NCBI RefSeq assembly: GCF_029910095.1
Contig: NZ_CP094526.1
Location: forward strand, 6,324,001 to 6,388,000
Source: Bradyrhizobium sp. ISRA464
Lineage (GTDB): Bacteria; Pseudomonadota; Alphaproteobacteria; Rhizobiales; Xanthobacteraceae
Length of the DNA: 64,000 nucleotides
Direction: 5' to 3'
The position numbers and the translations under genes are program-made. Under the pieces are notes generated by a model. That model was not told where the DNA came from, did not search any database, and worked only from the letters and a program-made list of their open reading frames with translations. Shown one piece after another: positions 1 to 64,000 of this stretch. How positions within the stretch are numbered: position 1 is the stretch's first letter; each line of letters begins with the position of its first letter.

Positions 1-459
1 GCTGGGGTCAAGCGGCAGATCGTCGGAGTATTCTCGCGCCAGTGGGTGCAGCCTTTGGCGCAGGTGTTGCAGACCCTCGGCGCTACGTCGGTGTGGGTGG
101 TTCACGGCTCAGACGGGCTCGATGAGATCACTCTCACTGGCTCCACATTTGTTGCCGCGCTTGATGCGGGTGCGATCCGCACCTTCGAAGTAGCGCCCGA
201 AGACGCTGGTCTGGCCCGCTGTGACGTCGATTCACTGAAAGGCAGCGACGCCGACGCCAACGCGGTAGCGCTCAAAGGCGTGCTCGACGGCAAACCAGGC
301 TCCTATCGCGACGTCGCGCTTCTAAATGCCGCCGCGGCATTGATCGTAGCCGGCCGGGCTGCGACTTTGGAGGAGGGTGTTGCGCTCGGCCAGCGCTCGC
401 TTGACAGCGGCGCTGCCGCCGCACGATTGAAACGTCTGATAGCGGTCTCCAACGCTTAA
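1..459 (+). CDS. trpD: Anthranilate phosphoribosyltransferase, C-terminal part (cut by window edge)
   Basis: The reading frame is open from base 1, so this is the last 152 codons of TrpD, which transfers phosphoribose to anthranilate in tryptophan synthesis. The stretch [22 protein letters not shown] followed by VHGSDGLDE is typical of the C-terminal half of the family, and the HGSDGLDE loop lies near the active site. It ends with TAA, 15 bp before trpC, which fits a trpDC operon. The N-terminal anthranilate and PRPP sites lie outside the window. The identification is secure; whether the full gene is intact cannot be seen. Confidence 0.93.
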
Positions 460-474
460 CCGCCGAGCTGACCG

Positions 475-1284
475 ATGTCCGATATTCTGACCAGGATCGA
501 GTCCTATAAGCGCGAGGAAATTGCAGCTGCCAAACGGGCGTTACCGCTGCCGGACGTCGAGGCACTCGCGAAGCGAGCGCAAGCTCCCCGCGGCTTTGTC
601 GACGCGATCCGCAATAAGCAGGCTTCCGGCGAGCATGCTCTCATAGCCGAGATCAAGAAGGCCTCGCCTTCCAAGGGTTGCATTCGTGGCGACTTCGACG
701 CCCCTGCGCTCGCGCAAGCCTATGAGGCGGGTGGCGCAGCCTGCCTCTCTGTCCTGACCGATACGCCATCGTTCCAGGGACATCTCGATTTCATGGTGGC
801 GGCGCGTAGCCAGACAACTCTTCCGGTGCTGCGGAAGGACTTCATGTTCGATACCTATCAGGTGGCCGAGGCACGCGCCCATGGCGCCGACTGCATCCTG
901 ATCATCATGGCAGCGCTGGAGGCCGCTGCCGCGCGCGATATCGAAGCCGCTGCCCTAACGCACGGCATGGACGTGCTGGTCGAGATCCACGACGTCGCGG
1001 AACTCGACCGTGCTCTCACCCTTCGCTCACCGATGATCGGCATCAATAATCGCAATTTGCGCACGTTCGAAACCACGCTCTCAACGAGCGAGACCCTGGC
1101 ACCGCTCATCCCGAAAGATCGTCTGATCGTCTCGGAAAGCGGCATACTCGGGCCCGGCGATCTTACGAGGCTTTCGCGTGTTGGGATTTCGACCTTCCTG
1201 GTCGGTGAGAGCTTGATGCGGCAAGCTGATGTACGCACCGCAACACGTTCGCTGCTGGCGCCGATGGCAGCCATTACAACTTAG
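475..1284 (+). CDS. trpC: Indole-3-glycerol phosphate synthase
   Basis: This 269-residue protein has the normal length for a monofunctional TrpC, a TIM barrel that closes the indole ring of carboxyphenylaminodeoxyribulose phosphate. Visible family motifs are [10 protein letters not shown] (about residues 59-68, with the catalytic lysine), [12 protein letters not shown] (about 118-129), GINNRNL (about 189-195) and the phosphate-binding SESGI (about 220-224). It follows trpD by 15 bp and is probably translated from the same transcript. In many alpha-proteobacteria trpDC is followed by moaC-moeA; here the next gene is instead an unrelated small ORF, so this looks like a separate symbiotic-island copy or a boundary. 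Confidence 0.95.
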
Positions 1285-1321
1285 TGAAAGACACGCAGTG
1301 CGTCAAAGGAGACAATCGACG

Positions 1322-1510
1322 ATGTCATGGCAAACGCTGGAAGTTCTCGGATCGATCGCGAAGATAGAACACATTATTCGAAAGTTTCGAGAACTGATCG
1401 ATACAGATGGCTCGATCCCGCCGGAGCTGCGGGGCACGCTGCACATCACGCTCGATGAGCATCTGTGCGCGGCAAAACAGCGCGTTCTGGATACGCAACC
1501 GGTGCGATGA
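1322..1510 (+). CDS. Small protein of unknown function (62 aa)
   Basis: A 62-codon ORF starts at ATG 1322 with an AAGGAG ribosome-binding site about 12 bases upstream, 37 bp after trpC. The protein (starts MSWQTLEVLG, contains RGTLHITLDEHL) is hydrophilic, has no signal peptide or membrane segment, and I do not recognise a family. The good Shine-Dalgarno and position behind trpC argue that it is translated. Function unknown. Confidence 0.55.
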   Translation: MSWQTLEVLGSIAKIEHIIRKFRELIDTDGSIPPELRGTLHITLDEHLCAAKQRVLDTQPVR

Positions 1511-1737
1511 TGCCCCTTATACGAAGAGAAACACGAACGGCGGTCCAATATCGGAATCGGCCTCACATGGCGCCGCCAAACACTTGCAGACCTGGCAGGC
1601 GCGCTCTGACGCCGATTGCCGCCAGAAGGCGGTCATGAGCCCGTACGCCGAACCGCAAGTTCGAGAACGGCCACCACGGCACTCTCCGCGCGGCGAATGA
1701 GACAGCCAACTCGACGCCCCTTTACAGGCCAATCATC
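1511..1737. other. Short intergenic stretch
   Basis: This stretch separates the small ORF from the flavin reductase. It reads open in scattered short frames with no Shine-Dalgarno, and I see no gene, promoter motif or hairpin of note. Confidence 0.4.
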
Positions 1738-2262
1738 ATGAGCTGCCGGTCCCCTTTCAAGATGCACGATATTCCGTCGGTCCAGGCGATCGAGTTCCGC
1801 CAGGCTATGCGAAATCTGGCGAGTGGCGTCGCGATTGTGACGACTGGAGCGGCCGTCAGGCGGCGCGGGTTAACAGTCAGTTCTGTGACTTCGATCTGCA
1901 TGGAGCCTCCCTGTCTTCTGGTCGCCATTAACGCCAGTTCCGAGACGCATGACGCGATATTCGCCAACAACAGTTTTGGAGTGAGTTTTCTGTGCAGCGA
2001 TCAGGAAGACCTTGCGCTGCGGTTTGGGGGGCGGGATGGCGCGAAAGGAGTTCACCGTTTCGTTTCGGCGCAGTGGAATCAGGGTATTCTCGACGTACCG
2101 CTTTTGCAAAGCGCGATGTTTACGCTCGAGTGCATCTTGCATGACCATAAGAGGATTGGCACGCATACCATCTTTGTCGGACGAATTGTCGCGACCCGGC
2201 CAGGCCAGGGCGATCCGTTGATCAACTTCCGCGGTACGCTTCGAACCATACCGGAAGATTGA
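1738..2262 (+). CDS. Flavin reductase (FMN-binding split-barrel)
   Basis: A 174-residue protein of the flavin reductase-like, FMN-binding family, the small component of two-component monooxygenases that supplies reduced flavin to a partner. The pattern FRQAMRNLASGVAIVTTG, TVSSVTSICMEPPCLLVAINASSETHDAI and NSFGVSFLCSDQEDLA is characteristic of the family's N-terminal two thirds; HTIFVGRIV near the C-terminus is also typical. ATG 1762 (MHDIPS) is an alternative start. No monooxygenase is adjacent; the only flavin-dependent monooxygenase in the window is the luciferase-like protein about 40 kb away. Substrate unknown. Confidence 0.88.
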   Translation: MSCRSPFKMHDIPSVQAIEFRQAMRNLASGVAIVTTGAAVRRRGLTVSSVTSICMEPPCLLVAINASSETHDAIFANNSFGVSFLCSDQEDLALRFGGRDGAKGVHRFVSAQWNQGILDVPLLQSAMFTLECILHDHKRIGTHTIFVGRIVATRPGQGDPLINFRGTLRTIPED

Positions 2263-2336
2263 ATGCATTTTGCACGCAAGAGGCGGACGAGCAGCCGGCT
2301 CAATCACGTTGAAGACCGCAATGAGGACCGGAGCAA

Positions 2337-2638
2337 ATGATCATAGAATACTCACCCGAAAGCGGCGTACAGTTGGTGGATCCTTTGGACTTTGGCGGAT
2401 TCAAACTCGTGCTGAAGGGCTCACTTGCTCTAACACTCAAGCCTTGAGGGGCATCACCCTCGTTGACAAAGGCAATGCGCTTGTCCCTGTCGACTTGGTG
2501 CCTACGCTGTCCGGTTGCCCCAAGGAAAGCAAAGCCTGGCAAGTGGCCTATGGCAAGATGGTGGCGAGCGCTCGCGAGTACGGCTGGATTGACGTCGACG
2601 CAGATGCGATTCGCGCACACATCGAAAGAAGGTCCTAA
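2337..2638 (+). pseudogene. Frameshifted small gene of unknown function
   Basis: ATG 2337 has a GGAG ribosome-binding site and encodes about 36 residues (MIIEYSPESGVQLVDPLDFG...) before a TGA near 2448. In the neighbouring frame the coding pattern continues immediately (GITLVDKGNALVPVDLVPTL... to ...IRAHIERRS) and ends at TAA 2638. The two parts read like one protein of roughly 100 residues split by a single-base change near 2440-2450. It lies 74 bp behind the flavin reductase and may have been co-transcribed. Family not recognised. A sequencing error would restore it. Confidence 0.5.
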
Positions 2639-2897
2639 GGTCGGAGACGCTATCGCTCATTTCGAGAGCGAGTCAGATCTGTCCTGCATGATTTGCGTCG
2701 ACACCTACCAACGTTGACAGCTCCGTTCCTGCCGGCAAGTAAGTAACATCAGTTTCCGCCGACAGGGCCACTCTCGGCCGGTAACGGGTTGCGAGCGGAA
2801 CGTATCCTCGCGGGACATCATGGTTGGGACCAGGCGAATCGTATCATGATCTCGTGCCCGCAATGACAATCTCATTTCACAGGCGGCGACAACATCC

Positions 2898-4022
2898 ATG
2901 TCGAGCAACCGGTTCCAATCAGGCGCGATCCTCGACGGCATCCGCCGCTGGGTCGAGATCGAGTCGCCGACCGAACGGCCCGATCAGGTCAACAAGCTCG
3001 CCGACCTCGTCGCCTCAAGCTATCGCGATCTGCCGGCCACCGTGGAACGTATCGCGGGGCGCGACGGCCGCGGCGATCACCTGGTCGCACGCTCGTCCTG
3101 GGGCCAGGAAGCGCCGGGCATCCTGGTGCTGAGCCATCTCGACACCGTGCACCCGATGGGCTTCATCGAACGGCTGCCGTTCAGGATCGACGGCGACAGC
3201 GCGTTCGGCCCCGGCATCTACGACATGAAGGGCGGCGCTTATCTCGCCTATCACGCCTTCCGGCAAATCTGCGCCGACGATGCACGCGCGCCGCTCGGCA
3301 TCACCCAGCTCTACGTCTCCGACGAAGAAGTCGGCAGCCCGACCTCGCGGGCGCTGATCGAGGCCGAGGGCCGCAAGGCCAAATACGTGCTGGTCACCGA
3401 GCCGGCGCGCGCCGGCGGCAAGATCGTCACCGGGCGCAAGGGCGTCGCCCGGTTCGACGTGTTCATCAAGGGTGCGCCGGCCCATGCCGGCACGCGCCCC
3501 GAGGATGGCCGCAGTGCGATCCGCGAGCTCGGCAACGTGATCTTGACACTGGAGGCGATGAACGATCTCAAGCGCGGCGTCACCGTCAATGTCGGCGTGG
3601 TCCGCGGCGGCACCAAGCCGAACGTGATCGCCGAAGAGGCCTATGCCGAAGTCGACCTGCGCGTGCCGACCATGGCCGACGCCGACGAGCTGGTGTCGAA
3701 GATCCTCGGGATCACATCGCGCACCGAGGGCGTCACCGTGACGGTGACGGGCGAGCTCAATCGTCCGCCCTATGAGAAGAGCAATTCCGGCACCGCGCTC
3801 TACGAGCACGCGAGGACGGTCGCCGCCGAGCTCGGCTTCGATCTGCTCGATGTCTTCACCGGCGGCGGCTCCGACGGCAATTTCACCGCGCCGCACACCG
3901 CGACCCTCGACGGTCTCGGCGTCGACGGCAAGGGTGCGCATACCCATTACGAGCAGCTTTATATCTCCTCGCTCGAGCCGCGCGCGCGGCTCCTGCATCG
4001 CCTCTATCAGACGCTGCGATGA
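2898..4022 (+). CDS. M20-family metallopeptidase (glutamate carboxypeptidase/ArgE-DapE-like)
   Basis: A 374-residue zinc exopeptidase of the M20 (CPG2/ArgE/DapE) family. Metal ligands are visible: LSHLDTVHP (H80, D82), GIYDMKGG (bridging D109), DEE (E143-E144, general base and ligand) and a late H in GAHTHYEQ. The dimerisation lid follows GRKGVARFDVFIKGAPAHAG. Full length for the family. Codons end in G or C much more consistently than in the neighbouring island genes, so it resembles a chromosomal core gene. Family members hydrolyse N-acyl or peptide bonds of amino acids; the substrate here cannot be read. It may release or recycle an amino-acid conjugate. Confidence 0.9.
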   Translation: MSSNRFQSGAILDGIRRWVEIESPTERPDQVNKLADLVASSYRDLPATVERIAGRDGRGDHLVARSSWGQEAPGILVLSHLDTVHPMGFIERLPFRIDGDSAFGPGIYDMKGGAYLAYHAFRQICADDARAPLGITQLYVSDEEVGSPTSRALIEAEGRKAKYVLVTEPARAGGKIVTGRKGVARFDVFIKGAPAHAGTRPEDGRSAIRELGNVILTLEAMNDLKRGVTVNVGVVRGGTKPNVIAEEAYAEVDLRVPTMADADELVSKILGITSRTEGVTVTVTGELNRPPYEKSNSGTALYEHARTVAAELGFDLLDVFTGGGSDGNFTAPHTATLDGLGVDGKGAHTHYEQLYISSLEPRARLLHRLYQTLR

Positions 4023-4351
4023 TCGCTGCTCCACGCGATGCCGGCGACCATGACGCGCCCAGGGGACGACCGGACAACGCGGACGCTAGTGCGGGAAACA
4101 CCAGAAGGCGACGTGCCTTTCGCTCGTCGCGACTAGCCTGACTTACGACCGCCGAGCACTCGTTTTGACCATCGCAGGTTACGCAGCAAATCGTGCACGG
4201 TTGTGTCCTGGAATTCGCTACCGCCGTCCCAGCACACACGAGCGGCGAACGGACTGCTTCGGGCTCGCGCCAAAGGGTTGGGATCATCCAGCTTTCTTGT
4301 CGCGTTTCCCACGTCCGGTTGTAGATATTCCACATGACCAGCTCCGAGGGA
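4023..4351. other. Gene-free stretch upstream of a MerR-type promoter
   Basis: No reading frame with a plausible start and codon use is present. The stretch ends at the MerR-architecture promoter at 4352. Confidence 0.4.
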
Positions 4352-4381
4352 CTTGAATCGCACGTAACGTTAAATTGTACG
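4352..4381 (+). promoter_or_regulatory. MerR-architecture promoter (site 1 of 5)
   Basis: TTGAAT at 4353-4358 is followed, after exactly 19 bp, by TACGTT. A 19-bp spacer between -35 and -10 is the hallmark of promoters activated by MerR-family regulators. The spacer contains GCACGTAACGTTA and closely matches the spacer in front of nolA. The nearest downstream start is the low-confidence ORF at 4429. Confidence 0.55.
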
Positions 4382-4428
4382 TTCTTGAGGTGGCCAGTCT
4401 TTGACTTGCATCGAGGTAAGGATTCCGA

Positions 4429-4719
4429 ATGCCCCAAATTGAAAGACTGACGCCACGAGATCTCATCTTGACACTGGATCCCGACATCGAGCTTGCCGAC
4501 ATGGTGATGCATCGATCGTCAACTGCGGCGCCGTTATTGGCGAACGATAGTGAAAGACAGGGCAATCCAGAACCGAGGCCATATGCCCGCTGCGATCGGC
4601 ATCGCCTGAGAGATTCTGCGCGGGTCCACCGTTTCACACATCCGAACACAAGCACCTTTGCCAGCCGACGTGCGCCTCGAAACCAGTTTGGCGAACATGC
4701 CGCTCACAGCGGTCGATGA
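4429..4719 (+). CDS. Possible small protein (96 aa), doubtful
   Basis: The ORF begins at ATG 4429, about 50 bases past the MerR-type promoter, with a purine-rich GGTAAGG upstream. The first 30 residues (MPQIERLTPRDLILTLDPDI...) look protein-like, but the rest is arginine- and histidine-rich without recognisable structure, so the gene may be degenerate. The short stretch MVMHRS recalls VVMHRR in the ORF that follows site 5 (around 54320), which hints at a shared origin. No function can be assigned. Confidence 0.25.
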   Translation: MPQIERLTPRDLILTLDPDIELADMVMHRSSTAAPLLANDSERQGNPEPRPYARCDRHRLRDSARVHRFTHPNTSTFASRRAPRNQFGEHAAHSGR

Positions 4720-4777
4720 GCAATGGTATGGTGCTGCTATCGCGCAAATCCATGACGATCGGTCTTACTGTGGAGAT

Positions 4778-4799
4778 TTTCAACCGCGTTAGGTTGAAA
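4778..4799. promoter_or_regulatory. Perfect inverted repeat, possible operator
   Basis: TTTCAACC, six bases, then GGTTGAAA: two perfect 8-bp arms. It lies about 54 bp upstream of the GTG start of the GcrA-like mini-gene. There is no T-run, so it reads as an operator rather than a terminator. Confidence 0.4.
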
Positions 4800-4852
4800 G
4801 GGCCGCTCTGCATAAGCGGCGCTTCGATTGCTTGGCAGATCGGAGCAGCAAA

Positions 4853-5119
4853 GTGAAAAAACCCGATGGCGCCAGGAAGGTTCTCTTGATCGACCATACT
4901 GAGGGGCAATGCCGGGCCATTGTCGGTTTCAAAGATGAGGATGAGAGAGAGGCGTATATGTGCGGCGAACCTGTACTTAGAAAGCCGGGCAAGAAGATTT
5001 CGTCGTGGTGCGCCTATCATTACGGACAGATGCACTCAACATCCGTTGAGCAACCCTCAGCGCGAAATGAAGCGTCCGGATCACCAGCTCTCGAGGGCCC
5101 TTCACCGAAACGATTGTAA
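4853..5119 (+). CDS. Small cysteine/histidine protein resembling the C-terminus of GcrA
   Basis: GTG 4853 has a GGAG ribosome-binding site seven bases upstream and gives an 88-residue protein; TTG 4832 is a longer alternative. The core QCRAIVGFKDEDEREAYMCG plus PGKKISSWCAYHYGQ has the C...CG...WCxxH spacing seen in the C-terminal segment of GcrA-type cell-cycle regulators, without the GcrA N-terminal DNA-binding part. It could be a stand-alone regulator or adaptor that pairs with sigma-70 or DNA. The resemblance is from memory of the family pattern and is moderate. A perfect inverted repeat lies just upstream. Confidence 0.55.
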   Translation: MKKPDGARKVLLIDHTEGQCRAIVGFKDEDEREAYMCGEPVLRKPGKKISSWCAYHYGQMHSTSVEQPSARNEASGSPALEGPSPKRL

Positions 5120-5265
5120 CATCGTTTGACTGGCATTCACTGAGACAGTCTGACGATCGTCCGCATCTGAGATGCCTATCAACACAATAGCATCACCATC
5201 AACAGACTTTCCAAAGAATTTCAGGAAGGGCCTGATCGCGCATGGACCGATCCAGGGGAACGGAA

Positions 5266-6801
5266 ATGAATCTCGCAACACTGATTGAGCGTAATGCGGC
5301 GTTCGCTCCCAACAGGCCGGCGATCCATTTCGAGGGCGAGACTTTAAGTTATGCGGCCTTCAATCAACGGATCGGGCAGATCGCTGGCGCCTTGAAAAGC
5401 CGGCTCGGTGTGGATAAAGGCGACCGGGTCGCGATTCTCAGCTTCAACCGGCCTGACTATCTGGCGCTGCTTTATGCCTGTGCACGGCTCGGAGCCATGG
5501 TCGTGCCGTTGAATTGGCGCCTTGCTGTCACCGAGCAGCTCTTCATCCTGTCCGACGCCGGGGCCAAGGTGCTGCTTCTCGAGCAGGCGTTCGACGGTCT
5601 GCTGCCCGCACTTGCACAGAAATCGCCTGATACCGCCGTTGTCGGGTTGGATTTTGCGCCTCCCGGCGGCAGCAAGTGGGACAGCCTGCTGGACCGTGCC
5701 CCCGGCGATGGTCGCAATCCGGGTGCGGACCTCTCCTGCCCGCTTCTCATTGTTTACACCTCCGGCACCACCGGTCGGCCGAAAGGCGCCGTGCTACGGC
5801 AGGACGCGTTGCTGTGGAATGGGGTCATGAGTCAGCACATGCATGACCTCAGTTCGTCGGATCATGTCTTGACAGTATTGCCGCTGTTTCACGTTGGCGG
5901 CCTCAATATCCAGACAACGCCAGCCTTGCACAATGGCGCGACCATCACTCTCCACGCGCGGTTTACGCCGGAGGCGACGCTCGCTGCATTTGAGCGCGAT
6001 CGGCCGACGCTTGCGGCATTGGTGCCGGCAGCGATTCAGGCCCTCACAAACCATCCATCATGGCCGACGACGGACTTGTCCTCGCTGAAAGCAATTTGCA
6101 CCGGCTCAACGATGGTGCCGCGGCATCTTACCGACCGTTTTGCCGCGCGGGGGGTGCCGGTTCTGGAGGTTTACGGTTCGACGGAGACCTGCCCCATTGC
6201 TGTCTATACGAAGCTTGGCGGCGATCCTGCGCACGAGGGTTCGAGCGGCTTGCCCGGTCTATGCTGTGAAGCAGCGATCATCAATGATGCCGGCACCACG
6301 GTGCCCCCGGATAGCCCAGGCGAGATCGTGGTGCGCGGCCCCAACGTCTTCTGCGGATATTGGGGTGACAAACAAGCAACCGAGGCGGCCCTACATGGCG
6401 GGTGGTATCGCACCGGCGACATCGGACGACGCGATGGTGATGGGTATTTTTGGATCCAAGATCGCAAGAAGAATCTGATCATTTCCGGTGGGGAGAATAT
6501 CTCTCCTGCCGAAGTTGAGCGTGTGCTCAGGGAGCATGGCGACGTCGCGGACTGCGCCGTTGTCGGTCGTCCGGACCCACGCTGGGAGGAAGTTCCTGTC
6601 GCTTATGTGATCAAACGAGCTGGAGCACAAATTGAGGCTGAAGCGCTGATCGCCCATCTGCGATCGCAACTCGCCGGCTTTAAGGTGCCGCGCGAGATCA
6701 TTTTCACAGAAGAATTGCCGCGAACGGCGCTGGGTAAGGTCCAGCACTTCATGCTGAAGCAACTCGGTACGCGATCACCACAGCAAGGCGATAACAATTG
6801 A
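5266..6801 (+). CDS. Acyl-CoA synthetase / adenylate-forming ligase (class I)
   Basis: A 511-residue ANL-superfamily enzyme that activates a carboxylic acid as acyl-AMP and passes it to CoA or another acceptor. Motifs in order: P-loop YTSGTTGRPKGA (about residue 165), YGSTE (about 306), GWYRTGDIG (about 387), DRKKNLIISGGENISPAEVE (hinge region) and the C-terminal catalytic lysine in PRTALGKVQ. ATG 5266 is preferred because AGGGGA lies just upstream; ATG 5242 adds eight residues. It is followed 175 bp later by an ATP-grasp ligase on the same strand. Two ligases in a row suggest an amide- or ester-forming pathway. The substrate acid is unknown. Confidence 0.92.
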   Translation: MNLATLIERNAAFAPNRPAIHFEGETLSYAAFNQRIGQIAGALKSRLGVDKGDRVAILSFNRPDYLALLYACARLGAMVVPLNWRLAVTEQLFILSDAGAKVLLLEQAFDGLLPALAQKSPDTAVVGLDFAPPGGSKWDSLLDRAPGDGRNPGADLSCPLLIVYTSGTTGRPKGAVLRQDALLWNGVMSQHMHDLSSSDHVLTVLPLFHVGGLNIQTTPALHNGATITLHARFTPEATLAAFERDRPTLAALVPAAIQALTNHPSWPTTDLSSLKAICTGSTMVPRHLTDRFAARGVPVLEVYGSTETCPIAVYTKLGGDPAHEGSSGLPGLCCEAAIINDAGTTVPPDSPGEIVVRGPNVFCGYWGDKQATEAALHGGWYRTGDIGRRDGDGYFWIQDRKKNLIISGGENISPAEVERVLREHGDVADCAVVGRPDPRWEEVPVAYVIKRAGAQIEAEALIAHLRSQLAGFKVPREIIFTEELPRTALGKVQHFMLKQLGTRSPQQGDNN

Positions 6802-6976
6802 ACTCCGTCACCTGGAATCGGCACGGCATCCCTCAACCAGGCACGGACGACGTTCATTCTCGCCGCGATGAAAGTCGCGGCGATCAAAAAGACCACGCGA
6901 ATTTGCGGCTAGGTGTTTGTCGTCACGGATGGCGGCCCTCTGCGGCCAACAAAGCCAAAAGCGCCCGAGACAGCTG

Positions 6977-8287
6977 ATGCCTCAGATCCTCATCATGAAC
7001 GCCGGTACGGCTCAAATGTCGGGGACCGACTTGACGGCGATCCAGCTTTCGCTTGCCGCGAAGTCGGCCTGGCGCTCGGTGTGGCTGGCACAGGAGGGTG
7101 ACTTGATTGTCTCGCCGATCCCCATCCCAGCAGATCTGCTGTCATTCGTTGGCTCGACGCTTAAGTTCGATCCTGCGAGCCTGCTGCTGTTTGTTCCTGA
7201 GGGCGCGCACGACCATCCGGTCCTTTGTGATGTCACCCTACAGTCCGATGCTGTTGTCGAACGAATAAGCCACATCGTTCGTCAGAATACACATTGGAAG
7301 ATATCCGCCTGCTACGCAACTGAAGGTGTTGCCCGGCTGGCCGCCGTGCTCGGCATAGCCAAGGACGGGGACAAGTTCGCTCTTCAGCGAGGGCCCGACC
7401 TACTGAATCGCAAGAGCCACTTTCGTCAGTTGGCAACGAGTGTCGCCCTTCCGTTGGCCAATGGATGCGTAGCGACGAGCTCGGACGAACTCCTCGCAGC
7501 CGTTACCTGCCTGAGGTCTGAGACCGGCAACGTGATCCTAAAACTGGACAACGGAGCCGGCGGCGCGGGGAATATCGTCCTAACCAGCAAGAAGACCACG
7601 CCGCTCCCCGGCGCAAGAGAAACTCGGCGAGTCCATTGGCCGACGTTTGATCCCGATGCAGTTTGGTCCGAGATGACAACACCGTCATGCAGGACGCTGG
7701 TTGTTGAATCGTACCACCTGGCTCGGTCCATGTTCTACCTCGAGTTCGAGATCGAGGAAAAAGGTGCAATCACATACGTCAATAGTGGAGACATCCGTCT
7801 GCGTCGAAGCAAAGATCGGTCGGAAAGAGCTCTCGTCTGGACCGGACTCGAGCTTCCAAGTGACATGAGCAATCGTCAACGCTCGATCGCTCACGCTCAC
7901 GCCTATCGATTTGCAGAGTTGGCGCGGACCTTGGGGTACCGCGGCTTGATCAACATCGACGCCATCTTCTCGACGGACGGTCGACTGCTGTTCAATGAGG
8001 CGAACGGCCGGTGGGGTGGAGGCTCGGTGTTGCACAGCATCGCAGCCCGGCTGCTCGGTTCCGACTATTCTGATTCCTACGTGGTTTCGTCTGTACGGGA
8101 CGTTCGATCAAGCTCCCTGCGAGCTGCAATTGACCATTTCGCCAAGAGGGGATGGCTGTTCGACGACACACGCAAGGAAGGGCTCATTCCGCTCGCCGCC
8201 GACCAAGATGCAGGCACGGTAGAGTGTCTGGTGATCGCGCACGACAGGCTGTCGGCTCGCAATTTGCAGTATCGACTACCGAGATAA
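6977..8287 (+). CDS. ATP-grasp ligase (PGM1-like peptide/amide ligase)
   Basis: A 436-residue protein with an ATP-grasp fold: a glycine-rich loop KLDNGAGGAGNIVL, then INIDAIFSTDGRLLFNEANGRWGGGS, where the D/E/N residues are the magnesium-ATP ligands. The N-terminal third lacks the usual biotin-carboxylase-like pre-domain and resembles the pre-ATP-grasp region of pheganomycin-type (PGM1) peptide ligases. Such enzymes join a carboxylate to an amine via an acyl phosphate. ATG 6977 (MPQILIMNAG) is chosen because residues before it look non-coding. It forms a pair with the upstream adenylate-forming ligase. Substrates unknown. Confidence 0.8.
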   Translation: MPQILIMNAGTAQMSGTDLTAIQLSLAAKSAWRSVWLAQEGDLIVSPIPIPADLLSFVGSTLKFDPASLLLFVPEGAHDHPVLCDVTLQSDAVVERISHIVRQNTHWKISACYATEGVARLAAVLGIAKDGDKFALQRGPDLLNRKSHFRQLATSVALPLANGCVATSSDELLAAVTCLRSETGNVILKLDNGAGGAGNIVLTSKKTTPLPGARETRRVHWPTFDPDAVWSEMTTPSCRTLVVESYHLARSMFYLEFEIEEKGAITYVNSGDIRLRRSKDRSERALVWTGLELPSDMSNRQRSIAHAHAYRFAELARTLGYRGLINIDAIFSTDGRLLFNEANGRWGGGSVLHSIAARLLGSDYSDSYVVSSVRDVRSSSLRAAIDHFAKRGWLFDDTRKEGLIPLAADQDAGTVECLVIAHDRLSARNLQYRLPR

Positions 8288-8433
8288 TCCGATTTGGATC
8301 ATGGCGACTCTTTCCGAGGTTGAGCACGAACGCCCACAAATCGGGTATCTACCGCTGGGTCGTGCCTGCTTGATCTGTCTGGCCCCGGTCGTCAAAGCGT
8401 TGGGGCAAGTAGTATTTTGGCCAATTAAGAAAA

Positions 8434-8455
8434 GGGCGCCGCCTAAGCGGGGCCT
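8434..8455 (-). terminator. Rho-independent terminator of higBA
   Basis: Read on the minus strand, the GC-rich stem GGCCCCGC/GCGGCGCC (one mismatch, loop TTAG) is followed by TTTTCTT. It lies 8 bp after the higA stop. Confidence 0.6.
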
Positions 8456-8462
8456 TCAAAAT

Positions 8463-8846
8463 TTAGGCGTATGCGCGGGCTAGTTCGTATTGAGCCGTCA
8501 GGGCATCAATTGGAATGTTCCACTCCTTGCTAATGGTGCGGATCATTTCCAGCGTTAGAGGTCGAATTCGGTTCAGTATTTCAGATGCGCGATTGCGCCC
8601 GATAAGATTGCCGAGTTCGGCTTGAGATTTGCCCATAGACTCAATCGCAAAATGGAGAACGTCTACCGGGTCGCCGCGAGGCGTGGAAAAGTGCCCATCC
8701 TCGTACTCCTTAATAAGTGAGGAAAGGACTTCGAAACGATCACCATCGGGCGTGCCTGGAGCGGGCTCTGCCTCGAAATAACGGGTTACTTCGCGGATCG
8801 CCCAGTCGTAGTCCTGTTCGTTGTGGAGAGGCCTTACGTCCATCAT
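8463..8846 (-). CDS. higA: HigA-type antitoxin (HTH domain)
   Basis: A 127-residue antitoxin with an N-terminal acidic region (EQDYDWAIREVTRYFEAEP) and a C-terminal helix-turn-helix (QAELGNLIGRNRASEILNR, about residues 77-95) typical of HigA-like antitoxins of inverted toxin-first operons. Its ATG at 8846 shares one base with the toxin's TGA (TGATG), so translation is probably coupled. HigA should bind the toxin and repress the operon through the TTCCCA-N3-TGGGAA operators upstream of higB. Confidence 0.85.
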   Translation of the reverse strand: MMDVRPLHNEQDYDWAIREVTRYFEAEPAPGTPDGDRFEVLSSLIKEYEDGHFSTPRGDPVDVLHFAIESMGKSQAELGNLIGRNRASEILNRIRPLTLEMIRTISKEWNIPIDALTAQYELARAYA

Positions 8847-9148
8847 CACACAGTCTCCGCATTAATTCCGTTGTACTCGTCGTGCGTGCCTACAAACTTG
8901 ATCAGGCCGGTTTTGAACTTGTAGGAGAAATGGACCACGAGGCGGTACTTGTTGCCGCCGATATCGAAAATGGCCCGATTATCTCCAACAAAGTCCACAT
9001 TGTTCCCAAATGCCGTCTTCAGGTCTGCTGGGCCACCCCAGTTACCTTTGGAAACGATTTCGTACCAAGTTCCCAAAGGGGTCTCTGCTTGGGGGTACCG
9101 CTCCCAAAAGACTTTGAGCGCCCTCCTCGCTATTACGTTCATTGCCAT
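8846..9148 (-). CDS. higB: HigB-type mRNA interferase toxin
   Basis: A 100-residue toxin of the HigB/RelE superfamily. The pattern ARRALKVFWERYPQAETPLGTWY, DLKTAFGNNVDFVGDNRAIFDIGGNKYRLVVHFSY and FVGTHDEYN is highly characteristic: the GNKYRL strand and terminal HDEYN are family landmarks. ATG 9148 (MAMNV) or ATG 9142 are the likely starts; the longer frame from 9187 would begin inside an operator. Family members cleave mRNA at the ribosome. Nothing is broken, so the pair appears functional. Confidence 0.87.
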   Translation of the reverse strand: MAMNVIARRALKVFWERYPQAETPLGTWYEIVSKGNWGGPADLKTAFGNNVDFVGDNRAIFDIGGNKYRLVVHFSYKFKTGLIKFVGTHDEYNGINAETV

Positions 9149-9154
9149 AGCATG

Positions 9155-9195
9155 TTCCCAATATGGGATCAATTTAAAAATTCCCAACGTGGGAA
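9155..9195. promoter_or_regulatory. Twin higBA operators
   Basis: Two copies of the palindrome TTCCCA-N3-TGGGAA lie 26 bp apart: TTCCCAATATGGGAT (9155-9169, one mismatch) and TTCCCAACGTGGGAA (9181-9195, perfect). They overlap the region where the higBA promoter must be and fit cooperative HigA autoregulation. Confidence 0.75.
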
Positions 9196-9282
9196 CGGTT
9201 CTCGTGGGTTTCGTGGCGGCCTCTTGTAATGTTGATTTTTGTGACCTACTTGTAGGGCGAGAAAATCAACATCGAGGGCTCT

Positions 9283-9900
9283 ATGGATATCGTCCAAGCC
9301 ATCATACTGCGCGAGCCTTGGGAAGTGACGCCTAGGTTGCAGGAACTAACTCTCCACAAGAATAAGTTGCTAGAGGTTCGTGATATTGCAGTGCACGAAA
9401 GGGCCAATGCGACGGCGTTCCATGCCGCCAACGCACCCGGCACGTTCTCATATCACCACGGCATTTGGGCGCTCCGACACCGCTTCGTCGGAGCCGATTG
9501 GCGAGTGGATCGGACCAACGGGGTAGAAACGATCCGGAACGACAGACTCAAACTGGTGGTGAGTTTCTGCAACGTCGATCTTGCCTGCGTGGATTTCCAT
9601 AAACCTCAACCAAGAACGAAGAAAGGAAGCGGTGTTGAGCGAGCATCCGAGCCCGGATTGTTCGAGCAGCTTCCCCAGTATGCGCCGCGTCCCAAAGGGG
9701 AATGGCAGTTCTTTTACCTTATGGTCGATGAAAACGGGGCGGCTGAGTTATCTAGGCCTGTGGTGAAAGGCGGTGGATTCACAGCCATGATCGAGCGCAT
9801 CTATCTATCCTACGGAGCTGACGACGATGGGACTGGGCTCCTGCAAGATACACCGGACGCGCCCGTCGAATTTGATCCGCAGATTGCGCGCAAGCTCTGA
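9283..9900 (+). CDS. Unknown protein, partner of XRE-ImmA/IrrE protein
   Basis: A 205-residue soluble protein starting MDIVQAIILREPWEV; ATG 9283 is the first start after the divergent higBA region. No signal peptide or membrane helix is visible and I do not recognise the fold. It ends 8 bp before the XRE-ImmA/IrrE gene, so the two form a tight operon. Two-gene modules with an HTH-ImmA/IrrE protein and an unknown partner occur as toxin-antitoxin and phage-defence systems (the published RosmerTA type is an example), which makes this a candidate effector or antitoxin. That role is inference. Confidence 0.6.
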   Translation: MDIVQAIILREPWEVTPRLQELTLHKNKLLEVRDIAVHERANATAFHAANAPGTFSYHHGIWALRHRFVGADWRVDRTNGVETIRNDRLKLVVSFCNVDLACVDFHKPQPRTKKGSGVERASEPGLFEQLPQYAPRPKGEWQFFYLMVDENGAAELSRPVVKGGGFTAMIERIYLSYGADDDGTGLLQDTPDAPVEFDPQIARKL

Positions 9901-9908
9901 GTAAGTAG

Positions 9909-10973
9909 ATGTTCAATCCTAGGAGGCTCAGCCTTGCGCGAATGCGCAGAAGGCTGACAGCGCGAGCGCTTGCGGAAAAGACAGGGCTAGCCGAGTTAAC
10001 AATATCTCGGCTGGAGAAGGGCACCAACGTGCCTGATGCCGCAACATTCGACAAACTTGTGCAGGCTTTAGAGTTTCCGCGTGAGTTTTTCCTCGACCGT
10101 GATCCGGAAGAAATTGACACAGGCGCGGTTAGCTTTCGCAGCTTCACTAAAATGAGCGCGAAGGAGCGCGATGCGGCTATTGCCGCTGGCACGATGGGCT
10201 TGCAGTTGAGCGCATGGGTAGAAGAGCGCTTTCAGCTTCCCCAGCCGAGTTTGATAGATCTAAGCTATGAGACCGAGCCGGAATCCGCTGCTGCGGCGCT
10301 TCGTCAGCACTGGGGACTGGGCGAGCGCCCAATAGCCAACATGCTGGCCCTTCTGGAAACCAAAGGAGTGCGGATTTTTTCCCTTGCCGAGAACACCGCG
10401 TCAGTCAATGCGTTCTCATTCTGGCGAGATAATAAGCCGTATATTTTCCTGAACAATTTCAAGACAGCGGAAAGCAGTATTTTTGACTCGGCTCACGAGC
10501 TTGGCCATCTCGTAATGCACAAGCACGGTGACCCTAAAGAAACGAGAGCTGCCGAACGAGAGGCCAACGGTTTCGCGTCCGCATTTTTGATGCCTTCAAG
10601 AGATGTGCGGGCCCAAGTTCAAAGACCAATCTCCACGCAGGCGATCTTAGGAGCGAAGTCCAGGTGGCGCGTTTCCGCGATGGCTCTCTCATATCGTCTG
10701 CATGCCTTAGGCATGCTGTCAGACTGGCGTTACAAGTCGATCATCATGGACTTGGGCAAATGGGGATATCGCGACGGAGAACCGAATGGCATTCAAAGAG
10801 AAACGTCAGCAATTTGGCGAAAGGTGCTTACACAGCTATGGAGCGAGAGAACTACGAAGAACGACATCGCAAAAAGCCTCCATTTGCCCCTTGATGAGCT
10901 TGAAGGACTGATTTGGAACCTAGCAGGTCCGGAGAGCCGTCCGGGAGAGAGGGAGTTGCGGGAAGTCAAGTAA
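9909..10973 (+). CDS. XRE-family regulator fused to ImmA/IrrE metallopeptidase
   Basis: A 354-residue protein. Residues 6-60 form an XRE helix-turn-helix (LARMRRRLTARALAEKTGLAELTISRLEKG). The middle carries an ImmA/IrrE (COG2856) zinc peptidase with HELGH at 196-200 and a downstream glutamate in REANGFASAFLMP. Such proteins usually sense a signal and cleave or regulate a cognate repressor or antitoxin. It is co-oriented with and 8 bp behind the unknown 205-residue partner, next to higBA, so the stretch 8.4-11 kb is an accessory stress or defence block. The domains are intact. Confidence 0.88.
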   Translation: MFNPRRLSLARMRRRLTARALAEKTGLAELTISRLEKGTNVPDAATFDKLVQALEFPREFFLDRDPEEIDTGAVSFRSFTKMSAKERDAAIAAGTMGLQLSAWVEERFQLPQPSLIDLSYETEPESAAAALRQHWGLGERPIANMLALLETKGVRIFSLAENTASVNAFSFWRDNKPYIFLNNFKTAESSIFDSAHELGHLVMHKHGDPKETRAAEREANGFASAFLMPSRDVRAQVQRPISTQAILGAKSRWRVSAMALSYRLHALGMLSDWRYKSIIMDLGKWGYRDGEPNGIQRETSAIWRKVLTQLWSERTTKNDIAKSLHLPLDELEGLIWNLAGPESRPGERELREVK

Positions 10974-11013
10974 ATGAATTTTCACATTGACGCTAAGCAT
11001 AAATACTCGGGGC

Positions 11014-11315
11014 ATGAACAAGCTGTCGCTCCAAACCCGCGTCCAAATCCGCGAGGGGTATGACGCAACCGGCGCAACGTGCCCTCAAAGCCCGTCCAGT
11101 GTGATGAAATCTGGTCGTTCAGCTACGCCAAGGCCAGGAATGTCAAGTTCGCCAAGTCAGCCCCGGCCGATGCTGGCGACGTTTGGACGTGGACCGCGAT
11201 GGATCCAGACTCCGAACTGATCGTTTCTTGGCATGTGGGCAACCGTGGCTCGCACACCGGTACGGCGTTCATGCACGACTTGAAGGCCCAGCTCGAGCCT
11301 ATTCAGCATGCCAGA
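11014..11315 (+). pseudogene. IS1-like transposase remnant
   Basis: ATG 11014 begins MNKLSLQTRVQI, the usual start of IS1-like transposases of bradyrhizobia. Codons for the helix-turn-helix that should follow are missing. After a frame change the conserved middle resumes as VQCDEIWSFSYAKARNV and AGDVWTWTAMDPDSELIVSW, then decays near 11315. The element is an internally deleted relic; inverted repeats were not found. Confidence 0.75.
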
Positions 11316-11383
11316 GATTGCCGGCATACATCAATCGTCCTCGTCCGGATCCGAATCCGACCGTTCCTCTCAGCTGGCCTGGA

Positions 11384-12049
11384 TTATCCGGCAACTACGA
11401 CGTCTTCGATCATCCGGCGGTTTGCACCGCCGCGCCTCGAACAAAAGTACACCAATGAGCGGCGTTCCCCGCTATGCACGGGCTTGACCTCGTGGCGGAA
11501 CTTGCACGTGGTGATAACCACCGTACCTAGCGATGGACGAAATATTTCGGGCTCGCGCCCGGTTGGATATACGACGAACTCACCACCCTCGAAGTCTTTC
11601 GCGAGCTGAACAATCACAGAATACTCAAAGTCTGGGTCGCTCTCAGCATCCAAATGAATGCCGACAAAGGACCCAGGCGGCATGCGATGCATTTGGCATC
11701 GCCGGACGACGTACTCTGACGATGCTCCGAAGATCTTCTTAAGCACGGAACTACGGTCCTTCCTTTCGAGAAGTTCGATGATCCGCGCTGATGATTTCCC
11801 ATTTACGTTGCTGGGACGACGGCCGGGGTGATCTGTGCGGAGCCGCCTCACGAACAGATTGTGAGAGTCTCCAGCATCTCCCTGTAGAACCACCTCTTCA
11901 GGGATATCTGACTGCAGCTGATTGATCTCCGCCAGGTCGTCTTGGGTGAAGAGCACCCCGGGACTAACCAGGACGGTACCTTTATCTCTTAGCTCGCCTC
12001 GGTATTTCGCGAGAGCTTCTTCTATAAGCAGGCTGGATTTATCGTTCAT
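11384..12049 (-). CDS. 2-oxoglutarate/Fe(II)-dependent oxygenase
   Basis: A 221-residue protein of the prolyl-4-hydroxylase-like 2OG-Fe(II) superfamily. The iron triad is visible as H132xD134 (GIHLDAES) and H186 (KFRHEVKPV), with the 2OG-binding arginine in GERRSLVYF (about 196). EFEYSVIVQLAKDFEGGEF-type strands complete the jelly roll. The reaction would be hydroxylation, desaturation or halogenation-like oxidation of an unknown substrate. It is followed on the same strand, 46 bp upstream in coordinates of transcription, by the CADD-GFA fusion gene, so the two likely share a transcript. Catalytic residues are all present. Confidence 0.85.
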   Translation of the reverse strand: MNDKSSLLIEEALAKYRGELRDKGTVLVSPGVLFTQDDLAEINQLQSDIPEEVVLQGDAGDSHNLFVRRLRTDHPGRRPSNVNGKSSARIIELLERKDRSSVLKKIFGASSEYVVRRCQMHRMPPGSFVGIHLDAESDPDFEYSVIVQLAKDFEGGEFVVYPTGREPEIFRPSLGTVVITTCKFRHEVKPVHSGERRSLVYFCSRRGGANRRMIEDVVVAG

Positions 12050-12095
12050 TGTGCACGCCTTTCAGGTTCATTCAACGATTCGAATTTAGGGAAGC

Positions 12096-13292
12096 CTACT
12101 GTATCTGCCATGAGCGGATCGCCTGCTCCCAATTCTCACCGTCGAACTCATCCACTGTGATGCTTTCGATGGTGGTCTTATCCAGGCAGCGAACGTTCAC
12201 ACTGAATCCTGCAGGATTTGACCGCGGCCGGTAAAATGGCTTTACGCCGCAAATCCGACAGAAGGTGTGATGAGCAATATTGCTGTTGAACTTGTATGTC
12301 GTTAGGAATTCTTCGCCGCACTCGATTCTGAACTTGTCGCCAGGAACGAGCAGGTGCAGAAATCCGGACATATCGCAGATTGAGCAATTGCAGCTCACTG
12401 CAGCTACGTCCTGCGGCGCACGGACGCAAAATTTGACAGATCCGCAGTGGCAGCGACCGTAATGCTCAATCTCGAGCCGATCGTCTCCACCAGGAGAGCC
12501 GGATCGAGCGACGTTGCGGCACCATTCCAAGTTGAGGCGGTACGCACGATCGTACTCATCTGAGAAACGGCTATAGGCGTCGATGGGGACCAGTTCGCTG
12601 ATAAGGCGGCTTGTCATCTCACCATGGTACTTCTCCGCGGGATCCTCTCCACCGACGTGGATTCGGAAATACTCAAGGTCGTCAGAGCGAACATCAAAGG
12701 TTTTAACCACACTGCCCCACAGCGCCTGGATCATCTCGGCAGCGTGCAGCTCAAACGCGACCATGTAGGCGCAACGCACTATGGCGTCTGTAGATGACAA
12801 GCCATGATACAGCGCTCGCAGGTACCGGCGCGTCGTGGAGCTGTAACTAGGCTGTATCGGCCGGCCGAGCAGCCGCGACGCGTCTCTTCTAAAGAGATTG
12901 GCGTGAAAGCTGTCTGTGTCCAGAATATCGGGCAACGCAGCGTTGCCGCCTTTGAGAACGCGACCATGGCCTCCCGTCTCGTCCCAGCAGATGAAATTTG
13001 CGACCACGCTGGTTAATTCAACGTCCTTCGGCACGCTTCGATTGCGATGCATTGCATCGAAGATGAGATCGCTTTGTGATCCCGATTGCAGATACGGAAA
13101 CGCCTGTGACATCGCGAAGTATTCAGGCAGTAGGGTCGCAAGCTGCTCTTTGGACATCTCCGCAGCGAACGGATGGGGGCCGAACCTGGCCCGAGCTTGG
13201 TGCACCGGGTGATCGCCGGCTGATAGCCCGGAAGGTTGCTGCATCTTAGAGTGAGAAGCGAGAGACGACGTCATGCGACCCCAACTATGCAC
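12096..13292 (-). CDS. Fusion: CADD-like haem-oxygenase-fold domain + GFA/CENP-V zinc domain
   Basis: A 398-residue two-domain protein. Residues about 40-265 resemble CADD-like/iron-containing redox proteins of the haem-oxygenase fold (AFELHAAEMIQALW, YFRIHVGGEDPAEKYHGEM supply E and H metal ligands). Residues about 278-395 form a GFA/CENP-V-type zinc domain: CHCGSVKF (C281, C283), CNCSIC (C301, C303, C306) and FCRICGVKPFY (C345, C348), all cysteines present. It lies upstream of the 2OG oxygenase in a likely operon. ATG 13274 is an alternative start. I know of no described function for this combination; an oxidative tailoring step is plausible inference. Confidence 0.78.
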   Translation of the reverse strand: MHSWGRMTSSLASHSKMQQPSGLSAGDHPVHQARARFGPHPFAAEMSKEQLATLLPEYFAMSQAFPYLQSGSQSDLIFDAMHRNRSVPKDVELTSVVANFICWDETGGHGRVLKGGNAALPDILDTDSFHANLFRRDASRLLGRPIQPSYSSTTRRYLRALYHGLSSTDAIVRCAYMVAFELHAAEMIQALWGSVVKTFDVRSDDLEYFRIHVGGEDPAEKYHGEMTSRLISELVPIDAYSRFSDEYDRAYRLNLEWCRNVARSGSPGGDDRLEIEHYGRCHCGSVKFCVRAPQDVAAVSCNCSICDMSGFLHLLVPGDKFRIECGEEFLTTYKFNSNIAHHTFCRICGVKPFYRPRSNPAGFSVNVRCLDKTTIESITVDEFDGENWEQAIRSWQIQ

Positions 13293-14082
13293 GAGAGCTT
13301 TCCCTGGATAAGCGGGAAAGACACAAAACAGGAGCTAACCAAGATGGGTGCCTTTCGTTTTCAATAGCTCTGGCGGTTGGCAAGAGATCGTGGTGAGCCA
13401 AAGAGACCAGTAGAACGTCGTCCGACATGTGTGCTTGCGGCTGTGATCGCCCGGTCGGCCCATGCATCGCGCGATGCAAGTCCACATGTCTCACGACGTT
13501 GTCGCGTTGCAGCGAGTTGCGGCTGAGCTTCGTGGCCAGCGTCTTGGTCAGTTCGACCTCCTTATCGGTGTGCCGCATGTTTGCAGATCGGGACGAGCGG
13601 CAGGCAGCAATGTTACTCTCCTATCGGCAGCTTTGCGAAAAGTTGCACGCATGTGAGACGCATTAAGATGAAGGAAAGCGGCGCGCCTCCGCATGCCCTC
13701 GCCTCATTCCGCGTTGTAGCATGCTCAGAGCAACCGCCGTGCCAACCCGTCCTCACATTGTAAGACACTGAGTATGCGTTGAAGGTGCGCAACTAACCGA
13801 TCACGCCAAATGTTTTGAATCCGACAGGATTGATGGGCGGTCAGAAAGTGAACAATGGCGACGGCTAAGAAGCGACGGTTTGCCACTTCCGCTAACCAGA
13901 GGTAGTTGAAATCGTGGTGCTCAAAGCGCTGCTCACAGATCACCAACTAGCCCGAGGAATCGGACACATGAACGCACAGTCCACTTGCTGGCGCAGGGGA
14001 CGCCATTCATGGGGAAACAAGATACGGTGAATTTAGCGCCTGCGCCCTCACGACGAGCAAGAGCCCGATCAGCTTCTTTCAC
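13293..14082. other. Gene-poor stretch with one palindrome
   Basis: No convincing gene. A perfect 16-bp palindrome, TGCATCGC/GCGATGCA, lies at 13463-13478. Short open frames on both strands have no ribosome-binding sites and no recognisable products. Confidence 0.4.
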
Positions 14083-14084
14083 TC

Positions 14085-14265
14085 ATCTGGCGATATGTAG
14101 GATGCCCCTCGCCCCAATGAGGCGCTTCGTAAGCCGGCGCGCCGGCTTCACCAGCGACCCCGAGCAGAGCGCGGAAGCCGTTAACGGACAGAATAGCCGA
14201 ACCGGAAGCTGAACTCGTTGAGGCACGCTTGCAGGTGCTGCGGGCTGACGCCGTGGCACGATGAG
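14085..14265 (-). pseudogene. Remnant of an IS1595-like transposase C-terminus
   Basis: Across two or three frames the minus strand reads QACLNEFSFRFGYS and NGFRALLGVAGEAGAPAYEA, which resembles the C-terminal LNEF-FRFN...LL pattern of IS1595-type transposases. It is disrupted by stops and frame changes. No ends were found. Confidence 0.45.
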
Positions 14266-14282
14266 CAAGTCCAGTTTCAGGA

Positions 14283-14571
14283 AAACCGGCGACTCGACCT
14301 CGGCGATGTTCCACATTCGCCCAATCGAAAATGTCAAAAAGCGAGCGATCGATTGGAGATTACGCCGGCTGGCGGAGATTTCAGAACCTCCTTGAACGCG
14401 TCAACTCCGACGCATTCGATGAGCGCGGTGCCGTCTTCCCACGTACCCATCTCCATCACATTGGCAACGAGCCTTGACATTCCTTCGGACACGACGATGT
14501 CGGGGGGGCGTCCACCAGACGTATTTGGCCGCGAGCCGCAGCATTTCTGCGCTTCGAACAGATTCGGTCAT
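14283..14571 (-). pseudogene. Broken small gene of an AAKYIWW-type family
   Basis: From ATG 14571 the minus strand reads MTESVRSAEMLRLAAKYVWW, then after a one-base shift DIVVSEGMSRLVANVMEMG and DAFKEVLKSPPAGVISNRSLAF, a TGA where tryptophan is expected, and HFRLG. This matches a family of about 90-residue proteins often found beside nucleotidyltransferase genes (possible antitoxins). A frameshift and a nonsense codon make it a pseudogene. The family assignment is from memory and moderate. Confidence 0.55.
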
Positions 14572-15372
14572 TGCGGCGTCTCCAGTGACAACAGTGGCAC
14601 GACTTGGTGCGGGTATCAACCGGATAGGTATACGGCGCACCTCGCGGGACAAGGCAGGTTTGCAAGAGGAAAGTAAGAACCCGCAAACGACATCAGTGTT
14701 GCGAGAGTGCGCGTATATTGCGCGATATTTGCCTTCGCTGACCGCCACAAGCGTCGCGGCGCCCTCGCAATTCCGTCAATTTTGACAATCTGACGGCATC
14801 ACGGATCTGAGGCGGATTGCCTTCAATTTGATGGGGCAGCGACGGATATTTCCGTCGCCGCCCGCTTGTAAGGCGCCGCCAATCAATAGCAATTTGTTGG
14901 GCATGCAGCTCGCACAGCCGACGAGCACGATTAGAGGAGCGGCCCTGGTGGCGAGCAAGCGGCAAGATTAATCTAGTCGCGCACCTCCCAGTGACAACAG
15001 GGGATCCAGATCCCGATAAAAGGTGCCGCTCCCCAAGCGAACTCGTCGCTCGAGAGAGCCCAACCGAAGTTATCGCAGATGTCGCGACAGATGACGTCCG
15101 CGGCGCGGCAGCCGACATACGCTCATGCCACCTCCCTCTCCGCGCGGTCCGTCCAATACTCGCTCGACAAACACCTCTATGCGGAGGACCACCTGGTCGA
15201 GTGCGGCCTCGCCAAACTGAACCAACTTCGTGGCGGCTAGCCGCCACGAGAGGAAGGCCAAAAAACTATCCGGACGTACCTGCGATCGCGGCCACCGAGA
15301 CATGGCTGCGACGAACGTTTCGCGGATCAGGCTGGAAGAGCGGCACCCGTCGGGTGCGCGGTGCTTCTCCAA
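14572..15372. other. Gene-poor stretch
   Basis: Open frames here (for example minus strand 14693-15247) have arginine-rich, low-quality translations and no ribosome-binding site. I see no gene or clear signal. Confidence 0.4.
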
Positions 15373-15813
15373 TTACCAGATAAACTTGGCGCCGTCCGGC
15401 AGTTCGCAGACGAATTCGCCCTGGTTCACGACCTCGGTCGCCCCCGCGGCCAGCTTAGCGGCCCGCACGGTGAGCCTGCCTTCGCGGCTGAGGCTGTGGC
15501 GGATGTACTCCGTCACCGGGCGTCCGGAACTATCCAAGGTCTGATGCGCATTGGCAAAGCTAATACCATTCTGGCTGGTCACCCTGAAGGCACTGATTAC
15601 CAGCCCTCCCTGCGTGGCCGGCCCCGGCTTGCCCCCATCGACGGTGGCACAACGACTGAGGTCCAGGATCAGCTTCACATTCTTGCCGGCTTGCAGTGCA
15701 CTGAGCACCTCAACGTATTTCGGCGATGGTTCATCGGCCTTGGCGATCGGGCTCACGGCTGCAGCCATAAGCAAGGACAACAGGATCGACAGGCCTTTGC
15801 CACTGAGTTGCAT
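15373..15813 (-). CDS. VirK-like secreted protein
   Basis: A 146-residue protein starting at ATG 15813 (MQLSGKGLSILLSLLMAAAVSPIAKADEP), with a signal peptide likely cleaved after AKA. The mature part (VEVLSALQAGKNVKLILDLSRC..., then GLVISAFRV and EYIRHSLSREGRLTVRA) matches the VirK family first seen in the Agrobacterium Ti vir region. VirK-type proteins occur in rhizobial symbiosis islands, but their role is not established. It is probably periplasmic. Gene intact, no operon partner. Confidence 0.8.
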   Translation of the reverse strand: MQLSGKGLSILLSLLMAAAVSPIAKADEPSPKYVEVLSALQAGKNVKLILDLSRCATVDGGKPGPATQGGLVISAFRVTSQNGISFANAHQTLDSSGRPVTEYIRHSLSREGRLTVRAAKLAAGATEVVNQGEFVCELPDGAKFIW

Positions 15814-16237
15814 ACTCTTCTCCTCTACAAGAACCATAGACCACGCAACTGGCCGACTTGCCTGATGTCGTGTTCGCGAACATCCTGGCGGATTCCAAAC
15901 ATCAGGAACGTTCACATTCGGACAGCAGCAGCTGTCGCAGCGGCTCGCAAGCGGTTCTGAACCCTATCGAACGTCACGACTTCGTAGGTCAGGTTTGCGA
16001 AGTGACGCTGTCACGCCCGCACCGGTTCCGTGCCCGCCAAATTGCTCGCGACGATCTGGCGCATGCTTGCTTCATCCAGGAAGCCTGCCCGACGCGTTCA
16101 CCGAGCATCGATGCGAAGCTGCATCCCACCCAAATCGACAGGCGACAGCATGTTGTGCGTAGCACAGTATGCGCGGCGATCATTCAACAAGATAACAAGC
16201 GTCTGGCAGATCGCCTGCACCGGTTCGGAGCAATCAG
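15814..16237. other. Intergenic stretch
   Basis: No gene is supported. It holds the divergent upstream regions of the virK-like gene (left) and the ferritin-like gene (right, GGAG at about 16228). Confidence 0.4.
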
Positions 16238-16984
16238 ATGATCACGCCGGTTCGGCGGAATTGGGATGCGAAAGGGTTATTCAATTCATTGACGCCGGCG
16301 ATGTTCGCCGCCGAACCACCAGTTGTCCGCGCTCGCTGGGACAAATTGTGGCCAGACCTGTACACGGAATATGATGCAAGGTATCTGCAGGCAGAGCTAT
16401 CCAATCGCCACTTGATTGCGACCAGCGAAGCCGAGGCGTTTCTTAATGCCTGGACGGTGGACGAGGAGCGCCACACCAATGGCTTCATCCGCATCATTGA
16501 ACTGGTCGCTGGTGGATCCGAAAGGGATCTTTGGGAGCGACTGGACGCTCGACCGCATGATTTTAGTCACATCACCGAATTTCTGAAGGACGAATTCGCA
16601 CTGATGGTCGTGATCGCATTCGATGAAATGTGTACTTGCCGCGCTTACGCTGCGGATAAGGATTTCTATGCCGTATTTCAGAACCAGAGCTTCGTTTGTT
16701 GGCTGAGGGAGTTGATCGCCGACGAGGCGGTTCATTCGATGAACGCTGTTAATGTTATCCGTGCCCGCTATCGCGGTCGCGTTCGCGAAGCCGGCGCAAT
16801 TCTCGATCGCCTGATCAGCGGCGTCGTCAATGATCCGACTTATCGTGGCACCTTCCTTCTGGACTACTTCGGCCGGGTGTACACGAAGGAAATGCTTGCC
16901 AGGTGCCGCGCCACGATCCTGAGAAATATCGCAAAGCCGCTCACAGCCGCAGAGCAAGACGAACTGAATCGCCCACCCAATTGA
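16238..16984 (+). CDS. Ferritin-like diiron protein, unknown reaction
   Basis: A 248-residue alpha-helical protein with the ligand pattern of a ferritin-like diiron oxygenase: EERH (E76, H79), FDEM (E130) and DEAVH (E163, H166). The spacing recalls acyl-ACP desaturase or AurF-like N-oxygenase enzymes. ATG 16238 has GGAG upstream. A small ORF and a GNAT acetyltransferase follow on the same strand. Oxidation of an acyl or amino substrate is plausible; the exact family is not recognised. Confidence 0.65.
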   Translation: MITPVRRNWDAKGLFNSLTPAMFAAEPPVVRARWDKLWPDLYTEYDARYLQAELSNRHLIATSEAEAFLNAWTVDEERHTNGFIRIIELVAGGSERDLWERLDARPHDFSHITEFLKDEFALMVVIAFDEMCTCRAYAADKDFYAVFQNQSFVCWLRELIADEAVHSMNAVNVIRARYRGRVREAGAILDRLISGVVNDPTYRGTFLLDYFGRVYTKEMLARCRATILRNIAKPLTAAEQDELNRPPN

Positions 16985-17086
16985 TCCCGACGCCGTCGCA
17001 GCCCACCAGAGCGCGATGAAAGACACCACGCGCGCAGCCCGCTTGGGCCCGCACAAAGACCGCTCCCCCGAAAGCGAACAAGTCAG

Positions 17087-17467
17087 ATGAACCTGGTCGT
17101 CCAAGGCGTCGGCGGACTGACCACGCTCCTGCTTCCATTTCACATCACCTCGTTTTCCCGGATCAGACTTTGTCAGCATCGGATCAGGGATGATCTATCG
17201 TCGGTCTTGGCCGTGCCGCAGTTGGCCAGTGTCTCAGCCTATAACGGCAGTTCGCGCGGTGCCGACCTGAAGATCGGATTGCGATCCAGCCTCCCGATAA
17301 CGGACTATCATGTGCTTGGCGAGCCGGTGACTGTTGACGAGCAAGGCGGTCCAGAAAACCCACCTCCGGCGACGGTGCTTGTCGTTGCGATCGTTCGCCA
17401 CGATGGGCCTTCTGCCTTGAACGACCAGGTTCCGCTTGTTGTCAGCTCACACGGTCGAAGCCAATGA
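17087..17467 (+). CDS. Possible small protein coupled to the acetyltransferase
   Basis: A 126-codon ORF whose TGA overlaps the ATG of the next gene (ATGA), as in translationally coupled genes. Codon choice in the second half (ADLKIGLRSSLPITDYHVLGE, PPPATVLVVAIVRHDGP) looks like real coding sequence; the first 30 residues do not, so the true start may lie downstream or the gene may be truncated. No family recognised. Confidence 0.4.
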   Translation: MNLVVQGVGGLTTLLLPFHITSFSRIRLCQHRIRDDLSSVLAVPQLASVSAYNGSSRGADLKIGLRSSLPITDYHVLGEPVTVDEQGGPENPPPATVLVVAIVRHDGPSALNDQVPLVVSSHGRSQ

Positions 17468-17961
17468 AGGCGTGGGTTACCTATCTTGAGATGACAGATC
17501 CATCGAAGGTCATGAGATTTCCAGCGCCAGCGCTGCCGCTCTCGATTACCGGACGGCGACTTGCTGTGAAGGACTACCTGCGCCTATTCCGTCTGGTCGG
17601 GGATCGCGTTCAATGGGACCTTCGCACCAAGGCATCCGAGGCCGAGGTAGCGCAGCTGATCAGCGCGCACGACCTGATGACGCTCGTGCTGCGTGTCAGC
17701 GATGTTGCCCGCGGTCTATGTGAATTCCGCCAACAATCCGACCGCGAAGTCGAGCTCCTGTTCTTCGGCATCGATGCCCAACTGGAAGGGCAAGGACTTG
17801 GACGTTATTTTCTGTCGAAATGCCTTACAATTGCATGGGCTCGCCAGCCAGGCCGGATTTGGCTTCGGACCGACGAGTTCGACAGTCCGAAGGCGGTGAA
17901 GTTGTACGCATCCGTTGGCTTCTCGATTTTCGACCGCCGATATGAGGACATCGCCGATTGA
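17464..17961 (+). CDS. GNAT-family N-acetyltransferase
   Basis: A 165-residue protein of the GNAT fold, which transfers acetyl from acetyl-CoA to an amine. The acetyl-CoA-binding motif A is visible as LEGQGLGRYFLSKCL (Q/RxxGxG/A type, about residues 105-120), followed by motif B (SPKAVKLYASVGFSIF). It overlaps the preceding ORF by ATGA. With the ferritin-like protein it forms a small operon, so it may modify or protect an amine product or substrate made there. Acceptor unknown. Confidence 0.82.
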   Translation: MKAWVTYLEMTDPSKVMRFPAPALPLSITGRRLAVKDYLRLFRLVGDRVQWDLRTKASEAEVAQLISAHDLMTLVLRVSDVARGLCEFRQQSDREVELLFFGIDAQLEGQGLGRYFLSKCLTIAWARQPGRIWLRTDEFDSPKAVKLYASVGFSIFDRRYEDIAD

Positions 17962-18309
17962 TGACGTGAACCTTGGGTTGCACCTGCATATTTGGTGTGC
18001 AGCTACGTCATCGACGAGAACGGTCACATCCACGCCGTCCATCACAAGATGCACGATCGCCTTGGAGGTTTGACCTGCTCAGGCAGGCCTGATTCGGCTA
18101 AACAGCTTGACGATCGCGCAGCTGCGAGAAGTTTGCGCGGGCGGTCGATGATGTGCGCCTACCAACGGCCAAAGCTGCCACTTCCTCCGCGATTGGTTCC
18201 TGACGTAACAGAAAAAAACTGGTCTTGATAATCTGTGTAACCACGCGGCAACCGCCGAAAATATGCCGAAAAGATCAGGCGCTGTCCGACCGGTCGGCAA
18301 TACCCAATC
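17962..18309. other. Intergenic stretch
   Basis: No gene supported; upstream region of the MFS transporter gene. Confidence 0.4.
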
Positions 18310-19740
18310 ATGGCAATTCCCGGCCCGAATTACAGCTCGGCCGGCGAGAGGGTCTTCCGCAACCGGCCATTTCAGATGGGAAGGAAACTCGCGGTGTCAC
18401 AAGCGTCCAATTCGCATGCAACGGCCAAGTCGCGCATCGGCGCGATCTTGCGTGCGACCAGCGGCAATTTCCTCGAGCAGTTCGACTTTTTTCTGTTCGG
18501 CTTTTACGCCAGCGCCATTGGGAAGGCGTTCTTCCCCTCGGAGAGCGAAACAGCTTCGCTGCTCAACACCTTCGGCGTGTTCTGGCTCGGCGCCCTGATG
18601 CGTCCGGTTGGCGCGATCGTGCTCGGAGCCTATATCGACAAGCTCGGACGTCGGCAAGGCTTGATCGTCACACTCTCGATCATGGCAATCGGCACCGTGA
18701 TTATCGCCTTCTGTCCGACTTACGCGACAATCGGCATCGCAGCGCCCATCATCGTGCTGGTCGGGCGGTTGCTGCAGGGCTTTTCTGCCGGCGTCGAGGT
18801 TGGCGGCGTTTCGGTTTATCTGTCGGAAATCGCAACGCCGGGCCGGCGCGGTTTCTACACCTCCTTCCAGTCGTCCAGCCAGCAGGTCGCGATCTTCGTC
18901 GCAGCGATCATAGGCTACGTCCTGAACGAATCGATTCCGGCCGAAACGGTGGCCGCTTGGGGCTGGCGCATCCCGTTCTTTCTCGGCTGCCTCATTATTC
19001 CGCTAATCTTCTTCCTGCGAAGGACGCTGGAGGAAACGCCGGAATTTCTGGCCATGAAGAAGCATCCCACGACCCGCGAGGTGTTTGCTTCGGCGCTGGC
19101 CAACTGGCGCGTGGTCATTCTCGGCATGATGATCGCAATCCTGACCACGACGACCTTCTATTTCGTCACGGTTTACACGCCTACATTTGGCAAGAGTATC
19201 TTGAAACTGTCCAGCCAGGACGCTCTCTTCGTGACACTCTTGGTTGCCGTCACCAATTTCATCTGGAATCCGGTTGGCGGCGCCGTTTCTGACCGAATCG
19301 GCCGCAAGCCGGTTCTGCTGACCATTGCGGGGCTCGCGCTGGTGACCACCTATCCTGCCTTGTCCTGGCTCGTCAGCGCGCCCTCGTTCGCCAAGATGCT
19401 GGCAGTGGCGATGATGTTCTCATTCTATTTCGGCATCTACAGTGGCACCATGTTGGGCGCGCTTGTTGAGATCGTACCGATGCATGTGCGCACCACCTGC
19501 TTCTCCCTGGCCTTTGCGCTCGCGGCCGCCCTGTTTGGCACCTTTACGCCATTTGCCTCGACCTGGCTCATCAATCAAACTGACGATAAGGCTTCGCCCG
19601 GCTTTTGGCTGATGTTCGCGGCCCTGCTCGGCATCATTGCGGCACTTACGGTCTATCCCGGAACCAAAAAGCCCTCGAGAGTTGCGAAGCCGGCGCGGCC
19701 CGAACGACCCACCGGGGCTTTGCAGGCCACACCGCGCTAG
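18310..19740 (+). CDS. MFS transporter, metabolite:H+ symporter (MHS) type
   Basis: A 476-residue integral membrane protein with about 12 hydrophobic segments. [16 protein letters not shown] (TM1), [21 protein letters not shown] (the MFS loop 2-3 signature) and [21 protein letters not shown] (TM4-5) are hallmarks of the MHS branch, which includes citrate/tricarballylate and proline-betaine symporters. The C-terminus is an arginine/proline-rich tail. ATG 18376 is an alternative start that would remove an unneeded leader. A strong terminator follows. It is likely a carboxylate uptake carrier; export cannot be excluded. Confidence 0.88.
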
Positions 19741-19761
19741 CCCCAATCGCTTGGCCGTCAT

Positions 19762-19796
19762 GACGGCCCCTGACGCGAATCGTCAGGGGCCGTCTT
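19762..19796 (+). terminator. Strong hairpin after the MFS gene
   Basis: GACGGCCCCTGACG (19762-19775) and CGTCAGGGGCCGTC (19781-19794) form a perfect 14-bp stem with a 5-base loop followed by TT. It starts 21 bp after the stop codon. Confidence 0.75.
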
Positions 19797-20252
19797 GGCG
19801 GATGGACTCTCGACCCCGCTCGCGATCGCCATCAGCGCAATTCTGGCGCTGACGCCCGCGCCGCGAGGACACGACCATCATCGCGATCATCGACTTGCTC
19901 CAGTTGGGATTCGTGGATCGGTATCGGTGGCCTCTGATCCCCACTGTGGCTCGGCTGGCAGGCGCTCCGCTTCACCTCGCAGAGGTCGGCCTCGACCCGG
20001 CTGCATCCTCCGCCTGAAACAGAGCGAATTCATCATCAGGGCCGAAGTATCGCGCCACCTTGAAGTGATACGATGGTATACCACACGCGCTCGACTGGGC
20101 AGACAGTTCAGCGAGCCGTCATGCGATACGAGAATATTCGCGACCCGCGAGCTGCGCTGTACGCACTGAACAGCTCTTTTGACGAGGGTATGCTCACTCG
20201 CCGGCAACGCGCTGCTCCGACAACGTGGCCCATCGCCAAACGATCCTGCGGA
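19797..20252. other. Gene-free stretch between the MFS gene and fixA
   Basis: Convergent region: transcription from the MFS gene and from fixA points into it. No plausible gene. Confidence 0.4.
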
Positions 20253-21095
20253 TCAGACATCGCGGACGAGTGTCGCAAGATCGGTCTCAAGCTTTGGCTG
20301 GTGCTTGAAGATGGCATCGATCAACGCTTGCGCCGGCTGCTCGGCCGCCTCCACCAGCGCCGCCTTTTCAGCGCGCGCAGAGGGAGCGAACACGCGCTTG
20401 ACGACGGTCGGCGAGCCCTTGAGTCCGCATTTGGAGAGGTCCTCGACGCCGGCGTCCTGCGCGCTCCATTTCACGATTGACGCGCGAGCGGCGCGCAATG
20501 CATCGGCCATGGCACCGCGGCGAATCTGGTTGGTCGCCTCGAGCATCGTAATGAGACATGGCAGTTTGGTCTGCAGAACTTGGACGCCGCCTTCGGAGCG
20601 TCGCTCCGCTTCGATCGTACGCGCTGTCAAATCCAGATCTCTGATCTTGGCGACGTAGGTCAGCTGCAGGGCGCCGAGCCGCTTGGCGATGCCGGGCCCG
20701 ACCTGCGCGGTATCTCCGTCGATAGTCTGCTTGCCGGTAAATATGACGTCTGGCGCGCCATATTCCTGACCAATCTTTTGAATCGCAGTCGCCAGCGCAT
20801 AGGTCGTTGCCAGAGTATCGGAGCCGGCGAAGCAGCGATCGGTAAGCAGAACGGCGCGGTCGGCGCCAAAGGTCAACGCCTTGCGTAACGAATCCTCCGC
20901 CGACGGCGGCCCCATTGTAAGCACCGTGATCTCACCGCCGAATCGATCGCGCAGCTCCAGTGCGGCCTCAAGCGCAAAGAGATCGTACGGGTTGATGATG
21001 GTCGGCACGCCCTGGCGCATGATCGTATTGGTGACTGGGTGAACGCGGATCTGCGCGGAATCGGGGACCTGCTTGATGCAGACGACGGTGTGCAT
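20253..21095 (-). CDS. fixA: Electron transfer flavoprotein beta subunit FixA
   Basis: A 280-residue ETF-beta protein, full length for FixA. The N-terminus MHTVVCIKQVPDSAQIRV, then INPYDLFALEAALELRD, TMGPPSAEDSLRKALTFGADRAVLLTDR and FTGKQTIDGDTAQVGPGIAKRLG are typical. With FixB, FixC and FixX it forms the complex that feeds electrons to nitrogenase by flavin-based bifurcation; fixBCX are not in this window, as in Bradyrhizobium where fixA is separate. It follows nifA on the same strand and has its own -24/-12 promoter 36 bp upstream. Confidence 0.96.
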   Translation of the reverse strand: MHTVVCIKQVPDSAQIRVHPVTNTIMRQGVPTIINPYDLFALEAALELRDRFGGEITVLTMGPPSAEDSLRKALTFGADRAVLLTDRCFAGSDTLATTYALATAIQKIGQEYGAPDVIFTGKQTIDGDTAQVGPGIAKRLGALQLTYVAKIRDLDLTARTIEAERRSEGGVQVLQTKLPCLITMLEATNQIRRGAMADALRAARASIVKWSAQDAGVEDLSKCGLKGSPTVVKRVFAPSARAEKAALVEAAEQPAQALIDAIFKHQPKLETDLATLVRDV

Positions 21096-21130
21096 GTTGT
21101 TCTCCGGAGGCTTCGACAGCCAACGGGAAC

Positions 21131-21146
21131 AGCAAGTGTCGTACCA
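21131..21146 (-). promoter_or_regulatory. RpoN (-24/-12) promoter of fixA
   Basis: On the minus strand TGGTACGACACTTGCT matches TGGYAC-N5-TTGC exactly. It ends 36 bp before the fixA ATG. I did not find a perfect NifA site (TGT-N10-ACA) in the preceding 200 bp. Confidence 0.85.
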
Positions 21147-21585
21147 TCGCAGATTCCAGTAATAAATTAATTAGTACAGCAACTTATACGATTCCAGCAT
21201 AACCAGCCCAAGCTCCGGCGACGACAGAACTCCGACATTCGTCGTGGGTGCGACAGCAGGTTCGGCCTGCTTGATGTGGAGTTGACCTGCGACCTACGGC
21301 GCACCATTCAAAATGGAATCTGTGTTGCTGGCGTCAATCCCGACGCTGATCAGGCAGCGGCAGCAAGGCCGCAGCGCCCAACGGACGACAGGTTTGACGT
21401 GGCGGGCCGTTGGTGATCGCGCCGCTTTGGCGGCGCTCTCAGCGTCCAGTTAACTACCTACGGGCAGCCTTTGACGCGCTTCACCGCTGCGACTAATCAT
21501 ATGCAGGAGTCCGCGCGAACCCTTGAGCCTTGCTCTGTGCCGACCGCTTGCCTCACTTGATTGCCGTCGCGACGCGCTCTTGCGT
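21147..21585. other. nifA-fixA intergenic stretch
   Basis: No gene. A 7-bp GC hairpin, GCGCCGC/GCGGCGC at 21419-21436, lies 150 bp behind nifA but lacks a T-run. The left edge is the fixA promoter. Confidence 0.4.
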
Positions 21586-23334
21586 TCAGAAGCGCTTGAT
21601 CTCGACTCCATATTTCCTCAATGCATAGCCAATCTGCCGCGGCGTTAGTCCAAGCAGCCGTGCTGCCTTTGCCTGCACCCAGCCCGACCGTTCCATCGCG
21701 GCAATGACGCGCTCGCGATCGGCCGTCTTCCCGCCCGCCACGAGAGCTGTGCCGGCAGCAGGCAGCGGAGGCCGATCATCGCTGACAGGTACGAGCGGCG
21801 CAGCCGCTTCAGTGGGCCGCGTGGCCGGCCTCACCGACATTGGCGCAGCAAGTCCCGGTTGGGGCGTCGCCTCTTCCGGCTTGCTCTTCCACAGCATCGC
21901 GGAAAGGCATTGACCGTGGCAGCATGCAAAGTCACTCCTGACGATTGAAGGTCCCGGCGCCAGAGTGGCAGTGCGTTCGACGCAATTTTCAAGCTCGCGG
22001 ACATTGCCAGGAAATCCGCAGTTCATCAGCACCTCAATCGCGCTGGTATCGAACGTCAGCGCGCGGCCGTTCTCCTTGTTGAAAGCGGCGAGAAACTCAA
22101 CGGCGAGCAGCGGAATATCACTGCGCCTTTCGCGCAGCGCCGGCAGCAGCAGAGGAACCACGCTGATCCGATAATACAGATCGGCGCGGAATTCGTTCCT
22201 TACGACCGCCTCTTCGAGGTTCTTATTGGTTGCCGCAATCACGCGAACGTCGACTTTGATGGTCTGATTGCTGCCGAGGCGCTCAAACTCCTGCTCTTGC
22301 AGGACGCGTAGTAACTTTGCCTGAAACGAGGGCGAGATCTCGCCGATTTCATCAAGGAACAGAGTGCCTTTGTCGGCGAGCTCGAAGCGTCCCTTGCGCG
22401 AACTGAACGCGCTGGTAAACGCACCTTTCTCATGACCGAACAACTCGGACTCCAGCACCGCCTCCGGGAGGGCAGCGCAATTCAGCTTGATGAAGGGCCG
22501 CTTGGCACGCGGCGAGAGCTCGTGAATAGCCTTGGCGACCAGCTCCTTACCCGTTCCGGATTCGCCGCGCAGCAGAACCGTGCTGTTAGACTTGGCAACC
22601 ACGGCAATCTTGTCCAGCAAGCCTCGCAGAGCCGGGCTGTCGCCAATGATGCCCTGAACATGAACCTTCTTACGTTCCCGCGCGGGCGGCTTAAGCTCGA
22701 GCAGTTGCTTCTGCAGCCGGTCCTTTTCCGTCATCAGTCGCTCGCGGTCACAGGCGAACAGGCGATGCAGCTTCACTGTCTGCCCGACCAGATTGGCGAT
22801 CATGGTCAGCAGACGTACGTCGTAATCGAGCAAAACGTCCGACCTGTCGTCGAGAATGCGGTCGATGGTCAGGGTCCCGACGACTTTTGCGTCGATGCGA
22901 ATGGGCACACCGATGAAGGAGACCGGCTGATTGTCGGACGCCCCAAGCACCTCCAGGTCCGCGGCAGTAAAGGCCGGCTCAGCAGCCACATTTTGAGCGA
23001 CGAGCGGCCTGTCCGTCGCCATAATTTGATCGATCGCCTTCTGTGGCAGACGCATCCGATAACGCTCATCACTGCCTTCGCTCCAGCCGGCTCCGACCGT
23101 GATATCCGGCATGCCATCATCGTCGAACAGCGAGACGATGCCGTGTCGCATCTGCACAAACGATTGCAGCAGATCCACGACATTGGTCAACGTGACTTCG
23201 AGCCGGCACGGAGCGGCGAGCACCTTCGATATTTCAAAGATGCCGCTCAGCGCACTCTCGCGCCGCGGCTCAACACAGATCTCGCGGTCTGTCTCTGACT
23301 GTGATCTTTCGCGCGCGCAAGCCATATGCAGCAT
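21586..23334 (-). CDS. nifA: Nif-specific sigma-54 activator NifA
   Basis: A 582-residue enhancer-binding protein. ATG 23334 has GGAG eight bases upstream; a longer frame reaches 23403. Order: N-terminal GAF domain; AAA+ domain with Walker A GESGTGKE, the sigma-54 contact loop GAFTSA and Walker B FLDEIGEI; then the interdomain linker with CCHGQC, a cysteine motif of the oxygen- and redox-sensitive rhizobial NifA type; and a C-terminal Fis-type HTH (QAKAARLLGLTPRQIGYALRKYGVEIKRF). It activates nif and fix promoters with RpoN. It lies 259 bp downstream of fixR, the known fixR-nifA operon arrangement. Confidence 0.97.
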   Translation of the reverse strand: MLHMACARERSQSETDREICVEPRRESALSGIFEISKVLAAPCRLEVTLTNVVDLLQSFVQMRHGIVSLFDDDGMPDITVGAGWSEGSDERYRMRLPQKAIDQIMATDRPLVAQNVAAEPAFTAADLEVLGASDNQPVSFIGVPIRIDAKVVGTLTIDRILDDRSDVLLDYDVRLLTMIANLVGQTVKLHRLFACDRERLMTEKDRLQKQLLELKPPARERKKVHVQGIIGDSPALRGLLDKIAVVAKSNSTVLLRGESGTGKELVAKAIHELSPRAKRPFIKLNCAALPEAVLESELFGHEKGAFTSAFSSRKGRFELADKGTLFLDEIGEISPSFQAKLLRVLQEQEFERLGSNQTIKVDVRVIAATNKNLEEAVVRNEFRADLYYRISVVPLLLPALRERRSDIPLLAVEFLAAFNKENGRALTFDTSAIEVLMNCGFPGNVRELENCVERTATLAPGPSIVRSDFACCHGQCLSAMLWKSKPEEATPQPGLAAPMSVRPATRPTEAAAPLVPVSDDRPPLPAAGTALVAGGKTADRERVIAAMERSGWVQAKAARLLGLTPRQIGYALRKYGVEIKRF

Positions 23335-23593
23335 GCGAAGGTCTCCGTTGTTATGATCATCCTGCCTGGCATCTTGTTCGGGTCTGCGAGCTTCGTGTTG
23401 CATGTCATGCTCAATCTAGCGCCCAGTTTGACGAGATGACATAGATAGATGACATCCTTTCATGGTGCGACAGCAACTTCACAAAGCGTTGATCCGCCAT
23501 CTTCATGTTCGTGGATCGCTGCACGTTATCGGCGGAGAACGCGAGATCCATTGATCTGCTCAAATCAAGTTATGAATTGCCAGATCCTGCCGG

Positions 23594-24430
23594 CTACAGA
23601 TGCTGGCCGCCATTAATCGGCACCTCGGTACCCGTGACATAGCTTGCCGCGTCTGAGCATAGGAAGAAGATGACCTTGGCGACTTCTTCGGGCGTGCCTA
23701 TCCGACGTAGCGGGATGTTTGGCACAAGCTGGGCTTCCGTGTCCGGCGATAACATCTCGGTCCTGATTTCGCCAGGAGCGATCGCGTTCACGCGAATGCC
23801 GTGTGGCGCATAATCGTGCGCCATTTCGCGCGTGAGACTTGCAAGCGCAGCCTTCGACGTCGCATAGGCGCTGCCCGCAAACGGATGCACCCGTGAGCCG
23901 GCGATCGAGGTCACGTTGACGACCGAACCTGACGCTGATTTCAGCTCGTCAAACAAACCCTGTACGAGCAGGATCGGCGCCACCAGATTGAGATGAAACA
24001 CCTGCATCCAGGTCTCGATAGACGTCGCCAATGATGTCAAGCGGGTGCCATCTGGTGTCTTCGGTGACATGCCGGCGTTGTTGATCAACGCATTCAACGG
24101 CGTCCCTGCAAGTCGCTCCTTGACCTCGGCGATGGCGCGCGGGAGCATCCGATGGTCGCTGAGGTCGGCCTGAACATGATCGTCAGTCCCTGATTCCCAT
24201 GGGCAGCGGCTGCCATCAAACGGTTGGCGCGCGCAGGAAATGATACGCCAACCCGCGTCCGAAAACAGCTTGGCGGTCGCATGGCCAATGCCACGCGATG
24301 CCCCTGTCAGCAACAGCGTTTTCTGTTCTCCCGGTCGGACGCGCGCTTGATCGGCATGAAACGGGCAAGCCACGCCCCTCACCAAAGGCGCGGTGGCTGC
24401 CGGATCGGCATTTGCGAAATTGAGATTCAA
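23594..24430 (-). CDS. fixR: FixR, short-chain dehydrogenase/reductase
   Basis: A 278-residue SDR protein with the cofactor loop TGASRGIGHATAKLF, the NNAG motif (LINNAG) and the catalytic S...YxxxK (SAYATSKAALASL). TTG 24430 is chosen because GGAGG lies five bases upstream and because it gives 278 residues; the frame is open much further but reads as noise. FixR is the first gene of the fixR-nifA operon of Bradyrhizobium; its reaction is unknown and it is reported dispensable for fixation. A -24/-12 promoter and a RegR-like box precede it. Confidence 0.92.
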   Translation of the reverse strand: MNLNFANADPAATAPLVRGVACPFHADQARVRPGEQKTLLLTGASRGIGHATAKLFSDAGWRIISCARQPFDGSRCPWESGTDDHVQADLSDHRMLPRAIAEVKERLAGTPLNALINNAGMSPKTPDGTRLTSLATSIETWMQVFHLNLVAPILLVQGLFDELKSASGSVVNVTSIAGSRVHPFAGSAYATSKAALASLTREMAHDYAPHGIRVNAIAPGEIRTEMLSPDTEAQLVPNIPLRRIGTPEEVAKVIFFLCSDAASYVTGTEVPINGGQHL

Positions 24431-24468
24431 GCACGCCTCCCCATCCTTCAGCCTGCTCCCGAATGCAT

Positions 24469-24484
24469 TGCAGGATTTGGGCCA
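24469..24484 (-). promoter_or_regulatory. RpoN promoter of fixR-nifA
   Basis: TGGCCCAAATCCTGCA on the minus strand has GG and GC in the exact -24/-12 register (TGGC-N8-TGC). It lies 39 bp upstream of the TTG start. Confidence 0.75.
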
Positions 24485-24515
24485 CGGCAAGGCAGACGAT
24501 GTCCGCGTCGGTTTT

Positions 24516-24530
24516 GCAGCCCAATGTCGC
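24516..24530 (-). promoter_or_regulatory. RegR-type activator site upstream of fixR
   Basis: GCGACATTGGGCTGC matches the RegR-box pattern GNGRCRTTNNGNCGC, as I recall it, at all but one fixed position. It sits about 65 bp upstream of the expected start of transcription, where the published fixR upstream activator element is placed (about -68). Confidence 0.6.
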
Positions 24531-25436
24531 GTTCGCGCACAGCCTGTTCTGTTCCAGACATTGCGCGTTTGCATTCTGACAATGACAAATCGTAGGGCAC
24601 GCGCCCTCCCCTTGAGCATGGCGGCGCGCGCCATGTGATCCATCCGACGTTAACCGACACATCTTGCCCGTCGCGCGCTATCGAACTCATCTATAATTCG
24701 CGCGTGCCCGACAGGCTGCCGGCCCACGCTCATTGACCCGATAGAGTTGGCCTCGCCCGATCGCATCCGCAAGCTGGTTGTGAGAGCGCAGACGAGCTAC
24801 TTCTGGCCGGATCGGAGTGCTGCGTCAAGAAGGCGCGTCGCCGCAGCTTCCAACGGCGCACGATCGCAAGCACAAATCTGACGCGACATGCTTCTACGTC
24901 AGGTTTGCCTACGACTGCGCTTTGCATCGATATGACATTGCAAAGTTTGGTCTGCCGCTAACACCACGAAACGAGGGAGACGTCGTAAAGCTGATCCGCC
25001 CGCAACAACTCTACACTGCGCGTCGGTTCATACGAGTGTGCACGACCGTTGCACGCACAGCGTCGCTCCCCGATTTGGCGTCGGAAACCGGCCATTGATA
25101 CGTTGACGCTCCGGCTTGAGGCTCTTGGATGCCGGCGTCGGACGCGATGCGTAAGATTTCGTGATGGAGACCCGTCAGATCGGCCGGGTCGCGATTGGTC
25201 TTTCCGGCCTCGCTTGGTACGCACGCGTTGGCCGCGCGCCATGCATAAGCAAGACCATTTGTTCGCACTCCGTCAGCTTGATGAGGCCGTCGCCTTTCAA
25301 GGCTACCGCCCCCGCCAAAAATCACACTTGCACCCAGCGTCATCTATTGTGAAGGGACAGATTCTCGCAATGGAGGATCGCCGGGGCGACTGACGCGGAT
25401 GCTGCCGAGCTCACAAATGCACAGCTGTGATCGCCA
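24531..25436. other. fixR-nodZ intergenic stretch
   Basis: About 900 bp without a convincing gene. GTGCACGACCGTTGCA at 25038-25053 (plus strand) is close to a -24/-12 element but lacks the GG at -25/-24; it is not followed by a gene and looks like a decayed nif-type promoter. Confidence 0.4.
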
Positions 25437-26423
25437 TCAATCGGCACACTCCGCCGCCGGCTCTTCAATCACGATCAAGCGGCTCGGGTCATTTAGATCG
25501 AACTCGATCACACGCGGGACGAACAGGCTGGCATAGCGGGTGAACGCGCTGGTCGGCGGAAACCGAACCACAGTTTCGCACCTCGCCAGGAGATACATCT
25601 CGATGAGGGCCGAAAAGCCGCCGTCTGCTCCGAGTGTTGCACTATGCAAGGGTCCGGCATGAGGCGCCTGGAACCGCTTTGGGGTCGTGAAAACATCAGG
25701 AAATATACCTGTTATCTTCTCAAGGACGAGCTCACTGTCCGTGCACACGAACACCCGTACGGGTCTTGGGTGAGGCATCGCCTTGGCTTTATCAATCGCC
25801 GCACAGACTTGGCGCAAAGCGAGTGTCGGGTCCGCCCAGTAGGGCGCATGTCCCATAATGTCTTCGCCGTTGCCGTGACGGACGTGAACTCCGATGATGC
25901 TGCGCCCCTCAAAGTGCTCGCGGTAGATCGCGTCAATCCGGGTCTGCACTTCCGATCGCGGTTTGACACTCCGGAATATCTGCCGCTCGGCGTCAGAATC
26001 GCAACGCCACATGAGGCAGGCGTCACACACTACCGTATTGGCGTCGGTGTCCTCTTCGCTTTGGAACAGCTTGTCCAGTTCGTCGCGCTCTCGGAAAATC
26101 TGCTCATCTGGCCGATAAACGCACTCGATCGGTGGCTTATTCCACCACTGCGGAAAGAAGGGGCCCGGAAATGCAAGCTGATTGATCCGATCATCGCAAA
26201 TGACCGGCACACCGGCGATCTCCTGAACCGGCTCAAAAAACACTGGAAATGCATTGGTGAATGGTTGATCGAGATAGCAGGAGCCCCGCCAATCAATGGC
26301 AAGCGTGCGCCCGGTTCGCCGCGCATACCGCCACGCTGCGGCCAGGGACCATAGGCAATCACCGAACCCTGTGCGTCGTCGAGAAACAACGAAGCGATCG
26401 TTCGTCGAGTTACCAGCGAGCAT
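25437..26423 (-). CDS. nodZ: Nod factor alpha-1,6-fucosyltransferase NodZ
   Basis: A 328-residue glycosyltransferase that transfers fucose from GDP-fucose to O-6 of the reducing-end GlcNAc of the Nod factor. RRRTGFGDCLWSLAAAWRYA near the N-terminus and GVHVRHGNGEDIMGHA, which carries the conserved HxRxGNGE donor-binding arginines, are diagnostic; FPPTSAFTRYASLF follows. It lies 361 bp after nodJ on the same strand. No nod box is visible in front of it, which fits reports that nodZ need not be under NodD control. In some bradyrhizobia nolMNO lie between nodJ and nodZ; they are absent here. Confidence 0.96.
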   Translation of the reverse strand: MLAGNSTNDRFVVSRRRTGFGDCLWSLAAAWRYARRTGRTLAIDWRGSCYLDQPFTNAFPVFFEPVQEIAGVPVICDDRINQLAFPGPFFPQWWNKPPIECVYRPDEQIFRERDELDKLFQSEEDTDANTVVCDACLMWRCDSDAERQIFRSVKPRSEVQTRIDAIYREHFEGRSIIGVHVRHGNGEDIMGHAPYWADPTLALRQVCAAIDKAKAMPHPRPVRVFVCTDSELVLEKITGIFPDVFTTPKRFQAPHAGPLHSATLGADGGFSALIEMYLLARCETVVRFPPTSAFTRYASLFVPRVIEFDLNDPSRLIVIEEPAAECAD

Positions 26424-26784
26424 TTGCTTTGCCTCGTTCCGGGATATGGGTTGGATAAGAGAAGGCGTCGCGGAAGCGGGATTTGCCTATCCCACAATAA
26501 ATTGGGCTGTCCCCTCGAAGTCCTCCTGAAACCCGCGCGACAAACATCCCAACCGAGCTCCTCACAAGTCTCGCCCGACTTGGCGACTTGCGATCAATCA
26601 ATCGCGCCTCTCTTGCTTCGTGGCGCCGAGACGGCATGCCCTGGGCTGCGACCTGGCACTGACTGGCATTGTCCGTCCGAAGACAGGTGTGCGCCCGACG
26701 TGTCATGCTGCGGCGTTCCGAGGTGCCGCGACCCCAACCGCAGGCCGCATCCTTTGTAACCTCTTCCTTCAGCCTCACGTGAGG
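26424..26784. other. nodJ-nodZ intergenic stretch
   Basis: No gene and no nod box. Where nolMNO stand in some relatives there is only noncoding sequence here. Confidence 0.45.
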
Positions 26785-27579
26785 TCAACGCATCAGGCGC
26801 CGACGGAACAGTGCTGTCGAAACCAGGAACGGCAATATCGCGTATACGCACAGCGCTGCGATGTGCAGGGTAATGCCACCATCGGCCCGCCCAAGCATCA
26901 CCGGGCGGATGAGGTCGACCGAATGCGCCAGCGGCAATAAGCTCGCCAGGCGTTGTAATGCGCCCGGCAGTTCGCTGGCGGGAAAGACTGCCCCGCACAG
27001 GAATACCATGGGCGTGATGAAGAGCGTCTGGTAAAACACGAAGTAGTCATAGCTGGGCGCGAGAGATATCACGACCATGGCTAGGCTCGCGAATACGACG
27101 CCGGTCAAGGCAATTGCAGGCATTGCGTAGAAAACGGAGCGCCACGGCGCATAGCCCAGCATGACCGCGACAATTCCGATTGCCGTCCCCGCCAGGACGG
27201 ACTTGCTCGCCGCCCACGCCAATTCGCCCAGAACAATGTCGCCGAGCGTAAGCTGCGTGGACAGGATCGCTTCCCAGGTGCGCTTTGCGTCCATGCGGGC
27301 GAACGCTGCGTACATTGTTTCGAAGGTCGCCGACGTCATCGCGCTAGTCGCGACCATTCCGGCCGCTAGAAATGCGATGTATGAGGTACCCTCGACACGA
27401 CCAACGATGATGCCGAGGCCGAAGCCCAGACCAAACAGATTGGTGAGGGGATCGGCGAGATTGCCGAGAACGGATGCGATCGCCACTTTCCTCCATGCCA
27501 GAAAGTTGCGTCGCCATACCGCGATCCAGTTATATGCGTTGGCGGGCAAGGTCGCCGCATAACCTTGAACCATCCTCAT
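26785..27579 (-). CDS. nodJ: Nod factor export permease NodJ
   Basis: A 264-residue ABC-2-type membrane protein with about six membrane segments, the partner of NodI in Nod-factor export. The start [25 protein letters not shown] and [20 protein letters not shown] are typical; the conserved [17 protein letters not shown] lies before the last helices. Its ATG overlaps the nodI stop (ATGA), which fixes the start and implies coupled translation. Much longer in-frame sequence upstream belongs to nodI in another frame. Confidence 0.95.
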
Positions 27580-28490
27580 TTCTCCATCTCGCGCCCAGTC
27601 AATCGCAAGAAGACGTCCTCGAGATTTGGCGGGCGCTGCAGAAGGCGGAGCCCCGCCCGACCTTGCAGTCTGCTGCGAACCTGGCCTGGATCTGCCGCAT
27701 AGCAAAACAGCGTCTCGCCGCTCGCTTCGACGTGCCGTACATACGGTTCAATCAGCGCACGCAGGTCGTGTGGGTCGCCGCCGTAGATTTCGATCACGTC
27801 GCACCCGATCTGCTCATCAATCAACGAGCGGGGTTTGCCCTCGACGAGCTTGACTCCATTTTCTAGCACGCACAGCCGATCGCATAACCGCTCGGCTTCC
27901 TCCATGAAGTGGGTGGTGAGGAGAATCGTCATACCGCGCGCCACCAGCACTCGAAGACGTTCCCAAATCAGATGGCGCGCGTGCGGATCGAGACCGGTGG
28001 TTGGTTCATCCATGACCAGCAGGTGCGGATCGTTGATCAGCGCACGCGCCAGCGTCAGCCGCCGTTTCATCCCGCCCGACAATTGGGCGACGCGCGCGTC
28101 GGCCTTGCTCTGGAGGCGGGCGAAATCGAGCAGTTCCGGCACGGCCGCCTCGACCTGACGTGAACTCATGCCGAAGTAGCGACCGAAGACCAGCAGATTT
28201 TCTCGTACCGTAAACTCGAGTTCAAGGTTGTCGAACTGCGGCACCACGCCGATACGCAGGCGTGCCACCCGAGCGCGGGCCGGCACAGGTTCGTTGAGGA
28301 CTGTAATCTTTCCCGCATCGGGCGCCATCATCCCCATGACCATCCGCGCAATCGTGCTCTTGCCGGCGCCGTTCGGCCCGAGCAGACCGAAGCATTCCCC
28401 TCGTGCCACGCTGAACGACAGATCGTTGACAACGATCCTGTCGTCGAATGACTTTCTAACGCCGGCAAGGTCGATTGCTACGCTCGACAT
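27576..28490 (-). CDS. nodI: Nod factor export ATPase NodI
   Basis: A 304-residue ABC ATPase. Walker [10 protein letters not shown], signature LSGGMKRRL, Walker [13 protein letters not shown] and the switch histidine in [13 protein letters not shown] are all present; the C-terminal domain continues to GREMEK. ATG 28490 ([15 protein letters not shown]) is chosen because it is 7 bp after the nodU stop; the open frame continues backward inside nodU as noise. It energises export through NodJ. Confidence 0.95.
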
Positions 28491-28497
28491 GTTTACC

Positions 28498-30207
28498 TTA
28501 GGCTGAAAGAAGCGGTTCAGGCGACAACGGATTCCTGACAACCGCTTTGGTCCAGAGCAGGCCGTCGCACCATATGTGTTCAACGCGACCCCATTGGCAG
28601 GCCGCGGCAGCGTCTGGGAAAAAGCCGCGTCCGTGGTGATTGGCGCTGGTGTTGCAAAGCAAAGGAAGGCCTGTGAGGCGCTCGTACTCGACAAGGAGCT
28701 CGGCGACTTTGTGTTGCGATGTCCTGGGAACGGTCTGCAATCGCGCAGATCCGTCCAGATGGACTATAGCGGGGACCTTATGGCGCCATTCCGCTCGCGT
28801 CTGATGATCGAAGAGCATGTACGGATCTGGCGTTCCAGGATCGAAGATCTCCGGTGCCCGGTCCTCAAGGCAAATCGGGGCGACCGGTCGGAAGTGTTCG
28901 CGACGCTTGATGTCGTTGAGGTGATCCTTCATCTCGGGAGACGTTGCGGCTGCAAGGATGCTTCTGCCACCCAAAGCCCGCGGTCCGAGCTCGGCGCGTC
29001 CGGTAAGGAAGATCACGGGCTTGTTGCTGGCGAGAATGGCTGCAAGCTCCTGCATGCTGCAGGGCGTGGCCTCCCATTCCGGGGCGACCTCTCCGGCCTG
29101 CAGGGCCGGACCACTGTAGACTGACCATTCGAGCGGAACGTAGCCATTCTGCGCCGCCATTGCAGCGCAAGCAGCCCCAATTGCCGAGCCGCTATCATTC
29201 GGAAACGGCGGCACCCAGACATCATCGAACAGACCGGTCGCGCGTAGCGCACTGTTCCATTTGATATTGAGGCCGCATCCACCGGCGACGCAGAGATTTC
29301 GTGCGCCCGGAAGTGATGAGTGCCGCAGCAAGACAAGCGCAATTTCCCGCACGAGCAGGCGTTCGAGGAACTCATGGAATGATGCAAGTACATCTTCCGG
29401 CCGCTTCTCGCCCAATCGCAGCGCACATGCGTCGAAGAAGTCGTGCAGAGCCGCAAGCGAGGACTCCGCGTTGTTGATATCGGCACGATAACGACGAGCT
29501 TCGTCCGTATCGGATGCAAAGCGTTTTTCGTAGAGCTCCTGAAACACCGCCACGATGGTTTCATCAACGGCTCCGAGAGCGATGTAAGCCATCAGTTTGC
29601 CGGCGACGCCTAAATCCCAATTGCTGCGGTTCGCCTGCTTGTAAGGTCCGAAATGATGGCCTGCGACAGCATAGGCGTGACCGATCATGGGAAGCAGGCA
29701 GTCAATGAGGCGCGCGCCGCGGCGTTCAACATAGTAAAGGCGCGGAAAGATGCAGCCGTCCCAGACCAGGCAGAACGCGGGTCGCCCGGCTTTGGCAAAT
29801 GGGCTCGTACAGTATGCGGAGGCGACATGGCCCGTGACATGCGGATAGCTCTTATATGGAAAGACCTTATTGGCCAGGATCAGGCCAAAGCCGTCCACCG
29901 AATCGAGCAGTCCCTCGCCATGGCGCTCGACATAGGGCCCCCCTTTGAGCGTGATGGGTACCGCCCCGCTGAGAACCTGGAATTTGGACTCGACTTCCCC
30001 GTCCCAGCCGTCGATGACAAACTGATCAATATCCCGCGGATCGAGACCATGCTCGGTGAGGGCAGTCACGACTGCATCGAGGTTGTCGATGAGCTGGTAG
30101 CGAGGATTGTTGCTCCGCTTCTCCTGCTCGGTGCAGAAGACAAGCCGCCCGTCGTCGACAACAGCAATCGCCCCGTCATGGGTTAGTTTGATACCACAGA
30201 TACGCAT
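28498..30207 (-). CDS. nodU: Nod factor carbamoyltransferase NodU
   Basis: A 569-residue NodU/CmcH-family enzyme that adds a carbamoyl group to the non-reducing end of the Nod factor using carbamoyl phosphate. It starts [20 protein letters not shown] (an HxDxA-like actin-fold motif), has GHVASAY (metal histidine), [13 protein letters not shown], and the C-terminal YrdC-like part with [17 protein letters not shown] and a late MLFDHQ...LQTV. It starts 13 bp after nodS. Length and motifs are complete. Confidence 0.95.
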
Positions 30208-30220
30208 ACGTCCCCCTTGC

Positions 30221-30835
30221 CTAGTCGCGGCGATTCGATTGGTCTGAAGATTGGATCGGACTGCGGAACTGGACCAGCAGGCAGCCTTCGTCGATCAGAT
30301 CCCCCTGGCAGTGCAGACGTTCGACCTCGATCAAGGTCTCCTTGAAAATGTCAATGACGGTCTCGGCACCGGCCGCGTGCCCCCAGCGCCGGCACGTGGC
30401 ATCACGCGCGGACCCAAACACCAGACGTCCATCCGGCGCCAGCATCTTCACCAGCTTCGCGATGGCCTCGCGCATCTGGGGTATGTCTTCGAGGTAATAC
30501 AGAACCTCCGCCACCACGATCAGATCGAACTGCTCCGGGGGTGAAAACAGTTGGATGCTGGCGGTGACCCACGTGATGTGCGACCATTTGCTCATTCGTT
30601 GACGCGCACGCGCGATCGCACGCGGCATGACGTCGACCACTGTGAGCCGCTGGCAATTGGGCGCCAGCTTTTCCGTGAACGCTCCGGCTGCACAGCCGAC
30701 CTCGAGTGCGTTTGCAATTGCACCTCTGGAAAGCGACATCCGGAGCATTTGCGCGTGACGCTCGTGTTCGAACGGATTACCGTCGAGCCGCCACGGATCA
30801 TCGGCCGCGAGCTCACGCTCCAGCAAGTGGTACAT
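30221..30835 (-). CDS. nodS: Nod factor N-methyltransferase NodS
   Basis: A 204-residue SAM-dependent methyltransferase that methylates the free amine of the deacetylated terminal glucosamine. LAADDPWRLDGNPFEHERHAQML is diagnostic for NodS; ALEVGCAAGAFTEKLAP is the SAM-binding motif I. ATG 30835 (MYHLLEREL) is the usual N-terminus; ATG 30862 would add nine residues. It lies between nodC and nodU, the nodABCSUIJ order. Intact. Confidence 0.93.
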   Translation of the reverse strand: MYHLLERELAADDPWRLDGNPFEHERHAQMLRMSLSRGAIANALEVGCAAGAFTEKLAPNCQRLTVVDVMPRAIARARQRMSKWSHITWVTASIQLFSPPEQFDLIVVAEVLYYLEDIPQMREAIAKLVKMLAPDGRLVFGSARDATCRRWGHAAGAETVIDIFKETLIEVERLHCQGDLIDEGCLLVQFRSPIQSSDQSNRRD

Positions 30836-30881
30836 TGTGCCCTGCGTCACGAGAAACCCCATCCAGTTGTCGGTCTTTTGG

Positions 30882-32240
30882 TCACTCGCCGCTGCAAACG
30901 TTGTCGCTCGTCACCAAGCCTGACGGCCTGCGCGAAAGATCGGCCCGCCGAACGGCGTCGTCAGTGCCCGCGCCCGCTGCGGCTTTTCGTCGAGTGTTGG
31001 CCTGATGAACGGCGAGGCGTTCTTCACTGCCAGCCGGTAGACTGGTGACCTTACGCGACAGCCAATCGCTGTTGCTCAAGGTACACAGGGCGTACGCTTT
31101 CACGGGAAGCAAGAGAAGGATATTGATCGGCGTATGCAGCGAAAAGCCGAGAAATCGAATATCGCGAGCGCGAAACGCTGCCACGCTGCATCGAATCATG
31201 GTCATCGATGCGATCGTCAGCACGGTCCACCATGGCATTGTACCCGTGACAGCGATCTGCGCGAGCGCGGTCAGGAACGACACAGCAAGAAGCAGGGGGC
31301 CGAGATTCTGTCCGATCACGTCCAGCGTCAGGTAGCTATCGAGACCGGGCAGCAGGCGCATCGCCAGCCACGTGTCGCGGAAGGTGCTCCGCGCCCACCG
31401 CAGTTGCTGGCGCAGATACGGCGCAAGCCTGTCCGGAACCACTGTTGCGGCGATAGCGTCAGGAACATATTCGGTTCGAAACCCTGCCTTCAGCATGAGA
31501 ATCGTAAGATGGCGATCCTCACCGAAATCACTCGGCTTTCCGCGAAAGAACTGCGCTTCGTACTGATCGAGCAGCAGAACGAGCGCCGACCTGCGATACA
31601 TCGCACATGGGCCGCAGCAGCACATAACCGCGCCAAAGCGGGCCTGTGCGGCCCGCTCTTCGTTGCAGGCCAGCCAGTACTCCATGTCAATCAGCCTGGT
31701 CAGCCAGGTGTCATTCCGATTGCTGGCAGTCAACTGCCCCATGGACGCACCGATCTCAGGATCGCTCATCTTCGATGCGAGTTTCGTTATCACGTCGGCG
31801 TCGATGACAGTGTCCGAGTCGACGTTGAGCACCAGATCACCGGATGAGCGGCGTATGGCGGCGATCTGCGCTTTGCGCTTTCCGGCGTTCTGGCGCAGCA
31901 GAATGAAGCTGAATCTCGGATCATCGGCGTAGATCCTCTGGACGGCCCCAACCGCATCCCGGTTTGCCGAACCGTCATCGACGACAAAGACCTGGAGCTT
32001 GCCGGCATAATCCTGATTTGCAATGGACTGCAGGCACGCCGACAGGATTTGCGGGTCTTCGTTGAAGCAGGGCACGATGACATCTACACTCGGCAGACCG
32101 GCAGCCGTTTGCCGCAGTCCGGGCGGCGGAGATGGCGCCTCTGTCGGCGTAGCATAGAGCGCCTGCACGCTCTTATAGACGGTCGAGAGCAGCGCATAAG
32201 ACGAGACAGCGACGGTACTGGTTGCGGCGAGCAAATCCAT
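30882..32240 (-). CDS. nodC: N-acetylglucosaminyltransferase NodC
   Basis: A 452-residue GT2 membrane enzyme that polymerises UDP-GlcNAc into the chitin-oligomer backbone. Processive GT2 motifs are visible: VDVIVPCFNED, VVDDGS, NVDSDT, CCCGPCAMYRRSA, GEDRH and QQLRWARSTFRDTW. A hydrophobic segment lies at the N-terminus (residues 1-25) and a cluster at the C-terminal third. The C-terminal tail is arginine- and serine-rich. It lies 15 bp after nodB. Confidence 0.97.
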   Translation of the reverse strand: MDLLAATSTVAVSSYALLSTVYKSVQALYATPTEAPSPPPGLRQTAAGLPSVDVIVPCFNEDPQILSACLQSIANQDYAGKLQVFVVDDGSANRDAVGAVQRIYADDPRFSFILLRQNAGKRKAQIAAIRRSSGDLVLNVDSDTVIDADVITKLASKMSDPEIGASMGQLTASNRNDTWLTRLIDMEYWLACNEERAAQARFGAVMCCCGPCAMYRRSALVLLLDQYEAQFFRGKPSDFGEDRHLTILMLKAGFRTEYVPDAIAATVVPDRLAPYLRQQLRWARSTFRDTWLAMRLLPGLDSYLTLDVIGQNLGPLLLAVSFLTALAQIAVTGTMPWWTVLTIASMTMIRCSVAAFRARDIRFLGFSLHTPINILLLLPVKAYALCTLSNSDWLSRKVTSLPAGSEERLAVHQANTRRKAAAGAGTDDAVRRADLSRRPSGLVTSDNVCSGE

Positions 32241-32255
32241 AGGAAGCCAGTCTGT

Positions 32256-32915
32256 TCAGTGGAGTTGAGGAAGCGGACGGATTGCAAACCCGCGCGTGCG
32301 CAGCGCGGGGATCAGAGTCGATAGCGCAATGAGGGTCTGGTCGCGATCACCAGCTTGATGGTCCAGCTCCAACTCACCAGGCGGACATCCGTCGTGCAGC
32401 AGCACAACTGCGCCCGGCCGGACAGCTGCCAGTACCGTGTTCACGATGCTATCAACGCCCGGTCGAGACCAGTCCAGTGGATCTACCGACCAGTGGAGGG
32501 CCGCAAGCCCGCTCTGAGCTGACAGAGCGAGAACCTCTTCGGTCCATCGGCCATAGGGCGCGCGCACGTGCCTGACCGAAGCCTGCGGGCACGCCGCATT
32601 GATGAGCCTGCTTGTCGCGACGATTTCATGTTCCACGTCGGCTGGCTCGCATCGGGACAGGTCAGGATGCGTCATTGTGTGGTTTGCTACTTCATGCCCT
32701 TCGGCAATCATTCGTCGGACGAGCCCGGGCTGATCGGCTGCATGAACGCCGATGACAAAGAACGTCGCCGGACACTGGTGCTCCGCCAGCGCGTCGAGGA
32801 TCGCCGGCGTGCAGAGCGGATTTGGGCCATCGTCAAACGTCAAATAGACGCTCCGACTCCCGTCAATGTCCGGGTACTCGCTTCGCACCACGGACAAACA
32901 ATCGCGCCGCTTCAC
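32256..32915 (-). CDS. nodB: Chitooligosaccharide deacetylase NodB
   Basis: A 219-residue polysaccharide deacetylase that removes the N-acetyl group at the non-reducing end, creating the amine that NodA acylates. The metal-site motifs [11 protein letters not shown] (catalytic DD) and [11 protein letters not shown] (HxxxH), the RAPYGRW motif, and [10 protein letters not shown] with LLHDG are all present. Its ATG overlaps the nodA stop (ATGA). Confidence 0.97.
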
Positions 32916-33544
32916 AGCTCGGGCCCGTTCCGATCAATGAAGGTGCCGGTCGGCCAATCGCTGATTGCGCGTGAAATCGGGAACACGACGAGGATGACCT
33001 CTTCGATCCGAGTGGGCGGCACATTGAGATACACGTCTGGACGGGTCGACCGTACGCGAACTCCAGGGGTCAGGGTCGCGAGCTTTTGTCGGCCAACCAA
33101 TCTTGTGAGATGCTTCTCGAGTGCTGGACGAACCGTACCAAAGCCGAATGGGACATCGAGTTGCTGGAGGACCGGATACATCACGCGCAGTGAATGGCTG
33201 ATGCCGAGTCCTTCGAGATCCGGTCGTACAGCGTAGAGTCCCAGTTCGGCGACGAGCAGGTCGACTTCGTCGACCTTGATGCAGCGCCGCAACAAGCCGA
33301 GATGTGCCGCTACGCCGCGGTTATCGTAACCGATTATGCGCAGCTCAGGCCGCGCACCGGCCCAACTTCGACCACCTTCGAAGGGCTGCGCGTTGAACGC
33401 GCCCGTCGGGCCGTAGCTCTTTCGAAAGAATTCGGACAGCTCGATATGGTCGGCGAGCTGAAGCTCGCTTTCCCAGCGCACGATCCACTGCACTTGAGAG
33501 CGCATGGGAACACCTTCCGTCGAGCCTGAAACAGCAATATTCAT
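32912..33544 (-). CDS. nodA: Nod factor N-acyltransferase NodA
   Basis: A 210-residue acyltransferase that attaches the fatty acid to the Nod factor. The sequence [56 protein letters not shown] and [24 protein letters not shown] matches NodA closely. ATG 33544 (MNIAV) gives the usual 210 residues; its first bases overlap the stop of a 68-codon upstream ORF (ATGA). First of the common nod genes after nodY/K. Confidence 0.97.
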
Positions 33545-33679
33545 GGCGTGCTCTCCTTCGACAGCGGCTCGAAAGCGGCCTCGGTGACGTGAGCAGTCCG
33601 CCAACCACGTCCGCCCGACCGGCAATCACACGCCGAAAGCACGGAAGCGTTTCGACGGCCTCGCGGTCTGTCGAACGAG

Positions 33680-34093
33680 CTATCGGCACGGGCGATGGTT
33701 GCAATCTCCTGCACCGCAGGCCGCCGATCTATGAGTGTCATTTGCATTTTCGATACACTTTGAACGCGATGGACGCGCGAACCATTTCGCAGGTGGTACG
33801 GAGAGTTGCGCGCGCGATCCGCGTCTGCCGTGTCGTCGCGAACCTAAGTCAATGACGATCGTTGCCTCAAGTGTACGCGGGTAAATCGCCGGTATGGAAA
33901 GGCATGAAAAAACCATACCAAGGTTTATCGAAAGTAGGTGCCTGTCAGTCTTTCCAAGCGCCCGCCGAACCAAATTGACGGAATTCAGTTCGCATAGTCC
34001 AGCAAGACAGACCGGCCCAGCGTGGCCCGGCTGACGCTGCGCGCATTCCCTGGAACTGTTTTCGGAAACCACGGCGCGAAGAGCGACAGCCAT
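33680..34093 (-). CDS. NodY/NodK-position ORF, first gene behind the nod box
   Basis: A 137-codon ORF whose ATG lies 57 bp after the nod box and which ends 135 bp before nodA, exactly where Bradyrhizobium carries nodY or nodK. I cannot confirm identity from memory of its sequence. Residues about 40-100 (NLVRRALGKTDRHLLSINLGMVFSCLSIPAIY) look protein-like; the C-terminus is basic and cysteine-rich. A second frame (33541-33747, MQMTLIDRRP...) overlaps it and couples to nodA by ATGA. One of the two may be a frameshifted continuation of the other. NodY/K function is unknown. Confidence 0.5.
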   Translation of the reverse strand: MAVALRAVVSENSSRECAQRQPGHAGPVCLAGLCELNSVNLVRRALGKTDRHLLSINLGMVFSCLSIPAIYPRTLEATIVIDLGSRRHGRRGSRAQLSVPPAKWFARPSRSKCIENANDTHRSAACGAGDCNHRPCR

Positions 34094-34149
34094 CTTGCTA
34101 TGCCTGATTCACTTTCTCCAACTGATGTTTGCTATCCAACATTCGGCAT

Positions 34150-34197
34150 GATTGGGTAAAATCGATTGTTTTGATAGAACACATCCATACGATGGAT
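34150..34197 (-). promoter_or_regulatory. nod box of the nodY/K-ABCSUIJ operon
   Basis: Read on the minus strand the 48-bp element starts ATCCATCGTATGGAT (ATC-N9-GAT), has a second ATC-N9-GAT half (ATCAAAACAATCGAT) and ends TTTTACCCAATC, the canonical nod-box order to which flavonoid-bound NodD binds. It drives the nod operon leftward; the divergent nodD1 start is 12 bp to the right, so NodD1 may repress itself from it. Confidence 0.95.
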
Positions 34198-34208
34198 AGA
34201 GTCACAAG

Positions 34209-35153
34209 ATGCGGTTCAAGGGCCTTGATCTAAATCTTCTCGTTGCGCTCGATGCTCTGATGACCGAGCGCAATCTCACTGCAGCGGCACGCAAGATCAA
34301 TCTCAGTCAACCGGCCATGAGCGCCGCGATCGCACGGCTGCGGACATACTTCCGCGACGAACTATTTACGATGAGGGGTCGCGAACTTGTCCCAACATCG
34401 CGCGCAGAAGGGCTCGCTGCTCCAATTCGGGAGACCTTGCTGCACATCCAGCTCTCCATCATTTCGCGGGACGCGTTCGACCCGGCTCAATCGAGCCGGC
34501 GCTTCCGGATTATCCTCTCCGATTTCATGACGATCGTATTCTTCCGAAAGATCATAGACCGCGTCGCTCGGGAGGCTCCCGCTGTCCGCTTCGAGTTGCT
34601 TCCGTTCTCAGATGAACCCGGCGAGCTTCTCAGACGTGGCGAAGTCGATTTCCTTGTCGTGCCCGAATTGTTCATGTCGAGCGCGCACCCCAAGGCCAGT
34701 CTGTTTGAGGAAACACTGGTATGCGTCGGCTGCCGTACAAATAAGCAGCTCGCACGCAAGTTCACGGCCGAGAGATACATGTCGATGGGACATGTCGCGG
34801 CCAAGTTCGGCAGAGCCCTGAGGCCCAATATCGAGGAGTGGTATTTGCTTGAGCACGGCCTCAAGAGACGAATCGAGGTCGTCGTGCAGGGCTTCAGCCT
34901 CATCCCCCCGGTCGTATTGGACACCACTCGGATCGGAACAATGCCTTTAAGATTGGCTCGGCACTTTGAAAAACTGGTGCCCCTACGGATCGTCGAACCA
35001 CCGCTGGCCCTTCCCGCCTTCACCGAAGCCATCCAATGGCCTGCCACCCACAATACCGATCCGGCCAGCATCTGGATGCGGCGGATATTGCTGCAGGAAG
35101 CGTCAAGCATGACCTTGCCACCCGAGACGCCACCACGTCGCAGACGCTGCTAG
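34209..35153 (+). CDS. nodD1: LysR-type nodulation activator NodD1
   Basis: A 314-residue LysR regulator, the standard NodD length. The N-terminus [48 protein letters not shown] is the NodD HTH; the C-terminal flavonoid-response domain follows. Divergent from the nod operon with the nod box in between, the position of nodD1. It would bind the nod box and activate transcription with a plant flavonoid. It is a close paralogue of the second nodD at 35912. Confidence 0.96.
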
Positions 35154-35549
35154 GTTGATCGCGAACCTTCGCAAGCCGTTGCGGGCGGGGATACTGATTT
35201 GCGCCTGAGAGCATTCGAAGGCCCTTCGGTCGCTGACCTGCGACGTTTCAGCAGGACCGCGTTCACGGCATCTTGGCAGGGCCGGCTTCGATCGGACGAT
35301 AGCCGCGGCGCGGACCCAACGTGCCCGCCGAGCTTTCCGGTGCCGACGTCCCACTCATCCAGATCTAAAGCCGGTTTTGGCGGGCGCCTCCCGCCTGCCG
35401 ATGCTGCCAGACCTTGCCAAGCAAGCACCACGATCGGCTCTTGCACGATGGTGATGCTCTGGATTCGACCGTGCGCCTTCGCCGAAGGCAGCAGAGACCT
35501 AGGAACGCTCCACTTTACGGACCATAACAACAGCAGTGGAACGAAAACG

Positions 35550-35579
35550 CTTGAACCTTACACTGCGTCAGGTTGTAGG
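35550..35579 (+). promoter_or_regulatory. MerR-architecture promoter (site 2 of 5)
   Basis: TTGAAC, 19 bp, TAGGCT. The spacer holds AACCT and AGGTT arms 11 bp apart, a good dyad of MerR type. The last ten bases (CAGGTTGTAG) match the nolA promoter exactly. It precedes the nolA remnant. Confidence 0.65.
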
Positions 35580-35584
35580 CTGGC

Positions 35585-35840
35585 AATCGTGAGCAACGCT
35601 CCGTCACACGGATGTCGATAGCGCACTTGCGACATTGTCGGCGTGAACACCAGCGTTCTACCTAGAATGGTCTTCACGCTGAGGGATGTTGTTGCCGGAG
35701 TGCGGCAACGATCAGGTCCGAAACCGCCGAGTTACACGCTCCTCGCCCGCTCCACCTCGGGTCGATCAGCCTGTTGGCCCAAACACGTGAGCTGTTTCTC
35801 ACGATCGCGCCGCCAGATCGAGACCTCCTGGACGGTTAGC
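35585..35840 (+). pseudogene. Internally deleted nolA copy
   Basis: After the MerR-type promoter, 35615-35650 resembles the nolA segment for RWRIGELADATGV (GTCGAT-GCGCA---GCGA pattern, then CDIVGVNTSV in place of LADATGV). Near 35730-35838 a second block resembles the NolA C-terminus (LLAR..., LFLTIAPPDRDLLDG then stop, versus VLARL..., QYLDLALAALEDQPY then stop). The middle is missing. The similarity is partial and by eye. Its place between nodD1 and nodD2 mirrors nolA behind nodD2. Confidence 0.45.
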
Positions 35841-35911
35841 GCGATCGTTCCAGACCTAACCGTTGCGGCTCAAGGAGTGCAACGCAAACGCTTTCAGCGG
35901 GGTGAAAAGAT

Positions 35912-36943
35912 ATGCGTTTCAAGGGCCTTGACCTGAATCTTCTCGTCGCCCTCGATTCCCTGATGACCGAGCGCAACCTGACCGCGGCAGCGCGCCGAAT
36001 CAATCTCAGTCAGCCGGCCATGAGTGCTGCCGTCGCCCGGCTGCGCGCCTATTTCCGCGATGACTTGTTTGCGATGAGCGGCCGAACACTTGTCCCAACA
36101 CCGCGGGCGGAAGCGCTCGCTGGTCCCGTTCGCGAGGCCTTGCTGCACATCCAGCTTTCTGTGATTTCGCGGGAGGCGTTCAATCCAGCCCAATCGGAGC
36201 GCCGGTTCAGGATCAGCCTTTCCGATTTCGTCACGCTGGTGTTTTTTCGTCGGATCGTGGAACGTGTTGCGCAGGAAGCGCCCACGGTCAGCTTCGAACT
36301 GCTGCCGGTCGCCGACGACCACGATCAGCTGCTCCGGCGTGGGGAAGTCGACTTTCTGATTTTTCCGGATTCATTCATGTCAAACGGGCATCCTAAAGCA
36401 GCGCTATTCGAGGAACGGCTCGTCTGCGTCGGCTGTCACACGAACAAGCGGCTATCGCGTCGGCTTACACTCGAAAGATATATGTCTATCGGGCAGGTCG
36501 CCGTTGGATGCGATCTGACGCGAAAGCCCTCGATCGAAGAATATTTTTTGCTTAGACATGGGCTCAAGCGCCGCGTCGACCTCGTCGTGCAAAGCTTCAG
36601 CATGATCCCACCGATGCTGATAGGTACTGACCGAATCGGAATGATGCCTCTAAGGTTGGTTAAGCACTTCGAGAAAACGACGCCACTGCGCATTGTGACA
36701 CTTCCGTTCTCGCTTCCCGCATTCACTGAAGCCGTCCAGTGGCCTGCTCTTCACAATAGTGATCCAGCAAGCATATGGATGCGAGACATACTGTTACAGG
36801 AAGCGTCATGCATGTCCCCTCCTCGTGACGTCGCGCGAGCATCTAAACGCTCGAAGTCCAGTCGGCACCTCGCTTCAGCCATTCTTCCCACCAATCAGCG
36901 CCCGTCCGGATACTTCGTGAGGGCGGACTCCCATTCATCGTGA
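35912..36943 (+). CDS. nodD2: LysR-type regulator NodD2
   Basis: A 343-residue LysR protein nearly identical in pattern to NodD1 over its first 310 residues ([48 protein letters not shown]). The C-terminus carries about 30 extra residues ([20 protein letters not shown]...) not present in NodD1, perhaps from loss of the original stop. In Bradyrhizobium nodD2 is a repressor of nod genes, itself under NolA control. No nod box lies in front of it. The order nodD1-nodD2-nolA matches the genus. Confidence 0.94.
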
Positions 36944-37445
36944 GCGCAATTCCATAAAGCGCGCCACACCCGTGAATCGGATGCCGGATTTGGCCACCTC
37001 AACCGCCTGACATTTGGACTCTGCCGATTGCTATTGTCGTCTCGCGCGCGACAGCTTTCAGACTGACCACTTGCACCACCCTATTGTGCAGCCCGTCGCA
37101 AATTGCTATCGAGCCGCCCGCCCGAGCAACGGCGCTCAGCCGGCAATAGAGTCTGCTCAGGAAACAGAGCCCAACATCCGACGGCAGCAATATAGTGCTA
37201 TTCTCGCTTTGCTCGGCCACTCCAATGTCGTCAGCTGATAGATTGTGCGAAGAACGGCTCGCTCAATCGCTCGCGAGACATCAAGACAAAGCGATGCACG
37301 ATTGTGTTGCTCGACGGCATCACTTGAGGGCATACCGCATCATCGCCGCTGCACGCCGCCAGCCCGTCTCCTTTTGGCCCTACCGCAGCCAAACGTCTTG
37401 GCCATGGGCGCGCGCCTCGCACAATGACAAATAGGGAGCCCGACG
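36944..37445. other. Intergenic stretch behind nodD2
   Basis: About 500 bp with no gene that I can support. It ends at the GGGAG ribosome-binding site of the TTG-started small gene. Confidence 0.4.
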
Positions 37446-37655
37446 TTGCAGCAGCACAATGGTATCTTCGATCCCGAGGATCCATCAGTCCTGGGAACGA
37501 TGTTTGACAAAGCCGTCACTGCGCTGCCCGCCTCGATGCGCACTCCTGAAAACCGAACGGCAATCGCAAAGCTCATTCTGGAGCGAGCAGCGACGAGCGA
37601 AGCTGGCTTGGCGTCCCTGATCAGCTTGATGGACGCTATTTCCCCTGCCGCTTGA
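37446..37655 (+). CDS. Small protein (69 aa), paralogue of the gene at 47168
   Basis: TTG 37446 has GGGAG seven bases upstream and an in-frame stop just before, so this start is likely. The protein (FDPEDPSVLGTMFDKAVTALP, RTPENRTAIAKLILERAA) closely matches the middle of the 157-residue protein encoded at 47168 (YPEDLQLLGRIFDLAIAALP, QTPTNRSTVAKFILSHAV). Short proteins of this type recur in bradyrhizobial symbiosis islands. It is helical and acidic-basic mixed, with no signal. Function unknown. It precedes the nolA promoter. Confidence 0.65.
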   Translation: MQQHNGIFDPEDPSVLGTMFDKAVTALPASMRTPENRTAIAKLILERAATSEAGLASLISLMDAISPAA

Positions 37656-37728
37656 TCGAGCGGCACCCTAAGATCGTCCCCTTGCTTGCGCCGGAATGGA
37701 AGAAGATTCAGCTAGGTCATTGAAATAG

Positions 37729-37758
37729 CTTGAATCTCACGTGACGTCAGGTTGTAGG
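37729..37758 (+). promoter_or_regulatory. MerR-architecture promoter of nolA (site 3 of 5)
   Basis: TTGAAT (37730-37735), 19 bp, TAGGCT (37755-37760). The spacer CTCACGTGACGTCAGGTTG places the operator between -35 and -10, as expected for autoregulation by the MerR-type NolA. The nolA ATG is 17 bp past the -10. Confidence 0.7.
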
Positions 37759-37776
37759 CTTTGAAATCGAAAGAAC

Positions 37777-38490
37777 ATGACCAAAGCTACACAACGAAGG
37801 CGTCGATGGCGCATTGGCGAACTTGCAGATGCTACCGGAGTAACGGTACGCACGCTGCATCACTATGAGCATACCGGACTCCTTGCCGCCTCGGGGCGCA
37901 CGGATGGCGGTCATCGCATGTATGATCGCGAAAGCATGCAACGTGTCCATCAGATTCGAGCGCTGCGCGAGCTTGGCTTCTCCCTTCAGGAGATCCGCAG
38001 AGCAATGGAGGGACGCACCTCGCTTACTGACTTGTTGCGCAAGCATCTGGAGCGTATCGAGCTGCAAGTTGCTCGTGCGACTCTGTTGCGAGACCGCTTA
38101 CGCAATATGACAACCGATGGCGAAGTTCGCGTCAGTGTAGATGAGCTGCCCGCCACGCTGGATGCGATGGCGCGGGTGGAGAAACGCACCGAGCCACGAC
38201 CATGCACGTGCACCCTGGCTGCGGATCGCGAGGAGCGGTGGCGACGAATCCGCGATGAACTGCGTGACTGTGTGGATCGCGACGAGCATCCATGCAGCGA
38301 GCGGACAAGATCGGTGGCTCTTGAGGCACGCCAGTTGATCGGCGAAATCGCAGGAGCCGATTCGACCGTCCCAAAAATCCTGAAAGTGCTCGCGCGATTG
38401 AGTGCGCCTCAGAGCCTTGCTGGTTGGGATCCCAATCTCATGCAGTATCTCGATCTCGCACTCGCCGCCCTGGAGGATCAGCCGTACTGA
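37777..38490 (+). CDS. nolA: MerR-type nodulation regulator NolA
   Basis: A 237-residue regulator, the length of Bradyrhizobium NolA1. The N-terminus RRWRIGELADATGVTVRTLHHYEHTGLL is the MerR winged-helix, followed by GHRMYDRESMQRVHQIRALRELGFSLQEIRRAM. The C-terminal effector domain has several cysteines (CTCTL, DCVDRDEHPCSER). In Bradyrhizobium NolA controls genotype-specific nodulation and nodD2, and shorter forms arise from internal starts; internal ATGs are present here too. Its own promoter has MerR architecture. Confidence 0.95.
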   Translation: MTKATQRRRRWRIGELADATGVTVRTLHHYEHTGLLAASGRTDGGHRMYDRESMQRVHQIRALRELGFSLQEIRRAMEGRTSLTDLLRKHLERIELQVARATLLRDRLRNMTTDGEVRVSVDELPATLDAMARVEKRTEPRPCTCTLAADREERWRRIRDELRDCVDRDEHPCSERTRSVALEARQLIGEIAGADSTVPKILKVLARLSAPQSLAGWDPNLMQYLDLALAALEDQPY

Positions 38491-38569
38491 GCGGCGCCGC
38501 CTGATCATACGAGACTGCCGACCTGCCTCCTGATGCTGATGTCACTGACCTCCGGTTTCCGACCTTCGC

Positions 38570-38584
38570 GGGGGGGGGGGGGGG
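38570..38584 (+). repeat. G15 homopolymer
   Basis: Fifteen consecutive G residues, 80 bp behind the nolA stop and about 90 bp before MerR-type site 4. Tracts of this length slip during replication and can switch nearby transcription. Confidence 0.9.
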
Positions 38585-38671
38585 TGAGCGAGCTATCGCA
38601 TATCTCTTTCTACTGTAGCTTCATCAGCCGACGAATTTTTGACTTATTGATCGCGCGCTCCCGATAAGGGG

Positions 38672-38701
38672 CTTGAAACGCACCTAGCGTCAAATTGTAC
38701 G
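38672..38701 (+). promoter_or_regulatory. MerR-architecture promoter (site 4 of 5)
   Basis: TTGAAA, 19 bp, TACGGT. The spacer CGCACCTAGCGTCAAATTG is close to sites 1 and 5. It stands about 120 bp before the orphan LIV-type binding protein gene and points toward it. Confidence 0.6.
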
Positions 38702-38823
38702 GTCTAACCCGGGTCCCACGGTCTTCGACGAACGATCGGGGATAACCCTGGCCCATCGCACCGACCAGCCCATGATCGGAGCGACCAGGCTGACAGCACA
38801 AGGCAAACATCGGGAGCTCCACA

Positions 38824-39936
38824 ATGTCGAGTTGGCATATCCGTTGCGCTGCAAGCGCAGCCATCCTGTGTTGTGCCCTGGCTTCCGCAGCGTCTGCCGC
38901 CGATGTCTCCATTGCGGTAGCTGGTCCAATGAGTGGAAGCAGCGCTGCATTCGGTAAGCAGATGCGCGATGGTGCCACTGCGGCCGTCGATGCGCTAAAC
39001 GCATCGGGCCTGCTTGCCGACACCAGGATCGTATTGAGTGTCGTCGATGATGCGTGCGACCCCAAACAGGCCGTCGCGGTTGCAAACAAGCTGACCATCG
39101 ATCGGGTCCGGCTGGTCGTCGGCCACTTCTGCTCGTCCTCGTCGATTCCAGCCTCCGATGTTTACGCCGAGGCGGGAATTATTCAGATTTCGCCTGGATC
39201 CACCCATCCGCGGCTGACAGAGCGCGGACTTAAGACCGTCTTTCGCATTTGCGGCCGCGACGACCACCAAGGCATCGTGGCAGCCGAATACATCCTGCGG
39301 CACTATCCGAACAAGGCGATCGCTGTCCTTGACGACAAGAGTACAGCTGGCAAGGGCATTGCCGATATTGTCGAGGCAAGGCTTCGCGACGGCAGCGCAA
39401 GTGTCGTGCGGCAAAGCTATGTGGCCGGCGAAAAGGACTACATGGCACTCGTCTCGAGACTGAAAAAGGACGGGATCCAGATTGCCTATATCGGCGGCTA
39501 TCACACTGAAATCGGGCTGATTGTGCGACAGGCGGCACAAGCTGGTACCGGCCTGACGGTGGTGGGGAACGATCCACTGATGACCTCTGAATTCTGGGCC
39601 ATCACGGGCAGTGCTGGGAACGGTACCTTGTTCACCTTCATGCCAGATCCCGCCAAGAACGCGAGCGCAGCCGACGTCGTGGCAAGGCTCAAAGCTTCGA
39701 ATTCATCCGTCGAAGGCTACACGCTTTACGCCTACGCAGCCGTCCAAGCATGGGCCGAAGCGGTGAAACGGTCCGGATCCTTCAACGCGACACGGGTGGC
39801 CGCTGCGCTTCGTTCGCAGCCGATCGATACGGTGATCGGCCCGGTCCGATTCGATCCCAATGGAGACAACGCGTCTCCAGGCTTCGTCGTCTATCGCTGG
39901 CACGATAACGCCATCGAAGCCGCCGAGCAGAACTGA
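38824..39936 (+). CDS. LIV-type ABC transporter substrate-binding protein (orphan)
   Basis: A 370-residue periplasmic protein of the branched-chain amino-acid binding (LivJ/LivK) type, with a signal peptide (RCAASAAILCCALASAASA, cleavage about residue 25). AGPMSGSSAAFGKQMRDGA and VDDACDPKQAVAVANKL are typical of the family's first lobe; GEKDYMALVSRLKKDGIQIAYIGGYHTEIG of the second. No permease or ATPase genes are near, so it must work with a transporter elsewhere. It lies behind MerR-type promoter site 4, which suggests control by NolA or a relative. Ligand unknown. Confidence 0.9.
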   Translation: MSSWHIRCAASAAILCCALASAASAADVSIAVAGPMSGSSAAFGKQMRDGATAAVDALNASGLLADTRIVLSVVDDACDPKQAVAVANKLTIDRVRLVVGHFCSSSSIPASDVYAEAGIIQISPGSTHPRLTERGLKTVFRICGRDDHQGIVAAEYILRHYPNKAIAVLDDKSTAGKGIADIVEARLRDGSASVVRQSYVAGEKDYMALVSRLKKDGIQIAYIGGYHTEIGLIVRQAAQAGTGLTVVGNDPLMTSEFWAITGSAGNGTLFTFMPDPAKNASAADVVARLKASNSSVEGYTLYAYAAVQAWAEAVKRSGSFNATRVAAALRSQPIDTVIGPVRFDPNGDNASPGFVVYRWHDNAIEAAEQN

Positions 39937-39981
39937 TCGTCCCGATCCGAATAGCGCCTGGATATTGAGCAAGGCCATCGC

Positions 39982-40182
39982 ATGACGAGACATCCTCTCG
40001 ACCTAGGCGTTGCGATCCTCGCGATTGTCGTGGCGTTCGCGATCATCATCGCGTTCGTTGTGCTCGCTGTCGTGCTATCGGACTTGTCTGATGCCAATGT
40101 GCCGAACGACGAATTCGCACCCGGAACACTGACGCCAAAGCTGATTAGGCGCGGAAGCGCTTCCTCGCGGAACGAGTCATGA
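39982..40182 (+). CDS. Small single-span membrane protein (66 aa)
   Basis: MTRHPLDLGVAILAIVVAF and following residues to about 32 form one strong hydrophobic helix; the rest is polar and acidic (SDLSDANVPNDEF). It follows the binding-protein gene by 45 bp on the same strand and may belong to its transcript. Ribosome-binding site weak. Function unknown. Confidence 0.45.
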   Translation: MTRHPLDLGVAILAIVVAFAIIIAFVVLAVVLSDLSDANVPNDEFAPGTLTPKLIRRGSASSRNES

Positions 40183-40398
40183 TTTGCTTCGCGCCGACAA
40201 GTCGAGCTCGTCACAGTCTGTCTGGTATCGGTCATTTCGCGTCGAGGACTCCTGGTTCGACCTCCCCTCGCTGCGAGGCTTTGGTTACCTGCAGCGTCGT
40301 CCGCGAATAACAATCATCAATCTCCTGCAACGTCTCATCAGCTCAATCGACCCGCATACGCTGCGCCGGCACTTGGCTATTCTTAGGGAGAACACACC

Positions 40399-41550
40399 AT
40401 GTCGGACGATAAACTGCGAAGCGTGCTTTCCGCCCTCAGCCCGGTGGCGCGCGGATTGGAAGTTCTGCCAACTGCCCGGGCGGCTCCAGACACAAGCTAC
40501 GTGAAGCTGGATATGAACGAGAATCCCTTCCCCATGCCCGCCATTGTTATGCAAGGCGCGCTAGCGGCCCTTGAACGGCAGCATCTCTATCCGGAGCATG
40601 ACAACCTCCGCTTGAGGGAGGCAGCCGCCAACGCCTACGGCGTCCCGACGAATCATGTGATCGCTGGCAACGGATCATCTGAACTTCTCGGCTTGATCTA
40701 CAAGGCTTTCCTTGTCTCTGGCGACCGCATCGCAATGGTCGCCCCAGGCTTCACGTTCAACCGCAAGCTCGCCATGTTGCAAGCTGCCCAATTGATAGAG
40801 GTCGAATGCGCAGCTCCTCAGCGTTTGCCGATCGAACAGCTTCTGTCCGGGCCTGCAACAGCTGCCAAGTTTCTTCTGTTGGCGAACCCGAATAATCCGA
40901 CCGGACTCTTCATTCCGATCGCCGATATCGAACGCCTGCTGGCCCAATCCGATCGCCTGATCGTTCTGGACGAGGCTTATGTCGACTTCGCTCCTGACAA
41001 CGGCCTGCGTCTCCTTAGCCGTTATCCAAATCTTCTCATCCTGCGGACGCTCTCGAAAAGCTATGCCGCCGCGGGCATTCGCGTTGGCTTTGGTATCGGT
41101 CATCCCGAGCTCATTGGCAGACTCCGTAACATCCAGAACGTCTTCAATATGAATGTGATCGCTCACGCGGTTGGCATCAGCATTCTTGCACATCGCAGCG
41201 CTTATGAAGCCAATCATCGGCATATCAAGCAAGAACGGGAGAGAGTTAGCGCCGAATTGTCGCAGCTTGGCTTCTGCGTGGCGCCGTCCCACGCAAACTT
41301 CGTGCTTGCCCGCGTGCCGGGACCACAAGACGGCAGATGGTGGCAGGCAGCCCTGGAGAAGCAGAAGATCCTTGTCGCCTTCTTTGCCGACAAGGGTCTG
41401 GAAAACAGCATTCGCATTAGTATCGGGACAACAAGCCAGATCGATGCGTTTCTCGCCGCGGTCCACGCGATTTCCGCACACTTGAAGACGGCCAGCAACC
41501 AGGCGCGAACGTTATGCAGCGGGTGCAGATGTCCAAACGGCAAACAGTGA
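40399..41550 (+). CDS. Histidinol-phosphate aminotransferase-like PLP enzyme
   Basis: A 383-residue fold-type-I aminotransferase of the HisC group. Motifs: LDMNENPFPMP near the N-terminus, AGNGSSELLGLIYKAFL, LLANPNNPTGLFIP, IVLDEAYVDFAP (PLP-binding D and Y) and the lysine in LRTLSKSYAAAGIRVG. GGGAG precedes ATG 40399. A HisC on a symbiosis island is likely an extra copy that may act on another amino acid or a precursor of a specialised product rather than histidinol phosphate. The luciferase-like gene follows on the same strand. The C-terminal 25 residues extend past the usual end. Confidence 0.9.
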   Translation: MSDDKLRSVLSALSPVARGLEVLPTARAAPDTSYVKLDMNENPFPMPAIVMQGALAALERQHLYPEHDNLRLREAAANAYGVPTNHVIAGNGSSELLGLIYKAFLVSGDRIAMVAPGFTFNRKLAMLQAAQLIEVECAAPQRLPIEQLLSGPATAAKFLLLANPNNPTGLFIPIADIERLLAQSDRLIVLDEAYVDFAPDNGLRLLSRYPNLLILRTLSKSYAAAGIRVGFGIGHPELIGRLRNIQNVFNMNVIAHAVGISILAHRSAYEANHRHIKQERERVSAELSQLGFCVAPSHANFVLARVPGPQDGRWWQAALEKQKILVAFFADKGLENSIRISIGTTSQIDAFLAAVHAISAHLKTASNQARTLCSGCRCPNGKQ

Positions 41551-41742
41551 CGACAAGTAGAAACCAACGCCGGGTGACGGCGGCGGGCGGCCGAGATCAT
41601 CTTCGCGCTTGCGCATCGTGCAACCGGCCAAAGAGGCAACGAATGCTGACAAGCCGTCGCATGCATGAACGTCGATAACACTGCTCCTTCGACGGCGCGG
41701 ATCGGGCCGGCCTGCAGTAACCTACAATCGGAGACAATTCGA

Positions 41743-42771
41743 ATGAACAACGGCATTCCTTCAAAGTTGACCTGCGGCATCTTCGACCATCTGGATGACG
41801 ACGGCCGCGACGCAGCTCAGCAATACGCGGACCGTCTCACATTGGCGGAGAAGTGCGACTCTCTTGGTTTCTACGCGTATCACCTGGCAGAGCACCACTG
41901 CACCCCACACGGCAGAGGTCCGTCGCCGAATCTGTTCCTGTCAAGTGTCGCGCAGCGCACGCGGCGCCTTCGTCTTGGTCCTCTGGTCATGCTGCTCAAT
42001 CTTTATCATCCATTACGCGCGTTTGAAGAAGTCTGTATGTTGGACCAATTGAGCGGCGGCCGGCTCGAGCTCGGCATCGGACGAGGCTCGGTGCCGATCG
42101 AGTTGGGCTATTTCGGTATTGGCGCCGACGTCGCGCCGAGCCGCTATGACGAAGCCAGCGAAATCCTTGCGAGCGCGATGAAACAGCATTCACTGTCCTA
42201 TCAGGGGCAGCATTTTGAACTCAGCGGCATCCCTGTGACGCTGAGGCCTCATCAGCGTCCCAATCCGCCGACATGGATCGCCAGCAATCGAGCCGAGTCG
42301 GCGGCTTGGGCGGCCGCGAACGGCGCCAATCTCGCATGTGTAGGTCCCTCCTCAATCGTGCGAACAGTCACGGACGCCTTCCGAGCTCATCGAACGCACA
42401 GCGCTGAGGCGAGCGATCGGGAGCCATTCCTTGGGTTGCTCCGCATGGTTGTGATTGCGCGCGACCACCAAGACGCCTACTCCTTGGCGGCAACGGCTTA
42501 CCAACGATGGCTGGAGAGCTTTAAATTTCTTTATGAGCTCAATGCCATTCCCACACCACCTAACCTGCCGCTGACCTTCGATGCGGCACTTGAGAGTGAG
42601 TTGTGCGTCGTCGGAACGCCATCTTCCGTGCGACAGGACCTTCTTAACCAGATGGAGGAGGCAGGCGCCAACTACCTGCTTTGTCAGCTTGCTTTTGGGA
42701 ATCTGCCGCTGGATGTCTCGCTGTACACCGCAAGCACGATCCAATCCGAAATCATCGCTCGGGCATGCTGA
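41743..42771 (+). CDS. Luciferase-like flavin monooxygenase (LLM class)
   Basis: A 342-residue alpha/beta-barrel protein of the bacterial luciferase-like monooxygenase family. ATG 41743 has GGAG upstream. SLGFYAYHLAEHHCTPHGRGPSPNLFLSSVAQRT and LSGGRLELGIGRGSVPIELGYFG are typical, as are LRPHQRPNPPTWIAS and the late ELCVVGTPSSVRQDL. Such enzymes use reduced FMN made by a separate reductase; a flavin reductase is encoded at 1738, far away. Substrate unknown. Co-oriented with the HisC-like gene. Confidence 0.9.
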   Translation: MNNGIPSKLTCGIFDHLDDDGRDAAQQYADRLTLAEKCDSLGFYAYHLAEHHCTPHGRGPSPNLFLSSVAQRTRRLRLGPLVMLLNLYHPLRAFEEVCMLDQLSGGRLELGIGRGSVPIELGYFGIGADVAPSRYDEASEILASAMKQHSLSYQGQHFELSGIPVTLRPHQRPNPPTWIASNRAESAAWAAANGANLACVGPSSIVRTVTDAFRAHRTHSAEASDREPFLGLLRMVVIARDHQDAYSLAATAYQRWLESFKFLYELNAIPTPPNLPLTFDAALESELCVVGTPSSVRQDLLNQMEEAGANYLLCQLAFGNLPLDVSLYTASTIQSEIIARAC

Positions 42772-43298
42772 CCGCCATGCGGCCCTTGGGATCACATCGT
42801 GTGGCAGGGCAGCCTCAGTTCCAGCCCCGTTCGGATAGATTTTCCGGCCACGCTGGTTTTTCACCGCGTTCGAGCATGAGCGTGACCATGGACCATCCGC
42901 GTCTTTGACAAAAATCCTGAACATGAACCTGTGATCGACGAACGTCCGTGGAGGACGCTTGCGCGCCCCCCACGAGCGCCTCCAGGTCGGTCCCAGCGTT
43001 CGGCGAAATGATGAGGTCCAGGCTGTCGCTCCGCCGCGTTGGAAGGCTACGCTGTGAGAGAAGGCGCCTGGAGATCCGACCAGATTTCCAATCGTCACTT
43101 CGACAAATGGTAGCGCGACAATCTCTGCAGACAGATTGTCATCCTTTTTTGATGCGGCAAACAATATCGCCTCGAAGGCACTCTGCCTGTCTTTGGCCAT
43201 TAGCGCAGGCCGCGGCTGACATCGTTGCACATGGCACAGAGATTTGGCTCGTCCTAAGCCGAGCTTGCCGAAATATTGCTCAATAATCGCACTGGCAT
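42772..43298. other. Gene-poor stretch
   Basis: On the minus strand a long open frame (42352-43230) lies partly antisense to the luciferase-like gene; its N-terminus (MAKDRQSAFEAILFAASKKDDNL) looks somewhat protein-like, but no family or ribosome-binding site is evident. Treated as non-coding or a remnant. Confidence 0.4.
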
Positions 43299-45410
43299 TT
43301 ACGAGGTCGTGGACACTTGCCTCGTTGGATTTTCATCATCCAGCCAGCCGATCTTGCTCTTCAGGAAGCTGAAACCGAGCGCTTGAAAGCCGGCCCGCTC
43401 CTTGTTGTTCTTGCCATAGCTGTGGCCGCCCGCGGCGAGTTCGTAGAGATAGGCCTCATAGCCCATCGCTTGCAGCTTCGCCACCATCTTGCGGGCATGG
43501 CCGGGATGAACGCGATCGTCGCGCCGCGTGGTGGCGATCAGGATCGGCGGATAGGGCCGGCCAGGCTTTGCGGCATGATAGGCCGAATAGGTTTTCAGCC
43601 AATTCCAGTCTTCTGCCTTGTCGGGATCGCCATATTCAGCGATCCAGCTCGTTCCCGCGAGCAGCTTGGTGTAGCGACGCATGTCGATCAGCGGGACCGT
43701 GCAGAACAGCGCGCCGAAGCGCTCAGGATATCGCGTGAGCATGTTGGCGATGAGGAGGCCGCCGTTCGATCCGCCCTCGGCGACGATGCGTTTCGGCCGT
43801 GTCACGCCGCGGCGGACAAGATCGGCGGCGACCGCTGCGAAATCATCGTGCGACAATCTCTTGCCGGCGAAGCGGCCGGCGTCGTGCCAGCGCGTGCCGA
43901 ACTCACCGCCACCGCGCAAATTCGCCAGCACCGTGGTGCCGCCGCGCTCCAGCCACAGCTTGCCGAGCGCCGAATTGTAATATGGTTTCATCGAAAGCCC
44001 AAAGCCGCCATAGCCGCTCATATGGACCGGCGCTTTGCCCGTCTGGTCCGCAGGACCAGTTTCTACGTAAGGAATGCGCTTGCCATCGACCGAGACGGCC
44101 TCATGTCGCCTGACCACAAGACCATCCGCGGCAAACGCTTTGGGCTCCCGCTTGAGCACGGCTGGACTGGCGACACCTTGCTCGATCAACATCAGTGACG
44201 GAGGCGTAAGCGGATCCTGGATGTTGGCGAGCAAGTCGCCATTGCTCTCGGACGGATAGCGATCGAGAGGCCAGACGTCCGCGACACCGATATCGGGCAG
44301 TCCACGCAACTGCTCGCGGGTCCAACCGTCTGCGTGCGGCGTAGCTATTTCGAAGACAGGCCGCAGTTCGTCCAGAATGGAGAGCACAAGCCTGCCTGCG
44401 CTCCAAAAAAATCCCTGCAGCGCGCGGCGCGGGCCCGGTTCGAAGAGAATGTCGAACTGACGGTTGCCTCCGAGGAAAGCCGCCAATGAGGTGACGAGGA
44501 CCGTATCCGCGGCATAGGTCTGCCTGGCCGGAGACCAGGTTTCGCGGGGCTTCATGGCAAGCCAGTCGCGATGAGGCTGTATCCGGATGCTGCTCGGCAG
44601 ATCCAGCTTCGTCGTGGGGCCCGATCTATCGCCGAGCCAGACGACAGAATTGAAGAAGTCCGCGTCGTCCACGTACCACATCCTTGGCGATGCAGCGGTG
44701 TGGTCGACTGCGCAACGGACGCCCACATGATCGGTTGTGGTCTCAAACGTGACTGTCGCTTGGTTCGCTCGCGTGCCGCGCCGCCACAGTCTCACCGTGC
44801 GTGCATAACCGGCGGTCGTCGCCATGCCGTCTCCATAAGAGCTTGACAGCACCAGCGTGTCCGGGTCGAGCCAATCGACGCTGCTCTTGGCTTCCGGCAG
44901 GAGGAAGCCGCCGCGAACAAAGCTTTTCGCCTCGGTATCGAACTCTCGCAGAGTGACGGCATCGCCGCCGCCGCGCGACAGGCTCAAAATCGTCCGCGAA
45001 TGAGACCCAGGCAGCCAGGCTGTCGCCCTCAATAGCCAGTCTTCACCCTCGGCGGCGGCGAGCTGATCGATGTCGAGGAGGAATTCCCACCTCGGCTCCG
45101 GCTTGCGAAATTCCTTTAAAGTGGTTCGCCGCCAGAGCCCGCGTGGATTGTCAGCATCCTTCCAGAGATTGTAGAGATAGCCACCGCGCCGGCTGACATA
45201 GGGAATATTGTCTGGCCGGTCGTAGATCGCCGTGAGCGTGTCGCGATCGCGGCCGGTTGCCGCTCCGCCAAACGCTTGCAGCGTTCTACTCTTCTGCCGC
45301 TCGACAAAGTCAAGCGCTCTTCTGCCTTCGATCTGTTCCAGCCACAGATAGGGATCATCGTCTGGATCAGCGAGCGTGGGCTTTTCAACTCGCGACTTTG
45401 CCTTGACCAC
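43299..45410 (-). CDS. Prolyl oligopeptidase family serine peptidase (S9A)
   Basis: A 703-residue peptidase: N-terminal DPYLWLEQIEGRRALDFV and beta-propeller region, then an alpha/beta-hydrolase domain with the nucleophile serine in GGSNGGLLIA, the aspartate in TRRDDRVHPGH and the histidine in AGGHSYG. The triad is complete. No signal peptide, so probably cytoplasmic. Such enzymes cut short peptides after proline or related residues. Codon use is strongly G/C-ending, like a chromosomal core gene and unlike the surrounding island. Confidence 0.93.
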   Translation of the reverse strand: MVKAKSRVEKPTLADPDDDPYLWLEQIEGRRALDFVERQKSRTLQAFGGAATGRDRDTLTAIYDRPDNIPYVSRRGGYLYNLWKDADNPRGLWRRTTLKEFRKPEPRWEFLLDIDQLAAAEGEDWLLRATAWLPGSHSRTILSLSRGGGDAVTLREFDTEAKSFVRGGFLLPEAKSSVDWLDPDTLVLSSSYGDGMATTAGYARTVRLWRRGTRANQATVTFETTTDHVGVRCAVDHTAASPRMWYVDDADFFNSVVWLGDRSGPTTKLDLPSSIRIQPHRDWLAMKPRETWSPARQTYAADTVLVTSLAAFLGGNRQFDILFEPGPRRALQGFFWSAGRLVLSILDELRPVFEIATPHADGWTREQLRGLPDIGVADVWPLDRYPSESNGDLLANIQDPLTPPSLMLIEQGVASPAVLKREPKAFAADGLVVRRHEAVSVDGKRIPYVETGPADQTGKAPVHMSGYGGFGLSMKPYYNSALGKLWLERGGTTVLANLRGGGEFGTRWHDAGRFAGKRLSHDDFAAVAADLVRRGVTRPKRIVAEGGSNGGLLIANMLTRYPERFGALFCTVPLIDMRRYTKLLAGTSWIAEYGDPDKAEDWNWLKTYSAYHAAKPGRPYPPILIATTRRDDRVHPGHARKMVAKLQAMGYEAYLYELAAGGHSYGKNNKERAGFQALGFSFLKSKIGWLDDENPTRQVSTTS

Positions 45411-47167
45411 GCTTCACTCCAACCTCGGCAGCCTTCGAACAGTCCGCCCCACAGGTAGTCGTATTCCCGAGAGTGGACCAACTACGAGTTCTGGTAGGGC
45501 TCGTCTCCCGATCGGTCCGATTAACAACTCTCCGATGTTCCATGCCGAAGTCAATTTGCTCCGTCGGCAGGCTGACGTTCAAGCGCTCTCCTCGAGGAGA
45601 TGGTCACGGTCACGACCAATCGTCATCGTCCCGGCTGGGCCGCACTTTGCATATGTCGGGACTGACGACACCTGCTCGTTGCAGAAGCCGAAAGTCCAGT
45701 ACAGTAGCGGGCTTTCGTATCGCTTATCCCGGTCGCCGAGGGCATCGAAACCCGGTCCGAGGCCGCCTGCCTGACGCTATGGGGGTACATTCCCGCAACG
45801 CTATTCCCTCGCCCAAGCCGATACAGATTCGGATCTGCTTATCGCTTCGGCGAGTCCGCCCTGGTCATTGGCAAGCTCCTAGGTCCTCGATTTTGAGACG
45901 ATCGGTCCGTATGTCGAAGCGCGCAGAAGCCGGACCAAGTCCGCCCATATCGCACCTATGACGGATATATGCTGAGTGCTCGTGGTTCAGGGACGCAGTC
46001 GCCAATCATGACCATCGACCCATATCCCGCACTTGCCTCAAGGCACACGCATGAGGCTATCCGCGCATCGACCACGGCCGATCGGTGGCCTGGATGCGTT
46101 CCATAAACACAATGGATTTTACCGGTTCCAGTCGAACGCCCATACTCAACTGCCAATTCTTAAAAAGCATCCCCGGAATGTCACATCACGAGCAATTCCA
46201 GATCTTCGGTCCCTGCAGGCCGAAGCGACCTTTTGCGAGCAAGCTGTTGCCCCAACATCGAGGTCCCTGCCCGTCAGCTTGCGATCATCGCGCAGCCGTG
46301 GCAGTCGGTTCACCTCGCCCGATCACGCGCTCGGCCAATAACAATCATCTTTCGCCAAGCGAGCAATCAGAACGATTGGGTCTCGCCTCCTTTCATCGGT
46401 TGGTGCGCGTGGGTACGCCGCGCGAGAGCCAAGCCAACGAACTGTCGCCAATCGCCAGGACCGCCTTGTGCAGCCCTGCGCGGGTCGTCAGACTGGCCAC
46501 CGGCACGGCCGCCACCTTCCGCCGATCAGTCCGGGCTGCTCTCTGGCGAAACGAGTTTGTGCTCTTACGCAATGCATCTGCTCCTCTGCGTCGGACCAAT
46601 GACAGAACGTTCGGCCATTTGATCATCGCAGCTCGTCCGGTTTTTTTCGTGCTTTTCATGACAGCGCTTCTCAAGCCGCCTGCTTGGCAATCTCGATGAG
46701 TAAGCAATCTCGCAGTGGACCTGCCCGCTACGGCCGATAGTTCGCTCGCGTCTTATGCCCGGCTCTCGCCGATTTTTTGGAAGCGACAAGCGCTGTGTGC
46801 TTGTCGGAAAGCCGTTCGCCAGTGTCCGATGACGTGATCGCTCTCCACGCCCCCGCCAATGGTCGATGTCATCGTATCTCAGCGTCAAGATACGCTCCGT
46901 GCACCCGCCGCGCATCAGAGCAGTTCACGATCATACCGGAACGTCATGGGGAGGTTGTGCGATTTGTAACGATGATGAAGACCAGGGCGCTGCGGTCCCG
47001 AGTCCGGCACCTACGCGCCTGACTTTCAACGGACGTCGATTGCGAAGACGCAGGTCATTGATCGACACGGGGTTTCCGCGCGAGGTCAAGACCTACCAAG
47101 CGGAATTGGGAAGACAACTCGTCTTCCCGCAGTTATCACTCATTTTCGATTAATCCGGAGAACTACA
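45411..47167. other. Long gene-poor stretch
   Basis: About 1.7 kb without a gene I can support. Open frames up to 200 codons on both strands have low-quality, arginine/serine-rich translations. It ends at the ribosome-binding site of the small gene at 47168. Confidence 0.4.
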
Positions 47168-47641
47168 GTGGACATCGAGCGTTGCGATTCAAGCACTCAC
47201 TGCTTCAAACACGGCGCCAACCAGCTGGCAGACGCCAGCGCAGGACCCGTTTGCGAAGACAAGGGTGCTCGCGAAACGATTCAGTTGCTCAACGCGCTGA
47301 CAAGCGCACTGATAGTGGCGGAAACAGAGCGCGATAGCCTCGATAGGCCGAGAACCAGCGATGGCGTTGGCGAGCGGGAAACCGGACGAATATTACAGGG
47401 ACCCAACGTTGTCTACTATCCGGAAGACCTTCAGCTTCTCGGCAGAATTTTTGACCTCGCGATCGCTGCCTTACCAGAAGCCTTGCAAACTCCAACCAAC
47501 CGGTCGACAGTCGCCAAGTTCATTTTGTCGCATGCCGTGATTACCGAGGGTCGGCTGCATGTTTCCGATCCAACTCCTGCGGCACTTTGCTCCTGCCGAT
47601 TGATAAAGCCGACCTCCAATCCTTGCGCGTGCAGTTCATAG
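47168..47641 (+). CDS. Small acidic protein (157 aa), paralogue of the gene at 37446
   Basis: GTG 47168 with GGAG about eight bases upstream. Residues about 75-125 (YYPEDLQLLGRIFDLAIAALPEALQTPTNRSTVAKFILSHAV) match the 69-residue protein at 37446. The N-terminal 70 residues are extra; the last 25 (APALCSCRLIKPTS-like) look like a shifted frame, so the 3-prime end may be damaged. Function unknown; probably a soluble helical protein of a rhizobial island family. Confidence 0.6.
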   Translation: MDIERCDSSTHCFKHGANQLADASAGPVCEDKGARETIQLLNALTSALIVAETERDSLDRPRTSDGVGERETGRILQGPNVVYYPEDLQLLGRIFDLAIAALPEALQTPTNRSTVAKFILSHAVITEGRLHVSDPTPAALCSCRLIKPTSNPCACSS

Positions 47642-48617
47642 ATGCTCTGATGCCGCATTATCCGAAGACTATTCTCTCAGATTGCGAGCTGCCAACAAGC
47701 ATCTTTCCGGCCTGCCGCAATTCCTCTTCGACACAAATCGTCGTTGTCCTGCTGGCGTGATGCAAGGCGCACGGGCGCCATGCGTCCGTCGCGCGAGGCC
47801 AGCATCACAGACGACGAACTAAGCGGCATCCTTTCCGCTGTCGAGCGAAAGCCGGCAAGCAACCGGGGACCTGGCTTACGCTGCAGACCGCCGGAGCCAC
47901 GACGACAAGATGCTTATCGCAATGGCCGCGTGCCGACGAGAGCTGATACGGCAGCGATTCGTTCGTTTGCGCCGGCATGCAAGCCGGCATGCAATGCAAC
48001 TCGGTGAACCGCGAACTTTTGACGGTTACATCAACCCACCAAGAACGACATCCCCGCACCTGTCGAACGCTGCGTGAAGCCCACAATCGGGCAAGCGTGC
48101 CCGCGCTGCTAGGCATGATCGCCTCAATTGAACCACCACTCCTCTCTCATGCACGATTCGCTCCGCTGAGAAGCAAACGCTGCGCCACGCGCGCCGGACT
48201 TCCGCATCCGGGCACCTCGGCAACAGTCCCGATCCGGATGGGCATGTCACGAATACGAGCGTCCCGGAAACAAATTTGCAGAAAGCCGCTCTAAAGTTCG
48301 GAAGCGCTAAATTGAACGATCGGATCGCTGCACCGGAAGAGCGCAAAAGCCGGTTACGACTTCAAAGTCCATGTCGCACGGCCGCCACCGCAAGCAGAGT
48401 ACTCGGCCACAAGCAATGCAAATTACTTCGAGACCTGACGGCGGGTCATCTCAAGTTCAACGAGCGTTGCTATTAATGTCAGCGGCCGCGTCGAGTTCTC
48501 CCTCAATGGGCATGCCGCCAACGGATCCAATGCTCCACTATGGCACGCTGAGCACGCAAATCGGGGAGCCGGATTGCTCATCACCCTCTGCATCAGCATG
48601 TCGCAGGAGCATTTGAG
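47642..48617. other. Gene-poor stretch
   Basis: No plausible gene or motif. It ends at the GGAG site of the next small gene. Confidence 0.4.
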
Positions 48618-48863
48618 ATGGACCAGACTTTATCCAAGCCCGATCAAACGCCGCAGGCTCTCGTAAGCGCTGCATTTGATAAGGCGTGGCGCTTTGTCGA
48701 GGCCGATCCGATCTTGGCACACACTCGCAAGACAGTTTTGCACAGCCGACTGCGAGCTCATCTGCAATGCTCAATTATGAGCGGTGAACGCAGCACATTG
48801 AAGCTAGCAAACGAGGCGATAGCAAAGCTACGTGCCGAACTGGCGGGGCCACCAAAACGATAG
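48618..48863 (+). CDS. Small helical protein (81 aa), unknown function
   Basis: ATG 48618 has GGAG about nine bases upstream. The protein (ALVSAAFDKAWRFVEADPIL, RLRAHLQC, LKLANEAIAKLRAEL) is helical and charged, without signal or membrane segment, and resembles short proteins common in Bradyrhizobium genomes. No function known. Confidence 0.65.
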   Translation: MDQTLSKPDQTPQALVSAAFDKAWRFVEADPILAHTRKTVLHSRLRAHLQCSIMSGERSTLKLANEAIAKLRAELAGPPKR

Positions 48864-49347
48864 GCGGGGATAGAGAGATGTTAGCGACCGCTTTCCGGAC
48901 TAAAGGTGGGCGTCTGAGGATCTCAGTCTGGCAATGCCCAGCGCCGAATAAGCATTTATGATCGAGGCACGAGTCCACTGGACGGTCGAGATCGTTCTTT
49001 GCCAGATCAAAACGAGCGACGACCGAGCGATCGATAAGATCCGGGTGGCGCGCCAATGTCCGCGACTCGGCGAGTATCATGACGTCGTAAGTGCGGGCAC
49101 ACGACCTGCGTCCCGCCCGACGAATGATACTCGGTGGGAGCTCGCACCTGCCGCTTTCGACAATGGCCTGCGGCAGGACGAAGCGGCTGCCGTCGTCATC
49201 ACGCATCATCACGACGACTCTGCAAGCTGACGCAGCGTACGATTGCAGCCATTTCTTCCGAAAACATGTTGTGCTGAAGTTACAGCAATTCGTGACGATC
49301 TTGCTAAGACGCGCAGCGCCGGGCACATCGAAAGGAACGACACCAGA
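48864..49347. other. Gene-poor stretch
   Basis: No gene supported; upstream region of the outer-membrane barrel gene, with AAAGGA just before its ATG. Confidence 0.4.
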
Positions 49348-50082
49348 ATGAAGAATTTGCTGCTTTTGACTGCAAGCATCCTCGCGCTTGGCGCGTTGAC
49401 GCCTGCATTTGGCGCGGACCTCGCTGCGCAGCCGATCGCCAAGGCTCCCCCGCCCCCCGTAACCGCCACGCTCAATGACTGGACGGGCTACTATATCGGT
49501 ATCAATGGCGGCTGGGGCTCGAGCCGCAACTGCTGGGACGCCGGGGGCATCCTACCCGAGGGCTGCCATGACGCGGTTGGCGGAACCCTCGGTGGCCAGA
49601 TCGGCCATCGTTGGCAGATATTCAACACGGTCTACGGTCTCGAAGCCCAAGGTAACTGGGCCGACTTCAGCGGCTCCAATGTGAGCGCTGCCTTCCCCGC
49701 AGATACGATTCGCACCAAGGTCGATGCGTTCGGTCTGCTTACCGGTCAGATCGGTTACGCGTTCAATAACGTTCTGCTCTACGCAAAGGGCGGAGCTGCG
49801 GTGACCAGCAATACCTATCAGATCAACGCGGCGTCTACCGGTACCGAGCTTGCCAAGAGCGACAATATTCGTTGGGGTGGTACGATCGGCGCGGGTTTTG
49901 AAGTCAGCCTGACGCCCAGCTGGTCGGTTGGCGTCGAGTATGACCACCTGTTCATGCCAGACAGCAATCTCACCTTCACCACGGCCGCTGGCGGGGTCGC
50001 CACCGATCGTATCAGCCAGGATATCGATCTCGTGACCGCGCGGCTCAATTACAAGTTCGGCCCGGCATTGCCCAAGTACTGA
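49348..50082 (+). CDS. Outer-membrane beta-barrel protein (Omp25/RopB type)
   Basis: A 244-residue porin-like protein with a signal peptide (MKNLLLLTASILALGALTPAFGAD) and an 8-strand barrel pattern typical of rhizobial Omp25/RopB proteins: DWTGYYIGINGGWG, GGTLGGQIGHRWQ, GQIGYAFNNVLLYAKGGAAV, GGTIGAGFEVSLTPSWSVGVEYDHLFM and a final aromatic strand ending RLNYKFGPALPKY. The start is set by AAAGGA 12 bases upstream. A strong terminator follows. Confidence 0.93.
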   Translation: MKNLLLLTASILALGALTPAFGADLAAQPIAKAPPPPVTATLNDWTGYYIGINGGWGSSRNCWDAGGILPEGCHDAVGGTLGGQIGHRWQIFNTVYGLEAQGNWADFSGSNVSAAFPADTIRTKVDAFGLLTGQIGYAFNNVLLYAKGGAAVTSNTYQINAASTGTELAKSDNIRWGGTIGAGFEVSLTPSWSVGVEYDHLFMPDSNLTFTTAAGGVATDRISQDIDLVTARLNYKFGPALPKY

Positions 50083-50109
50083 TCTCTGCGCGCTTGGGGC
50101 GACGGATCA

Positions 50110-50138
50110 AGGAGCCCCGACCTTTGGTCGGGGCTCCT
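50110..50138 (+). terminator. Rho-independent terminator of the barrel gene
   Basis: GGAGCCCCGACC and GGTCGGGGCTCC form a perfect 12-bp stem with a TTT loop, 27 bp after the stop; GCTTTT follows. Confidence 0.85.
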
Positions 50139-50398
50139 GCTTTTGGTGCGTCTGTCGCGAGCAACAATCATTCATGCGGCTGCCGCATTCCAAGCTCCCC
50201 GATTCGAGATCGCGGGCTCGTTTTTCCGGCGAGCCGGTTCGGCTCGTCAGGACCGATCGTCCTCAATGGGCTACTCTGGTTCGCGATGCCCAGAGGCGTT
50301 TTGTGATCGTTGCAACACGTCCCGCGCCAACTTCCTGGACGTGTCAGGATCCGATGTCACATCTGCATTCGCTCAACACGACTTCCACGCAGTTGGTT

Positions 50399-51124
50399 TC
50401 AGAGAAGATTGAGACGCATCGCAATAATGATGGCTTGGATCCGACTTGTCGCACCCAGTTTACGCATCGCGTTCTTGAGATGAAAGTTAACTGTGTTTTC
50501 GCTGATCTTCAATATTACCCCCATTTCCCACGACGATTTGCCCTCTGCCGCCCACCGCATACACTCTAATTCGCGCTCGGAGAGCGTCACTTTCCTATTG
50601 CAGCTGTCGTCGGAGGGACGCACGATCTCCACGCACGCGGTGTGAAAGTGCCAAGCGAGCGCGTTGAGATGGCTGATGCGATGTCGAGGATCAACATCGT
50701 CAGACGGCGATGCAAACGATACCACCGAGAGTCGTCCAAGCGGCCCGAACAATGGCACACTCATTCCGTGCTTCAGTCCCGCTTCTCTGGCTTCATTCAG
50801 TACCCGCCTTTCATCGGCCTGGAGTTGATAGTACTCGGGGAGCTGATCCCACAGAAACGGCCGAGCAAGCATTGGTGTTCGGCGGACGATTGGATCGATC
50901 GTATGGTACTTGCGTTTAAAATATCGATCGCACCAATCTGCAGGCCATTTCACGGCCACTGTGGGCGGTGGATACTCCGGAAAACGAAGCGGCTCCACGA
51001 AATTGAGCGCTCCGTAGGCAACTTCGCTGAATCCCTCCTTGCTCGCGCAGCTCACCAGGAGCTCGAATAACACTCTGAGGGATTGCGTTTGATTTGCGCA
51101 TTCGGTGAAGCTGAAAAGATCCAT
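50399..51124 (-). CDS. LuxR-type quorum-sensing regulator (solo)
   Basis: A 241-residue LuxR protein. The N-terminal autoinducer-binding domain keeps the key residues of TraR/LuxR: W and Y in ADWCDRYF, D and P in HTIDPIV, W in RPFLWDQL and G in LKHGMSVPL. The C-terminal HTH is LSERELECMRWAAEGKSSWEMGVILKISENTVNFHLKNAMRKL. ATG 51124 (MDLFSFTECANQ) is preferred over the longer frame to 51220. No luxI-type synthase is in the window, so it may respond to signals made elsewhere in the genome or by neighbours. Target genes unknown. Confidence 0.92.
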   Translation of the reverse strand: MDLFSFTECANQTQSLRVLFELLVSCASKEGFSEVAYGALNFVEPLRFPEYPPPTVAVKWPADWCDRYFKRKYHTIDPIVRRTPMLARPFLWDQLPEYYQLQADERRVLNEAREAGLKHGMSVPLFGPLGRLSVVSFASPSDDVDPRHRISHLNALAWHFHTACVEIVRPSDDSCNRKVTLSERELECMRWAAEGKSSWEMGVILKISENTVNFHLKNAMRKLGATSRIQAIIIAMRLNLL

Positions 51125-51299
51125 TATGGGCGCCTCTGGAGGGCGCGCCAAACGGTCAGCCTCGCGCCGTTCTATTGAGCTTGCTCTGGGCGAAGGCAAG
51201 TTCTGTACGATCAACTGCACTGTCCGACTCCACTCTTTGCGCGCTTAGACGCTCCGCCCGTGGCAGCCGCTGTTGTCGGATCCGTTACTCTTTGCGGCA

Positions 51300-51884
51300 G
51301 GTGCAAAATCGCGGGCGGGTCGATCAAGCAGCAGCGCTGCGGCGACGCTCGCTTTTCCAGGCTTAAACAGCACGCCGGGCGTGCCGGAAACCCTCGGAAG
51401 TCGCTAGAGGCGACAATTGCTCTTGCGAGGTCGCCGCGCGGCATCAACGACGCTTCGCTGCATCTCGAGGGAGCGTTCGGCCAGAGCCGGGATGACGAGG
51501 TTCTCCACTTTGGTGAACTACAGCGTGCTGACCCGCTTCGCGACACCGGACACCACCAAGGCTGTTGCGCGGTTGATGCTCGGCTTGCCGGCGAAGACGA
51601 AATCAAGTGGGTCATATCCCGTCCCGATCCTGCAGATCGGCGTTACCGGCCCGCATCTGGTCGTCAGTATGTGGCTGCGGGCGAGCACACGATCGGTGAG
51701 GTGCCGGGCCTAATCGTTGCGAATGGAGCGCTCCTTGCGCGACTATGAGGCGTCTGCAGCTCTCAGTTCGGCGCGAACAAATCGTATGGCTCAATGGCGA
51801 TCGGCTTCCCCAGTGCATGCCGGCCGGGCTACCCAGGCACTCGTGGAGCCGAGAGACCTGCTTGACGCAGAGGACACTTTGCAT
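51300..51884 (-). pseudogene. Degenerate second fixA
   Basis: From ATG 51884 the minus strand reads MQSVLCVKQV (FixA: MHTVVCIKQV), and further on, in shifting frames, IEPYDLFA (FixA INPYDLFA), LTDRVLARSHILTT (FixA LTDRCFAGSDTLATT) and PLDFVFAGKPSINRATALVVSGVAKRV (FixA PDVIFTGKQTIDGDTAQVGPGIAKRL). Stops and frameshifts separate the blocks. Order and spacing fit a whole ETF-beta gene in decay. It keeps an intact -24/-12 promoter. Confidence 0.75.
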
Positions 51885-51921
51885 GCGCATCTCCAGGCGG
51901 GAGAAGAACTGGGGTGGCAGC

Positions 51922-51937
51922 AGCAAGTGTCGTACCA
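51922..51937 (-). promoter_or_regulatory. RpoN promoter of the fixA pseudogene
   Basis: TGGTACGACACTTGCT, base for base the same as the promoter of the intact fixA at 21131, and at nearly the same distance (about 38 bp) from its ATG. Confidence 0.8.
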
Positions 51938-52637
51938 ATCGCAGGAGCTGAGAAAATCGACCATCAAGACAAGTACTTGACCAGGATTGCAGCGCACTGC
52001 AGATTGAAGCAATCGCGACATCAGGAGGAAATGCGACAATGCCGTTCGTGCGGCCTGACATTGGTTGACGTCGATCAAGCAAGGCGCTGTAAGACGACAC
52101 CTCCAGGCCGGATTTCAGCCCAAGCGCGCGTCGAGAGACTACTCGATGCCAAGGTCACTGCGATGCTGTGACAACTCATTCGCAGCAGCTCTACTATTCT
52201 TATTGCCAGCCGGTTTAGGTGGCTGCCGCCCGCTTTTACCCAGAGCTGTCGCATATGCGGCTCGTGCCGCGGTTTCGATGCGCCCTTTTTACGTTGGATA
52301 ACTCCACAAACTCGTCATGCCGGCCTTGGGCCGCCCTTGGCATCCATGTCTTGGCTTCCCGGCGAAAAAGACGTCATTGCCGGGACAAGGTGCCCGACGA
52401 ATCTCGGAGCGTCCATCACATAAGCTCGCCAGTGCCATATGCGATAGCCGTGTCTTTTCACCGTGATAGGCACTCTCAACCTTCCCTCGTGACCTGCCAC
52501 TGAGTTGCGGTTAACCTCTCGGAATTGTTGCAGCGAGACCGAAGTTTGGACCACCGAGAACTAGAGATTTGCGCCTCTGTCACGTTGGTGGGTTGGCTGC
52601 GCCCTGGGGGCGACGTCGGCCTCTTGCCGCACTCCGG
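51938..52637. other. Gene-poor stretch
   Basis: No gene supported between the pseudo-fixA promoter and the vapC end. Confidence 0.4.
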
Positions 52638-53034
52638 TCAGGCCGCCTCGATGTCAGTCTGCGCAAAATCGCCACCTTTGAACATTAAGGGCTGGCCCAG
52701 GTGTCTGGCGCAGGCATAGGCGAAACAGTCCCCGAAATTGAGCCGCGCGGGATGGCGGCCCTTGCCGTAGCGATCGAAGGCGTCGAGCGCGATCCTGGCC
52801 GCCTGCGGCGGCACCGCCACCATCTCGATCTTGACCAGCACGAGATAGGATTCTAATGCCTGCGCCGCCTCGTGGATCGGCAGGTTGAGCACCCGCGCGA
52901 CCGCGATTGCCGCCTCCCACGCCGCCAGCGGCGAAGTCAGGCGGGTTCGCGTCATCTGCAGGCGGGCCAGAAGCTCGCGCGCTTCGCTCTCATCAGTGAA
53001 CAGCGCCCGTCAGCGCCGAGGCATCGATGAACAT
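52638..53034 (-). pseudogene. vapC: VapC-like PIN-domain toxin with a frameshift
   Basis: ATG 53034 overlaps the antitoxin stop (TGATG) and starts MFIDASALT with the first PIN aspartate. An extra base near 53006-53008 then forces a stop; removing it gives [22 protein letters not shown] and joins the open frame to 52638. The remaining PIN acidic residues are present ([29 protein letters not shown]). As read, the RNase toxin is inactivated. A sequencing error would restore it. Confidence 0.8.
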
Positions 53035-53279
53035 CAGCCATCCTCGTACAGGCTGTCGCGGAACGCCCGGTCGGCCGGTTGGCCCTTCGCCGGATTGCCT
53101 TTCGCGCGCAGCTCGCTGCAGAACCGAACGCCGATCTCGACTAGGGAGGGAGTGCCTTGTTCGCGCTCGAGCTCATGGGCCAACGCGGTGTGCACGGCCT
53201 CGGTGAGGCCAATTCGTTTGAGCGCGGCCACCTTGCGGGCCAGCGCATCGGGCTCCGGATTCTTAATATAGAAGGCCAT
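53034..53279 (-). CDS. vapB: VapB-type antitoxin
   Basis: An 81-residue antitoxin: MAFYIKNPEPDALARKVAALKRIGLTEAVHTALAHELERE is the ribbon-helix-helix-like DNA-binding start of Rv0623/PSK-type VapB, and FRDSLYEDG the toxin-binding tail. It overlaps vapC by one base and would repress the operon and neutralise the toxin. Intact, while its toxin is frameshifted. Confidence 0.85.
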   Translation of the reverse strand: MAFYIKNPEPDALARKVAALKRIGLTEAVHTALAHELEREQGTPSLVEIGVRFCSELRAKGNPAKGQPADRAFRDSLYEDG

Positions 53280-54210
53280 GACGCAGCTCTCTACACTACG
53301 CGTATATCCGCATATATAGATTTAGATATACTAGGCAAGGACAGATTGGCAATTGCGGGCAAAATGAAAACCCGACCCTCCCCTATTCCGGTGAGAATAG
53401 CAGCTTCCTGCTCAACATTGTGGTGATTGAGCCCTGGTTCCATCCCGGTCGAACTTGATCGCGGCGATCTTCCGTCGGCCTTCGCTCAGTTCCATATGCA
53501 ACCGTTAGTTTAATCATACGTGAGTACGATCTTAGGAAGAGCGCACGGCGCTTGGCGATCAAGCCGGCGGCTTGGGGCGATGTCGCGCTTCACCGCCCCG
53601 CCCCAAAACTGGCTCGGCCAGTATTCATGGCTGCCGTGACAAATCTTCGTTTCCAAAACAGCGAAAATCGGGACGCGTTCAAGGGCGACCGATCGGCCGG
53701 CGCTCGCCACCGGCGCTGGATCATCGAGAGATTGTATCTATATCATTTCACACGCCTCGCCTCCCTTGGGGAGCCTGTTCGTCCTGGCGCGTCCCACCCA
53801 TCGAACGTCCGTTTGGCGATGTTCGGCGTCGCGATGCCGAGATGAAAAGCATGAGCGATTTTGTGCGAATGACACAAGCTCCGGCCCTAACGGGCAGTAA
53901 GCGATTGCGTGAGAGCAGACGACAGCAGGTGCTGACGCACAAGAGCGCATCGCGTGCGCGTGCTGACAGGATCGAACGTTCCAAACTCTTATGAAAGCTA
54001 GATGAGCTGCTTGGCTCTGGTCATCGAAGGCCCTGAACCAAGGCGCCCCCGACGCACTTTGCCGGGTAATAAGTGCGCCGGGTCCACCCCACATCATCAG
54101 TACATCCGGATGATATTGCCGGGAATGAAACAAGTAGCGTGGCGGAATTGAGGCGCGCTGCGCTTGAGCCCGGGTGTTCAAAAATACATTCGTGCGCAAC
54201 CGTGCGGGAG
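53280..54210. other. Gene-poor stretch
   Basis: No gene supported. AT-rich TATATCCGCATATATAGA near 53305 may be the vapBC promoter/operator. Confidence 0.4.
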
Positions 54211-54240
54211 CTTGAATCGTACGTAGCGTCAAGTTGTATG
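54211..54240 (+). promoter_or_regulatory. MerR-architecture promoter (site 5 of 5)
   Basis: TTGAAT, 19 bp, TATGAT, the best -10 of the five. The spacer CGTACGTAGCGTCAAGTTG is close to sites 1 and 4. A possible start (ATG 54320 behind AAGGAAGG) follows, but that ORF looks degenerate; hemN is 565 bp away. Confidence 0.55.
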
Positions 54241-54761
54241 ATTTCCAATTCGGCGCACCCTTCCGTAAACAGTTTCCCGTTCGTGATCGCGCGGGCCTTG
54301 CGACAACGATCAAGGAAGGCATGATGCTCTCATCGTCAGCGTCTCACAACATTGCCGCTGTCGTCATGCACCGCAGAACGGACCTCACGCGTCCGCTCTC
54401 CTCAAGCTTTCAAATATTTTTTCCGCGAAACCCTCCAGCGGCGAAGCTGGGTGTCCTCCGAGCACGATCGCGTTCAGGCACTCATTACCCCGGGAACTCG
54501 ACGTGGAGTTCAAGGCCTCTGTCCGAGAGGTGTCTTAATCGAGCGATCCGGCTTATTCGATCGGCGTCATTCACGGCGTGAACCATTTGGCAGGAGCGCC
54601 GTATCACACCAGGGTCGAGTTGGTGGTTAGCAGGTAGGCACGGCATGTAGGCCGATCATCGATAAATTTAGTCTCACGCCACCTCACCGGCGATCCGCCG
54701 CTAAGCCGCGCGCTTCGCAAGGAGATCACGGAACGCAGGCTTTGCAACGAGGGCGGACCGA

Positions 54762-54775
54762 TTGACATAGCGCAA
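54762..54775 (+). promoter_or_regulatory. FixK/FNR-type box upstream of hemN
   Basis: TTGACATAGCGCAA fits the FixK2 box TTG(A/C)-N6-(T/G)CAA exactly and lies 30 bp before the hemN ATG. FixK2 control of hemN genes is known in Bradyrhizobium. Confidence 0.7.
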
Positions 54776-54804
54776 AGACAGGTTCGCGCGCAGCGAACAG
54801 GTTA

Positions 54805-56169
54805 ATGGCAACAGAACTCTGGGACAGCAAAGCATTGCAGACTTCAATCCTGGATAAATACTGCGATGCTCGGCTGCCCTGGTACACGATTTATCCAACT
54901 GTGTCGGAGTTCTCAGCGGCAGTCAGCGTCGGCGCCTGTGAGAGATGGTTGAGGCGTCTTCCTGGTGACGATCCTGTATCGCTCTATCTCCACGTTCCGT
55001 TCTGCCGATCGATTTGCTGGTACTGCGGCTTTCCGACACAGCTTACGTGTCGGGATAAGCCGATCCTCGATTTTGTGGCAATGCTGCGAGAAGAGATCCG
55101 TTTGGTGGCAGATCACGTGCCGCAGGCGTTACCGGTGAGTGACGTGCACTTCGGTGGCGGAACACCGACCAGCATCGGGCCAACGGCGTTCCTGGAGCTA
55201 TTGGAACTTCTACGCCGCTGCTTCATGTTCAGCAAAATGGCAACGATCGCAATCGAGATCGATCCGCGCGCGTTGACGGCTGAGATGGCCGAAACCCTGG
55301 GAGTCGCCGGGGTCAATCGCGCAAGCATCGGCGTGCAAAGCTTCGATCCCATCGTTCAAAAGGCGGTCAACCGGGTCCAGAGCGAGGCTCAGACGGCGAC
55401 CGCGGTCGAACGTCTGCGTCGACACGGTATACGCCGCATCAATTTCGACCTGATCTTCGGTCTCCCAAATCAGACCGTACCGTCCTGCGTCCAGTCTGCG
55501 AAAACGGCGATTGCCATGCGCCCCGATCGGCTCGCGGTTTTCGGCTACGCGCACGTTCCGTCCTATATGAAGCGACAGCGCTTGATTGACGAGGAAGCAC
55601 TCCCGGATAACGCCGCTCGCGCCGAGCAAGCTGCGGCCGTGGCCGATACGCTGGTTGCCGCCGGCTACCGTCAAATCGGGCTCGACCATTTTGCCTTGCC
55701 GGACGACGAACTTACGCTGGCGCAGAAAGCCGGCCGGCTGCGACGCAACTCCCTGGGCTACTCGGCTGACACCTGCAAGACCGTGATCGGCTTCGGCCCG
55801 TCGGCCATCGGCCGTCTTGGTGATGGCTACGTCCAGAACGAAATCGCGACGGGTTCCTACAACCAGCACATCAGGGCCGGCCGTCTGGCAATATCGAGGG
55901 GCTACACTCTCACCGACGAAGACCGCCTCCGCGCCGCAATCATCGAGCGGCTGATGTGCGACTTGCAGGTCGATGTGTCGGCCATCTGCGCCGCTCACGG
56001 GTTCGACCCGGCCGCTTTTCTTGATTCGGCTGAACGCCTGGAGATGCTCGCCGAGGACGGCCTCGTGGACATCGATAAGGGTTTCATCCGCGTAAAGCAG
56101 GAGCACCGCTTTGTACTTCGCGCGGTTGCTTCCGCGTTCGACGCCTATCTCGGCCGCTCACCCTATTAA
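54805..56169 (+). CDS. hemN: Oxygen-independent coproporphyrinogen III dehydrogenase HemN
   Basis: A 454-residue radical-SAM enzyme that makes protoporphyrinogen IX without oxygen. The cluster motif CRSICWYC (C67, C71, C74) follows YLHVPF; FGGGTPTSIG is the SAM-binding GGGTP motif; ASIGVQSFDP, NFDLIFGLPNQT and IGLDHFALPDDEL are family landmarks. Length is that of true HemN. A FixK-type box just upstream places it under low-oxygen control, useful for haem supply in nodules. Confidence 0.95.
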   Translation: MATELWDSKALQTSILDKYCDARLPWYTIYPTVSEFSAAVSVGACERWLRRLPGDDPVSLYLHVPFCRSICWYCGFPTQLTCRDKPILDFVAMLREEIRLVADHVPQALPVSDVHFGGGTPTSIGPTAFLELLELLRRCFMFSKMATIAIEIDPRALTAEMAETLGVAGVNRASIGVQSFDPIVQKAVNRVQSEAQTATAVERLRRHGIRRINFDLIFGLPNQTVPSCVQSAKTAIAMRPDRLAVFGYAHVPSYMKRQRLIDEEALPDNAARAEQAAAVADTLVAAGYRQIGLDHFALPDDELTLAQKAGRLRRNSLGYSADTCKTVIGFGPSAIGRLGDGYVQNEIATGSYNQHIRAGRLAISRGYTLTDEDRLRAAIIERLMCDLQVDVSAICAAHGFDPAAFLDSAERLEMLAEDGLVDIDKGFIRVKQEHRFVLRAVASAFDAYLGRSPY

Positions 56170-56542
56170 CAGGGCCAGACAGGATAAGATTGCGGCTGCT
56201 GCGGCTCCGTTCCATCTTCGGTCGGGCGCTTCGGTATTCATCAACCGCTCCTCTGCAGTGGTGCGGCTGACAGCATCGGCTCAACATTGCCGGCGAAGCG
56301 TGCGATGGAGCTGCAACCTTCCTCTCACACGGCTGATTATTCGCTCTGCTGACTGAGCGAAGCGAGCCGCGAGAAACCTCACGATGACTCTTGGGATAGT
56401 CCACGCGTGCCGCTCCCCGCGAAGCATCTGATGGTAGAAAGCCGCGTGATGCTCGGCCGGCAAACAGCATCAGCTACCGGTCCGACGTGTATTTCTCGCG
56501 CCTTTCACGGGCGGGACTGCGCCGTTCGCACTCTTGAGAGCA
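56170..56542. other. Gene-poor stretch behind hemN
   Basis: No gene or clear terminator found. Confidence 0.4.
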
Positions 56543-57053
56543 TCAAGGCTCGTCTGTCTTTGAGCTCGATGTCAACGGCGCCCCTCCGACTGAAACTGGC
56601 CCTTGTGGTTTGGCGGACCGCGGCATTCTTTTGGCGGGGTTCGCAACGGCTTGGTCTGGCGAACGAGGAACAAAAGAGGAAGAAGAAGAAGAAGCGGAGG
56701 ACGTCAGTTTCTGCAACAAATCGATTCGTAAAGCCAAGGCTGCGATCTGATCCGCGATTCGCTTTAGGTCGGCCCGTTGGGCATCGATGCTGAGCTTGAG
56801 CTCGGCGATCCCATCGCCGACCTCGCGTTGTCCTGATTGAATTTCAGACAGGGCTGCCTTGTCCTGCCAGACAAGGCCAGCGGTGCGACAGCTTCACGGG
56901 AGGCCGCTACCTCGCCAACCTCTTCGATGCTTGCCCCAAAATAAACTCCCGCAGCGCCCAGCCCGAGGCAGAAAACTAAGAGCACCAGAACACACAGGGG
57001 GGCGCCTGGACGACCTCCGCAAGATCGGCGGCAACTCCGACGTCACGGCTTGA
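56543..57053 (-). pseudogene. Frameshifted membrane-anchored coiled-coil protein
   Basis: The minus strand first reads a membrane segment (VLVLLVFCLGLGAAGVYFGAS, then IEEVGEVAASREA). After a one-base shift it continues as KAALSEIQSGQREVGDGI and QRADLKRIADQIAALALRIDLLQ, a coiled coil, followed by a serine- and proline-rich tail to 56543. It resembles an uncharacterised Bradyrhizobium protein family with an N-terminal anchor. One frameshift near 56875 disrupts it. Confidence 0.55.
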
Positions 57054-58449
57054 TCCATCATCTACATCATCCCTCGTCCGACGCACCGATCCGGATCGGC
57101 TCCGTTGACGCGCCCAGAAGCGGGTCAGCGAACCGCGGCCGCCACAACATCTTGAGCGGCGACGTTATCCCATCGTTTTGGGTCATGTGCCCTATGAGGC
57201 GCACTTGATGAGGAGCGCGATGCGACACCGTTGCGCACGCGCGCCTCTACATCATCGCGCCACCGCGACGCAACAGTTCTCGTCACTATTGACCCCGCCG
57301 CAGCATTTTGTCGCCATTGAGAAGAACCTTGCAGATTATCTTTCGTCTTTTTGGGCGCTCGAATGCGCGCCAGCCGAAATTCCCTCGATTGCCGTTCGGC
57401 AGCTCAGCCTGGCTTCGTCACTTGGCATGGCCAGCAAAGTCTTGATCGGGCACCGCGGCTGCTCGACGAGCTGCTCGCCGGTTTACGCCAGGTCACCCGG
57501 CAGTAACGCGGCAGCCGGCATAACCCGCAAGACCAATCATGTGGATCACTCGCCAATCTCACCGCCCCCGGACACGGATCTTCGATGCTCGACTGAACTG
57601 CAGACTCGACCAGCTTGTTGCGGGTCTATCTATCCGGCCCTCGATCGGCAGAGCGCGGCGTTCGCGATGCAGAACTTTGCGGTTCAACGCCGCCTCGCCG
57701 AGACAGCGGCGCATAAGAGCGGGTGTCAGCCAGCAGCACTTTGGAGTGACTGACACTCGATTTGTAACTGACGAGCCGGCCTTGCCGAATCTCCTGATTG
57801 TGCCGCGACCCAAGCGCGGGATCGCGACGGTCTCGGGTGACGCCTTGAGAACCAGTCAACTGCCAACCTTGGCAATTGATCGAGATGACCGGGACATGGC
57901 AATCGTGGCCAGCGAATACCGGACGGATCACAGGTCAGGAAACTTGGGATTGCAGTATCAATCTGGCCGCACCAACGGACCTGTTGGGTTTGCCACTCCT
58001 CATCTGCAGCTTTCAGATCCGCTCGAACGCCATATAGGACATTCGGACGCGATCGCCTGGCGCTCATGCGTCAAAGGTCCTTGGTCTCCGGGCCCATGGT
58101 CGTTCGGCGACACGATGCCTCCGGCACGTCCTGGAGTCCCGCCCTGGCGGGCGAGGACCTCCTTCTGGGCGACTGGCATATGTTCGAAGGAGAGGTCTTT
58201 GACGAGATATGTTTAGGGCCAGCACTGCGGAACGCGCCGCATGCGCGCCAACGAGTCGTCATCGTGTACTCGCCTTGCCTGCCATGACGTAACGGCCTGC
58301 GATCTAGCTCGGGGGATGGCTGAGCTGCGGCTCGCTGGTCGGCCAAGTGCTGTCAAATCCCGACTGCCCTCAGTCACCGGGCAGCTCAACAACCAGTCGA
58401 GCCGCAGCGCAATTCATTCAAGACCAGCAGTACAGACGCGGAGTTCACG
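57054..58449. other. Gene-poor stretch
   Basis: Long open frames (for example plus 57539-58216) are present but lack ribosome-binding sites and recognisable motifs. The plus-strand piece SPALAGEDLLLGDWHMFEGEVFDE near 58130-58210 looks protein-like and may be a gene fragment. Confidence 0.4.
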
Positions 58450-60045
58450 ATGCATGATCGCCTGTTCGTGGCTATATCGATTTTGATGTATCCGGCTGCG
58501 GCAGCCGTACTCGAGCGTCGATCGACTCCGATACAGCGAGCGCATGTTGTCGCATTGTCTGTGGCAGCAAGTCTGCTTCCTAGTCCCGCGCTGGCACAAA
58601 GCGTCAACGTGCTCAACCCAGGAACAGACATTCTGCATGAAGCTAGCAAAAGACAAGCTCAAACGGCGTCGAATCCGGCGACGACGCCCCGACGCCGCCA
58701 GCTGAACCAGGCACCGCGTCCAATCGGCAGCTTAGCGCTGGCACCGACCACCAGTATGCTTGCCGCAAAGCGCGACGGCGCGCATGACGTTGCTTTGAAG
58801 AGAACTCAAAAGCAGATCGATCCGTTCGCAAAATTCGAGAACCTTCGTGAAAAAGGCATGTGGCTCAATATACCCGGTCCCGCTGATACGATAGATCAGG
58901 ATACTGGCGGCGTTAGATCCGCGCTAGCCGACCTCGGGATCGGTTACGCCGGCTGGACGCTCAACGCCATTGTCGACAATCAACTTCCAAATGCGGCTCG
59001 AAGCACCATCGCCAATCAGCTCTACATGGGCCAGAATCCGACGTTCTACAGCGCAAATATCGTGACCGTAACCTACGATCTCAGCCGCTTTGGAATTTCA
59101 GATGGCCAGATTGTCGTGGGCGCCGAGCAGCAATACTGGACATGGGAGCGGCCAGGCCCGGATCGACTGGGACTCAATACGCTGGCCTACTATCAGACCT
59201 TTTTCGACAGGAAACTCGAACTCAAGCTCGGTTATCTCAGGAATCAAAATGAGTTCGCAGGTGCAGTGACCGGAGCGATTACGGGCGCGACCCTTTTTCT
59301 CCTGTACCAGGCCGGCATGAGCAACAATGCCGCGCCAAGGCCTGCCGTCAACCTGAAGTACAATTTTGACGATCGCTTGTATGACAAAGTCTCGATCCAA
59401 CGCTCGCTCAATCCGGACGGTCAATATGCGGAAATAACCGAGAACCCGACGGGCTTAAACTGGAGCACGGCCAACGCCGGCGTTCTTCTCATCGATGAAA
59501 TTGGCTACAAGACCAAAGCTGCTCCTGGCATACCCGATACTTGGCTGCGGGCAGGCTTTGGCTTCAACAATAGTCATTACAGGAACGTCGTGGACCCGGC
59601 TCGACCAAGGGCAAACGACAATCATTTCTATTATGTCGCTGCCGACAGACAGCTCTGGCAAAGTGATGCCCGGAGTGCACCATCTCATGGCATCTATGGT
59701 GGTTTCTCGGTCATGGGCGCTCCGCCCGACGTGAATAGGCTCAGCCAGTATTACGAGCTTCGCCTTTATGCGAGGGGACTGTTTGATAGCAGGCCGACTG
59801 ATCAGATTGCTCTTGTTGCCACCAACATGGTCTGGAGCAAGTTTGCAGTGGATGCCGCCTTGACCAAACAGCAACTTGCGCATCGCGACACTACGGCGAT
59901 CTCGGCAACATATACCGCGCATCTGGCACCAGGTATCTATGCAAGCGTCGGTCTGACATACATTCATACCCCGACAAGCATCACGCACGCGGTAGAAACA
60001 GGACATGCCCTGAATCTCCTGGTATCGACATCTATATTCTTCTAA
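58450..60045 (+). CDS. OprB-family carbohydrate porin
   Basis: A 531-residue outer-membrane porin. The N-terminal segment carries a signal-like stretch (VVALSVAASLLPSPALAQS, about residues 33-51), so the real start may be internal. The barrel begins with GGVRSALADLGIGYAGWTLN; alternating strands (VTYDLSRFGISDGQIVVGAEQQYWTW, FFDRKLELKLGYLRNQNEF, YELRLYARGLF) and the terminal aromatic (VSTSIFF) fit OprB-like porins for sugar or other small-solute uptake. IS66 lies 180 bp behind it. Confidence 0.85.
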   Translation: MHDRLFVAISILMYPAAAAVLERRSTPIQRAHVVALSVAASLLPSPALAQSVNVLNPGTDILHEASKRQAQTASNPATTPRRRQLNQAPRPIGSLALAPTTSMLAAKRDGAHDVALKRTQKQIDPFAKFENLREKGMWLNIPGPADTIDQDTGGVRSALADLGIGYAGWTLNAIVDNQLPNAARSTIANQLYMGQNPTFYSANIVTVTYDLSRFGISDGQIVVGAEQQYWTWERPGPDRLGLNTLAYYQTFFDRKLELKLGYLRNQNEFAGAVTGAITGATLFLLYQAGMSNNAAPRPAVNLKYNFDDRLYDKVSIQRSLNPDGQYAEITENPTGLNWSTANAGVLLIDEIGYKTKAAPGIPDTWLRAGFGFNNSHYRNVVDPARPRANDNHFYYVAADRQLWQSDARSAPSHGIYGGFSVMGAPPDVNRLSQYYELRLYARGLFDSRPTDQIALVATNMVWSKFAVDAALTKQQLAHRDTTAISATYTAHLAPGIYASVGLTYIHTPTSITHAVETGHALNLLVSTSIFF

Positions 60046-60247
60046 CGGCCCGTCTGAAATGCGAAATACCTTCCCTACAGGGACCCATGACCTGCGTCAT
60101 CTCGAATATCTCGCCTGCAAGGCAGGCCAATCAGGGCTCGACGCGCATCTGCCGGCTTTCGACCAATTTGTGGTAGGGCCGGCCCCCTCGAACGCGAATG
60201 CGCTGCGGATGGGTGTTGCAGCAGCGTAAGCGCGAAGCTGAGGCCGT

Positions 60248-61886
60248 TCATGCTTTGAAGTGCCAGGGCATGAGAGCATCGATCTGAGAGATCGGCCAGC
60301 CCTGCGCGATCCGTTCGAGAGTTTGCGTGAGCCAGGCGTACGGATCGACATCGTTCATCTTCGCGGTCTGCAGAAGCGTGGCGATGGTCGCCCAGGTCCG
60401 GCCGCCGCCATGGCTACCCGCAAAGAGCGCATTTTTTCTTGTAATGGTTTGCGGCCGGATTGCCCGCTCGACGGTGTTGGAGTCGATCTCGATACGGCCG
60501 TCGCTTAGAAAGCGCTCGAGGGCGGCGCGTCTGGATGTGGCGTAGCGGATCGCCTCGGCGAGTTTGGATTTGCCCGACAGGCGCGGCAGCCCCTTGTCCC
60601 ACAGATCGAAGAGCGCCGCGACGATCGCGGCGGACTTTTTCCTGGCGCGCTTTCACTCGCGTGTCAGGATCGAGGCCGCGGATTTCCGCTTCGATCGCCC
60701 ACAGCTCCGCCATAGTCGTGACAGTCTGCGTCGCCAGGGGCGAGCTCTCATTGACGTGCAGCTCGTAGAATCGTCTCCTGACATGCGCGAAGCAAGCCGC
60801 AAGTCGCACGCCCTCATTGGCACCCGCTGACCTGACGAGCCGATTGTAGGCGGCATAGCCATCGACCTGCAGGATGCCGGCAAAGCCCGCCGGATGCCGC
60901 TCGACGCATTCGCCGCCGCGACTGTCCTCAAAGCGATAAGCCACCATCGGTGGACCGATGCCGCCAAATGGCCGATCGTCGCGCGCATAGGCCCACAACC
61001 AGGCCTTTTGCGTCTTGCCGGATCTGGGAGCGAGCGTTGGCAGGGTCGTCTCGTCGGCGAAGATCCGTTCGCCCTGCTTGATCTTCTCAAGCACATAGTC
61101 GGCCAGCGGCTGCAATTCAAAACCGACCTTGCCCATCCATTGCGCCATCAACGACCGGTCGAGATCGACGCCGTCACGCGCGTAGATCGCTTCCTGCCGG
61201 TAGAGCGGTAGCCCGTCGGCATATTTGGCCACCGCGATCTGGGCGAGAAGGGCTTCGGTCGGAAGGCCGCTCTCGATCAGATGCGCGGGGGCCGGAGCCT
61301 GAGCCACGCCATCGCGGTTGCGATACGCGTATTTCGGGCGGCGCGTGACGATCACGCGGAACTTCGCCGGCGTCACGTCCAGCCGCCTCGACACATCCTC
61401 GCCGATCAGGACTTTCTCCAACCCTTCACACCCAGGGGGCACCTCGGGCTCGACAACGATCTCCACCCGCTCCAGATGCGCGCCGAACTCCTTGCGCGGC
61501 CGCGGCGCGCGTTTCGATTTGTCCCGGCCGCCCGCCTTGGCCAGTTCGGCTTCAATGGCCGCCACGCCGGTGGCGATCTCGTCAAATACGAAGGCGATCT
61601 GCTCATCGCTCGGCGTGTCGCTACGCAAGCGTTCCGAGCGCGTGCCGTAAAGCGTGCGCTCCAACATCTTCACGATCGCCGTCAGCTCCACGATCCGCCC
61701 GTCGGCCGCCTGATTGACCGCGGCAAGATCGGCGTTGGCTGCCGTCAGTGTTGCAATCTCAGAGGCGATGCGGCTGTTTTCGGCCTCGATCACCGCCCGC
61801 TCTTCCGCCAAAGCGAGGATCAGCGCATGGGCTTCGGCAAGGGTCGTCGGAAGCTCTGCAACGGGCGTCGTCATCGCCGCCATCAC
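60248..61886 (-). pseudogene. tnpC: IS66 transposase TnpC, frameshifted
   Basis: The DDE transposase of IS66. Intact frame runs from 61886 through FADETTLPTL (first D), QVDGYAAYNRLV (second D) to RVKARQEK. There a run of five A (60636-60640) shifts the frame; four A would read on as KSAAIVAALFDLW and through IEIDSNTVERAIRP, which holds the catalytic E, to MPWHFKA and TGA at 60248. As read the protein ends in noise at 60414 and lacks the last catalytic residue. Confidence 0.85.
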
Positions 61887-61948
61887 AGCAGAGTCGCCGC
61901 CAATCTCCCAAACCTTTCAGCCGCCCTGATTCAATTCGCCGCAGCTTG

Positions 61949-62293
61949 TCAGCCCACCGATTCCGGGCGCTTCACAACCACCGGACGGACCTTCGTCCAG
62001 TCCAGCCCGTCGATCAGCGCGAGCAATTGCGCATGGTTCAGCTGCACCCGGGTCGGCGCAATCCTCGGCCAGCAGAACTTTGTTTCCTCAAGCGTCTTGG
62101 CAAAAAGGCAAACCCCAGTTCCATCAAACCACACGATCTTGATTTTGTCCGCTCGTTTCGAGCGGAAGACGTGGAGCGCCCCTGAGAACGGATCGATGCC
62201 ACCATCCCGCACCAGCGCCATCAGCCCCATCGCTCCCTTGCGGAAGTCGACTGGCGTGCTGGCTACGTGAACCTGAACACCCGCCGGGATCAT
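61949..62293 (-). CDS. tnpB: IS66 accessory protein TnpB
   Basis: A 114-residue IS66 Orf2 protein: VASTPVDFRKGAMGLMALV, DPFSGALHVFRSKRADKIKIVWFDGTGVCLFAKTLE is diagnostic. Its ATG overlaps the tnpA stop (ATGA). Needed for transposition together with TnpA and TnpC; mechanism not known. Confidence 0.93.
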   Translation of the reverse strand: MIPAGVQVHVASTPVDFRKGAMGLMALVRDGGIDPFSGALHVFRSKRADKIKIVWFDGTGVCLFAKTLEETKFCWPRIAPTRVQLNHAQLLALIDGLDWTKVRPVVVKRPESVG

Positions 62294-62676
62294 GCCTGCC
62301 GAACCGTCCGGATCACGGCGGCAAGCCGCTCTACCTCCACCTCTCCGCCAATGCGCACCACAACATCGCCGACGACAATTTCCACCATTTCGCCCGCCAC
62401 GGCTTCAAACCGCGCGAACTTGACCGCTTGCGCTCGCGCCCCAGACGCCGGCGCAACCAGCCCCGAGGCCAGCGCCTTGCGTCGCCACGCAAACAACTGC
62501 GATGGATCGAGCCCGTGGGAGCGCGCGATCGCCGAAACGTTCGCTCCCGGTGCAAACGTTTCGCCGACGATCCGTTCCTTCTCCTCCCGCGACCAAGTGC
62601 GGTAGCTCCGCCCAGGACTGACCGAAAGCCGCTCAGCTGTAGCCGTGATAACTTCGAAATTCTTGCTATCAGACAT
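62290..62676 (-). CDS. tnpA: IS66 accessory protein TnpA (HTH)
   Basis: A 128-residue IS66 Orf1/TnpA protein with a Tnp_1-like HTH (TWSREEKERIVGETFAPGANVSAIARSHGLDPSQLFAWRR). It starts 92 bp inside the right inverted repeat and is coupled to tnpB by ATGA. Intact. Confidence 0.92.
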   Translation of the reverse strand: MSDSKNFEVITATAERLSVSPGRSYRTWSREEKERIVGETFAPGANVSAIARSHGLDPSQLFAWRRKALASGLVAPASGARAQAVKFARFEAVAGEMVEIVVGDVVVRIGGEVEVERLAAVIRTVRQA

Positions 62677-62998
62677 ATGTTCGCTCTCATGAACTCCTGG
62701 GACAAATCACCAGGAGATTCTCCGACAATCGAACATCATCCGCTACGTGGGGTGACCTACGCGCTTACGCAGCAGCGGCCGCCGACAATGACTTGACAGG
62801 ATGCTGGTATCACGACCGTTGGGCGGTCGACTGCGTACCGTCTGATGTCCCGTTGCGGCAAACGCCATCCTTGATGGACTGATTCACAATTGGTCGGTGA
62901 TTGCTGTTGCTCCGTTTGCTGCAACGCCATCGCGGCGCTACCGGCCAAAGTGAAGGGCATCTTGGCCGGAGCTCAACATATCTTGTGCTGCCGAGCTG

Positions 62999-64000
62999 CT
63001 ACTGCCGTCCGGCTCCTTCGTCCTCAGCCCATTTCAGTAGCGACAGTTCGGCCGAGAACCCTGGTCCGAACGCAGCCAGGATTCCGTATGATCCTGGCGC
63101 CTGCTCCGCATGCGCGAGCACGTGATCTAAAACGAACAATACGGTTGCGCTCGACATATTTCCATGACGTCGAAGGGTCTCATAACTGGACATGAATTCA
63201 TTAGACGGCCTACCCAGGCTCTGCTCAAAAACCTCCAAGACTCTCCTGCCGCCTGGATGAAAGATCAAGCTCTTCACCTGATCAAGATGGATGCCATCCT
63301 CCCCTAGCAACGACCGCAACGCCTTGGGCATCAATTCGCTGATCATTGATGGGATACGCTCTGAGACGACGACTTCAAATCCGGTGTCGCCAAAATGCCA
63401 GCCCATCAAAGACGTCGTTTCGGGGTAAAGCAAACTCGTACTTCTCACGATATCCAATTTGCCGACACCGATTTCAGCTGGGCCAATCAGGACCGCGCCA
63501 GCGCCATCACCAAAGAGGCTCGCAGCGACAACGTTCTTCGGTGTGAGATCATTCGGCTGGAATGTCAGCGATGTCAGTTCGACAGCCACAAGAAGAACAC
63601 GTTCGTTCGCCGCGCGGCAGATCGCTCCTGCCAAACTCACCCCGGATGCGCCCCCCGCGCATCCGAGGCCAAAGACGGGCGTCCGTTTTACATCCGTTCG
63701 TAATCCTGCCTTCAAGATCAGATCCACATCGAGACTGGGGGTCGCTATCCCGCTCGTTGAAATGAATATGACCCTATCGACTTGCTCGGGCTTTATGCCG
63801 GCGCTGTCGAGACAGCGCACTGTCGCTTCGTACGCGAGCTGCTTTGCCCACTCCAAATATATTTGATTTGTTTCACTTATCCGATGCTCGCGGAGAAGCC
63901 ATTCGGGGGCAACACAAAGGAAACGCTGATCGACTAACGCGTGGTCGAATACGCTGAGATACCTCTTAAGCGCCTGTACCCTGGACCCGAAGTGGCCCCC
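62999..64000 (-). CDS. Type III polyketide synthase (chalcone synthase-like), N-terminus beyond the window
   Basis: The minus-strand frame is open from the right edge to TAG at 62999, so the first codons are missing. The thiolase-fold core is clear: VFGLGCAGGASG with the nucleophile cysteine, LIFHPGGRRVLE with the catalytic histidine and LRRHGNMSSATVLFVL with the asparagine, plus GFGPGF-like AAFGPGFSAELSLL near the end. Type III PKSs condense malonyl-CoA onto an acyl-CoA starter to give alkylpyrones, resorcinols or chalcone-like products. The starter cannot be deduced. A homologue occurs on bradyrhizobial islands to my recollection. IS66 inserted 230 bp downstream. Confidence 0.93.
   Translation of the reverse strand, partial: GGHFGSRVQALKRYLSVFDHALVDQRFLCVAPEWLLREHRISETNQIYLEWAKQLAYEATVRCLDSAGIKPEQVDRVIFISTSGIATPSLDVDLILKAGLRTDVKRTPVFGLGCAGGASGVSLAGAICRAANERVLLVAVELTSLTFQPNDLTPKNVVAASLFGDGAGAVLIGPAEIGVGKLDIVRSTSLLYPETTSLMGWHFGDTGFEVVVSERIPSMISELMPKALRSLLGEDGIHLDQVKSLIFHPGGRRVLEVFEQSLGRPSNEFMSSYETLRRHGNMSSATVLFVLDHVLAHAEQAPGSYGILAAFGPGFSAELSLLKWAEDEGAGRQ

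Follow-up and report, generated by a model that had tools for sequence, protein, structure and literature searches.

The five promoter-like sites in the window (the whole 64,000-nucleotide stretch of Bradyrhizobium DNA analysed here) are most probably promoter-operators of the MerR type read by NolA, and would belong to a regulon that extends across the symbiosis island; we put the probability of this reading at about 0.88. The sites, their spacing, their dyad, their conservation and their linkage to NolA were established computationally. An earlier account made from the DNA letters (the sequence-only reading) had left two options open, a NolA regulon and a promoter cassette copied around the island. 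The regulon is preferred because sites and NolA co-occur across genomes, a site lies upstream of nolA at all 66 named nolA loci, the single case outside the genus combines a site with a NolA homologue, and a published NolA-dependent gene stands behind a site. Titles in reference lists show work on NolA from 1991 onwards, as a regulator of host specificity and of feedback in nodulation.

A pattern search of the window recovered all five sites where they had first been noticed, all on the forward strand (Table 1; each site is named after the C immediately 5' of TTGAA). They share TTGAA(T/C/A), a spacer of exactly 19 bp that ends in (C/T)A(A/G)(A/G)TTG, and TAnGnT. The -10 class originally proposed, with T, C or A as its fifth base, describes four of the five and has to be widened for site 38672, where this base is G. 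As had been claimed, site 37729 directly precedes nolA, whose ATG lies 21 bases past the end of the 28-base site, and site 38672 precedes a binding-protein gene (Peripla_BP_6), with genes for a hisC-like aminotransferase and a luciferase-like oxidoreductase further downstream. The supposed nolA remnant behind one site was not borne out: the gene behind site 35550 is nodD2, which starts 335 bases past the end of the 28-base site, and in a tblastn search of the window and of 28 island loci from the same genome (17 three-kb site loci and 11 longer stretches) NolA matched nothing but nolA itself at E ≤ 0.01. The name nodD2 rests on position and likeness; over residues 1–307 the product shares 71% identity with the other NodD encoded in the window. 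The small ORF of site 4352 is also found behind a site elsewhere (93% identity in locus L021, 74% in L041, 58% in L214 and L244). A 38-column matrix scored the five sites at 48.9–58.1, with the nolA site at the top (58.1), and gave 24.9 for the next-best position in the window (49248, reverse strand) and nothing above 8 in the reversed window; its training contexts included the window sites and loci scored later, so these scores should be read as a measure of conservation, not as independent tests. The idea that the core is a coding remnant of the opposite strand was rejected, inspection by eye showing that the varying bases often fall at codon positions 1 and 2 and that the third positions are unchanged. 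The reverse-strand reading YNLT..IQ of the core recurs in the ORF lists.

Table 1. Predicted operators and neighbouring genes in the window
Feature	Position	Strand	Details
MerR-type promoter-operator (predicted)	4353..4383	+	-35 TTGAAT 4353-4358, 19-bp spacer, -10 TACGTT 4378-4383
Small conserved ORF behind site 4352	4832-5119		
AMP-binding acyl-CoA-ligase-like gene behind site 4352	5242-6801		
MerR-type promoter-operator (predicted), upstream of nodD2	35551..35581	+	-35 TTGAAC, 19-bp spacer, -10 TAGGCT
nodD2 (LysR-type)	35912-36943	+	Pfam HTH_1 and LysR_substrate
MerR-type promoter-operator (predicted) of nolA	37730..37760	+	-35 TTGAAT, 19-bp spacer, -10 TAGGCT
nolA, MerR-family regulator, 237 aa	37777..38490	+	Pfam; proposed cognate protein of the sites
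MerR-type promoter-operator (predicted)	38673..38703	+	-35 TTGAAA, 19-bp spacer, -10 TACGGT
Periplasmic binding protein (Peripla_BP_6)	38824..39936	+	Pfam; first gene behind site 38672
Histidinol-phosphate-aminotransferase-like gene	40399..41550	+	57% identity over 344 aa to X268_RS37715 (p53363)
Luciferase-like (LLM) flavin oxidoreductase	41755..42759	+	60% identity over 335 aa to X268_RS37710
MerR-type promoter-operator (predicted)	54212..54242	+	-35 TTGAAT, 19-bp spacer, -10 TATGAT
hemN-like radical-SAM gene	54805-56169		Starts 567 bases after site 54211

MerR-regulated promoters have 19–20 bp between -35 and -10 (PMC9909328, available text), and the spacer of the sites falls within this range. 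The 19-bp length, which the sequence-only reading had taken as diagnostic of MerR control, was kept in all 150 matches listed (150 of 250, in 27 genomes) when a gap of 1 to 8 was allowed. Pooled over 168 non-redundant contexts, conservation runs from about -5 to +36 of the site; a single column beyond these limits exceeds 0.25 bit (-21, 0.27 bit), and the upstream columns are modest (0.3–0.5 bit) when the set is split. Spacer columns 8, 11, 12, 17–21 and 24–26 reach 93–100%, but these are columns that the search pattern fixed, so the high conservation of the core is partly by construction. The spacing, the sixth -10 base, the AA at -5/-4 and the flanks lie outside the pattern, and the sixth -10 base is T in 140 of the 168 contexts. 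Across the 19-bp spacer, as in MerR promoters, lies a palindrome, the interrupted dyad AAYC-nn-ACG-TNR-CGT-nn-RRTT. Its strength peaks at position 15 among 28 centres tested and was reached by 206 of 5000 column shuffles at any centre and by 43 of 20000 shuffles at centre 15. The dyad is imperfect in Bradyrhizobium (pairs 9–21 and 10–20 are mostly mismatched) and perfect in G622, a genome of another family. A fixed second element was also considered, an AT-rich box about 27 bases upstream at several sites of the genome, and was rejected with only 10 of 168 contexts carrying it at that distance.

The 8.46-Mb genome contains 17 sites at up to 3 mismatches, against 0.011–0.018 expected by chance from base composition and none for the reversed pattern; the five first noticed are real, but five was too low a count. 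Since the pattern was derived from those five, the independent evidence lies in the remaining 12. All 17 lie within 594 kb of the symbiosis island, and for several sites the first clear gene is 0.5–1.1 kb or more away; the site is kept at the same genes in many species, including nodD2, nolA, the binding-protein gene, trpD and a response-regulator gene. Of the ten PF13411 (MerR_1) proteins of the genome, NolA is the sole one inside 6.226–6.820 Mb; it is likewise the only MerR_1 match in the window, in agreement with the earlier statement that no other MerR-family protein is encoded there. Its Pfam matches all exceed the cut-off (MerR_1 73.9, MerR 54.8, MerR-DNA-bind 31.1 bits), the nearest PDB sequence to its N-terminal part is the TipA N-terminal domain 2vz4 (E 6.6e-15), and a NolA model matches the structures of MtaN, CadR, TipAL and CueR. 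A TipAS domain gave no Pfam match in NolA at E ≤ 0.001, and scored 22.5 bits, below the cut-off of 23.8, in the G622 homologue. The available text of a MerR review places NolA beside TipA (PMC9909328).

The search of bradyrhizobial genomes that the sequence-only reading had suggested found sites in all 137 genomes with NolA and in 4 of 128 without (141 of 265 genomes in all), a co-occurrence that is partly confounded since sites and NolA ride on one island. NolA-bearing genomes have a median of 12 sites and a maximum of 28; counts per genome are complete, and site positions refer to the part listed. Among the 148 genomes with a NodD hit, sites occur in 137 of 137 with NolA versus 2 of 11 without, and the four NolA-less genomes with a close NodD divide into two with a site and two without. 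The NolA-less genomes with sites comprise G037 and G133, which have NodD, one perfect site each and two more each at 3 mismatches; G220, with one weak site; and G079, with six well-kept sites, no NolA (E ≤ 1e-20) and no NodD hit, which could represent a recent loss of NolA, an assembly gap or another reader of the sites. Of the 382 genomes sampled elsewhere in the order, G622 is the only one to carry a site, at 1 mismatch, and also the only one with a close homologue of NolA (51% identity, E 1e-63); the gene for this homologue begins 36 bases past the site.

At the named nolA loci, and likewise at the G622 homologue, the regulator gene is linked to such a site, in line with the linked or autoregulated regulator genes of MerR-type promoters. 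A second site lies downstream of nolA in 65 of the 66 (locus L112 lacks it). Of the 51 named loci in which a nodD separates the site from nolA, 49 retain the nodD2 site (the exceptions are L113 and L171). In 11 loci without that nodD the site scores 7.7–46.0, five of them 32.1 or less, against a median of 51.0 with nodD, so unused sites seem to decay. Loci lacking a nodD in the interval from best site to nolA number 15; the 11 exclude L159 and L170, where a different site ranked best, and L168 and L169, where no site was found.

NolA activates nolA and nodD2 in USDA110, as cited in the available text of PMC5596368 and PMC9927474. The former (2017) gives the nolA promoter as TTGAAT-N16-TTGTAGGCT, a sigma-70 promoter with the same sequence as the site before nolA, and its available text reports no NolA site in the 250 bp examined before nodD2. 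The nodD2 site, 335 bases from the gene, is outside that interval and may supply the missing site. In the available text of papers on a NolA box, binding site or regulon no NolA operator sequence is given, and text searches with pieces of the operator returned only unrelated papers among the matches listed. In the available part of PMC4070659, nolA and nodD2 drop together (-2.4 and -2.3) in one strain, and another column has nolA at 1.7 with nodD2 unlisted; the main text of PMC4842269 has nolA in reference titles only and no nodD2. RNA-seq of a nolA deletion in B. guangxiense showed 11 changed genes, and the LLM oxidoreductase gene X268_RS37710 is named as NolA-dependent (PMC9927474, available text). 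On plasmid p53363 this gene comes second in a likely unit with a site at its head, and the hisC–LLM pair stands behind a site both there and at 38672 in the window. A site lies ahead of one of the four named NolA-dependent genes that were checked among the 11. No matrix score above 8 was obtained in the virK neighbourhood (296000-322000 of p53363), the expected location of X268_RS35990, and none above 3 close to virK; 115 of the 979 kb of p53363 were scanned (loci L106, L107, L177 and L178). An EMSA described in the available text of PMC9927474 showed no shift of the nopP promoter with purified NolA.

The small number of changed genes, the distance of some sites from any gene and the persistence of the nolA, nodD2 and downstream sites at their loci would also fit a regulon in which the working NolA operators are confined to the nolA, nodD2 and 38672 sites, the rest being relics or weak sites that have no effect on regulation. 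We regard this as unlikely: unused nodD2 sites seem to decay, four mismatch-free distant sites score high and have the same gene partners across species, and G046, a close relative of the B. guangxiense plasmid studied, carries no more than four sites (up to 3 mismatches), which leads one to expect a short list of changed genes in that species. It is much less probable that the sites are read by some other factor, whether an alternative sigma factor, a different MerR protein or a response regulator of the island. The -35 CTTG does resemble RpoH-type promoters (CTTG is linked to RpoH in the available text of PMC4842269), and G079 has sites without NolA; against this, conserved spacer bases (in columns fixed by the pattern) and a need for 19 bp are not expected of a sigma factor, the island encodes no second PF13411 protein, and the sites follow NolA into another family. 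The second proposal of the sequence-only reading, a short mobile repeat whose copies resemble one another through duplication rather than through binding by a common protein, has near-identical 28-bp cores confined to an island and 30–46 bp blastn matches of the nolA region at many of the other sites of the genome (30 bp at 97% in L010, 42 bp at 88% in L011) in its favour, but is hardly tenable given that pooled conservation ends with the promoter, even the split set rising only modestly upstream, that the same genes keep the site across many species, and that outside the family, too, it lies shortly ahead of the gene for a NolA homologue.

Under the NolA reading, a dimer of NolA would bind the interrupted dyad that spans the spacer and would twist the over-long promoter, as other members of the MerR family do, making it usable by sigma-70 RNA polymerase when NolA is in its active state, which some signal presumably sets. 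In this genome the operator would be present at 17 or more promoters spread across some 600 kb of the island, and these promoters would serve nolA, nodD2 and genes of transport, amino-acid metabolism, haem/cytochrome, secretion and lipids. This would be an unusually large island-wide regulon for one MerR protein, MerR regulons being, to our knowledge, usually small. A further step is slightly favoured, namely that NolA acts as a master switch of the island beyond its nodD2-mediated brake on nod genes, and may be a signal-free, constitutive regulator where only its DNA-binding half is recognisable. A nodulation signal would then be tied to haem/cytochrome, tryptophan, lipid, secretion and transport genes through dedicated operators, which number 12 in the median and at most 28 in Bradyrhizobium genomes that have NolA. 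The operator is a testable sequence that predicts targets in 137 species-level genomes, among them G027 (9,105,828 bp), which has 10 sites when up to 3 mismatches are allowed.

The nolA promoter of PMC5596368 has the same sequence but is not called a MerR operator in the available text, whereas here it is one of 17 sites in the genome. The nearest solved sequence to the N-terminal part of NolA is that of TipAL, a MerR-family protein of Streptomyces with a TipAS ligand domain; NolA differs in having no detected TipAS (E ≤ 0.001) and in its predicted targets, which are nodulation and metabolic genes. The CueR-type copA promoter of Escherichia coli resembles the sites in its 19-bp spacer (TTGACC-19 bp-TAACCT) and interrupted dyad, centred, as in the NolA sites, 14 bases away from the initial T of the -35 element (counted by hand; the copA operator sequence was located upstream of copA). 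Its dyad is nearly perfect (CCTTCC..GGAAGG), whereas the NolA sites have AAYC..ACG..CGT..RRTT, and CueR is a metal sensor that controls few promoters. The nod box of NodD and the tts box of TtsI are likewise island-wide operators common to scattered transcription units, but they are operators of a LysR protein and a response regulator, with another sequence and geometry.

The sites at 4352, 35550, 37729, 38672 and 54211 (each named by the C preceding TTGAA, all on the forward strand) are read here, with high but not full confidence, as a predicted set of NolA operators, a reading drawn from sequence comparison. Against that reading, a site stands ahead of just one of the four NolA-dependent genes that are named, and one genome, G079, carries sites without NolA. 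The window (G000:C1:6324001-6388000) is part of a single 8,462,457-bp contig and contains all five sites with the MerR-type architecture claimed for them in the sequence-only reading; the -10 class given there holds at four and fails at 38672, whose -10 is TACGGT. It was also correct that nolA has its own site and that a binding-protein gene follows another. The nolA remnant placed behind one site is not there: the gene behind site 35550 is nodD2, and tblastn (E <= 0.01) found no such remnant in the window or in 28 island loci of the same genome.

Genes and the sites ahead of them in the window. Distances are counted from where the 28-base site ends to where the gene starts.
Feature	Position	Basis	Site ahead	Distance (bases)
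nodD	34209-35153	ORF + Pfam		
nodD2 (second nodD)	35912-36943	ORF + Pfam	35550	335
nolA	37777-38490	ORF + Pfam	37729	21
Periplasmic binding protein	38824-39936	ORF + Pfam	38672	125
hemN-like gene			54211	567
Small ORF (+), 95 aa	4832-5119		4352	453
Acyl-CoA-ligase-like gene			4352	863

The small ORF, which follows site 4352 and precedes the acyl-CoA-ligase-like gene, is kept behind sites in relatives at 93%, 74% and 58% identity. A run of 15 G occupies 38570-38584, between nolA and site 38672. With a 38-column matrix, trained on contexts that include these sites, the five score 48.9-58.1 and nothing else in the window exceeds 8 apart from one weak site (24.9) at 49248 on the reverse strand. 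Its -35 and -10 are altered, it lies where an outer-membrane-protein-like ORF (named by eye from the sequence) on the opposite strand has its 5' end, and it may be a decayed operator.

At up to three mismatches the whole genome holds 17 sites (11 forward, 6 reverse), versus 0 for the reversed pattern and 0.011-0.018 per genome predicted from base composition. All 17 fall within 6,226,436-6,820,450, a 594-kb stretch (7% of the genome) that we read as the symbiosis island because nodulation genes are present there. Candidate targets, taken as the genes downstream of sites and in some cases more than 1 kb away, include biotin carboxylase-carboxyltransferase, response regulator-secretin, trpD-trpC-like and nuclease-carbonic anhydrase pairs; an aminotransferase/Cys-Met-type enzyme with a fatty acid desaturase and a glutamine amidotransferase after it; a MauG-like cytochrome c peroxidase, a small cytochrome c, a glycosyltransferase, and further genes with no assigned family. 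Partner genes are found again after sites in other genomes; about half of the compared loci match no target of this genome. In G027 (9,105,828 bp) they include nodD2, nolA, the binding protein, trpD, the response regulator, the small ORF and nuclease-carbonic anhydrase; two of its ten sites lack a match.

Across 168 non-redundant contexts the consensus reads AA, then G-CTTGAA(T/C)C(G/T)(C/T)ACG(T/C)N(G/A)CGTCARRTTGTA(G/C)GNT. Among columns absent from the search pattern, the sixth -10 base is T in 140 contexts, and A stands at -5 in 133 and at -4 in 142. When the half-site gap was left free (1-8) in 27 genomes, the 19-bp geometry was found in 150 of the 150 matches listed of 250, which come from 16 of those genomes. 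An AT-rich box like ATATTC, seen by eye about 27 bases ahead of six sites of this genome (L001, L002, L006, L008, L009 and L015) and present at that place in 10 of the 168 contexts, could be an UP-like element or the target of a second factor.

One scan of named genomes returned 66 nolA loci, all from Bradyrhizobium, and every one has a site ahead of nolA, 14-20 bases from the nolA match in 64 and 56 in the two whose match begins at residue 13; in 65 loci nolA is followed by another site. The nodD2 site is present in 49 of 51 loci with the intervening nodD (median score 51.0). In eleven of the loci lacking that nodD its score is 7.7-46.0, five being at or below 32.1, which looks like decay once the target was lost.

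NolA, noted earlier as the window's only MerR-family protein, is also the one among the genome's ten PF13411 matches that falls inside the island. The suggested search of bradyrhizobial genomes (265; NolA at E <= 1e-20, sites at up to two mismatches) found NolA in 137 and sites in 141: both in 137, NolA only in 0, sites only in 4 and neither in 124. Because NolA and the sites might both merely ride on the island, NodD (E <= 1e-60; 148 genomes) was used as an island control. Eleven genomes have NodD and lack NolA; at up to two mismatches two of them have a site and nine have none, the NodD-like matches being more distant in seven of the eleven (E 1e-61 to 1e-88). The other four have a close NodD: in G085 and G222 no site turns up even when three mismatches are allowed, and G037 and G133 each have one perfect site plus two more at three mismatches. 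In an order-wide sample of 397 genomes (15 Bradyrhizobium), sites occur in three Bradyrhizobium and in G622, from another family, and NolA better than E 1e-60 occurs in exactly these four (next best match, 9.5e-19). The G622 site has one mismatch and a perfectly palindromic core, AACCTCACGtgaCGTGAGGTT, and a NolA homologue begins 36 bases past it. G079, rated 100% complete, has six well-kept sites, three with conserved target genes behind them, and no match to NolA (E <= 1e-20) or NodD, which may reflect loss, a gap or a different reader of the sites.

Excerpts of published work bear on these predictions. Deletion of nolA in B. guangxiense CCBAU53363 changed 11 genes, four of them named: nopP, virK, X268_RS37710 (LLM oxidoreductase) and X268_RS35990 (transposase) (PMC9927474). 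On plasmid p53363 of this strain, a site with three mismatches ends 319 bases ahead of X268_RS37715 (histidinol-phosphate transaminase), which is followed after 37 bases by X268_RS37710; the equivalent pair behind site 38672 is 57% and 60% identical to them. A matrix scan of its neighbourhood on p53363 gave no site near virK, and X268_RS35990 is absent from the gene table, its locus number placing it beside virK. The count of one in four compares the positions of X268_RS37710, virK and, by number, X268_RS35990. As excerpted, purified NolA gave no shift of the nopP promoter, and earlier work cited there has NolA activating itself and nodD2 in USDA110 (PMC9927474). The nolA promoter was published with the same bases, and the excerpt reports no NolA site in the 250 bp examined ahead of nodD2 (PMC5596368). 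In strain SFJ4-24, nolA and nodD2 fall together in the excerpted data; another column has nolA at 1.7 and nodD2 without a value (PMC4070659).

NolA itself has three MerR Pfam domains, and the invariant residues of a 22-sequence alignment lie mostly in its N-terminal half. The N-terminal ~124-177 residues alone align in 20 of the 137 NolA genomes (G197, G110, G195, G198, G077, G054, G082, G021, G075, G199, G251, G213, G114, G046, G048, G049, G148, G149, G150 and G264), where 2-23 sites are kept; eight have a stop codon within the aligned stretch. The sensor half was possibly lost repeatedly in these 20. By analogy with the MerR family (PMC9909328, in excerpt), NolA would activate its promoters by DNA distortion. 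In the PDB, the sequence closest to NolA is that of the TipA DNA-binding domain, and some 105-130 columns of its predicted model (mean pLDDT 73.5, pTM 0.44) match MtaN, CadR, TipAL and CueR. Of 5426 E. coli genomes, 5356 contain the CueR operator sequence, which lies 40 bases ahead of copA in the one inspected. Measured from the first T in the -35, the dyad of the sites described here centres on base 14, and by hand count the dyad of the E. coli CueR operator stands at that offset too.
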